Shown piece after piece: positions 1 through 40,088 of a stretch of 40,088 nucleotides of DNA. The notes beneath the pieces were generated by a model. That model was not told the DNA's origin. It was given only the letters and a program-made list of their open reading frames with translations, and did not search any database. How positions within the stretch are numbered: position 1 is the first letter of the stretch; every line of letters starts with the position of its first letter. The position numbers were made by a program, and so were the translations under genes. The stretch is taken from positions 1-40,088 of the forward strand of contig JANYAP010000136.1 of the NCBI GenBank assembly GCA_025361285.1, given 5' to 3'. This DNA is from Bacteroidales bacterium. Its GTDB lineage: Bacteria; Bacteroidota; Bacteroidia; Bacteroidales; JAAUTT01.

Positions 1-315
1 AAGCACTTTAAATGAAATGTGCAAAAATCAAACCTATTTTTTAAAAAATTTTAGTATTTCTCTGTGTCTTTGCGCCTCTGTGTTTATATTTTCTGTATTT
101 CTGTTTGAGCGCTTGTGTTCTGAATAACTCTGTGTTTTAAACCTTAATCGGCATTACTAACAGTATTGTTTACACTTAAACTCTAACAAACGACTGATTA
201 ACAACTAATGGGTCAGGAGTTCAGATATTATGGTGTATCAAAAATTCGCGTAATTACCTTCGGCTATGGGCTTTGCCGTTCGTGGTTAAACATTTTCCGT
301 TGCGGATTTAATGTA
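1..315. other. Gene-free left edge
   Basis: I find no convincing gene here. Bases about 58-137 are low-complexity text in which the word ctctgtgt recurs (near 60, 75 and 129). A 62-bp dispersed repeat follows at 161-222. The rest, 223-315, is unremarkable sequence downstream of the minus-strand transporter, with no clear terminator hairpin. The short plus-strand open frame beginning at 311 is antisense to the transporter and is not a gene. Confidence 0.6.
161..222. repeat. 62-bp dispersed repeat, copy A
   Basis: This segment matches 26799-26860 at 60 of 62 positions in the same orientation; the two differences are both C/T. Flanking similarity fades quickly, although both copies are preceded by an aacctta-like stretch and followed within a few bases by tattat. 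Both lie in gene-free DNA. It has no ORF and no strong palindrome, so its nature (element remnant, regulatory site or RNA) is unknown. Confidence 0.85.
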
Positions 316-1587
316 CTACAAAAAACTCGCAAAAAGCAATACGTTCAAAAACGTTACTATTGCTCCTATTGTTAACAGTATAATGGTAGTTGATAGGGTG
401 TTAGCGTACTTGCCCATTACCTTTTTCGACGATGTAAGATATATTTGCATAAATATGGTAAACGGCAATTGTATGCTTAGCACCATTTGCGATATAATGA
501 GCGCTTTAAATGGGTTTTGTATTAAAAAGATAATTATTAACGCCGCCACCAACGATATGGCAATTCCCACACGCGAGTGGTTGTCTTTAGCATCGTAAGG
601 TTCCTTAAATATACCTGCAAAAATTGACCCGCCAGCCATAGCCGAGGTAATGGTTGATGCTGCTCCGGCAAAAAGTAGCGCTGTGGCGAATACAATCGAC
701 GAACTTTTACCTACCAACGGTGTTAGTAACGATTGTGCTTTTTGCAACTCGTTTACAGGCGTACTGTGCTTAAAGAAGGTAGCCGCTGCCAGCAATATCA
801 TAGCACTGTTTATTGCCCAACCGATAATCATCGAAAACAGAGTATCAACGAACTCGTAATCGAGCTGTTTTTTAATCACTTTCTCGTCCTCCAAATTCCA
901 CTGGCGGCTTTGAATTACTTCGGAATGTAAAAACAAGTTGTGAGGCATAACAACTGCTCCTAACACGCTCATAATAATCATAATAGAGCCTTGCGGTATC
1001 GATGGCGTTACCCAACTAACGCCTGCTTGCGCCCAATCGATATCCACTAGCGAAAGCTCGTATAGAAACGACAACCCAATGATTGACACAAAGCCAACAA
1101 TTATTTTTTCGATAAGCCTGTACGAATTGGTAAATACCATAATGCAAACAAACACAACCATAAGTATCGAACCAGCTGGGATAGGTATCTTAAACAACAT
1201 ATTAAGTGCAATAGCACCGCCCAAAATTTCGGCCAACGACGTGGAAACCGATGCCATCATTGCCGTTATAAGCACTCCTTTCGAAACATAATTTGGAGTA
1301 TAGCGTGTTGCGGCCTCCGAAATACACAAACCTGTTGCAATGCCCAAATGCGCCACGTTGTGTTGCAGAATGATAAGCATAATTGTCGATAATGTTACCA
1401 TCCACAGCAATGTATACCCATATTCGGCACCTGCGGCTATGTTCGAAGCCCAATTTCCTGGATCGATAAAGCCAACAGTTACAAGCAGTCCTGGTCCAAT
1501 ATATTTAAATATTTGCAGGGCTTCCATCCGTGGCTTATGATCCTTCCGACGGAGGTCTTTAAATAAACTTTTTGGTTTTATGTTCAT
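316..1587 (-). CDS. mntH: Nramp-family divalent metal transporter
   Basis: This 423-residue inner-membrane protein should import Mn2+ or Fe2+ with protons. After a basic N-terminal tail of about 25 residues it is almost wholly hydrophobic, consistent with 11 helices. The first helix has the metal-binding DPGN motif (GFIDPGNWA) and the sixth has GAVVMPHN, so the Asp, Asn, Ala, Met and His positions of true Nramp transporters are all present; this argues against the Mg-transporting NRMT branch. The length is normal for bacterial MntH. It is transcribed divergently from cheA across a 289-bp gap. I see no obvious metal-regulator box, and the metal specificity is inferred from family knowledge. 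Confidence 0.9.
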   Translation of the reverse strand: MNIKPKSLFKDLRRKDHKPRMEALQIFKYIGPGLLVTVGFIDPGNWASNIAAGAEYGYTLLWMVTLSTIMLIILQHNVAHLGIATGLCISEAATRYTPNYVSKGVLITAMMASVSTSLAEILGGAIALNMLFKIPIPAGSILMVVFVCIMVFTNSYRLIEKIIVGFVSIIGLSFLYELSLVDIDWAQAGVSWVTPSIPQGSIMIIMSVLGAVVMPHNLFLHSEVIQSRQWNLEDEKVIKKQLDYEFVDTLFSMIIGWAINSAMILLAAATFFKHSTPVNELQKAQSLLTPLVGKSSSIVFATALLFAGAASTITSAMAGGSIFAGIFKEPYDAKDNHSRVGIAISLVAALIIIFLIQNPFKALIISQMVLSIQLPFTIFMQIYLTSSKKVMGKYANTLSTTIILLTIGAIVTFLNVLLFASFL

Positions 1588-1729
1588 TTGGTTTTCGAAT
1601 TAATAGTTAAAAATTAAACACAGAGAATTATTAATTGCGTTATCTATCGGTAAATTTGTGCAAAATTAACAATTGAGGCACTATTTGGTTGTGTCCAAAG
1701 CGTACTAAAACTAAATAATTTCTCGCCAC

Positions 1730-1806
1730 TCATCCTTTAGTACTAGTCAAAAATCATCCTTTTTCCGTAAAAAAATCATCCTTTTTACTGTAACAAATCA
1801 TCCTTT
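1730..1806 (+). promoter_or_regulatory. Four direct repeats upstream of cheA (candidate activator sites)
   Basis: The word tcatccttt occurs four times, beginning at 1730, 1754, 1776 and 1798. The spacings are 24, 22 and 22 bp, about two helical turns, so all copies lie on nearly the same face of the helix. The last copy ends 5 bp before a TTTG box at 1811. This is the arrangement expected for an activator or a cooperatively bound regulator of the chemosensory genes. That role is inferred; no regulator is identified. Confidence 0.6.
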
Positions 1807-1810
1807 AACC

Positions 1811-1843
1811 TTTGCTATTAGGGTAACAATGGTAGTATCTTTA
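1811..1843 (+). promoter_or_regulatory. Bacteroidota-type promoter of cheA
   Basis: TTTG at 1811-1814 and TATCTTTA at 1836-1843 are separated by 21 bp, close to the phylum's -33/-7 consensus of TTTG and TAnnTTTG. Transcription would begin near 1850, upstream of the ATG at 1877 but downstream of the alternative ATG at 1829. It therefore helps to decide the cheA start. Confidence 0.6.
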
Positions 1844-1876
1844 TGCAAGAAAGCATTACAACAAAATAGCATATTT

Positions 1877-3928
1877 ATGGACCCTTCATTAAATAAATTC
1901 CGCGATAAATTTTACGAAGAAGCGAACCAGTTGCTCGATAAGGTTGAAAACGACCTGCTGAAACTGGAAAAAATGCCCAACGAAAACGAACTTATCGAAT
2001 CGGCATTTCGCGCAATGCACACAATTAAAGGCGTTAGCGGTATGTTTGGCTTCGATTTTGTATGCGAGTTTACCCATTGCATGGAAAGCGTTTTTCAACT
2101 TATTAAAGACAAGCAAATTACATTCGACAGAGAGATTTTCGATATCACATTCGCCTCGCTCGACCATGTGCGGCGACTAATTACCGACGAAAAGCTTGCC
2201 GATAAGCATAATCAGGATATGCACAGTAAACTAATACAGGACATTACAATTATTTTAGAACGCAGCAAAGCCAAATCTAACAATCCAGCTAAATCATCAT
2301 CAACCGAATATGAGATAACTACACCTACAAATGCCTCTATTACAAATACTTGGCATATTATGTTGCGAACCGACGAACAGCTGTATTTTCGCGGTATAAG
2401 CCTTGTGGGTATTTTTTCGGAGCTGTCGCAACTTGGTAGCTACCAAACAGCTAAGCTCGCCTATTTAAGCGACGATAAGTCGGATACGTGGAGTATTATA
2501 CTTTCATCAAACGCTCCCAAAAACGAAATAACCGACATTTTTGTATTTCTTGAAGAAAACGCAACTATTACTCAGTTGGCAAATCAAGATATTTTCGAAA
2601 ACCTTGCTAATGGCATCAACGATGATGGCGAAGCAGAGCAATCGATACTCGAATATGTAGAAAGCTCTGGCAAAGCTAAGATAGCCGCTAGGGAAGAGCA
2701 GCTAAACATGCGGCTGTTTAATAAGAATGCCGCTACCGCCGAAGGTTCGAAGCCTGTTGCAAACAAACAAGCCATTAAGCGTATATCGGTCGATTCGGTA
2801 AAGCTCGACAATTTAATGTTTTTAGTTAGCGAGCTTATAACAGTCGATTCTCAACTTCTGTTGGCTACAAACAGCGCTAAATTTGCAACGATAAAGCCAT
2901 TGGTGGAGAAGGTTGATGCATTATCGAAGCTATTTCGCAACAACGCTTTCGAAATACGATTAGTTCCGCTTAGCGATACCGTTCTGAGATTTCAGCGGTT
3001 AATACGCGATTTGTCGCGACAGCTTGGTAAAAAAATAGAACTTTCGACACAAGGTACCGATACTGAGTTGGATAAGAACACTATCGACCAGCTTAACGAG
3101 CCGCTTATGCATATTATTCGAAATTGTATCGATCATGGTATTGAAGAACCCGATAAACGCGCCGATGTAGGTAAGCCCGAAACTGGGATGATTAAAATAA
3201 CGGCCAACCAAACCGGTAACTATGTAGTAATTACCGTTGAAGACGACGGACACGGTATAAATTGCGAAAAAGTTCGCCTAAAAGCCGTTGATAAAGGCAT
3301 ACTTAAAGCCACCGACACACCTACACGTCAAGAGATTTTCGACCTTATTTTTCTACCAGGTTTTTCCACTGCCGAAAGCCTTTCGGAAGTGTCGGGCCGG
3401 GGCGTAGGCATGGACGTGGTACGCAAAAAAATTATCGACCTACGAGGCGATATTACCATAGACTCAACCGAAGGCAAAGGCACTTCGTTCACCCTTAAGC
3501 TTCAGCAATCGGTGGCAATTATCGACTCACTACTATTTACCGTCGAGGACTCGTTTTTTACCGTGCCACTATCGGATATTATGATTTGCAGCCAAACGCC
3601 AGCCGAGGAAATTGCGCTACGGGCACACACTGCAACAATACCATATAACGACGAGCTAATACCGTTTGTCGATTTACGCAAAAAACTTCATATAAACGGC
3701 GCGTACAAAAACAAAATTAAGGTGGTAATAATTCGCAACAACGATCATATGGTGGCACTGCTTACCGACAAAATTGTTGGCGAACACCAAGCCGTTCTAA
3801 AGCCTTTGGGCCGCTCTTTCCGTAACCAGGAATACATTACTTCTGCCAGTCAGCTTGGCGATGGAAACCTGGCTTTTATGATCGACACTAATAAACTGTT
3901 TACTGCCAGTGAGGTAATGAAAAATTAG
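1877..3928 (+). CDS. cheA: Chemotaxis histidine kinase CheA
   Basis: CheA autophosphorylates in response to receptors and passes phosphate to response regulators. The order is classical: an HPt (P1) domain with phospho-acceptor His48 in MHTIKG, a less conserved P2-like stretch (about 150-250), the P3 dimerisation helices, an ATPase domain with N box (HIIRNCIDHG), G1 (VEDDGHGI) and G2 (GRGVGMD), and a C-terminal CheW-like domain. With the ATG at 1877 it has 683 residues; an upstream in-frame ATG at 1829 is less likely because it lies before the proposed transcription start. cheW and a receptor follow. The last codons and the stop lie inside the first unit of a repeat array. Confidence 0.95.
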   Translation: MDPSLNKFRDKFYEEANQLLDKVENDLLKLEKMPNENELIESAFRAMHTIKGVSGMFGFDFVCEFTHCMESVFQLIKDKQITFDREIFDITFASLDHVRRLITDEKLADKHNQDMHSKLIQDITIILERSKAKSNNPAKSSSTEYEITTPTNASITNTWHIMLRTDEQLYFRGISLVGIFSELSQLGSYQTAKLAYLSDDKSDTWSIILSSNAPKNEITDIFVFLEENATITQLANQDIFENLANGINDDGEAEQSILEYVESSGKAKIAAREEQLNMRLFNKNAATAEGSKPVANKQAIKRISVDSVKLDNLMFLVSELITVDSQLLLATNSAKFATIKPLVEKVDALSKLFRNNAFEIRLVPLSDTVLRFQRLIRDLSRQLGKKIELSTQGTDTELDKNTIDQLNEPLMHIIRNCIDHGIEEPDKRADVGKPETGMIKITANQTGNYVVITVEDDGHGINCEKVRLKAVDKGILKATDTPTRQEIFDLIFLPGFSTAESLSEVSGRGVGMDVVRKKIIDLRGDITIDSTEGKGTSFTLKLQQSVAIIDSLLFTVEDSFFTVPLSDIMICSQTPAEEIALRAHTATIPYNDELIPFVDLRKKLHINGAYKNKIKVVIIRNNDHMVALLTDKIVGEHQAVLKPLGRSFRNQEYITSASQLGDGNLAFMIDTNKLFTASEVMKN

Positions 3929-4187
3929 AAAATGTGAAAATTAGAAAATGTGAAAATTAGAAAATGTGAAAATATCCCACATCTCCTCATTTTCACATTC
4001 TCACATTTTCACATTCTCACATTCTCACATTTTCACATTCTCACATCTCCTCATTTTCACATTCTCACATCTCCTCATCTCCTCATTTCCTCATTCTCAC
4101 ATCTCCTCATTCTCACATTTTCACATTCTCACATCTCCTCATTTCCTCATTCTCACATTTTCACATTTTCACATTTTCACATTTTCA
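3921..4187 (+). repeat. Word-like 8-bp repeat array between cheA and cheW
   Basis: Bases 3921-3968 are three copies of a 16-bp unit (aaaattag plus aaaatgtg); the first copy supplies the cheA stop codon. After a short break, 3980-4187 holds 26 units in perfect 8-bp register, using only four words: cattttca, cattctca, catctcct and catttcct. The first, purine-rich arm is complementary to parts of the second, so the cheA-cheW transcript could fold here. Open frames across it (Phe, Ser, His, Leu and Ile only) are artefacts of the repeat. Confidence 0.95.
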
Positions 4188-4206
4188 CATTTAATATAAA
4201 CACACC

Positions 4207-4683
4207 ATGACAAGCACTTATCTTTCATTTATTGTTTGCGACGAGCTTTTTGCCGTAAACGTAGCAAAGGTACTTGAGGTATTGCAAAAGCAGCGCATTA
4301 CCCACGTACCAAACGCTCCAGAGTACATTAAGGGAATAATAAATTTTCGAGGCGAAGTGGTGCCAGTATTCGAAAGCCGCACCAAGTTTAACCTACCTGC
4401 ACGCCCCAACGACGATGCCTACGTAGTAATTGTTTTCGACCTATCGAAAGGAGCCGATGTGTTCCGCATTGGTACAGTGGTGGATAGGGTTAAGGACGTT
4501 ATATCTATCGACGACACCGAGATAAAACCTGTGCCGCCAATGAGTAAGGACTTTAACACCGATTTCCTGCAAGGTATTTACAAGCAACAAGCCGATTTTA
4601 TTATGCTGCTTAATGTGGAAAAAGTGTTTACTGGCGACGAACTTGTTGCCATTAAGGATACACACTTGCAGACAGTGGAATAA
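4207..4683 (+). CDS. cheW: Chemotaxis coupling protein CheW
   Basis: This 158-residue protein is a single CheW domain, which links chemoreceptors to the P5 domain of CheA in the cytoplasm. It opens with the usual beta strands (YLSFIVCDELFAVNV), followed by the conserved stretch PEYIKGIINFRGEVVPVFE, which carries the N-x-R-G receptor- and kinase-contact signature. The length is normal. It starts 278 bp after cheA, separated only by a repeat array, and is followed 106 bp later by the receptor gene. The array between cheA and cheW could set their relative expression, but this is inference. Confidence 0.95.
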   Translation: MTSTYLSFIVCDELFAVNVAKVLEVLQKQRITHVPNAPEYIKGIINFRGEVVPVFESRTKFNLPARPNDDAYVVIVFDLSKGADVFRIGTVVDRVKDVISIDDTEIKPVPPMSKDFNTDFLQGIYKQQADFIMLLNVEKVFTGDELVAIKDTHLQTVE

Positions 4684-4789
4684 GTAATAACAAATTACAG
4701 ATGTGCAAATTACAAATTAAGCGTAACGCACTCATAATTATAATAAAAATTAAAATGAAAATTATAACAAACAATTAAAAACAGACATT
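4684..4789 (+). other. cheW-mcp spacer with a low-complexity word block
   Basis: Immediately after the cheW stop the spacer reads in caaattac and gatgtgc words (about 4684-4719). A 23-base stretch, 4697-4719, recurs exactly at 25055-25077 after the hybrid kinase gene. The remainder is very A-rich up to the receptor ATG, with no clear promoter. Confidence 0.7.
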
Positions 4790-7309
4790 ATGAACTTTTT
4801 TAAAAACATGAAAATTCGCACCAAGCTCCTAAGCAGCTTTGTAATTGTAGCTTTACTGGCCGGTGTTATTGGCTATTTGGGTATTACGCGTATGCATCAG
4901 ATTGATGACGCCGATACCAAACTGTATGAAAAAATTACTGTTCCTTTAGCCGAAATGATTGAGGTTGCTACATCGTTCCAACGGATACGTGTAAACGTGC
5001 GCGATGCAATTTTGGCAAACAACTCAACCGACCGCAATGCAAAACTCAAACGCATTGAAGAACTCGCGGTAACATTTCGCTCAAGCAAGAAAATAATTGA
5101 AGAAACTACCATAACTGCGCAAGGTAAAGCCGATGTTGCAGAATTGAGTAAAGCGTTTGAAGAATACATTTCGGCAATACCCGACATTAAAAAACTACTC
5201 GAAGAAGGTAGCGTTGATGGCGCTTTGTTAATAATGCAAGGTCAAATGAAAGCTAACAATGACATATGCCAAAAATCATTAGACGATATACAAGCAATTA
5301 AAATAAAACTTGCCAAACAAACTTCCGACGAAAACACAGCAATGGCAAACAGTTCCACAAATTTTATGCTAATACTTATTGCTATTGTTTTGCTAGCATC
5401 TGTAACTTTGGGGTTTGTAATAGCCACTAACATTCAAAACATTATAAAATCGGTAGTTGCGCAAACCAAAGCTTTGGTTGAAGCTGCCATTGCTGGACGC
5501 CTTGCCACCCGCGCTAAACCAGAGGACACTAACGAAGAATTCCGCGAGATTATTGTAGGTATAAATCGCACCCTCGATGCCGTTATTGGGCCGTTAAACG
5601 TGGCTGCCGAGTATGTCGATCGTATTTCCAAGGGTAATATACCCGATAAAATTTCCGATACATACAATGGCGATTTCAATGAGATAAAAAATAATTTAAA
5701 TGTGTGTATCGATGCTGTAAATATGCTAGTTGCCGATGCAGCCATGTTAACCAAAGCTGCAGTTGAAGGTAAGCTTGCCACCCGTGCCGATGCCAGTAAA
5801 CACGAAGGTGATTTTGCGAAAATAGTTGGTGGAGTAAATAACACCCTCGATGCTGTAATTGGTCCGTTAAACGTGGCTGCCGAATATGTCGATCGTATTT
5901 CGAAAGGTAATATTCCTGAAAAAATTACAGATAACTACAATGGCGATTTTAACGAGATAAAGAGCAACCTGAATGTTTGTATTGATACAGTTAACCTCTT
6001 AGTTGCCGATGCCGGAATGCTTTCAAGAGCCGCTGTTGATGGCAAACTTGCCACCCGTGCCGATGCTGCAAAACACCAAGGCGATTTCCGTAAAATTGTT
6101 GAAGGCGTAAACAACACCCTCGATGCCGTAATTGGTCCGCTAAACGTGGCCGCCGAATACGTCGAAAACATATCGAAAGGCAATATGCCAGCGGTTATTA
6201 CCGATAGTTACAATGGCGACTTTAACGCTATTAAAAACAACCTTAACAGCTTAATATTATCGTTAAACGACATAACCGAAAAGGCTAAGATTGTAGCTGG
6301 CGGCGATTTAACAGTATCGCTGGTAAAACGTTCCGAGAACGACGGCCTAATGGGCGCTCTCAACGAAATGGTTAAGTCGATATCTGGCATGATTAGCGAA
6401 TTTAAAACAGCCGTAGAAAATATAGTAGGCGCCAGTATGCAAATGCAGTCGGTAGCTATGCAAATTTCGCAGGGTTCCACCGAACAGGCATCGAGCACCG
6501 AAGAGGTTTCGAGTAGCATGGAGCAAATGGCATCGAACATATCGCAAAATACCGAAAACGCTAAGCAAACCGAAAAGATTGCTATACAGGCATCGACCGA
6601 TATGGCCGAGGGTAACAAATCGGTAGCAATTACTGTAGATGCGATGAAGCAGATTGCCGACAAGATTACCGTTATTGGCGATATAGCCGAGAAAACCGAC
6701 CTTTTGGCCATTAACGCCGCCATTGAGGCCGCCCGTGCAGGCGAGCAAGGTAAAGGGTTTGCCGTTGTGGCCGCCGAAGTACGTAAACTTGCCGAAAACA
6801 GCCAGGCTGCAGCCAAGGAAATTAACGACCTCTCGCGTAGTAGCGTTCGTATTGCCGACGAATCGGGCAAGTTGTTGGCAAAAATTGTTCCCGATATTCA
6901 AAAAACAGCTGTATTGGTGCAGGAAATTGCCGCAGCAAGCTTAGAGCAAAACTCGGGCGCAAACCAAGTAAACGGGGCTATTATGCAGTTAAACACAGTA
7001 ACACAGAAAAATGCTGCCGCCGCCGAACAAATGTCGGCAAGTGCCGAAGAGCTTTCGAGCCAGGCCGATCAGCTTAAGAGTGTGCTGTCGTTCTACAAAA
7101 CAGAGCAAGATTTAGCAGGCATATCGAAAATGCGCCTTACACAGGAACACCAAATGAAAAACATGGCCACAAGCCAGGCATTCGCTAATACAATATCGGC
7201 GAAGCCAACTTCGAAAAGGATGGCTGCAGCATCTGTTAGCTCGCACGGAACCGATATAAACCTTGGTTCGGGCGGCAGTGCGGAAAGCGATGATTTTGAG
7301 AAGTATTAA
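4790..7309 (+). CDS. Methyl-accepting chemotaxis protein with tandem HAMP-like repeats
   Basis: This 839-residue chemoreceptor signals to CheA/CheW. Residues about 12-32 and 192-212 are membrane helices bracketing a small helical periplasmic sensor region (four-helix-bundle type). Three tandem 91-residue HAMP-like units begin at residues 232, 323 and 414, each starting with a version of [11 protein letters not shown]. The cytoplasmic signalling rod follows, with the conserved hairpin tip at about 646-672 ([20 protein letters not shown]). The last 80 or so residues form a loose tail without a CheR-docking pentapeptide that I recognise. The ligand is unknown. Confidence 0.93.
5483..6260 (+). 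repeat. Three in-frame 273-bp repeats inside the receptor gene
   Basis: Units begin at 5483, 5756 and 6029, exactly 273 bp (91 codons) apart. The first two units match each other closely along their length; the third diverges after the shared YNGDFN-encoding stretch. Each encodes a HAMP-like module containing [16 protein letters not shown]. The even spacing and DNA-level similarity point to duplication with continuing gene conversion. Confidence 0.9.
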
Positions 7310-7332
7310 ATTACTCCCAAACCAATTACTCC

Positions 7333-7373
7333 AAACCTGACAGGTTTAACGTATTCCCAAACCTGTCAGGTTT
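7333..7373. repeat. Paired 15-bp palindromes upstream of the carbonic anhydrase gene
   Basis: aaacctgacaggttt (7333-7347) and its complement aaacctgtcaggttt (7359-7373) each form a near-perfect palindrome, and the two also pair with each other. The second runs into T and A tracts. Two more copies lie at 8140-8172, so the pairs bracket the carbonic anhydrase gene. They could act as terminators for the receptor transcript or be REP-like elements. Confidence 0.85.
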
Positions 7374-7406
7374 TTAAAAATTGATTTTAAACTTAATTCA
7401 TTTATT

Positions 7407-8102
7407 ATGAACCATTTAAAGTATAACTTGTATGTAGTGGCTTTTGTTTTCGTAGCCATGTCGTGTAGTTCGGGTAAAACCGAAGCAGATAATTCGAAAA
7501 ACGCCGATTCTACTGCGGTTTTGGCTAAAGCAACAATTAATTCATCGGCCGAGGCAATTGCCGAACTTAAAGCCGGAAATGTTCGATTTATTGAAAATAA
7601 ACTAGTTAACACCAATTACAAAACGCAAATTGAGCAAACAAAAGCAGGACAAAAGCCTCATTCGGTAATACTATCGTGTATGGATTCGCGCGTACCTCCC
7701 GAAATTATTTTCGATCAGGGAATAGGAAACATTTTCGTTCTTAGGGTTGCCGGAAACATTGAGGACGACAACGTGTTGGGCAGCATGGAATACGCCGTTG
7801 AACACGCTGGTTCCAAGGTTATTGTAGTAATGGGGCACAATCATTGCGGCGCGGTAACTGGTGCAGTTAAAGGTATTGAGCTTGGAAATTTAACCCAGTT
7901 AGTCGATCAAATTAAGCCCGCTATAACGTCCGACCCCGCAAATCCAGCAACAATTGACGAAACGGCAAAAAATAGTATAGCAATTACTATAACCGATATT
8001 TTGCATAAAAGCACTATTATAAACGAGATGGTTGAAGAAAAGAAAATAACCATTGTTGGTGCTTTTTACGACATTGAAACTGGTGTAGTTAGTTTCCTTT
8101 GA
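7407..8102 (+). CDS. Lipoprotein beta-class carbonic anhydrase
   Basis: This enzyme interconverts CO2 and bicarbonate using zinc. The N-terminus is a lipoprotein signal ending in VAMSC, with Cys20 as the lipidation site, so it should sit on the periplasmic face of a membrane rather than in the cytoplasm. The mature domain has the beta-class motifs CMDSR (ligand Cys91, then Asp93 and Arg95) and GHNHCGA (ligands His144 and Cys147). The 231 residues are normal for the class plus a signal and a Ser/Asp-rich linker. It stands alone between two palindrome pairs. The annotated start is the only one that keeps the signal peptide. Confidence 0.92.
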   Translation: MNHLKYNLYVVAFVFVAMSCSSGKTEADNSKNADSTAVLAKATINSSAEAIAELKAGNVRFIENKLVNTNYKTQIEQTKAGQKPHSVILSCMDSRVPPEIIFDQGIGNIFVLRVAGNIEDDNVLGSMEYAVEHAGSKVIVVMGHNHCGAVTGAVKGIELGNLTQLVDQIKPAITSDPANPATIDETAKNSIAITITDILHKSTIINEMVEEKKITIVGAFYDIETGVVSFL

Positions 8103-8139
8103 TTTTTGGTTGCTAAACTTATCAGCTTTAACTGCTCCC

Positions 8140-8172
8140 AAACCTGACAGGTTTTTAAAACCTGACAGGTTT
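8140..8172. repeat. Two further copies of the 15-bp palindrome
   Basis: aaacctgacaggttt occurs at 8140-8154 and 8158-8172 in the gap between two convergent genes. Both copies are followed by T runs, so on the plus strand they could serve as tandem terminators of the carbonic anhydrase gene. Confidence 0.85.
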
Positions 8173-8201
8173 TTAGCGGTATAAAAACCAGATTTTAACT
8201 A

Positions 8202-8459
8202 CTAATCGGGCATTATTTTTATTTTTTTCTTTCCGTCGTCTAAATACAACACAAAGTCGTTAACGTACTCCAAAATGTAATTATTTTCCGAACCAACCTG
8301 CAACACAAACTTATTGTCGATATAACCAAGCGAATATTCCAAAAAGTCTTTCCCATTAATTAAAACGTTTTTGGCATCGGAAAACTGAAAAACTTGCTCA
8401 TTTTCAACGTCTTTCCACGTGGAATTGCAAATCATACCCTGAATAATTTCTGCGTTCAT
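8202..8459 (-). CDS. Small hypothetical protein
   Basis: I do not recognise this 85-residue protein. It has no signal peptide or membrane segment and is rich in beta-prone, Asn/Asp/Lys-containing stretches, for example NKFVLQVGSENNYILEYV, ending in a Lys-rich strand. The regular hydrophobic alternation and a normal ATG suggest a real small cytoplasmic beta protein. It converges on the carbonic anhydrase gene across the palindromes and is divergent from the ABC genes. No good promoter is visible upstream on its strand. Confidence 0.6.
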   Translation of the reverse strand: MNAEIIQGMICNSTWKDVENEQVFQFSDAKNVLINGKDFLEYSLGYIDNKFVLQVGSENNYILEYVNDFVLYLDDGKKKIKIMPD

Positions 8460-8678
8460 AATGTATGGATTTATTGGTTAGTAAATTGATTTTATTTAAG
8501 TTGCACCATTGTTTACAATTGCAATGCTTAATACTCTAAAGATAACTAATTCGAATGCAGAATTCAAGTGTATGAAGATGATTTACATCAACTAAAACGA
8601 TGTTCTTTGCTAAATTTGAAATTTGAATGATAGGATATTGAAATAAAAAAAGGCATGCAACCGATAAACATAATCGCT

Positions 8679-8707
8679 TTTGCGTTACTTTGTATTTAGT
8701 ATTTTCT
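8679..8707 (+). promoter_or_regulatory. Possible promoter of the ABC gene pair
   Basis: TTTG at 8679-8682 and TATTTTCT at 8700-8707 are 17 bp apart, a weaker match to the Bacteroidota promoter. It lies just before the ATG at 8722 and overlaps the longer reading frame that would begin at 8680, favouring the downstream start. Confidence 0.4.
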
Positions 8708-8721
8708 ATTATAATTGTAGT

Positions 8722-10470
8722 ATGTATAATTCTCCAAGCCCTAAAAATAGCCCCCGCCAAAATAAGCCAAACGTATTTAACTTACTGAAACCATATTCGT
8801 TAATGGTATCGTTTTTGGTGTTATTTTCGCTGCTTAGCAATGGCGTTAATCTTTTTATTCCAAAGCTTATTTCGCACGGCATCGACTCGTTTTCGAGTGG
8901 CGAATTTGAATACAAACCACTGCTTATCGAGTTTATGGTAGCCTCGCTACTTATATTTATTTTAACTTATGGGCAAAGCATTATTCAAACATATACATCG
9001 GAGCTGGTAGCGCGCGATTTGCGTACTCGCTTGGCCAACAAAATATCGCAACAAAGTTATTCGTACGTAATAAAAACCAACCCATCGAAGCTTTTAACAA
9101 ACCTAACTTCCGACATCGATTCTATTAAAATGTTTGTGTCGCAAGCTGTTGCAACCATCTTTTCGTCGCTATTTATGATTATAGGCACTTGCGTGCTGCT
9201 AATTACCATAAATTGGAAGCTAGCGATACCAATTATTGCCGTTATACCCGTTGTTGGCGTTACTTTTTTTATTGTTCTACGCAGGGTGCGGGAGCTTTTC
9301 AAGCGAAGTCGCGAAATAGTTGATTGGCTAAACAAAGTTATAAACGAAAGCATTATGGGCTCGGCAATTATACGAGTAATTAACTCACATCAAGCCGAAT
9401 ATCACAAATTTTTGGCTGCCAACACCGATGCGCGAAACCTAGGCATGGCAATACTTCGGCTTTTTGCAGCACTTATTCCTATTGTTACCTTTGTGTCGAA
9501 CATTGCCATGATAGTAATACTAATGCTTGGCGGGCACTTTGTAATTTCGGGAAACATGTCGCTCGGCGATTTCGCTGCCTTTAATAGTTATTTGGCTATG
9601 CTAGTTTTTCCGATTTTAATGATAGGGTTTATGAGTAACATAATAGCCCAGGCCTCCGCTTCGTACACGCGAATAAATGCCGTACTCGAAGTCGCCGAAC
9701 CGTTGGAAACAGGAACAGTTAAACAACCCCTAAGCGGCAATATCGAGCTTGTAAACATTTCGCTTTCGTACGACGATAAACCCATTCTAAAAAACATATC
9801 CTTTACGGTGAAGGCACTAAGCCATGCAGCAATTATAGGGCCTACAGCTGCTGGTAAAAGCCAGTTACTAAACCTTCTCACTAATTTAATGAAACCCGAT
9901 TCGGGTACTATTTTATTCGATGGACACAATATCGACAGCTTCGACAAGGAATCGTTTCACAGCCAGATAGGATTTGTGCTTCAGGACAGTGTAATTTTCA
10001 ACATGAGCCTTCGCGAAAACATTGCCTTTAGCGACAAAGTAACCGACCAATCGCTCGAAAAAGCAATTGCCACCGCCGAACTTACCGATTTTATCGACTC
10101 GCTGCCAAATAAACTCGACACCATAGTCTCGGAACGAGGCACAAGCCTATCGGGCGGTCAAAAGCAACGTATTATGCTGGCGCGTGCTCTGGCAATAAAT
10201 CCTAAAATTCTGCTGCTCGACGATTTTACCGCTCGCGTTGACAGAAAAACCGAAAAGAAAATACTCTGCAACCTCGAGAACAACTACCCGCACATTACCT
10301 TGCTGGCAATAACACAAAAGGTAGCGTCGATAAAGCATTTCGAACAAATTATTTTGATGATGGAAGGCGAAGTAATTGCTGCAGGCACACATAAAGAGCT
10401 ACTCGAAACATCTACAGAATACGTTCAAATATACAACTCGCAACGAAGCACCAGCCATTATGAACTATAA
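8722..10470 (+). CDS. ABC exporter half with degenerate ATPase site
   Basis: This is a type IV ABC half-transporter of 582 residues from the ATG at 8722: a six-helix membrane domain (about 20-320), then an ATPase domain with Walker A GPTAAGKS (373-380) and signature LSGGQ (476-480). Two catalytic positions are altered: Walker B ends in DD, not DE (Asp501 for the catalytic Glu), and the switch His is Gln532 (AITQK). These are the substitutions found in the degenerate half of heterodimeric exporters such as TM287/288. Its stop overlaps the next gene, which encodes the complementary half. The substrate, probably a drug or lipid, cannot be told from the sequence. Confidence 0.9.
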   Translation: MYNSPSPKNSPRQNKPNVFNLLKPYSLMVSFLVLFSLLSNGVNLFIPKLISHGIDSFSSGEFEYKPLLIEFMVASLLIFILTYGQSIIQTYTSELVARDLRTRLANKISQQSYSYVIKTNPSKLLTNLTSDIDSIKMFVSQAVATIFSSLFMIIGTCVLLITINWKLAIPIIAVIPVVGVTFFIVLRRVRELFKRSREIVDWLNKVINESIMGSAIIRVINSHQAEYHKFLAANTDARNLGMAILRLFAALIPIVTFVSNIAMIVILMLGGHFVISGNMSLGDFAAFNSYLAMLVFPILMIGFMSNIIAQASASYTRINAVLEVAEPLETGTVKQPLSGNIELVNISLSYDDKPILKNISFTVKALSHAAIIGPTAAGKSQLLNLLTNLMKPDSGTILFDGHNIDSFDKESFHSQIGFVLQDSVIFNMSLRENIAFSDKVTDQSLEKAIATAELTDFIDSLPNKLDTIVSERGTSLSGGQKQRIMLARALAINPKILLLDDFTARVDRKTEKKILCNLENNYPHITLLAITQKVASIKHFEQIILMMEGEVIAAGTHKELLETSTEYVQIYNSQRSTSHYEL

Positions 10471-12223
10471 CCTAAACCTTTCCGCTAGTGCGACAGAAAA
10501 AAAGAAATCGACTTTGGCAGCACTTAAAAGGTTGCTAAATTTGATAAAGGAAGAGAAACGCACGCTAATTTTGGCCACAATTGCCATACTTATTAACGCT
10601 AGCCTTAGTTTGCTGGGGCCTTACCTTATCGGTTACACTATCGACACCTATATTCAAACGAAACAGTTTCACGGCGTAATAGTTTTTTCGGGTATTTTGC
10701 TTACCATGTACATAATAGCATTTATTACTAACTACCTGCAAATTCAGATAATGGGCGGCGTAGGGCAACGAATGCTGTTTAGCTTACGCAACGTGGTATT
10801 TAATAAGTTGCAAGAACTTCCTGTCGATTTTTTCAACCAAAATAAAGCTGGCGACCTTATTTCGCGTATCAATAACGATACCGACAAGTTAAACCAGTTT
10901 TTTTCGCAGGCGCTTATGCAATTTATTAACAGCGTATTTACCATGGTTGGTGCAGGTGTTTTTCTTATATGTATCAATCCCGAACTTGGCACTGCAGCAC
11001 TTCTACCAGCATTAATTATTTGGATATTTACCAAAACTATCTCGCCGTGGGTGAAGCGCAAAAACGCCGCAAACCTAAAGAGTGTTGGTGCTTTAAGTGC
11101 CGAAATTCAGGAAAGTTTAAATAATTTTAAGGTTATAATAGCATTTAACCGTCGCGATTACTTTCGGCAGCGGTTTAACGAAGCCAATAAAGCAAACTAT
11201 TCAACTTCGATAAGTGCAGGTTTGGCAAATAATATCTTCACGGCGGTGTACGGGCTTTCGGCGAACATTGGGCAGCTTATTGTGCTAGCTTTAGGCATTT
11301 ATCTTATTACTACTGGCAAATTTAGCATCGGTTTATTAATTGGTTTTCTGGCTTATGTAAATAGCTTTTATCACCCACTACGCCATTTGGCAGGCTTATG
11401 GGCTAGTTTTCAGGTGGCAATGGCAGGGTGGGATCGTATTTCGCAAATACTTTCGTTAAACACCAACCTTATTGTAGTTCCCAACAAATGCTCGGAACCA
11501 ACGTCGTCGTATCTTTCTTTTCGCAATGTATCGTTCACATATCCAAACGGTAAAGAAGTTCTTCACCGAGTTAGTTTCGATTTAGAACGAGGAAAAACGT
11601 ACGCCTTTGTAGGGCCAACCGGTGGCGGAAAAACCACTACAGCATCGCTCATTGCAAGGTTATACGATGCCACTAAGGGCTCGGTATTGCTCGACGGACA
11701 AGATATACAATCGTTTACGCCCGAGGAACGAACTCGCAAAATTGGCTTTATACTTCAGGAGCCTTTTCTTTTTTCGGGTACCGTACGCGAAAATATTATG
11801 TATGGAAACGCCGAATATGCAAACTTGCCCGAAGATAAGCTTACACAGCTTATAAACGAATCGGGACTTGAAATTCTACTTAGCCGTTTCGATGCAGGAC
11901 TCGACACACAAGTACAAACCACTGGCGATGGCATAAGCTTAGGTCAGAAACAGCTCATAGCCTTTATGCGAGCCGTATTACGCAAACCCGAGCTTCTAAT
12001 CCTCGACGAAGCATCGGCCAATATCGACACAATTACCGAGCAATTACTCGATAGCATTCTTCAAAAACTGCCTGCCACCACTACCCGCGTTATAATAGCG
12101 CACCGGCTAAACACTATCGAAAACGCCGACGAAATATTTTTCGTAAACACAGGCACTATCATCCGCGCTGGTTCGTTAAACGATGCAGTAAACCTATTGC
12201 TACACGGCAAAAGAGATAGCTAA
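10460..12223 (+). CDS. ABC exporter half with intact catalytic residues
   Basis: This is the partner of the preceding ABC gene, 587 residues from the ATG at 10460, which overlaps the upstream stop by 11 bp and implies translational coupling. An earlier in-frame ATG at 10376 would force a 95-bp overlap and is unlikely. The six-helix membrane domain is followed by Walker A GPTGGGKT (385-392), Walker B with catalytic Glu517 (ILDEAS) and switch His548 (IIAHR). Its signature is SLGQ (493-496), not SGGQ. In the dimer this weak signature would face the altered Walker B of the partner, leaving one working ATP site. This fits an obligate heterodimer. Confidence 0.9.
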   Translation: MNYNLNLSASATEKKKSTLAALKRLLNLIKEEKRTLILATIAILINASLSLLGPYLIGYTIDTYIQTKQFHGVIVFSGILLTMYIIAFITNYLQIQIMGGVGQRMLFSLRNVVFNKLQELPVDFFNQNKAGDLISRINNDTDKLNQFFSQALMQFINSVFTMVGAGVFLICINPELGTAALLPALIIWIFTKTISPWVKRKNAANLKSVGALSAEIQESLNNFKVIIAFNRRDYFRQRFNEANKANYSTSISAGLANNIFTAVYGLSANIGQLIVLALGIYLITTGKFSIGLLIGFLAYVNSFYHPLRHLAGLWASFQVAMAGWDRISQILSLNTNLIVVPNKCSEPTSSYLSFRNVSFTYPNGKEVLHRVSFDLERGKTYAFVGPTGGGKTTTASLIARLYDATKGSVLLDGQDIQSFTPEERTRKIGFILQEPFLFSGTVRENIMYGNAEYANLPEDKLTQLINESGLEILLSRFDAGLDTQVQTTGDGISLGQKQLIAFMRAVLRKPELLILDEASANIDTITEQLLDSILQKLPATTTRVIIAHRLNTIENADEIFFVNTGTIIRAGSLNDAVNLLLHGKRDS

Positions 12224-12259
12224 CAACAGCTTTGCGAATATAATAATACAAAATAAATT

Positions 12260-12310
12260 ATACATTTTGTATAATACATTTTGTATTATGCAAAATGTAT
12301 TATATATTTG
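12260..12310 (+). promoter_or_regulatory. Palindromic operator spanning the ATPase gene promoter
   Basis: TTTG (12280-12283) and TATATTTG (12303-12310) are exactly 19 bp apart, an ideal Bacteroidota promoter. A perfect 13-bp inverted repeat, ataatacattttg (12271-12283) and its complement (12291-12303), with a 7-nt loop, reaches from one box to the other. A further direct copy of atacattttgtat lies at 12260-12272. A repressor bound here would block the polymerase. The -7 box ends 4 nt before the ATG. Confidence 0.7.
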
Positions 12311-12314
12311 CGGC

Positions 12315-13451
12315 ATGAAAGAATACGACAACCCATTTCACTTAAAGGGCTACTATGGCCCCGATACGTTTTGCGATCGCAAAAACGAAACTCGACTTTT
12401 GTCGGAAAACATGCAAAATAGCCGCAATACTTTGTTGCTTTCGGTACGACGAATGGGTAAAACAGGCTTAATTTTACATACATTTAACTACATAAATGAG
12501 CAACATGTTACACCATGTTTATATGTCGATTTATTTTCGACACAAGATTTACAAGCATTTATAAACCAATTTGCTGGAACATTATTAGCAACATTTCCCG
12601 AAAAAAATAGCATAGGAAAAAAAATAGCGCAATGGATTAAAAGTATGCGCCCCGTAATTACCTACGATTCGTTAACTGGTTTGCCCGAAGTAAGTATCGA
12701 CTTTAGCACCCATCGCCAAGCCGAAAGTTCGCTAACCAACATTTTTAGTTTTCTAGAGCAATTGGAACAGCCTATTGTGGTAGCCTTCGACGAGTTTCAG
12801 CAAATACGGCAATACCCCGAAAAAAACATGGAGGCATTGTTACGCACACATATACAACATCTTAAAAATGTACGGTTTATATTTAGCGGAAGTAACAAGC
12901 ACATTATGAACGATATGTATAACGATAGCCAACATCCATTTTTTGCAAGTACTACACCTATAATACTTTCCGAAATTAGCAACGAAGTGTATTCGGCGTT
13001 TATCGACGAAAAATTCGGCAATCATAACCGCACCATTACCACCGATGCCGTGCAATTTATTTTGGAATGGACACGAACTCACACCTATTATACACAGGCA
13101 GTTTGCAACCATGTTTATGCTACCGAAAAACGAAAAATCACTAAGCCTATTGTTCAGCAATGTTGCCACGATATTCTTATGGTACACGAACCAATTTTTT
13201 ATCAATACCGGCAAATGCTTACGCACATACAATGGGCGTTATTAAAAGCAATAGCTATTGAAGGCGAAGTTAGCCAACCACATGCAAAAGAATTTCTGAA
13301 AAAGCATCCGGTAGGAACCTCTGCTAATGTTCAGCGGGCTTTAGAGGCATTATTAAAAAACGAAATGATTTATTGCGACGAGCTGGAGAAGGGCGTTCGT
13401 TACCGCGTTTACAACGTGTTTTTATCGCGTTGGCTCGAGAGGAAGCAGTAA
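12315..13451 (+). CDS. Archaeal-type AAA ATPase of unknown role
   Basis: This 378-residue protein belongs to the archaeal-type ATPase family (ATPase_2-like) common in Bacteroidota. It opens with the family hallmark NPFHLKGYYGPDTFCDR, then an atypical Walker A SVRRMGKT (43-50), Walker B VVAFDEFQ (Asp159, Glu160) and a sensor-like FIFSGSNKHIM. The last 80 residues look like a winged helix, suggesting DNA or partner binding. The ATG at 12315 is chosen over 12267 because the extra N-terminus would be encoded by the palindromic promoter. It stands alone with no obvious partner gene. These proteins have been linked to mobile or defence functions, but nothing here proves a role. Confidence 0.8.
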   Translation: MKEYDNPFHLKGYYGPDTFCDRKNETRLLSENMQNSRNTLLLSVRRMGKTGLILHTFNYINEQHVTPCLYVDLFSTQDLQAFINQFAGTLLATFPEKNSIGKKIAQWIKSMRPVITYDSLTGLPEVSIDFSTHRQAESSLTNIFSFLEQLEQPIVVAFDEFQQIRQYPEKNMEALLRTHIQHLKNVRFIFSGSNKHIMNDMYNDSQHPFFASTTPIILSEISNEVYSAFIDEKFGNHNRTITTDAVQFILEWTRTHTYYTQAVCNHVYATEKRKITKPIVQQCCHDILMVHEPIFYQYRQMLTHIQWALLKAIAIEGEVSQPHAKEFLKKHPVGTSANVQRALEALLKNEMIYCDELEKGVRYRVYNVFLSRWLERKQ

Positions 13452-13464
13452 TAGTTACCCAAAG

Positions 13465-13507
13465 CCATTTCACCCATTTATCTGCAAAAATTGTCCCTTC
13501 GCCGAAA
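13465..13507. repeat. 43-bp direct repeat, copy 1
   Basis: Matches 13964-14006 at 38 of 43 positions in the same orientation, about 500 bp away. It begins just after the ATPase stop codon. On the minus strand both copies encode a version of SAKG-x-FL-x-ING. Confidence 0.8.
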
Positions 13508-13747
13508 TAGAATCCCAAAGTGCAATAAAATCGTATGCCAATATTATACAGATAATACAGAAATTATGTGCCATTATTAAACAAATGATATTATATTTGT
13601 TTGATAAATAGCACTATAGAATGTTTAATAGAAATTACATAACACAATTAGCCATACGCATTTAAATTTCCATTTTTTCAAGAATTAAAAGTAACTAAGG
13701 ACAAAGCTTAAATGCTTAAAATTTAAGACTTACGTAGGGGTTTTTAA

Positions 13748-13786
13748 TTTTCTTGTTACTTTTTTCGAAAAAAAGTAACAAGAAAA
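13748..13786. terminator. Strong hairpin with T/A tracts
   Basis: cttgttac at 13752-13759 pairs with gtaacaag at 13775-13782; the inner T6 and A7 tracts and outer T4/A4 tracts extend the stem to about 18 bp around a central CG. Followed by an A tract in this orientation and preceded by T-rich sequence, it could terminate transcription from either side, most plausibly that of the ATPase gene, or it could be a dispersed palindrome. Confidence 0.6.
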
Positions 13787-13963
13787 AAAATATGAGCAAT
13801 ATGCAACTTCAAAATATAGATGCGTTTGCCCTAGCCGCTTTATTTAATCGATAAAATGCCGTTTTATTTAAATTTGCTAATAGGCGAATAATCCTAAATT
13901 AGTATCAGATTCGTTTCGTCGAGTTTACTCCAAGCTACCAAAGTGTCGAAATTCAATCCTAAC

Positions 13964-14006
13964 CCATTTCGCCCATTTATCGGCAAAAACCGCCCCTTCG
14001 CCGAAA
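13964..14006. repeat. 43-bp direct repeat, copy 2
   Basis: Second copy of the repeat at 13465-13507 (five differences). It lies inside a start-less minus-strand open frame that continues to a stop at 13894-13896. Confidence 0.8.
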
Positions 14007-14086
14007 AAGTAATTACTATATTTATCAACAGTAATACATTTGTTGCACAATTTTACATAACGTATCCGAAACAAAAAATTTAACAA

Positions 14087-14143
14087 TACATCGGAAACTT
14101 TTTACTTAAAAATTGTTTCCGATGTAATTTTTGTTTATTTTTG
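14087..14143 (+). promoter_or_regulatory. Operator palindrome and promoter of the efflux operon
   Basis: tacatcggaaac (14087-14098) and its exact complement gtttccgatgta (14115-14126) form a perfect 12-bp inverted repeat with a 16-nt spacer, typical in size for a TetR-family operator. The right arm overlaps the upstream promoter box: attg (14112-14115), 20 bp, TATTTTTG (14136-14143). A related half-site, gtatccgaaac, lies at 14062-14072. The -7 box ends 4 nt before the ATG, so the message may be leaderless. Autoregulation by the first gene is the simplest reading. Confidence 0.75.
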
Positions 14144-14147
14144 CGCC

Positions 14148-14780
14148 ATGATTTGCGATGAACTAAAAAATATATTAGCACGGGTGCGATGCCTCTACCA
14201 AAAGTACGGCATTAAAAGCATTACTATGGACGATGTTTCGCGTGAGCTGGGAATATCGAAAAAAACACTATACCAACACGTTAAAGATAAAACCGAACTA
14301 GTTGAGGGTGTTGTTGATATGGAAATTGAACGACATACAGAAATTTTTGGGAAAATATTTAATAACCAGTACAATGCGATAGAAGAACTTTTCGAGGTTC
14401 AAAAAGTTAATAATCAAATGATTAAAGACCATAACCCATCACAAATGTACGACCTTAAAAAATATTACCCCGAGCAGTTCGAAAAAGTGGTGAAAGCTCG
14501 TCGTAACGTTATATATAACAACATATTAAACAATATTATAAAAGGTAAAACCGAAGGATTATATCGCGCCGAGCTAAACAACGAGCTAATTGCAAAATTG
14601 CATTTACTTCGAATTGAAAATGCTTTCGATACCGATATATTTACGTTGGAAGAAATAACCTCGAACCAACTGTTTTACGAAATATTTGTTTACCACATTC
14701 GAGGCATATCAACTCGGCAAGGCATAGAATTTTTAGAGAAAAAAATTAAGGAAACCGAAAACAATCAAATAAATAGTTAG
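14148..14780 (+). CDS. TetR-family repressor of the efflux operon
   Basis: This 210-residue regulator has an N-terminal helix-turn-helix at about 24-51 (SITMDDVSRELGISKKTLYQHV), the TetR signature, and an alpha-helical ligand-binding domain. It lies first in a four-gene operon, 2 bp before the TolC gene, under a promoter that overlaps a perfect 12-bp palindrome. The arrangement fits a repressor that binds its own operator and releases it when a pump substrate is bound. The inducer is unknown. The start at 14148 is supported by the promoter just upstream. Confidence 0.9.
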   Translation: MICDELKNILARVRCLYQKYGIKSITMDDVSRELGISKKTLYQHVKDKTELVEGVVDMEIERHTEIFGKIFNNQYNAIEELFEVQKVNNQMIKDHNPSQMYDLKKYYPEQFEKVVKARRNVIYNNILNNIIKGKTEGLYRAELNNELIAKLHLLRIENAFDTDIFTLEEITSNQLFYEIFVYHIRGISTRQGIEFLEKKIKETENNQINS

Positions 14781-14782
14781 TT

Positions 14783-16186
14783 ATGAATTTATTACGAACA
14801 AGTATTACCTCGTTGGCTTTAATGGCAATAGCGTTCACGGGGTTTAGTCAGGAACGAAAGGATACGCTAAAGTTAAGTGTTGCCGAGGCTCAAAAGTTTG
14901 CACTTGAAAATAACCGAGCCATTAAATCGTCAAAAATTGACATTGAAATTGCCAAGAAAAAAGTATGGGAAACTGTGGCTATCGGACTGCCCCAGTTTGC
15001 TGCAACTGCAGATTATCAACACATTTTTAAACCATCAGTTTTAAATTTTCCTACCACTGGGTTTACACAAGATCCTTTAACTGGTGTGCCTATTGGTTTT
15101 ACCCAATTTAAAGACCCCGCAACTAGTCTTAATAAATATATATATGAAGATCCTAGAGGTGGTTCACCCCTTTCGCCGAAAGATCAAACTACTTTCAATT
15201 TTACCCTTTCGCAACTAGTTTTTAGCGGCGAGTATCTTGTTGGATTACAAGCATCTAAAGTGTACAAAGAGTTATCGGAAAGGTTGTATATAAAATCGGA
15301 AATTTCAACAAAGGAGTCTGTTTCAACTAGTTACTATTTGGTTTTAGTAGCCGAAGAAAATCTGACAATACTGAAAGAAAGTTTAACTGCTACCGATCAG
15401 TTATTTAATGAAATGACGAAGATGAACGAGCAGGGATTAAATGAAGAAACCGACGTTGACCAAATTAGAATTAACAAATCGAACTTGCAAATTTTAATTA
15501 CCTCGTTGGAAGGACAGAAAAAAGTGGCCTCTATGCTATTAAAGCTTCAATTAGGTGCCGACTTCTCTCAAACCTTAATTCTAACCGATAGTTTGGCAGG
15601 TATTGTTAACCAAGGTAATCTTCAATATATGGCCAACTCAGTTTACGATGTCGAAAAAAATATCGACTACGAATTGATAAAAACACAGGAAAGCTTGATG
15701 GCATTGAGTTTTAAACGCGAAAAATCGAAATTTATGCCAACTGTTTCAGCTTTTTATCGTCATCAGGAACTCGCCAAAGAGCCTATATTAAATTTTCAAC
15801 CTAAAGACATTGTAGGAGTTTCGGTAAATTTGCCAATTTTTACCAGTGGACAACGAATATCTAAAGTTGGTCAAGCTAGGTTAGATTTGGAGAAGGCTAC
15901 TTTAACCAAGATAAATGTTGGGCAGAGTTTAGTTATGGAATTCGAAAAAACTCAAAACGATTACCAAACTGCTTTTAGCAACTTTTCGTCGAACAAAGAA
16001 AGTATGGAACTGAGTAAAAAAATATATACCAAAACAGTCATCAAATTCCGTAATGGGATGGCTTCCAGTATCGAACTCACACAAAATCAGAACCAATTTC
16101 TTACATCGGAATCGAACTATTATAATTCAGTGCTTAACCTGCTTAATGCAAAAGCAAAGCTTGACAAAATTCTCTCGAAATATTAA
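14783..16186 (+). CDS. TolC-type outer membrane efflux protein
   Basis: This 467-residue protein is the outer-membrane channel of the pump. A signal peptide (about 1-22, ending FTGFSQ) is followed by two outer-membrane-factor repeats built of long amphipathic helices; LSVAEAQKFALENNRAIKSSK is the standard first helix and KFRNGMASSIELTQNQNQF the standard second-repeat helix. The length matches TolC relatives. It starts 2 bp after the TetR stop and precedes the adaptor by 26 bp. With the adaptor and RND protein it would form a tripartite channel across the envelope. Confidence 0.92.
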   Translation: MNLLRTSITSLALMAIAFTGFSQERKDTLKLSVAEAQKFALENNRAIKSSKIDIEIAKKKVWETVAIGLPQFAATADYQHIFKPSVLNFPTTGFTQDPLTGVPIGFTQFKDPATSLNKYIYEDPRGGSPLSPKDQTTFNFTLSQLVFSGEYLVGLQASKVYKELSERLYIKSEISTKESVSTSYYLVLVAEENLTILKESLTATDQLFNEMTKMNEQGLNEETDVDQIRINKSNLQILITSLEGQKKVASMLLKLQLGADFSQTLILTDSLAGIVNQGNLQYMANSVYDVEKNIDYELIKTQESLMALSFKREKSKFMPTVSAFYRHQELAKEPILNFQPKDIVGVSVNLPIFTSGQRISKVGQARLDLEKATLTKINVGQSLVMEFEKTQNDYQTAFSNFSSNKESMELSKKIYTKTVIKFRNGMASSIELTQNQNQFLTSESNYYNSVLNLLNAKAKLDKILSKY

Positions 16187-16212
16187 TATTAAACTGTAAT
16201 TCAATATATTAT

Positions 16213-17337
16213 ATGAAACCAATAAAATTTATTTCAGTAATAGTTATCGCAACAACTATTTTTTACTCGTGCCAACCCGATAAAAAAGCCCAGCTAGCCA
16301 AATTAGTGAAGCAGCACGACCAACTTTCCGAGAAAATTAAAAACCTCGAAGACGAAATTGCCAAAACCGACACAACTGTTAAAGTGGTTAAAACCACCAA
16401 AGTAATTGTTGCACAGCTTAAACCCGAAACCTTTAAACATTATATTGAAGTTCAAGGTAAGCTCGATGGCGAGGATAATGTAGATGTTTTTCCCGAAAGC
16501 CAGGGTGTAATAACCGAAGTGTATGTAAAAGCAGGTCAGGCAGTTAGCAAAGGACATGCACTTGCGGCAATCGACAATGGCCCAGTGCGCGATCAACTTA
16601 AATCACTCGAAACTCAATATAAGTTTACCAAGGAAACATTCGAGAAACAGCAAACGCTTTGGGATCAGAAGATTGGCTCTGAAATTCAATATCTACAAAT
16701 AAAAAGCCAAAAGGAAGCTCTCGAATCGCAATTAGCATCGGTGCGTAAACAGTTGGATATGATGACAATAAAGGCTCCAATTACAGGTACTGTTGAAGAG
16801 GTTAATGTTAAAACTGGTCAGTTTGCATCGCCAGCAATACCAACACCGCTTTTCCGGGTATTAAATTTTGGCTCGATAAAGGTTAAGGCAGAGGTTGCCG
16901 AAGCTTATTCCAAAAAGGTAAACGTTGGCGATGAGGTTCAAATATACTTTCCCGACTTAGATAAAGAAATTACTGCCAAAATATCGGCGGCAAGCCGTTT
17001 TATAAGCCCTACAAACAGATCGTTTATTGTTGAAGCTCGCTTAAGCGCCGAAAAAATTGGATACAAAGCCAATATGGTCGCAGTTTTAAAAATAACTGAT
17101 TATAAGGTAGATAATGCTGTGGTTATTCCCGTTAACTATATTCAAAACGACCCGTCGGGCACTTTTGTGTATATTATTGAAAATAAGAACAATGCAACAA
17201 TAGCTTCGAAATCGTACATATCGCAAGGGCAAAGCTACAATGGCATTATCGAAATAACTAAGGGTTTAAAAGTTGGCGATAAGGTTATTACATCGGGCTA
17301 CCTCGATTTAGAAGTTGGTGAAGCAGTTAGTTTTTAG
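16213..17337 (+). CDS. RND efflux periplasmic adaptor lipoprotein
   Basis: This 374-residue membrane-fusion protein links the RND pump to TolC. Its signal ends in FYSC, with Cys20 as the probable lipidation site. An N-terminal coiled-coil stretch (about 28-52) follows, unusual in position, then a lipoyl half-domain (GVITEVYVKAGQAVSKGHALA), a helical hairpin (about 130-180), the second lipoyl half (MMTIKAPITGTVEEVNV), a beta barrel and a membrane-proximal domain. The spacer to the RND gene contains a small gtactaagtac-type repeat. Specificity is unknown. Confidence 0.92.
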   Translation: MKPIKFISVIVIATTIFYSCQPDKKAQLAKLVKQHDQLSEKIKNLEDEIAKTDTTVKVVKTTKVIVAQLKPETFKHYIEVQGKLDGEDNVDVFPESQGVITEVYVKAGQAVSKGHALAAIDNGPVRDQLKSLETQYKFTKETFEKQQTLWDQKIGSEIQYLQIKSQKEALESQLASVRKQLDMMTIKAPITGTVEEVNVKTGQFASPAIPTPLFRVLNFGSIKVKAEVAEAYSKKVNVGDEVQIYFPDLDKEITAKISAASRFISPTNRSFIVEARLSAEKIGYKANMVAVLKITDYKVDNAVVIPVNYIQNDPSGTFVYIIENKNNATIASKSYISQGQSYNGIIEITKGLKVGDKVITSGYLDLEVGEAVSF

Positions 17338-17399
17338 TAATAGTAATAGTACCGAGTACTAAGTACTAGATACTTAGAACTTTTAAAAAAAGATAAATA
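17338..17399 (+). repeat. Short word-like repeat after the adaptor stop
   Basis: Starting at the stop codon, the spacer repeats agtaat and then agtact-type words (agtaccgagtactaagtac) before an A-rich stretch up to the RND start. It is a small example of the stop-anchored low-complexity sequence seen elsewhere in the window. Confidence 0.6.
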
Positions 17400-20300
17400 A
17401 TGGAAAAGAAGTTTAAAGAATTTAAGCCAACTAGCTGGAGCATAGATAATAAAACCAGTATTTACGTATTGGCTATCATTATAGCAATTTTTGGGTTGGT
17501 AAATTATAACTCCATTCCCAAGGAGCAGTTCCCCGAAATTGTTATCCCCACGGTATTAGTAAACACGGTATATCCAGGTACATCGCCGTCCGATATCGAA
17601 AATTTGGTAACTCGGCCGTTGGAAAAAAACTTGAAATCGATTAACGGAGTAAAAAACATTAAAAGTTCGTCGATACAGGATTTCTCGTCGGTTGTGGTAG
17701 AATTTCGAACAGGCATTGATATTGCCGATGCCAAACAAAAGGTGAAGGATGCCGTTGACAAAACCAAGCCCGACCTGCCTTCGGACAGAAAGAGCGACCC
17801 CGATGTTCGCGAAATTGACCTTTCGGAAGTGCCAATTATGAACCTCCAAATTTCGGGCAAATATGGGCTCGACCGGCTTAAAAAATATGCCGACATGATG
17901 CAGGATCAGATTGAAGGTCTAAAGGAAATTACCCGCGTGGATATTGTTGGTGCTCTCGATCGCGAAATACAGGTAAACGTTGACATGTACAAGCTCGAAG
18001 CCGCTAACCTTACCTTTAGCGACATAACATCGATTATCGCTCGCGAAAACCTAACCATTTCGGGCGGAAACATAAAGCAAAACGGCATGAGCCGCTCGGT
18101 GCGGGTTGTTGGCGAGTTTAAAAATATCGAAACACTTAAAAACCTGGTAGCCAGCAACTCTAAAGGTGTACGCATATATTTAAAAGATGTTGCCGAAATT
18201 AAAGACACATACGCCGATCGCGAGAGCTACGCCCGCATGGATGGCGAAAACGTTCTTACACTGAACGTTATAAAAAAAGGCGGACAAAACCTGTTGGATG
18301 CTTCCGATAAAATTAAGGTAATTAGCGACAATTTAAAGAAAACCAAATTTCCGTCGGACATAACCATTGGCATTACTGGCGACCAAAGCCAACACACACG
18401 CAATACTCTTTTCGATTTAAACAATACCATCATTATAGGTTTTATTTTGGTAGTGCTTGTGCTTATGTTCTTTATGGGTTTAACCAATGCATTTTTCGTG
18501 GCGCTTTCCGTACCGTTGTCTATGGCATTGGCATACATTGTGTTACCAAGCCTCGACTTTACACTTAATATGCTGGTAATGTTCTCGTTCATCTTTTCGC
18601 TCGGTATTGTTGTAGACGATGCTATTGTGGTGATAGAGAATACGCACCGTATATTTAAAAAATCGGGTATGGATATTGAATCGTCGGCTAAATTTGCAGC
18701 TGGCGAAGTGTTTATGCCTATTCTTTCGGGTACGTTAACTACACTTGCACCCTTTTTCCCGCTAATGTTTTGGCCAGGTGTAGTAGGTAAGTTTATGTTC
18801 TTTATACCAGCAACATTAATCGTAACTCTATTCGCCTCACTTATAGTCGCTTATATTATTAACCCTGTTTTTGCGGTTACTTTTATGAAACCCAACGAGG
18901 AAGAAATTCAAACCATGAGCCAGAAGAAAATATTTACCATTGCTAGTATTATTGCTGGTTTAGGAGCTGTATTTCATTTAGCAGGATGGCACGGATTGGC
19001 AAATTTTACACTATTTGGTGCAATCTCGTTTGTTTGTCATAACTTATTCGGTTACAAGTTATTACTTCATTTTCAGCATATTATTATTCCACAAACGCTC
19101 GACAAGTACGAAAAGCTTTTATCGTGGATATTGGAAAAACGCCGACCATATTACCTTGTTTACGGGCTTACAGGCGGGTTAATTGTTACTTTCTTTATTA
19201 TGGGAATGTTTGCACCAAAAGTGGTTTTCTTTCCCGATATGCAGCCTACCGCTATATACACATTGGTTAAATTACCCGTTGGAACCGATGTAAGTACCAC
19301 CGATTCAATAACTCGCGAAGTTGAGAAACGAGTAATGAAGGTACTTGGCGATAAAAACCCAATTGTCGAGTCGGTTATAAGCAACGTAGCACTAGGTGCA
19401 TCGGAATCGCAGTTCGACTTTGGCTCAAAAACATCGAACAAAGGGAAGATTACAATAAATTTTGTTGAATTTTCGAAACGCGGAGGCATCAACACCAACA
19501 ATATCATGACCGATATCCGAAACTCGGTTAAAGATATTCCTGGTGCCGAAATCACTGTCGACAAGCCTAAAGGCGGTCCACCAACGGGCAAGCCTGTAAA
19601 TATCGAAATTACCAGCGACGACTTTCAGGAACTTATGACAACCTCGCAACGCTTTACACAATATCTCGATTCGATAAATATACCTGGTATTGAGGAACTT
19701 AAAACCGATTTCGATAAAAATAAACCGGAGGTAATTATTGAGATAGATCGTGTTCGGGCAAACCGCGAAGGCATTTCAACAGGGCAAATAGGCTCCGAAA
19801 TACGTACCGCCATTTACGGTATGGAAGCATCGAAATATCGCGACGGCGAAGACCAATACCCAATACAGGTGCGTTTTAAGTACGACCAGCGCACGAATAT
19901 CGACCGCTTGCTTAATACCAAAATTACCTTTATGGATATGAATACAGGTACTATTCGTCAGGTTCCGTTGGCATCGGTGGCTAAGGTTACTTATACCAAT
20001 TCGTATAGCGGCATAAACCGTAAAAATTCGAAACGTATAGTTACCGTAGGTTCCAATGTATTAACAGGTTACAATGCAAACGAAATAGTTGCTAAAATAA
20101 AACGAGTATTACCAGCCTTCCAAAAATCGGAACTAGTTGATATTAAAATTACTGGAGAACAGGAAGATCAAGCGGAAACATCTGCGTTTTTGGGAAAAGC
20201 AATGTTACTGGCTCTTTGCCTAATACTGTTTATTCTTATAACTCAGTTTAACTCAATAAGTAAGCCGTTAATTATAGTTGTAGAAGTTGTGTTCAGTATT

Positions 20301-20792
20301 ATTGGCGTAATGCTGGGCTTTATATTAACGCGTATGCCAATTTCGATAATAATGACAGGTATGGGTATGGTTGCCCTTGCGGGGATTGTTGTTCGAAACG
20401 GTATATTACTGGTTGAGTTTACCGACATTTTGCGCGAACGTGGCCTAAAAACCCGCGATGCCATAATACAAGCAGGTAAAACCCGTATAACGCCTGTAAT
20501 GCTCACTGCCACAGCCACAATATTAGGTTTAGTGCCGCTTGCCATTGGCTTTAACATCGACTTTGTTGGTTTGTTCCGCAGCTTCGAGCCTAATATTTAC
20601 TTCGGTGGCGACAACGTTGCCTTCTTCGGGCCGCTGTCGTGGACAATCATCTTCGGGTTATCGTTTGCAACCTTCTTAACACTAATATTTATTCCGGTTA
20701 TGTATCATATTATGTATCGCAGCCAAATAAAATTTAAGCGCGCCACACAATCGTTTACATTTAAAAAGAAAGACTTACAGGATTTGGTGTAA
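17400..20792 (+). CDS. RND-family multidrug efflux transporter (HAE1 type)
   Basis: This 1130-residue inner-membrane pump exports substrates using the proton gradient. It has the RND layout of two halves, each with a large periplasmic loop. The proton-relay pair Asp406-Asp407 (GIVVDDAIVV) aligns with Asp407-Asp408 of AcrB. In the helix that carries Lys940 in AcrB this protein reads GIVVRNGILLVEF, so Arg replaces Lys. It is about 90 residues longer than AcrB; part of the excess is an insert around 505-570 with two hydrophobic segments (for example IFTIASIIAGLGAVFHLAG), which may add two membrane helices between the halves. Tandem hairpins after the stop end the operon. Confidence 0.93.
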   Translation: MEKKFKEFKPTSWSIDNKTSIYVLAIIIAIFGLVNYNSIPKEQFPEIVIPTVLVNTVYPGTSPSDIENLVTRPLEKNLKSINGVKNIKSSSIQDFSSVVVEFRTGIDIADAKQKVKDAVDKTKPDLPSDRKSDPDVREIDLSEVPIMNLQISGKYGLDRLKKYADMMQDQIEGLKEITRVDIVGALDREIQVNVDMYKLEAANLTFSDITSIIARENLTISGGNIKQNGMSRSVRVVGEFKNIETLKNLVASNSKGVRIYLKDVAEIKDTYADRESYARMDGENVLTLNVIKKGGQNLLDASDKIKVISDNLKKTKFPSDITIGITGDQSQHTRNTLFDLNNTIIIGFILVVLVLMFFMGLTNAFFVALSVPLSMALAYIVLPSLDFTLNMLVMFSFIFSLGIVVDDAIVVIENTHRIFKKSGMDIESSAKFAAGEVFMPILSGTLTTLAPFFPLMFWPGVVGKFMFFIPATLIVTLFASLIVAYIINPVFAVTFMKPNEEEIQTMSQKKIFTIASIIAGLGAVFHLAGWHGLANFTLFGAISFVCHNLFGYKLLLHFQHIIIPQTLDKYEKLLSWILEKRRPYYLVYGLTGGLIVTFFIMGMFAPKVVFFPDMQPTAIYTLVKLPVGTDVSTTDSITREVEKRVMKVLGDKNPIVESVISNVALGASESQFDFGSKTSNKGKITINFVEFSKRGGINTNNIMTDIRNSVKDIPGAEITVDKPKGGPPTGKPVNIEITSDDFQELMTTSQRFTQYLDSINIPGIEELKTDFDKNKPEVIIEIDRVRANREGISTGQIGSEIRTAIYGMEASKYRDGEDQYPIQVRFKYDQRTNIDRLLNTKITFMDMNTGTIRQVPLASVAKVTYTNSYSGINRKNSKRIVTVGSNVLTGYNANEIVAKIKRVLPAFQKSELVDIKITGEQEDQAETSAFLGKAMLLALCLILFILITQFNSISKPLIIVVEVVFSIIGVMLGFILTRMPISIIMTGMGMVALAGIVVRNGILLVEFTDILRERGLKTRDAIIQAGKTRITPVMLTATATILGLVPLAIGFNIDFVGLFRSFEPNIYFGGDNVAFFGPLSWTIIFGLSFATFLTLIFIPVMYHIMYRSQIKFKRATQSFTFKKKDLQDLV

Positions 20793-20827
20793 ATAGCCGC
20801 CTTTAAAAATAGATTTTACATTACAAC

Positions 20828-20852
20828 CCTTTGCTTTTTAAAAAAGCAAAGG
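20828..20852 (+). terminator. Hairpin after the efflux operon
   Basis: cctttgcttttt (20828-20839) pairs with aaaaaagcaaagg (20840-20852), giving a 12-bp stem with almost no loop. It lies 36 bp after the RND stop, just before a second, more typical terminator. Confidence 0.65.
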
Positions 20853-20856
20853 ATTT

Positions 20857-20893
20857 AACTGCCGAAATAGTAAATATTTCGGCAGTTTTGTTT
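20857..20893 (+). terminator. Intrinsic terminator of the efflux operon
   Basis: aactgccgaaata (20857-20869) pairs perfectly with tatttcggcagtt (20875-20887) around a 5-nt loop, followed by a T-rich tail (ttgttt). This is a textbook intrinsic terminator for the operon ending at 20792. Confidence 0.85.
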
Positions 20894-21031
20894 ACAGTTG
20901 AAGCGTTGTAACACGGCTAACGAACAGCAGATGAATTAATAGATGAGATATCAACATCCACTTAGGTTTCTTTATAAGAATCACTTATCAGGTCAAAATC
21001 AATTATATTTGCAGAAATAAATTACACTTGT

Positions 21032-21235
21032 ATGATACACATTGCTTATATCGACGACAGTTCCATTAAGGGCAAAACCATTATTAAACAACTACAAAAA
21101 GAAACTAAGGTTGTTCGTTTCAACCGCCCCGTTAACTCCAGTATTTTGCCAAATGGTTATATGTCCGCCACCGAATTTAGAACCGAAGTAAAACAAGGTC
21201 TCAAAAGTAAATTAAAAGCAAACGGTTATTTATAG
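21032..21235 (+). CDS. Probable type II antitoxin
   Basis: This 67-residue protein opens with a short strand and IDDSSIKGKTIIKQLQ and ends GYMSATEFRTEVKQGLKSKL, a helical tail like that of antitoxins paired with RelE/ParE-type toxins in Bacteroidota. Its last 14 bases overlap the toxin-like frame that follows, a usual arrangement for such pairs. A TATATTTG box at 21004-21011 may be its -7 element. I infer that it would bind and neutralise the toxin and repress the pair. The family assignment rests on this resemblance and on the neighbour. Confidence 0.65.
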   Translation: MIHIAYIDDSSIKGKTIIKQLQKETKVVRFNRPVNSSILPNGYMSATEFRTEVKQGLKSKLKANGYL

Positions 21236-21536
21236 CGAAACAGCAAAACTCGATTTAATAGATACCATATACGGCTTACTTACTTGGGAAAAGCATACTA
21301 TTAGCATTGAACACGCCGAACGCTACGTAGATGATATTGTAGATGTTATTGATACAATTTGCGCCAAAACATTTCACAGAAATTGCACGCAGGAATTGCA
21401 TTTACAATTTGGAAATAAAATTTACTCCTACAAACGTAATAACAATACAACCTGGCACTTCATCTACAATTGGGATAAGGTAAACCGCATTGCTTACATC
21501 AATAAAATTACCAATAGTCATTTTACATCAATATAA
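21222..21536 (+). pseudogene. RelE/ParE-like toxin frame lacking a normal start codon
   Basis: A 104-codon open frame reads VIYSETAKLDLIDTIYGLL at its start and has a basic, aromatic C-terminal half (WHFIYNWDKVNRIAYINKI), as in RelE/ParE ribosome- or gyrase-targeting toxins. It contains no in-frame ATG, GTG or TTG; a stop lies at 21213-21215. The codon just before VIYSE is ACG (21222-21224). A C-to-T change there would give ATG and leave the overlapping antitoxin codon as Asn (AAC or AAT). The simplest reading is a toxin silenced by one base; ACG initiation or frameshifting from the antitoxin is also possible. Confidence 0.65.
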
Positions 21537-21539
21537 AAT

Positions 21540-22289
21540 TTAAAAACTTAAACTTAACTTGTTCTCGTACTTCCAGTTAGTGTTCGGAATGTTTTTTGGC
21601 GAATTACTATCGTACAGTATATAGTACGAAGCTTCGAAGCTTAATTTCTTCACAATTTGCAATGTAATAGAAAGCTCGTTGAAAATGCGTTGATCAGTCA
21701 TGTTATTTATAACAGGCTGAAAATAAGTAGTATTCGAAATTTCGGTAGATTCGCCAATTAGTATATGGTACGTTAAATAGGTGCTAAGTCGCCCCAAATC
21801 AAACGTTTCATTGTCGGTTTGGTTTTCTTCGTGCTCGTAAAAACAACTTAAGCCATAAAACAAGTTCGTATTGCCGCTATTAATAGCCGTTAGACGAAAA
21901 CCACCGCCTACAAGTGCGCGTAAATCAACATGCATTGCCTTATTAAATTGCGCTTGAGTAAATAGTTCTAAGGCAATTTCCTCGCTTAGTTTGTTAGTAT
22001 AACGCAAATGAGCAAACCCCGAATTATCCGATACTATCGAATCGACACTTATATAATTTATATCGGTAAGCAACAACCACTTATAATTATTTTTTTTATA
22101 CTGAAGATAAATCGAATTCCCAAAATCGAACGTTTCTACAGTATTTTTAATACCCATAACTTTAAACTTTAACTTACCCGAAAATTTTGCCGAATCGTCG
22201 TAAATTCGTTTGTTTTCTATGTTAATTATTTGAGCATTAGCGACTAATATATTTACAAGAACCAAAATTACACAAACAATTTTCCTCAT
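21540..22289 (-). CDS. Outer-membrane beta-barrel-like protein (DUF481-like)
   Basis: This 249-residue protein has a cleavable signal peptide (about 1-19, ending ANAQ) and then alternating amphipathic strands with many Tyr, Asn and Phe residues, ending in the aromatic SLSF typical of outer-membrane barrels. The central stretch, LFTQAQFNKAMHVDLRALVGGGFRL, resembles DUF481 proteins, which I think is its family. The function is unknown. Its stop lies only 4 bp from the end of the toxin frame, so the genes converge with almost no spacer. Confidence 0.65.
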   Translation of the reverse strand: MRKIVCVILVLVNILVANAQIINIENKRIYDDSAKFSGKLKFKVMGIKNTVETFDFGNSIYLQYKKNNYKWLLLTDINYISVDSIVSDNSGFAHLRYTNKLSEEIALELFTQAQFNKAMHVDLRALVGGGFRLTAINSGNTNLFYGLSCFYEHEENQTDNETFDLGRLSTYLTYHILIGESTEISNTTYFQPVINNMTDQRIFNELSITLQIVKKLSFEASYYILYDSNSPKNIPNTNWKYENKLSLSF

Positions 22290-22356
22290 ATTACCAAAGT
22301 TTTTGAATTAAAGATACATATTTTTTGTTTGCTCTTCGAAATTATATTTACTTCGA

Positions 22357-22387
22357 TTTGTCGTTATTGAATTTACTGCTATCTTTA
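22357..22387 (+). promoter_or_regulatory. Promoter of the hybrid kinase gene
   Basis: TTTG (22357-22360) and TATCTTTA (22380-22387) are exactly 19 bp apart, matching the Bacteroidota consensus. Transcription from here would give a leader of about 165 nt before the ATG at 22561; I see no riboswitch-like structure in that leader. Confidence 0.6.
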
Positions 22388-22560
22388 ACATACCTAAAAA
22401 CTAGATGGAATTTTGTTTCAGTGAATTCAATTATGCAATTATTAGTCAATGTCGCCTAGTTAACCTGAAGGGCTTTTACGACATTGAATTATAGTTTCAC
22501 TATTACAAACTGATCCTTTTAGTAACAAATTAACTAATAACGCATTACCTAACTGCTTTA

Positions 22561-25041
22561 ATGGATACACCAAATAAAACTAACGAACAGCTAACCACTG
22601 AGTTACAACAATTACAGACAGAATACAATTCTTTAAAACAATTGTACGATAAGGATATAGCCGAAATAGCCATAATCTACAAGCATTTGCGCGAAAGCGA
22701 GGAGAAATATCGTAATTTAATTATCTATTCCAGCGACCCAATATTTAGTTTCAACCTCGATGAAACATACCGCTTTGTAAACGAAGCATTTGCAAAACCA
22801 TTTGGAAGGCTGCCCGATGAAATTATAGGGAAAACACCCCGCGATATTTTCCCTTTCGAGGAAGCCGAAAAGCGACTTACTTTGGTTAGAAAAGTAATGC
22901 AAACTGGCCAAAAGGCTGAGATAGAAGTAAAAGTAATTACAGCAACTGGCAATGAACGGTTTTACCTAACAATGGTGGACCCTATAAAAAACGAATTGGG
23001 CGAAATACAATGGATATCATGCGTATCGAAGGATATAACCGACAGGAAAAATAGCGAAAGCATTCTAAAACAACGCGAATCGTACCTAACTTCGATTATC
23101 GAAAATCAACCAGGCTTGCTTTGGTTAAAAGATTTGGAAGGTCGATTTCTGGCAGTAAATAAAGCATTTGCCAAGGCATGCGGTAAAACATCTCCATCCG
23201 AGGTTCTCGGTAAAACCGATATAGATATTTGGCCGTTGAAACTTGCCCAAGAATACATTAACAATGACACCGAAGTAATCGATAAAAAAGTTTCTTTAAA
23301 TGTCGAAGAATTAATTTCCGACCACGGTAACGACACTTGGTTTGAAACATATAAAGCGCCTATTATAAACGAATTAGGAGAAGTAGTTGGCACAACAGGC
23401 TATGCCAAAGATATTACCGAGCGAAAAAAAGCCGAAGAAGCTTTGCGGCTAAGCGAACAGATGCTAAAAAACGTTTTAGATAATTTTCCCGGTGTCGTAT
23501 TTTGGAAGGATGCAAATTCGACATATTTAGGTTGTAATCAGGCTTTTGCAAATGGAGCAGGCTTAAAAGATCAATCTGAAATTATCGGAAAAAACGATTT
23601 CGGCTGCCCTTGGGCCGAAACCGAGGCCGAAAATTACCGAGCCGCCGACTGCGAAGTTATGAAAAGCGGCAACGCAAAAATGCATATAGTGGAGATGCAA
23701 CACCAAATTAATAACCACACTATATGGCTAGATACTAGCAAATTACCTCTGCGCGATGATCAAGGTGCAGTAATTGGTGTTTTAGGCGTATCGATTGACA
23801 TAACCGAACGAAAACAAGACGAACTTCTTCTTCAAGAAAAAAATAAGGAAATAGAAGCCCAAAACGAAGAATATCAGCAAATTAACGAAGAACTATTTAA
23901 AGCCAAAGAATGTGCCGAAGAAAGCGACCGACTTAAAACTGCTTTTTTGCAGAACATGAGCCACGAAATACGCACGCCTATGAACGCAATTATGGGCTTC
24001 TCAAGCTTATTGGTGGACGAATACAACAACAAACCAAAACTCGAACAGTATTCCGAAATAATAAACCAACGTTGTAGCGATTTGCTCGACATTATAAACG
24101 ATATACTCGACATTGCCAAAATTGAATCGGGACAACTATCTATTAATCTAGAAGAATGCAACCTGTCCGAACTATTTGCCGAACTAACATCATTTTTTAC
24201 CGAGCACCAAAAACGAACCGATAAGGAAGCGATAACATTCAGTATGTTGGCAAATTGTAAATTAGAGGAAAATGTAATTATTACCGACAAAATTAAACTT
24301 AAACAGTTGTTTATAAATCTTATAGGCAATGCTTTTAAATACACCGACACTGGCAAAATTGAATGTGGTTGCAAATACAATTCAAATAATATACTTACAT
24401 TTTATGTAACCGACACTGGCATTGGCATACCGCCCGATAAGCACAAAACAGTTTTTGATCGTTTTGCACAATTACACCAAGGCTCGCGAAAAAATATTGG
24501 AGGCACAGGCTTGGGCTTATCAATAGTTAAAGGGCTCGTAACCTTATTAGGTGGCGAAATTTTCCTCGAATCGGAACTTGGTAAAGGCAGCACGTTTTCG
24601 TTCACAATTCCTTATCGAACAATAGTGCCAAAACCAATCCAAACTACAACAATTTCACAATCAGTAAGTTTAAGCTTTCCCAACAAAACTATTCTTTTGG
24701 TTGAGGACGACTTTTACAACGCTATATACCTAAAGGAAATTCTTTCGAATACCAATTGCACTATTTTACATACCGAGTATGGCAACGAAGCCGTTAAAAT
24801 ATGTTTGGAGCAACATATCGATTTGGTTTTAATGGATATACGCCTTGCCGATATTGACGGTTACAAAGCCACTAAGCAAATAAAACTACACAAACCAAAC
24901 ATGGTAATTATTGCCCAAACGGCATACGCCTCGCAAGACGAACGTCAAAAAGCACTCGATGCTGGCTGTACCGATTATATTAGCAAACCCTCTAAAAAAG
25001 ATGCACTGCTTGCTTTGATTGGTAAGTGCTTGAAGATGTGA
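22561..25041 (+). CDS. Three-PAS hybrid sensor histidine kinase/response regulator
   Basis: This 826-residue protein has no membrane segment, so it should sense a cytoplasmic or redox-type cue. An N-terminal coiled coil (5-48) precedes three PAS domains (about 47-165, 172-290, 297-418), each ending in DITxRK-type sequence. The kinase core has His468 (NMSHEIRTP), N box (NLIGNAFKYTDTG), G1 (VTDTGIGI) and G2 (GGTGLGLSIVKG). A receiver domain (708-826) has the acidic pair Glu715/Asp716, acceptor Asp759 and Lys809. It lacks an HPt domain and an output domain, so phosphate must go elsewhere. The single-domain regulator at 27049 is a possible partner. Confidence 0.93.
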   Translation: MDTPNKTNEQLTTELQQLQTEYNSLKQLYDKDIAEIAIIYKHLRESEEKYRNLIIYSSDPIFSFNLDETYRFVNEAFAKPFGRLPDEIIGKTPRDIFPFEEAEKRLTLVRKVMQTGQKAEIEVKVITATGNERFYLTMVDPIKNELGEIQWISCVSKDITDRKNSESILKQRESYLTSIIENQPGLLWLKDLEGRFLAVNKAFAKACGKTSPSEVLGKTDIDIWPLKLAQEYINNDTEVIDKKVSLNVEELISDHGNDTWFETYKAPIINELGEVVGTTGYAKDITERKKAEEALRLSEQMLKNVLDNFPGVVFWKDANSTYLGCNQAFANGAGLKDQSEIIGKNDFGCPWAETEAENYRAADCEVMKSGNAKMHIVEMQHQINNHTIWLDTSKLPLRDDQGAVIGVLGVSIDITERKQDELLLQEKNKEIEAQNEEYQQINEELFKAKECAEESDRLKTAFLQNMSHEIRTPMNAIMGFSSLLVDEYNNKPKLEQYSEIINQRCSDLLDIINDILDIAKIESGQLSINLEECNLSELFAELTSFFTEHQKRTDKEAITFSMLANCKLEENVIITDKIKLKQLFINLIGNAFKYTDTGKIECGCKYNSNNILTFYVTDTGIGIPPDKHKTVFDRFAQLHQGSRKNIGGTGLGLSIVKGLVTLLGGEIFLESELGKGSTFSFTIPYRTIVPKPIQTTTISQSVSLSFPNKTILLVEDDFYNAIYLKEILSNTNCTILHTEYGNEAVKICLEQHIDLVLMDIRLADIDGYKATKQIKLHKPNMVIIAQTAYASQDERQKALDAGCTDYISKPSKKDALLALIGKCLKM

Positions 25042-25168
25042 AGATGAGTAAATGACAGATGTGCAAATTACAAATTACAAATGTGGAAATTGCAAATGTG
25101 CAAATGTGCAAATGACAAAATTACAAATGACTGATGATAAATGGATTCCCAATATGCCCCATTTGTAA
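25037..25168 (+). repeat. Word-like repeat array after the hybrid kinase
   Basis: The array begins at the last codons and stop of the kinase gene (aagatgtgaagatgag) and continues in caaattac, aaatgtg and aaatgac words to about 25130. The 23 bases at 25055-25077 are identical to 4697-4719 after cheW. Near the end, ttacaaatg (25121-25129) is complementary to catttgtaa (25160-25168), so the block could act as a bidirectional terminator between two convergent kinase genes. Confidence 0.75.
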
Positions 25169-25185
25169 ATTTTCATGCAAACCGC

Positions 25186-26547
25186 CTATTTAATTAGTTT
25201 ATAGTGTGTTACTTCATCACCATTGACAGAATAGTTTTTTAGATTAGCTACCGGAAACGTAAACGAAAACGTAGTTCCTTTACCCTCTTCCGAAGTAAAG
25301 GCCAGCTTGCCTCCCATGAGCTCAACAAGCAGTTTGGCAATATTCAAGCCTAAACCTACACCTTTATGCAAACTAACATACATATTTTCGCCGTGCGAAA
25401 AACTGCGAAATACAAGTTCCTTTTCCTCATCGGGAATGCCCACACCTGTATCGGCAATTATAAAGGTTATATTATTATCGTACAATTGATTGCTTACTAC
25501 AATTTGACCTTCATTCGTAAACTTAACAGCGTTGGAGAGCAACTTGTCGAATATTTGAGTTAGCCTTTTCCGATCGGTAAGTAGCACCATAGTTTCAAAA
25601 TTATTATCCTCATCTATAATAATTTCAACTGGTTTTGTACCCGAAATTGTAAGCTGTACGTTATATTTCGACACTATTTTCAAAAGAAGATCGTTCAACC
25701 TAACATCTTCATTTTTAAGAATAACCGACCTAGATTCAATACTCGAAACATCTATAATATCATCAAAAAGTCGCAAAAGTATTTGACAATTTTTTTCTAC
25801 TATTTTTAAATACCCTAATGCTGTTTCGTCGTTAGGAAAATAATCCTTAAGCAATTGCGCAAACCCGAAAATGGCGTTTAAAGGCGTACGAACCTCGTGA
25901 CTTACATTGTTTAAAAAAGCTGTTTTAAACCGTTTGCTTTCCTCGGCTTTATCTTTGGCAGTACGCAGTTCCTGTTCCGAATGCTTAGATATGGTTAGGT
26001 CGCTAACTACTAGGTATTTATACGTTGGATTACTATCGAAACTATAACGCAAGTTTACAAATTTTTCGGCTTTATTGCCTTGCAATATCCAAGTTTCAAA
26101 TTCAATATTTTCATCTGGCTTTGCAGCGTTAAGAAGAAGTTGCAGTCGATTTTGCTCCTGATTGGGTAAGTAATCGTATAAATTGAACTGAGGCACATCG
26201 GCATCGGGAATATCGAATATTTTACATAGTTGTCCATTAGCGAAGGTTGGCTTATCGTTTTCGAATATCATTAAGCCATTATCTACATGCTCAATTAAAC
26301 CCCAAAAATTATTGTCGCGTTGCTTCAGTTCGTTGTGCGATAATGGATCTGTGCTAGTTTGTGTTTGTTTTCGCATAAACACGAACCAAACAATGAGAGC
26401 AAAACAGGTAAAAATGCTAACAATAAAATTGATAGCTGCCGATGTTGAAATTTGGTAACACACAATTAATAAAGTAACCGAACATGCCAGCGGCACAAGT
26501 GCTTGCACCAATAAATATTTGCTATTATTTTTATCTGACATGCCCAT
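25186..26547 (-). CDS. Membrane sensor histidine kinase with PAS domain
   Basis: This 453-residue kinase begins with two closely spaced membrane helices (about 11-31 and 39-57) and almost no periplasmic loop, then one PAS-like domain (about 80-190). The catalytic core has His217 (NNVSHEVRTP), an N box (KLLSNAVKFTNEG), G1 (IADTGVGI) and G2 (GVGLGLNIAKLL). It has no receiver domain. It converges with the three-PAS kinase and shares its core style. The start could instead be the Met two codons later (26541). The partner and signal are unknown. Confidence 0.9.
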   Translation of the reverse strand: MGMSDKNNSKYLLVQALVPLACSVTLLIVCYQISTSAAINFIVSIFTCFALIVWFVFMRKQTQTSTDPLSHNELKQRDNNFWGLIEHVDNGLMIFENDKPTFANGQLCKIFDIPDADVPQFNLYDYLPNQEQNRLQLLLNAAKPDENIEFETWILQGNKAEKFVNLRYSFDSNPTYKYLVVSDLTISKHSEQELRTAKDKAEESKRFKTAFLNNVSHEVRTPLNAIFGFAQLLKDYFPNDETALGYLKIVEKNCQILLRLFDDIIDVSSIESRSVILKNEDVRLNDLLLKIVSKYNVQLTISGTKPVEIIIDEDNNFETMVLLTDRKRLTQIFDKLLSNAVKFTNEGQIVVSNQLYDNNITFIIADTGVGIPDEEKELVFRSFSHGENMYVSLHKGVGLGLNIAKLLVELMGGKLAFTSEEGKGTTFSFTFPVANLKNYSVNGDEVTHYKLIK

Positions 26548-26691
26548 ACCTAATTTGTAATACTTTAACTATAAGACTATTGAGCTTAATTGATAATATA
26601 TTCAGACCACCTGACTTGGCGTAAACTATATTGTCGTAATATTTTCAGAAAAATAAGATTAATAAGGTTTTTAGAAACCGCAGTATATTAA

Positions 26692-26755
26692 TTTCTACTA
26701 AGGTTAACAAATTAAAATAAGGTTTTTAACTATCTTTTTTCAACCTTAGTAGAAA
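26692..26755. repeat. 14-bp inverted repeat
   Basis: tttctactaaggtt (26692-26705) is exactly complementary to aaccttagtagaaa (26742-26755) across 36 nt that contain an aataaggttttta copy. In RNA it would form a long stem-loop; in DNA it could be a spaced protein site. Confidence 0.75.
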
Positions 26756-26798
26756 AATATAAACCCGAATAGCCAACCTTATTACCTTATAGTTACGA

Positions 26799-26860
26799 CA
26801 GTATTGTTTACATTTAAACTCTAACAAACGACTGATTAACAACTAACGGGTCAGGAGTTC
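26799..26860. repeat. 62-bp dispersed repeat, copy B
   Basis: Matches 161-222 at 60 of 62 positions, same orientation, 26.6 kb away. It has no coding potential and lies 189 bp before the response regulator gene. Confidence 0.85.
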
Positions 26861-26983
26861 TAGTATTATAAAACTAAGTTAAGCTTTTTTTAGCAATTAT
26901 CGATCTTCGAAACAACGATTTAAGCAATTTATGAAACATAATTCATAATACCGTTCAATAGCAATTTTTTATTTTATTCTTTT

Positions 26984-27015
26984 ATTGGAAAAGAAGTAAA
27001 AAAATGCTACATTTA
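26984..27015 (+). promoter_or_regulatory. Possible promoter of the response regulator gene
   Basis: attg (26984-26987), 20 bp, TACATTTA (27008-27015). This resembles the promoter of the TetR gene (attg, 20 bp, TATTTTTG). It is a weak but sensibly placed match, 33 bp before the ATG. Confidence 0.4.
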
Positions 27016-27048
27016 TACAGCACTTTATTTTAAATAAACATAAAATAT

Positions 27049-27423
27049 ATGAAGCATAAAATACTTGTAACCGACGATTCAAACGTTAACCGAAGCTACC
27101 TTAAATCGATATTAACTGAAAATAATTTTGAGGTGATGGAGGCCAGTTCGGGGCAAGAAGCTTTGGATATTGTTGTAAATACAGCTCCCGATGCAATGAT
27201 TCTCGATTTAGTGATGCCTGGTATTGGAGGTCTTCAAATTTTAAAAATGATACGAGCTAAAGGGTATAAGTTTCCTATAATTATTTTCACATCCGATTAC
27301 AAAGAGGAAACAAAGCGCAATTGCATGGATGCTGGTGCTAACGAAGTTTTATACAAACCTACCAAGCCCAACCACTTACTTTCCATCATAAACGGTTTGT
27401 TCGCATCGTTACCTACCTCATAA
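27049..27423 (+). CDS. Single-domain response regulator (CheY-like)
   Basis: This 124-residue protein is a lone receiver domain. It has the acidic pair Asp9/Asp10 (VTDDS), acceptor Asp53 (ILDLVMPG), switch Thr81/Ser82 (IIFTSD) and Lys103 (LYKPTKP). With no output domain it must act by protein contact or as a phosphorelay step. It could receive phosphate from the nearby hybrid kinase or from CheA, which has no CheY next to it; both links are inference. It is followed by a terminator at 27499-27523. Confidence 0.92.
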   Translation: MKHKILVTDDSNVNRSYLKSILTENNFEVMEASSGQEALDIVVNTAPDAMILDLVMPGIGGLQILKMIRAKGYKFPIIIFTSDYKEETKRNCMDAGANEVLYKPTKPNHLLSIINGLFASLPTS

Positions 27424-27498
27424 TCGGGGTGATTGACTGAATAAAACTTAACGAACTATTATTAATCGAAACCTAATAATATATCTGCTTTAAAACAC

Positions 27499-27523
27499 AA
27501 ACGCCGGAAATTATCCGGCGTTT
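27499..27523. terminator. Bidirectional terminator between regulator and phosphorylase genes
   Basis: aaacgccgga (27499-27508) pairs perfectly with tccggcgttt (27514-27523) around a 5-nt loop, with T-rich sequence after it on the plus strand and before it on the minus strand. It sits between two convergent genes and can serve both. Confidence 0.85.
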
Positions 27524-27530
27524 TGCGTTA

Positions 27531-30500
27531 CTAAATCCATGTAATGAGGTTAAAGTCTTGTCGATGTGGAATATCGGCATGTTTTGGGAATATGCGTAAT
27601 CCAATATCGAATGCTCCTGTTTTGGTAGGAACAACATCAACAATATAGGTTGCTATTTTCGCGTTAAGCGACTGTAGTTTAAGCTCCTGCGAATGAACTA
27701 TCTTTACCTGATTATCGGGTATAACCATTTCGGCAATTACTATTTCCAAACCAATATCTTCGGGCGATAGCTCATTTAAATCGAGCACCACTTCGCCTTC
27801 GTATGTTTTACCGATAACAATGCTTTCTTTTAATATATCGGGCATTTTTACCGAAACTACGCCAATACTTTCCCAACTACGATATACTTTCTTTTTCCAA
27901 GCCGAAAGTTCCTTGGCAAGCTCATATTCATTGTCCTTAACTCGCTTCGATCGTTCGTAAAGTTTGCTATAAAAATTTTCCTCGTAGTCGCGCAACATAC
28001 GTTTGGTGGTGTAGTTGGAAGCCACTTTAGAGATAGAATTTTTTATATACCTAACCCAGCCAGTTGGAATATCGTCGTCGTCGCGGAAATAGAAAAGAGG
28101 TGCTATTTCGTTTTCGAGCAGGCTATAAATCATTTCAGCATCTAGCTCGTCCTGAAAATCGCTATTTTCGTATGTAACTTCTTCGGGAAGTGCCCAGCCA
28201 GCGTCGGGATAATAACCTTCGGCCCACCAGCCATCGAGTACGCTAAAGTGAAGTACTCCATTCATTACTGCTTTTTCGCCGCTTGTTCCCGATGCCTCCA
28301 ACGGACGAGTGGGCGTGTTTAGCCATACATCAACGCCTTGTACCAAGTGGCGTGCGAGATCCATGTCGTAGTTTTGCAGAAATAAAATCTTACCCATAAA
28401 TTCGGGGCGTCGTGATACTTCAACAATCATTTTTATTAAGTCCTGCCCAGCTTTATCGGCCGGATGGGCTTTACCAGCAAATACAAATTGAATAGGCATG
28501 CCCGGATTATTTAAAATAAGCGAAAGCCTCTCCATATCTCTAAACAACAAATGGGCGCGTTTATAGGTTGCAAAACGCCTAGCAAAGCCTATTGTAAGCG
28601 TATATTTATTAAGTTTATCGGAAACTTCAACAATATGTTTTGGGTTTTCGTAGCGCTTAATTGATGTTTCGCGCATGCGTTCCTTAATGTGATCGATAAG
28701 GTCGCGGCGTAAATTATTACGTATTTTCCAAATATCATTATCGGGAACCTCATAAATTTTTTCCCACAAGTCCTTATTTAATTGATTGTTAACAAAGTCC
28801 TTACCAAATTTAGTTTCGTATAATTGTCGCCATTCTTTAGCTGTCCATGTAGGATAATGTACGCCATTAGTAACATAACCAATGTTTAGCTCTTCGGTTA
28901 AGAAACCCGGCCACATTTTGTTAAATATTTCCTTACTAACCTTGCCATGAATTCGACTTACACCATTGATATTTTGCGAGATATTTGCAGCAAGAATGCT
29001 CATCGAAAATTTTTCGGACGAATCGTTAGGATTTATTTTACCTAAACCCATTAACTGTGTCCACGAGATGTTTAGCCGATCGGTATAGTGGCTAAGGTAC
29101 ATACGCATCATATTCTCGTCGAACGCATCGTGCCCAGCAGGTACTGGCGTATGAGTTGTGAAAAGAGTTGAAGCTCTAATAATTTCGAGAGACTCGCTAA
29201 ATGTGAGCTTTTTACGAACTATGTAGTAATTTAACCGTTCCAAACCAATAAAGGCAGCATGCCCTTCGTTGCAGTGAAACAAATCAATTCGCATATTCAT
29301 GGCTAGTATAGCCCTTATACCGCCAACACCAAGCAATAGTTCCTGTTTAAATCTATTTTCCCAATCGCCTCCATATAGGTGATGCGTTACGCCTCTGTCT
29401 TGAGGAGCATTGTCCTCGAAATCGGTATCAAGCAGATAAAGATCCACTCGTCCCACTTCAACTTTCCATATTCGTATGTTAAGGGTTCGCCCTGGTAAAA
29501 CAATTGAACAAGTAATCCAATTACCGTTTTCGTCGCGAACGGGTAAGGCCACGGTTTTCGAAAAGTGCTGAAGTTCCGACACGGCCATCTGATCGCCATT
29601 AAGCGATATTACTTGTTTGAAATATCCATAGTGGTATAACAACCCGAAACCCACCATGTTAACATTCGAGTCGGAGGCCTCTTTTAAGTAATCGCCAGCA
29701 AGAATACCCAAGCCACCCGAATAGATTTTTAGAGAATGGTGCAAGCCAAATTCCATGCTAAAGTAACCAATAGAAGGCCCTTTACGATCCTTCTTTTTAG
29801 CCATGTACTGGGTAAATTTCTCATAAACCCCTGCTAGTTTGTCGAGAAATTGTTTGTCGGTTTCGAGTTTTAAAAGCCTATGGTACGATATCATTTCAAG
29901 AAAAACTATTGGATTTTTCTCGCTTTCGATCCATACCGTTGGGTCTATCGATTCGAATAAATCTTCGGCCTCGTAGTTCCAGCACCACCAAAGGTTTTTC
30001 GACAATTCTTCGAGTGCCACCAAACGTTCGGGTATATTTTTCTGCACCATTAACCGTTTCCACTTAGGATGCGAAACGAGTTGGTATTTTTCAACGTGCG
30101 GCATTTGTTCAACCATCTCTTTTTCAACAAATAGACTGGCTCGCTCAATAGCTTTATTCAACGCAATGTCGTAGGCTGAATAATAGTAACTTATAAAGTT
30201 CTTCCACAGTGCAATATGCGAAAGTTCCGACGCTTTGTTTTTTAGGTATAATGTATGTTCGGCACTCATTTTCGAAAACTCGTGAATACGGCTAGCCACA
30301 TTGCTTACAACATAAGCGTCGTTATCGTCGGTACGCTCAATAATTGTAATTGCTTCTTTGGAAATGTTGCTTTCCTGACGCACCCATAGCCCAAAGCCTG
30401 CAAGCGATGTAGTAATTGTTGGAACGTGGAATGCTAGACTTTCCAGCGGTGTGTAACCCCAAGGTTCGTAATACGATGGAAAAACCGATAAATCGAGTGC

Positions 30501-31766
30501 CGATAATATTTGATAATACGGAAGGTTAAAAATACCATCGTTCCCATTCAAATAGCACGGCACAAATACTGCTTTAATTTTCTGGCTAACTTCGTTTGTT
30601 AAACCAGCCTGCGCAAACCGCTTTATAATTGGGTCGTATTCAACATCGTGTAAATTGTGAGTTAGGTATTTGCCAGCCGAATTTTGGCAGTCGGCACCAT
30701 TAAGTATCGCCAGCAAATCCTTACGCGGACCATAATGGTTTGCCGGAATAAAAATGTAAGCAAGTATAGTTCTATCTAATGTTTGATACGAGCTTAATTG
30801 ACCTAATGCATCGATAAACAGGTCGATACCTTTGTTTTTAAATTCGTAGCGACCGCCAATTCCAACCATTAAGGCGCTGTCGTCGAGTGGCTCACAAACT
30901 AACGCACTTGTAACTTCGAGCAATTTTTTGCGAGCTTCGCTACGTAACTTATCAAATTCCTTGCCCTTAGGTACAAAGGCATCTTCGAAGCCGTTGGGGG
31001 TAACTAAATCGACTGGTTTTTCGAAAAACTGAGTACATTCGCGCGATGTTATTTCGCTAACTGTGGTGAATGCATCGGCATTTCGTGCCGAAAGCTTTTC
31101 GAGCGATTGTTTGGCTTCGACATGAAATTCGGAAGCGGTTAGATCGCCGTTATACTGGCTAAGCTTACTATATAATGGCATTTCGTTGCCAGCAATAGAT
31201 CGCCCTAAAGCAGTTGCATGCGTTGTAAACACAGTGGCTACGGAAGGCATGTAATGTTTTAGGTAAAGTATGCCAGTGCCTGTCATCCATTCGTGAAACT
31301 GAGCAACTACTTTGTCGCGTATGCTAAGGTGATAACGGCAAAAGCTTTCTATTACTTTACCTGCTGCGTACCCAAAAAGCGCTGGCTCAATGTAATCCCA
31401 TTGTCCCGATAGCGAATCGAGCCGGTATGTTTCCCAGAATATTTTAAAGATATCGTCCTTTTGTGGCACGAAAGTCATAAAATCGACAATTATCACAATA
31501 GGGCTACCGCTTATGTTCCAACGGCCAATTTTTATACCCAGTCCTTCTTCGGCAGCACGTCCTCGCCACGATTTAAAAAGCATCGGATCGTCAATAAATT
31601 CGGGGTTTTGATTGGTGTCGCGCCAAACATCGGGGCCTATAAGTATGTAATTGCTCTTCAATTGTTCAACAAGCGTTAATGCCTTTGTTGAAATAACAGT
31701 ATGAATGCCACCCACTTTATTGCATACTTCCCAACTTGTTTCAAATAAATAATTAGGACTTTCCAT
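27531..31766 (-). CDS. glgP: Fused GT3 glycogen synthase and GT35 alpha-glucan phosphorylase
   Basis: This 1411-residue protein joins two glycogen enzymes. Residues 1-550 are a GT3-type (yeast-like) synthase: KVGGIHTV near 17-24, QFHEWM with His158, and SYYEPWGYTPLE (431-442) with Glu434. From about 578 a DUF3417-like segment (IPERLVALEELSKNLWWCWN) opens an alpha-glucan phosphorylase of the Thermotoga/Pyrococcus MalP type, with IGYFSMEFGLHHSLKIYSGG at 666-685 and the pyridoxal-phosphate Lys1165 in EASGTSGEKAVMNG. A C-terminal beta domain follows. Synthesis and phosphorolysis in one chain suggest remodelling of the polymer or a regulated balance. It is the last gene of the minus-strand glycogen cluster. 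Confidence 0.92.
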   Translation of the reverse strand: MESPNYLFETSWEVCNKVGGIHTVISTKALTLVEQLKSNYILIGPDVWRDTNQNPEFIDDPMLFKSWRGRAAEEGLGIKIGRWNISGSPIVIIVDFMTFVPQKDDIFKIFWETYRLDSLSGQWDYIEPALFGYAAGKVIESFCRYHLSIRDKVVAQFHEWMTGTGILYLKHYMPSVATVFTTHATALGRSIAGNEMPLYSKLSQYNGDLTASEFHVEAKQSLEKLSARNADAFTTVSEITSRECTQFFEKPVDLVTPNGFEDAFVPKGKEFDKLRSEARKKLLEVTSALVCEPLDDSALMVGIGGRYEFKNKGIDLFIDALGQLSSYQTLDRTILAYIFIPANHYGPRKDLLAILNGADCQNSAGKYLTHNLHDVEYDPIIKRFAQAGLTNEVSQKIKAVFVPCYLNGNDGIFNLPYYQILSALDLSVFPSYYEPWGYTPLESLAFHVPTITTSLAGFGLWVRQESNISKEAITIIERTDDNDAYVVSNVASRIHEFSKMSAEHTLYLKNKASELSHIALWKNFISYYYSAYDIALNKAIERASLFVEKEMVEQMPHVEKYQLVSHPKWKRLMVQKNIPERLVALEELSKNLWWCWNYEAEDLFESIDPTVWIESEKNPIVFLEMISYHRLLKLETDKQFLDKLAGVYEKFTQYMAKKKDRKGPSIGYFSMEFGLHHSLKIYSGGLGILAGDYLKEASDSNVNMVGFGLLYHYGYFKQVISLNGDQMAVSELQHFSKTVALPVRDENGNWITCSIVLPGRTLNIRIWKVEVGRVDLYLLDTDFEDNAPQDRGVTHHLYGGDWENRFKQELLLGVGGIRAILAMNMRIDLFHCNEGHAAFIGLERLNYYIVRKKLTFSESLEIIRASTLFTTHTPVPAGHDAFDENMMRMYLSHYTDRLNISWTQLMGLGKINPNDSSEKFSMSILAANISQNINGVSRIHGKVSKEIFNKMWPGFLTEELNIGYVTNGVHYPTWTAKEWRQLYETKFGKDFVNNQLNKDLWEKIYEVPDNDIWKIRNNLRRDLIDHIKERMRETSIKRYENPKHIVEVSDKLNKYTLTIGFARRFATYKRAHLLFRDMERLSLILNNPGMPIQFVFAGKAHPADKAGQDLIKMIVEVSRRPEFMGKILFLQNYDMDLARHLVQGVDVWLNTPTRPLEASGTSGEKAVMNGVLHFSVLDGWWAEGYYPDAGWALPEEVTYENSDFQDELDAEMIYSLLENEIAPLFYFRDDDDIPTGWVRYIKNSISKVASNYTTKRMLRDYEENFYSKLYERSKRVKDNEYELAKELSAWKKKVYRSWESIGVVSVKMPDILKESIVIGKTYEGEVVLDLNELSPEDIGLEIVIAEMVIPDNQVKIVHSQELKLQSLNAKIATYIVDVVPTKTGAFDIGLRIFPKHADIPHRQDFNLITWI

Positions 31767-31823
31767 AATTGTATAATTGACATTAAAATTATATATTCAT
31801 CATTTATAATAATTTATACTATG

Positions 31824-33206
31824 CTAGCTTCGTTTTTTTTTAGCCATTTCGTCTGAAGGCTTTTTTTCGGAATCGGAAGTTTTGCTCGATTTTTTCTTTG
31901 TTGATTGAGGCTCTTCCAATGGCGTTTTTGAATTTGCTATCTGATATTTTATTATCTCTTTGTCCTTTTCGTCAAGTTTACGAACTAGCTCGTCTATTTT
32001 GTGTTCGCTAATATTCTCGCTAAAATCTTTTTTTACCCTAATTGTAAAATCGCTCAACACGTTCATGTAATTTATAAAAGCATCGTATGGCGACTCGTAA
32101 GGGTTTGCATGTAAGTATGTTGGTCGGTCGGAGAAAAATTTAGTTGACATATAATAGAAATGGTCCGATGCTTGAAGGTATTTCCAGTCGATGATAATTT
32201 TTGAATCTTCGCTCTTTTCAACTAAATTGCTGAGAGAATATAACTTAGCAAAAGCCTCCTTTTGAAGGTCGTTGCCAAGCCAAGTAGCTAAATCGCGTTC
32301 TTCGTCGGCCCACGATATTGGTGTTGGAACACTTATTGGGGCAACTGGCTGCTGATCGCGAATTATTTCCGATGGAAAGCTGAATATATAATCGGAATAT
32401 TTGAATATTGCTTGAGGCAGGTGCTTCAGAAATTCGAAAATACCCGACTCGCTGGATTGTCGTCCTCCAAATGTCTCATAATCAATATATATATTTACGT
32501 TTTCCTCGCGTTTTTCGATATGATTTAGCCAGTTAGCAAACTTTTCGCTTGTTAATGGATATTGGTTCCAGTTTTTGTTCGAAAACCTGAACGATAAATC
32601 GTCGCTTAATTTAAAATTACGTAACAATAGCTTTAAACGAGGGTTTACAGCGCTACAATACAGGTAATTAGGACTTTTCCATCCTAAAATATGTTTTGCT
32701 CCTTCGGTTACCATTCCTTCAAAACCCATATTAGCGACTTGCTCGCCTATTTGGTCGGAATAAATCGATTCGGTATTACTAAAAACTGTGGGTATCTGCC
32801 CAAAGAACTTTTCTATTTTCTGCCTATGACTAATTACTTGGCGCTGAAATTCGCTTGGGTTAGACAACGAAGCCAATGAATGCGAGTCGGTTTCGCACAA
32901 AAACTCAACCATACCAGTTTCTGCTAAAACCTGAAAGCTTTCTATTACTTCGGGGGCATAAAGTTCAAATTGGTCGAGTGCGGAACCAGAAATGGAAAAC
33001 GCAACCTTAAACTTATCCTTATGCTTATGAATAATATCGAGCAATACCTTATTAGCCTTCAAATACGACCGATCGGCCACTTTCCGTAATATCGATTCGT
33101 TGGAAAAATCGTCGTAATAATAATGATCGTTTCCAATATCAAAGAACCTATACCGTTTAAGTCGGAATGGCTGATGGATTTGAAAAAACAAGCAAATTTT
33201 TCTCAT
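31824..33206 (-). CDS. GH57 alpha-amylase/glucanotransferase
   Basis: This 460-residue cytoplasmic glycoside hydrolase belongs to family 57, which cuts or transfers alpha-1,4-glucan. The family motifs are visible: HQP at 11-13, SISGS near 71-75, the nucleophile Glu146 in FSNTESIYS, and the acid Asp242 in YIDYETFGGRQ. The last 40 residues are a Lys/Ser-rich, probably disordered tail, ending KKKRS. It has no signal peptide. It lies 57 bp before the GT3-GT35 fusion gene and is separated from the GT4 gene upstream by a 290-bp repeat array. In Bacteroides the same trio (debranching enzyme, GT4, GH57) forms one locus. Confidence 0.9.
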   Translation of the reverse strand: MRKICLFFQIHQPFRLKRYRFFDIGNDHYYYDDFSNESILRKVADRSYLKANKVLLDIIHKHKDKFKVAFSISGSALDQFELYAPEVIESFQVLAETGMVEFLCETDSHSLASLSNPSEFQRQVISHRQKIEKFFGQIPTVFSNTESIYSDQIGEQVANMGFEGMVTEGAKHILGWKSPNYLYCSAVNPRLKLLLRNFKLSDDLSFRFSNKNWNQYPLTSEKFANWLNHIEKREENVNIYIDYETFGGRQSSESGIFEFLKHLPQAIFKYSDYIFSFPSEIIRDQQPVAPISVPTPISWADEERDLATWLGNDLQKEAFAKLYSLSNLVEKSEDSKIIIDWKYLQASDHFYYMSTKFFSDRPTYLHANPYESPYDAFINYMNVLSDFTIRVKKDFSENISEHKIDELVRKLDEKDKEIIKYQIANSKTPLEEPQSTKKKSSKTSDSEKKPSDEMAKKKRS

Positions 33207-33235
33207 TTATGTTTATATTAGATTGAAAACTACAT

Positions 33236-33527
33236 TTTGTTGGCTGTAGAGGTTGTAGAAGTTGTAGAGGTTGTAGAGGTTGTAGAGGATGTAAGGGTTG
33301 TAAAGGTTGTAAGGGTTGTAAAGGTTGTAGAAGTTTTAGAGGTTGTAGAAGTTGTAAAAACTACCTACAACTCTATAACTTCTACAACTCTATAAAATCT
33401 ATAACTTCTATAACTTCTATAACTTCTATAACTCTACAACTCTATAACTCTACAACTCTATAACTTCTTTAACTTCTTTAACTTCTTTAACTCTATAACT
33501 TCTTTAACTCTATAACTCTATAACTTA
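33236..33527 (-). repeat. Word-like inverted repeat array between GT4 and GH57 genes
   Basis: On the plus strand 33236-33358 is built of 9-bp units close to ggttgtaga, and about 33363-33527 of 8- and 9-bp units such as aactctat, aactctac, aacttctat and aacttcttt. The halves are largely complementary (gtagaagttgtag against ctacaacttctac-type words). In the minus-strand transcript the purine-rich arm comes first and begins at the GT4 stop codon (33525-33527). Transcription into GH57 would have to cross a large hairpin. Confidence 0.95.
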
Positions 33528-34805
33528 CACCGAATCGTAAACCTCTTTCACTTTAATTGCCGAATTCTCCCATTTCAAGCCTTCAACCTCAGCTTTGCCG
33601 TAAGTTGAAAACATTTGATACAAGGCTGGATAGTTAAGTATTCCGTAAATAGCATCGCCCATTGAATTAATATCCCAAAAATCGACTTTTATTGCATGTT
33701 TAAGTATTTCGGACACTCCCGATTGGTTAGAGATAATAACTGGCACGTTCGATTGCATAGCCTCCAAAGGAGAAATTCCGAAAGGCTCTGACACCGAAGG
33801 CATTACATAAACATCGCTCATGTAATACATTTTATAAACATCGTCGCCCGATAAAAAGCCCGTAAAGTGAAATTTATCCATTATTTTCAGCTTGGCTGCG
33901 TGGGCAATCATTTTATTAAGCATATCGCCACTGCCAGCCATTACAAAACGCACATTATCCATTTTCTGAAGCACCTTGTGGGCTACGTCAACAAAGTATT
34001 CCGGACCTTTTTGCATAGTAACCCTTCCAAGAAAAGTTACTATTTTTTCGTCGAACCCTTTTGCAACCTTAAGACCTTCGTGTATTTCAATGGGTTCCAC
34101 AGCATTATATACGGTAAATACTTTCGATGCGTCGATGCCGTATTTGTCTATTACAATGTTGCGCGTAAAGTTACTTACAGTAATTACTCTATCGGCGGCC
34201 ATCATGCCTTCTTTCTCTATTTCAAAAACAGCAGGATTTACCTTTCCTCCGCTACGGTCGAAATCGGTAGCATGAACGTGCACCACTAGTGGCTTACCCG
34301 ATACTGCTTTTGCAGCAATGCCAGCTGGGTATGTTAACCAGTCGTGAGCGTGAATAACATCAAAATCGACCTCTACACCTAATACCGAGGCAACTACGGC
34401 ATAATTAGCTATTTCCTGAAAAAGGTTTGGTCCGTAAGTGCCCGAAAAATCTAACAAACCTCTATCGTTTGCTGTTACATATCGGCTTGATCCTCCGTAG
34501 TTTACCGAAAACGATTTCTCGTATTGCTCGGGCGATAAATATGGAATAAGGTGTACGCCAACCTCATACACTTTCATATTGTTGATAAATCCTTCTAAAT
34601 AAACATTTTTTTTAACTACTGGTATCTGGTTAGCACCAATAATGCTAACAGAGTTATTCTGTTCATCGCCATATACTTTAGGTACCACAAAAGTAACTTC
34701 GAGATTTGGTATTTTCGATAACCCTTTTGTAAGTCCAAAACAAGCTGTTCCAAGTCCTCCAGAAATATGAGGGGGAAATTCCCAACCAAACATCAGTACT
34801 TTCAT
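33525..34805 (-). CDS. GT4 glycosyltransferase (glycogen synthase-like)
   Basis: This 426-residue GT-B enzyme transfers glucose from a nucleotide sugar, probably to alpha-glucan. The N-terminal GGLG loop (16-19), HAHDW (152-156), the Arg261/Lys266 donor-binding pair (FLGRVTMQKGPEYF) and the E-x7-E motif (Glu340, Glu348 in SEPFGISPLEA) are all present. Its ATG overlaps the stop of the debranching enzyme by 4 bp (ATGA), so the two are translationally coupled. The stop codon is the first element of a repeat array. A second, unrelated GT3 synthase is encoded downstream, so the cell may have two glucan-building enzymes. Confidence 0.9.
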   Translation of the reverse strand: MKVLMFGWEFPPHISGGLGTACFGLTKGLSKIPNLEVTFVVPKVYGDEQNNSVSIIGANQIPVVKKNVYLEGFINNMKVYEVGVHLIPYLSPEQYEKSFSVNYGGSSRYVTANDRGLLDFSGTYGPNLFQEIANYAVVASVLGVEVDFDVIHAHDWLTYPAGIAAKAVSGKPLVVHVHATDFDRSGGKVNPAVFEIEKEGMMAADRVITVSNFTRNIVIDKYGIDASKVFTVYNAVEPIEIHEGLKVAKGFDEKIVTFLGRVTMQKGPEYFVDVAHKVLQKMDNVRFVMAGSGDMLNKMIAHAAKLKIMDKFHFTGFLSGDDVYKMYYMSDVYVMPSVSEPFGISPLEAMQSNVPVIISNQSGVSEILKHAIKVDFWDINSMGDAIYGILNYPALYQMFSTYGKAEVEGLKWENSAIKVKEVYDSV

Positions 34806-36757
34806 AGTTTAATAGCTTTAAATTGTTCTATCATTTTCCAAATCTGTAAAAGGGCAGAAACACTCCAAGCCTGCGAAATAGTTCCTTTCCCTTGGTGCGG
34901 AGGGGCTCCATTATAAATTTCCGAGATAGTTCCGATGCCATTCAAAGTCATTTCTTCTTCAAAGCTCTCGAGGATTTTTTGAACGTGCGAAACGCCCGAT
35001 TTTTTGTGAAGTTTCAAATAACCATTACAGTAATGCTCAAGTAACCAAGGCCATACAGTGCCCTGATGATATATTGCATCGCGCGTTGCCTGATCGCCTT
35101 CGTAAACGCCTATGTAGTTGGGGTGTTTTGGAGATAAAGTACGCAAACCGCGCGGGGTAAGTAGCTTGTTGGTTACTAAATCGATAATCGACTTTTTCAT
35201 TTCGTCGGTTAATGGGCTGTATGTTAGCGATGTAGCAATAACCATGTTAGGCCTAACCGCCCAGTCCTTGAAATCGCCGTTTACATAATCAGCCAAATAG
35301 CCTTTGTCGTTGTCCCAGAATTCGTTAATAAACGATGATGCTACTTTTTCGGGAACATTTTTCCATGCTTTAATAAATTTCTGATCATTAGCTTTTTCGG
35401 CCAGAAGCAGCGTAAATTTCAACGCATTATACCACAATGCATTAATCTCTACAGGACAACCCACACGAGGCGTAATTGGTACACCGCCTACAACCGCGTC
35501 CATCCATGTAAGAGCTTTGCCCGGTGCACCCGCGTAAATAAGTCCGTTATCCTGCATTTTTATATTGAAAGGCAAGCCATCGCGGAAGCCGTTAAGAATG
35601 GCCTTCATGGGTTTGCTGTATTTTTCCCACAATTCGGCATAGTTATTGGCATATTCGGCATACTGCTGCAATGCCCAAAAGAACCACAAAGGGGCATCAA
35701 CCGAATTAAAGGCGGGGCTATTATCGTTTCCCATGTTCGGAAACAAGCCACCATTCATTTTCCCAATCATAGTATCGAAAACCTCAAGAAATGTATCGGG
35801 TTCATCAATTGCTAGGGTAAGGCCAGGTAAAGCTATAAAAGTATCGCGCCCCCACGTTCCAAACCAAGGATAACCAGCAATAACTTCGGTTTTATTATCC
35901 TTACGCACAATAAACTGGTGCGCTGCATTTATTAAGCAATTCTTGTAACTATCTCGTGGAGTGCGTTTTTTTAATTCGGAGGTAAATTTCTTTTTAAATG
36001 TTGAAGCATCCGATTCATTTAGCGATGCCGAAACAATTATGCTTTCTCCTTTTTTTATGTCTACCTCAAAATACCCAGGCACGAAAAGATCTTCTTTAAA
36101 ATCGTATCCTCGTTCTAACTCTTTGGCATACTCAATGTTATAATACCAATCGGGAACCTGCACAAATTCGGCGTCCTTCGATAGCTGAATGTGCAAACTT
36201 GGTAAGTCCGAGTATAACTTCGTTTTAATGCCATTAGGTATTTTCAATATCTTGGTGTTTGCTACCATATTGGCATGCGTAAGCTCGTGAATATTACGAA
36301 AAGCCAAAAATGGGCGAAACCTTAACTTGGTGGGCGAATTCGAATCCTCTAAAGTGTATTTAATAAGAATTTGCTCCTCATTTTCAACAAGTAACAATTC
36401 TTTTTTCAAAATTACACCACCAATACGATATGTTGCCGACGGAACTGTTTCTATTTCAAATTCCCTGAGGTACTTATGGCCTTTAGGAAAATAGCTATCG
36501 CCATGATACTTGTGAATACTAAGGTTAAATTCGTTGTTTTGTTGAATAACAGTTTCGTCGAGGCTCGACAGAAACACAAATCGCTCGCCATCGTATTTAG
36601 CAACAGGGCAAATTAATAAACCGTGATACTTACGCGTATTACAGCCAACAATAGTTGTGCAAGCATACGAGCCACCTCGGTTTGTGCGAAGTATTTCGCG
36701 ATTTAACGAATATTCCAAATTCACTAATTGTGCGCTATCGAACTTTAGGTATGCCAT
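34802..36757 (-). CDS. Glycogen debranching enzyme (GH133 amylo-alpha-1,6-glucosidase)
   Basis: This 651-residue enzyme hydrolyses alpha-1,6 branch stubs of glycogen. The N-terminal half is the bacterial/archaeal GDE N domain (RGGSYACTTIVGCNTRKYHGLL). The C-terminal half is the alpha/alpha barrel with the hallmark GYPWFGTWGRDT at 295-306, then LYHQGTVWPW-like sequence near the end (DAIYHQGTVWPWLLEHY). The ATG at 36757 is chosen over 36850 because homologues begin near MAYLKFD and the extra 31 residues look like leader DNA. It is the first gene of the glycogen cluster and overlaps the GT4 gene by 4 bp. Confidence 0.92.
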   Translation of the reverse strand: MAYLKFDSAQLVNLEYSLNREILRTNRGGSYACTTIVGCNTRKYHGLLICPVAKYDGERFVFLSSLDETVIQQNNEFNLSIHKYHGDSYFPKGHKYLREFEIETVPSATYRIGGVILKKELLLVENEEQILIKYTLEDSNSPTKLRFRPFLAFRNIHELTHANMVANTKILKIPNGIKTKLYSDLPSLHIQLSKDAEFVQVPDWYYNIEYAKELERGYDFKEDLFVPGYFEVDIKKGESIIVSASLNESDASTFKKKFTSELKKRTPRDSYKNCLINAAHQFIVRKDNKTEVIAGYPWFGTWGRDTFIALPGLTLAIDEPDTFLEVFDTMIGKMNGGLFPNMGNDNSPAFNSVDAPLWFFWALQQYAEYANNYAELWEKYSKPMKAILNGFRDGLPFNIKMQDNGLIYAGAPGKALTWMDAVVGGVPITPRVGCPVEINALWYNALKFTLLLAEKANDQKFIKAWKNVPEKVASSFINEFWDNDKGYLADYVNGDFKDWAVRPNMVIATSLTYSPLTDEMKKSIIDLVTNKLLTPRGLRTLSPKHPNYIGVYEGDQATRDAIYHQGTVWPWLLEHYCNGYLKLHKKSGVSHVQKILESFEEEMTLNGIGTISEIYNGAPPHQGKGTISQAWSVSALLQIWKMIEQFKAIKL

Positions 36758-36992
36758 TTTATCATATTTGTTAGATACAAAAAGAAGTGTGTAAGTTTTA
36801 GCCTTTCCGATGTATATAAAATTAAGCAAAATAAACTTGCATATCAACAAAAAACAATTAATAAATTATGATTTTTTTAATGTCTGTAATAACTAGGTAT
36901 CTAGTCTATTATTTACTATATTCGCAACATATAGAGATTGGGAAACTTTTTATAACCCTAATAATCAATACATAAACCGATACATATTTTTT

Positions 36993-38159
36993 ATGATAAA
37001 AAAATTTGTTTACTTCCTAGTTCTTCTATTTTCTATTTATGCTTGTAACAGCTGGGATTCCACAGTAGTTATAAAAGGCAAAATTGAAAATGCAACAAGT
37101 TCGTTCATTTATTTGCAAGAACTCACTGTAAATGGCAATGGAGCAATGGATTCGATGGTTTTAGACGAATCGGGCAGCTTTAAGTTTAAACGCGAAATAA
37201 CTTACCCTACTTTTTATAATTTGCGTGTTGGTAACGGTAAGCCAATTACTATTTTAGCAATGCCTAAGCAAAAAATTATAATTAATGCGCAGGGCGCAAT
37301 CGCTTTGCACAATGCTAAAATTAAAGGCTCGGACGAAACAAGGCTAGTACAAATACTTTCGTTGCGGCTCGATATTACCCAGAAAAAATTAGATTCGTTA
37401 AACATAGTTTACAAGCAGTATATCGATAATCGGAACATTGTTAATATTAAGAACACACTTGAAATGACTTACCAGCGGTTTATTGATGAGCAACGCGATT
37501 TTAATGTCATGTTTATTAATCAATACCCCAAATCGTACGCTAGTTTAATGGCATTATATCAACAGATCGATTCTAAAACGTTTATCTTATATAAGGACGA
37601 AGATATACAGTATTTTGCTAAAATCGATTCGAGCCTTACCATGCAATATCCCGCAGCACCGTATGTACAGTCGTTACATGCCAATGTAATACAAATGAGA
37701 GAACAACAAAATAAACTAAAAATGCAACGAATTTTATCCGAAATGGGGTCGAAAGCTCCAGAAATTGCCCTTCCTTCACCTAAAGGCGATACTATCAGAT
37801 TATCAACTATTAAAGATAAATATGTACTTGTCGATTTCTGGGCATCGTGGTGTACGCCTTGCCGCGAGGACAATGCTAAGTTGGTAAAAATTTATAAGAA
37901 GTTCAAAACTAAGGGGTTCGAAATTTATCAAGTTTCGCTCGACAAAACCAAAGAAGCATGGGTTAGCGCCATTAAAGACGATGGACTTACTTGGATACAT
38001 GTTAGCGATTTAAAATACTGGGATTCGCCTGTAACGAAAACGTATAACGTCGATAATATTCCGTCGAGCTTTCTGCTAGACCTGGACGGAACAATTATAG
38101 CCAAAAACTTGCGCGGCGATGCTTTATATGAGAAATTAGTGAGTTTACTAGGTGAATAA
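36993..38159 (+). CDS. TlpA-like thiol-disulfide oxidoreductase lipoprotein
   Basis: This 388-residue protein has a lipoprotein signal with Cys18 (SIYACNS), an N-terminal DUF4369-like beta domain (about 24-110), a helical linker and a C-terminal thioredoxin fold (about 250-388) with the redox pair Cys287-Cys290 (WASWCTPC) and a cis-Pro loop (NIPSSF). It should act in the periplasm, reducing or isomerising disulfides. Bacteroidota carry many such proteins. Its stop lies inside the next gene, whose GTG start overlaps by 8 bp, so expression is coupled to LpxH. Confidence 0.9.
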   Translation: MIKKFVYFLVLLFSIYACNSWDSTVVIKGKIENATSSFIYLQELTVNGNGAMDSMVLDESGSFKFKREITYPTFYNLRVGNGKPITILAMPKQKIIINAQGAIALHNAKIKGSDETRLVQILSLRLDITQKKLDSLNIVYKQYIDNRNIVNIKNTLEMTYQRFIDEQRDFNVMFINQYPKSYASLMALYQQIDSKTFILYKDEDIQYFAKIDSSLTMQYPAAPYVQSLHANVIQMREQQNKLKMQRILSEMGSKAPEIALPSPKGDTIRLSTIKDKYVLVDFWASWCTPCREDNAKLVKIYKKFKTKGFEIYQVSLDKTKEAWVSAIKDDGLTWIHVSDLKYWDSPVTKTYNVDNIPSSFLLDLDGTIIAKNLRGDALYEKLVSLLGE

Positions 38160-38976
38160 TCAATTAATCAACGCAGGGAAGATTTTTCTTCCAGAAAATA
38201 AGAAAGCTTATTTTATTTCCGATTTGCATCTCGGAATGTATCCGTATGAAGTTAGCGCTAAACGAGAACGCATTGTAAATGAGTGGATTGACGAAGTAAA
38301 AGCCGATTTAGGCGTATTGTTTTTGGTAGGCGACATTTTCGATTTCTGGTACGAGTATCGAAAGGTGGCTCCTCGTGGTTTTGTTAGGTTTTTAGCTAAA
38401 ATTGCCGAACTTACCGATAGCGGAATACCAGTTTATTTTTTTACGGGAAACCACGACGTATGGGTGTTCGACTATCTTTCGAAGGAAATAGGCGTAAAAG
38501 TTTATCGCAACCCCATTGAAATAGCTATAAATAACAAGCAGTTTTTTATTGGCCACGGCGATGGCGTTGGCCCTGGCGATACAAGTTACAAGATATTGCG
38601 CAAGATATTCCAAAACAAGGCGTTGCAATATATTTTTTCGCGAATACACCCAAACTTCGCGTTTTATTTGGCACATAGCTGGTCCAAACATAGCCGATAT
38701 TCAAAAGGTATGTTCGAGCCATTTTTGGGCAAGGACAAGGAGTATAACATACTTTTCGCCAACGAATATTTAACAACTCGCCATATCGACATTTTCGTTT
38801 TTGGGCACCGGCATATTACCATGGATATAACAGTTGGAAAAGCTTCGAAGTTATACAATTTGGGCGAATGGATTGTGGGCAATACTTATGGCAAATTCGA
38901 TGGCATTAATTTCGAAATAAAATCGTTTGCTGCCTTCAACAATAAGGGGAAAGAAATAAATGTGGTTAAAATGTAG
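38152..38976 (+). CDS. lpxH: UDP-2,3-diacylglucosamine hydrolase-like metallophosphoesterase
   Basis: This 274-residue enzyme resembles LpxH, which cleaves UDP-2,3-diacylglucosamine to lipid X in lipid A synthesis at the inner face of the membrane. All metal motifs are present: DLH (Asp24, His26), GDIFDFW (Asp61), GNHD (Asn100, His101), GHGD (His135) and FGHRH near 222. The extension after GHGD (RIHPNFAFYLAHSW) is like the LpxH cap helices. It begins with GTG at 38152 inside the preceding gene; no better start is seen downstream. Confidence 0.85.
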   Translation: MNNQLINAGKIFLPENKKAYFISDLHLGMYPYEVSAKRERIVNEWIDEVKADLGVLFLVGDIFDFWYEYRKVAPRGFVRFLAKIAELTDSGIPVYFFTGNHDVWVFDYLSKEIGVKVYRNPIEIAINNKQFFIGHGDGVGPGDTSYKILRKIFQNKALQYIFSRIHPNFAFYLAHSWSKHSRYSKGMFEPFLGKDKEYNILFANEYLTTRHIDIFVFGHRHITMDITVGKASKLYNLGEWIVGNTYGKFDGINFEIKSFAAFNNKGKEINVVKM

Positions 38977-39072
38977 GAAACAATGTGGTTTATAGGCTTA
39001 TGTTGTAAGCAATTTCCCAAACCTAAACAGCACCATTATACCTCGATTTTATTAAATTTGTAAAAAAAGATT

Positions 39073-39375
39073 ATGAACAGAGCAATAGTAAATAGATTAT
39101 CAAAATATTTTGCAAGTCAACCTATAGACAAGGCTTGGATATTTGGCTCCTATGCTCGTTCTGAAGAATCTAGAAAGAGTGATCTTGATATATTAGTTAA
39201 TTTTAGCCCTGAAATTAAGGTTACTTTATTTAAGTATATTCATATTGTTAATGATTTACAAGCATTAACAGGGGAAAAGATTGACTTAGTAGAGAACGGT
39301 CAATTAAAACAATTTGGAAAAAGCAGTGTGGAAAATGATAAGATTTTAATATATGAGAGAAAAGCCAAGGGATAA
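39073..39375 (+). CDS. MntA-like nucleotidyltransferase antitoxin
   Basis: This 100-residue protein is a minimal nucleotidyltransferase with GSYARSEESRKSDLDILV: Gly25-Ser26, Asp37 and Asp39, plus the third acid Asp71 (KIDLV). In MntA/HepT (type VII) pairs such an enzyme AMPylates the toxin's tyrosine to inactivate it. It overlaps the HEPN gene by 23 bp. A TAAATTTG box at 39053-39060 may be its -7 element. The region is more AT-rich in third positions than its neighbours and lacks their favoured TCG codon, suggesting recent acquisition. Confidence 0.9.
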   Translation: MNRAIVNRLSKYFASQPIDKAWIFGSYARSEESRKSDLDILVNFSPEIKVTLFKYIHIVNDLQALTGEKIDLVENGQLKQFGKSSVENDKILIYERKAKG

Positions 39376-39649
39376 AGAAAGGCTTAATCATATGATTGAG
39401 GCTATTGATAATATTTTTGAATTTATTACTGGCAAGTCTTTTGATGCATATAAACAAGATGAAATATTGCGATTTGCAGTGATTAAAAATCTTGAGATTG
39501 TTGGAGAAGCCGCATATTTATTAACCAAAGATTTTAAAGCTAATCATAGTTCTATTGAATGGGCTGACATGATTGGAATGCGACACATTTTAGTTCATGG
39601 TTATTATCAAATTAGAGATGAAATTATTTGGGCAACGATTGTAACCTAA
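39353..39649 (+). CDS. HepT-like HEPN toxin with a short C-terminus
   Basis: This 98-residue HEPN-domain protein has the RNase motif R-x4-H (Arg77, His82) and the modifiable Tyr84 in HGY, as in HepT toxins that cleave tRNA or mRNA. The gene overlaps the MntA-like antitoxin by 23 bp. Relatives usually continue past the IIW helix with a DLPKL-type tail; here the frame stops after WATIVT. One base over, from 39645, the sequence reads P-K-L-S-D-C-I, which looks like that lost tail after a small deletion. The catalytic residues remain, so activity is uncertain. Confidence 0.85.
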   Translation: MREKPRDKERLNHMIEAIDNIFEFITGKSFDAYKQDEILRFAVIKNLEIVGEAAYLLTKDFKANHSSIEWADMIGMRHILVHGYYQIRDEIIWATIVT

Positions 39650-39862
39650 ATTGAGCGATTGTATAATTTGGGTAAGCTATTTGTGCTGCCGACCATTTTT
39701 TTTAAGTGATTTTTTGGTGATTTTGACTTTTGGGACTGTTTTAGGATGGTTTTTTAACGAAAAAATATTTACATACATGTATTAAATGGCTCATATTTAA
39801 ATAAATAGGCATAACTTTCCCTTTATATTTAAATTGCCCAATTATTCCCCTTACTTTAGACC
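39650..39862. other. Gap between HepT and transposase end
   Basis: No gene seen. The sequence is T-rich (runs at about 39698-39722) and may include the end of the insertion sequence whose transposase lies to the right. I cannot identify its terminal inverted repeat, because the other end is outside the window. Confidence 0.4.
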
Positions 39863-40088
39863 CTATACAAATTGTATTTTTGGTGGGCTTTGGCATTTTT
39901 GCCATAAGTCTGTAATATTTATCGTGTTATATACCGTTTTTGTCACACAAAGTGTTATGTTACGTGCGTGAGAAATTAATTTAGCTGCAAAATCAATCAT
40001 TAATCTTCGAAAAGTATTGGGATACACCGTAATAGGAATAATGTCGGGAGTTATGTCGCGTTTGTAGGTTTCAAATATAAAATGGGTT
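39863..40088 (-). mobile_element. C-terminal end of a DDE-type transposase (partial IS)
   Basis: On the minus strand an open frame enters from the right edge and ends at the stop at 39863-39865, giving 74 residues. It reads THFIFETYKRDITPDIIPI, then a basic, helical stretch (FRRLMIDFAAKLISHARNI) and KTVYNTINITDLWQKC. This is the style of the last segment of IS4/IS1380-group transposases, where the chain ends in amphipathic helices. The catalytic part would be outside the window. The group is uncertain. It could be a complete IS element cut by the window edge. Confidence 0.55.

Follow-up and report, generated by a model that had tools for sequence, protein, structure and literature searches.

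A word array at an operon stop codon in a Bacteroidales genome, probably an ORF-less relative of elements that carry an IVP gene between inverted word arms

The intervening sequences (IVS) of 23S rRNA are excised by RNase III, and the Coxiella IVS is described as carrying an S23p/IVP ORF between inverted termini that form a long stem (PMC4990558). Purine-rich heptamer repeats (GACAGAT) lie directly before that ORF, and the same account terms the IVS selfish and calls its function and origin unclear (PMC4990558). Insertions in the rRNA of CPR bacteria are likewise reported to contain IVP ORFs (PMC11270868). Arrays of the heptamer TAACTGA are described from Beggiatoaceae, Cyanobacteria and Bacteroidetes, some of them overlapping stop codons (PMC4679880). 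In the main genome of that study they lie mostly just before start codons and a regulatory role is proposed; spread by mobile elements is raised as a possibility, with no evident mechanism (PMC4679880). The terms "S23" and "four helix" have no occurrence in the text of that paper (PMC4679880). REPIN/RAYT systems consist of inverted doublets thought to spread in trans via a protein encoded elsewhere in the genome (PMC3116915). Finally, a four helix bundle gene of Flavobacterium columnare, located between the guanylate kinase and nicotinate-nucleotide adenylyltransferase genes, is listed among phage elements (PMC5524665); it may be an IVP element. We searched the open-access literature and found no paper whose title or abstract start joins IVP genes with word arrays. 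Heterocystous cyanobacteria contain intergenic tandem heptamers, the STRR repeats, and REPINs rest on a fixed conserved palindrome, with RAYT being a transposase. The closest known relative of the array characterized here is the S23p/IVP intervening sequence of 23S rRNA.

The window, a stretch of 40,088 nucleotides from a draft Bacteroidales genome (contig JANYAP010000136.1, assembly GCA_025361285.1), contains an unstranded word array (33242..33531) between the stop of a GT4-family glycosyltransferase gene (33525..34805, minus strand) and the start of a GH57 gene (31824..33206, minus strand; Glyco_hydro_57, 9e-67). A domain search confirmed glycosyltransferase family 4 and group 1 domains in the GT4 product. 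The spacer between these genes is 318 nt long and nearly all of it is occupied by the array. On the plus strand, a G-rich arm of period 9 (TGTAGAGGT, 33245..33356, about 12 copies with 85% matches) is separated by a short centre of 8 bp without an ORF (33357..33364) from a C-rich arm of period 8/9/17 (CTATAACT, 33365..33525, 85-87% matches at these periods). In the operon sense these are the C-rich and the G-rich arm, respectively, and the array starts inside the GT4 stop codon TAA (33525..33527, minus strand), which forms the array junction. The 8-mer tandem recurrences number 155, compared to a mean of 2.4 and a maximum of 12 in 500 dinucleotide shuffles, and the best inverted alignment scores 37, compared to a maximum of 16 in 100 shuffles. 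The array is real and far beyond chance expectation. An array of the same plan lies between cheA and cheW (window 3910-4193), where it overlaps the CheA C-terminus; the domain search confirmed both gene names. The initial annotation had described words of 8-9 bp forming a large hairpin-like inverted array at the GT4 stop, with a word set distinct from that of the cheA-cheW array, and both descriptions were upheld. It had also noted that the purine arm comes first in the sense of transcription. This order is true but empty, because a purine-then-pyrimidine inverted repeat reads alike on both strands, and we discarded it as a transcriptional signal on these grounds of symmetry. The array lies in a protein-gene spacer, not in a 23S rRNA gene; an Rfam scan of the window gave no matches, and the word TAACTGA is absent from the array sequence.

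We searched the source genome (3.21 Mb, 202 contigs) for matches to this array and found 93, often overlapping, on 30 contigs. A sample of about 0.75 Mb, consisting of the window and up to 20 kb from the start of each of contigs 1-60, with four N-only contigs left out, contained 48 arrays of several word families. The suggestion that a general process rather than chance is at work is thus supported. Gene calling behind the placement counts was rough (76% coding). By these calls, 28 arrays had both neighbours assigned. Three of them lie in genes; among the other 25, the spacer is tandem for 19, convergent for 5 and divergent for 1, and the intergenic bases of the sample amount to 84 kb, 22 kb and 26 kb for tandem, convergent and divergent spacers. 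The IVP element described below, on contig C20, accounts for two of the 19, one per arm. Arrays overlap the gene end on 10 of 29 stop sides and on none of 21 start sides; the distance to the gene is within 30 bp on 19 of the stop sides and 11 of the start sides, and 12 of the 19 arrays in tandem spacers are nearer the stop. Thus, the contact with stop codons expected by the initial annotation is real, yet tolerance can explain it, and 5 of the 25 intergenic arrays lie in convergent spacers. It seems that insertions supplying a new stop at gene ends are tolerated and that promoter spacers are avoided, with no special design needed. A strict two-arm test classified 7 of 47 arrays as two-armed and 40 as one-armed. 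G exceeds C on the 5′ arm of all seven two-armed arrays, and six are purine-rich there; this arm order is uninformative on transcription.

Other repeats were seen along the way. A one-armed array (AAATTACAAATGTGCAAATG) at window 25050-25132 lies in a convergent spacer, begins 8 bp past a stop codon and matches IVP loci with scores of 16 at most. A 273-bp tandem repeat at window 5562-6243 (2.5 copies, 79%), within the ORF at 4790-7309, probably represents repeated protein domains. On contig C25, a chimeric array (L148 2367-2514) combines an arm of the C20 type with an arm of the C122 type, as if two elements had recombined.

Contig C20 carries a full IVP element (L143 3684-4736), made up of a G-rich arm, then an ORF, then a C-rich arm, immediately after a tRNA-synthetase gene that we take to be glyS. 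The product of this gene has a tRNA-synthetase anticodon-binding domain, and its last codons and stop consist of array words. The protein encoded by the ORF is a four-helix bundle and belongs to the 23S_rRNA_IVP family (TIGR02436, 5.8e-35), with a solved relative (2gsc, 6e-20) and a distant match to Avd (NF033474, 8.2e-12, below the curated cut-off). There are 6 PF05635 matches in the source genome, and the domain is present in 44 of 60 genomes searched (source included), with up to 20 per genome. We compared 75 IVP loci from Bacteroidales (35 returned by searches and 40 added by E-value order) with 30 control loci of the ParE toxin family from the same genome set. Tandem words occur on both flanks of 40/75 IVP loci versus 1/30 ParE loci (Fisher 4e-7), and on either flank of 72/75 versus 10/30.

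Cognate arms were scored by local alignment of the upstream flank with the reverse-complemented downstream flank, using mismatched locus pairs as the null; the flanks were too short at five IVP and two ParE loci, which were left out. The inverted-arm score has a median of 18.5 for own IVP flank pairs versus 9.0 for mismatched pairs. Scores exceeded the 99th percentile of mismatched pairs at 40 of the 70 usable IVP loci and at 0/28 ParE loci, and the own flank pair ranked first at 39/70 and 0/28, respectively. Since own flanks outscore mismatched pairs at IVP genes and not at ParE genes, many IVP genes carry cognate inverted word arms; strong arms are lacking at the other 30/70. In 36 of the 40 strong pairs, G outnumbers C on the 5′ arm, and at strong-arm loci with an upstream ORF, the arm starts 30 bp or less from its stop in 19/35. 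IVP ORFs are free of internal stops in 73/75 cases. They lie in sense with both neighbours in 47/61 cases and antisense to both in 3/61, compared to 8/19 and 6/19 for the ParE control (14 IVP and 11 ParE loci lacking both neighbours were left out). A crude test with six motifs placed none of the 75 loci in 23S rRNA. Exact 8-mer counting had been tried for cognate arms and was rejected as too noisy in AT-rich DNA, where mismatched pairs and ParE loci often pass the threshold. The idea that the IVP lineage sets the words was also rejected: across 780 pairs, similarity of the proteins shows no correlation with that of the words (rho 0.05, p 0.15), and words are shared in 3 of the 5 IVP pairs above 60% identity.

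We compared the ORF-less arrays with the same 75 loci. The best match to the window array is the own-genome C20 element (score 75, next 38), with which it has GTTGTAGAG words in common, and the best match to the cheA-cheW array is the own-genome element on contig C122 (37.5, next 27). Leaving out arrays below 60 bp and three arrays that flank own-genome IVP genes, we tested 31 ORF-less arrays; 27 match some IVP flank and 4 match none. The best locus is from the same genome for 19 of the 27 and from other genomes for 8. Own-genome loci make up 6 of the 75, an enrichment with p 2e-15, in which arrays of one family are not independent. In small samples, five IVP-free genomes gave 3 strict arrays in about 359 kb and five IVP-bearing genomes gave 10 in about 306 kb, two of the latter genomes having none. 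The window array itself has inverted G-rich to C-rich arms and words matching an IVP element of the same genome. We name it an ORF-less derivative rather than a full element because its 8-bp centre has no IVP ORF.

Signs of mobility came from plasmids. Of the 20 plasmid records in which a tblastn search found IVP, 18 are cyanobacterial; we examined the loci of 10 of the 20. The inverted-arm score reaches at least 14.5 at 7 of the 10, and the own arm pair beats all others at 4 of the 10, several loci having common words; at L353 the words are direct, not inverted. Nine of the ten ORFs have the same orientation as the annotated genes on either side; the exception, L355, is opposed to both. On Nostocales plasmids, the IVP elements have heptamer arms such as AGTCAGG. 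We then compared one operon across Nostoc plasmids in pieces 91-96% identical, using 8 of 9 matched records (H29 was left out). At the X-W junction an element is present in 3 plasmids, while 5 have a 3-bp spacer after the stop codon. At the W-Y junction a different element with other words is present in 1 plasmid, and the junction is empty (0-3 bp) in 7. No clear target duplication beyond about 3 bp was seen at these junctions. In Nostoc N6, a 182-bp insert interrupts the IVP ORF; it is ORF-less, carries the same AGTCAGG-type arms and is absent at that point in two relatives. Whole units are therefore present or absent at two plasmid junctions, and an ORF-less unit with IVP words has inserted in Nostoc. 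The family of this insert occupies 103 places in 43 plasmid records. Eight copies (N6 and seven others) have near-identical ends, and 7 of the 59 pairs predicted in their core have both partners changed, which suggests that the predicted fold is maintained as a single strand; the overall covariation term of the consensus fold is about zero (0.22). This Nostoc family might have been moved by an unrelated transposase.

Several further features of these plasmids were recorded. The ORF-less copies form a dispersed Nostocales plasmid family of 180-190 bp (L372 973-1154, L378-L384) with near-fixed ends, word arms and a two-hairpin core, and Rfam gave no match for L372 and L378. In Halotia, a further array of AGTCAGG-type words lies between two plasmid genes with no room for an IVP ORF. 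Three cyanobacterial CRISPR operons (L353, L359 and L360) also contain an IVP gene: in two of them its neighbours are cas6 and cas4, and in the other it lies between cas10/cmr2 and a gene of the cmr3 family.

In our view the window array probably belongs, as an ORF-less copy, to a family of selfish elements in which an IVP ORF lies between inverted word arms. The main rival for the window copy is growth in situ, in which a word in a tolerant spacer expands by replication slippage, template switching at the hairpin makes the inverted arm, nothing moves, and IVP genes merely live in such places. This would fit the variable word counts, the frequent fall of contig ends in arrays and the evolution of words largely independent of IVP lineage. 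It would also fit the prevalence of one-armed arrays (40/47), which counts against insertion since an inserted unit does not predict one arm. Growth in situ accounts poorly for the same words on 30 contigs of one genome, with 19/27 arrays best matching its own IVP elements, for discrete two-armed units that come and go between plasmids 91-96% identical, and for cognate arms found at IVP genes and not at control genes. We regard it as rather unlikely.

The initial annotation had suggested, as a possibility, a programmed regulatory element, namely a partial terminator or an mRNA-stability hairpin selected between operon genes. The operon-spacer position and the strong predicted fold of the array are in its favour (-81 kcal/mol, z-score -5.6 on the sense strand). 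However, the antisense strand folds to -116 kcal/mol with a z-score of -11.1, which places the stronger hairpin on the strand that is not transcribed, and a terminator scan for a GC-rich stem followed by a T run found no site. Such arrays also occur in convergent spacers. Comparison with relatives, a check that the initial annotation had called for, went against the proposal as well. A search of genome contigs with GT4 gave 80 loci, and the spacer to the next ORF, read in 34 of them, measures 0-93 bp with a low-complexity array in none of the 34. Two of four same-genus genomes could be resolved (G001, GT4 identity 91% over the matched part; G004, 81%), and in both the spacer is shorter than 30 nt and has no array. 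The GT4 C-terminus reads YDSV* in the source genome, and YDSVYV* and YDSIFA* in two same-genus relatives, so the array lies either at the ancestral GT4 stop or no more than a few bases from it. The relatives read lack the array, but they are too distant to fix its junctions at base level. On these sequences, the array is not a conserved control element of the GT4-GH57 pair, and we hold a programmed role to be very improbable. The gene before the C20 element ends in LLERL* within array words where the G001 homologue ends in LLQKLA*, and no array follows the homologue in the 3 resolved of 5 relatives. The spacer after cheA, resolved in three of four same-genus loci, is plain in two. In G003 (L339), it contains a small inverted array made of very different words, which may reflect a separate hit at this junction.

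The array might instead be a miniature element of the REPIN/RAYT type, moved in trans by a Y1 transposase. The logic of inverted doublets spreading in trans is the same, as described for REPINs (PMC3116915), and Y1 transposases occur in 15 of 16 genomes searched, the source genome included with 2 matches. The array words vary by locus, with no fixed palindrome, and a Y1 transposase is lacking from G004, an IVP-bearing genome that is about 99% complete, although of its three IVP loci the two that were read have modest arms (17.5 and 15.0). This explanation is also highly unlikely. A reverse transcriptase was considered as a requirement too. The source genome has one piece, with a stop, and among the 16 genomes searched none was found in G001, G002 and G057, all IVP-bearing and one of them only about 85% complete, which weakens the case. 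Since some IVP-bearing genomes lack each enzyme, neither is clearly the general engine, and no recombinase was identified for the word-arm elements. An artefact of a metagenome-type draft, suggested by the 202 contigs and the many arrays at contig ends, is hardly credible, because the window array lies inside its contig between unique flanks and the same architecture occurs in plasmid records marked complete; its exact length may be wrong in the assembly.

Returning to a selfish element with an IVP ORF, its full plan would be a G-rich word array, an IVP/S23p four-helix-bundle ORF and an inverted C-rich word array. Such elements would insert at stop codons and gene junctions inside operons, mostly with the ORF in sense, a placement in which host transcription can express the IVP ORF. 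ORF-less copies would consist of the arms alone, or of arms with a structured core. The likely parent family of the window array is that of the C20 element, and the window copy would have come by insertion, not growth. We infer that IVP may act on folded RNA or on a single-stranded DNA hairpin formed by the arms, that host enzymes would join the element, and that the number of words would then drift through slippage. By analogy with the 23S rRNA IVS, the transcript hairpin may be cut by RNase III. A wider and more tentative possibility is that short-word arrays of Bacteroidota and Cyanobacteria, repeats of the TAACTGA and STRR types and the 23S rRNA IVS form one mobile class. Its members would need no recombinase, would move via a folded strand handled by IVP and would land at operon stop codons, where their G-rich ends are re-made as variable words during or after insertion, with ORF-less passengers that include the window array.

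This reading would offer a concrete candidate for the origin of a class of bacterial repeats whose descriptions usually give none, and its presence/absence sites can be tested in culturable cyanobacteria. It would also give a context to the widespread "four helix bundle protein" (TIGR02436), often found between cognate inverted arms in operons and, in three plasmids read, in CRISPR-Cas operons. Compared with known systems, the TAACTGA arrays as described are similar in being intergenic short-word arrays, patchy in the same phyla and with some stop-codon overlap, but they consist of one word in direct repeats, whereas the window array has varied inverted words. The STRR repeats are likewise tandem heptamers, as are the arms of the Nostocales plasmid IVP elements. 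In contrast to REPIN/RAYT, with its fixed palindrome and transposase, the elements here vary in their words, and their protein is a four-helix bundle with no known enzyme activity. Avd of the diversity-generating retroelements is a relative of the C20 IVP, at an E of 8e-12 that falls below the curated cut-off, but no reverse transcriptase is tied to the IVP word-arm elements. The 23S rRNA IVS shares the protein family and the inverted termini or arms that form a stem, as in the window array. It differs in sitting in rRNA, whereas the elements here lie in protein operons, have longer word arms and include ORF-less copies; the IVS would thus become one case of a wider family outside rRNA.
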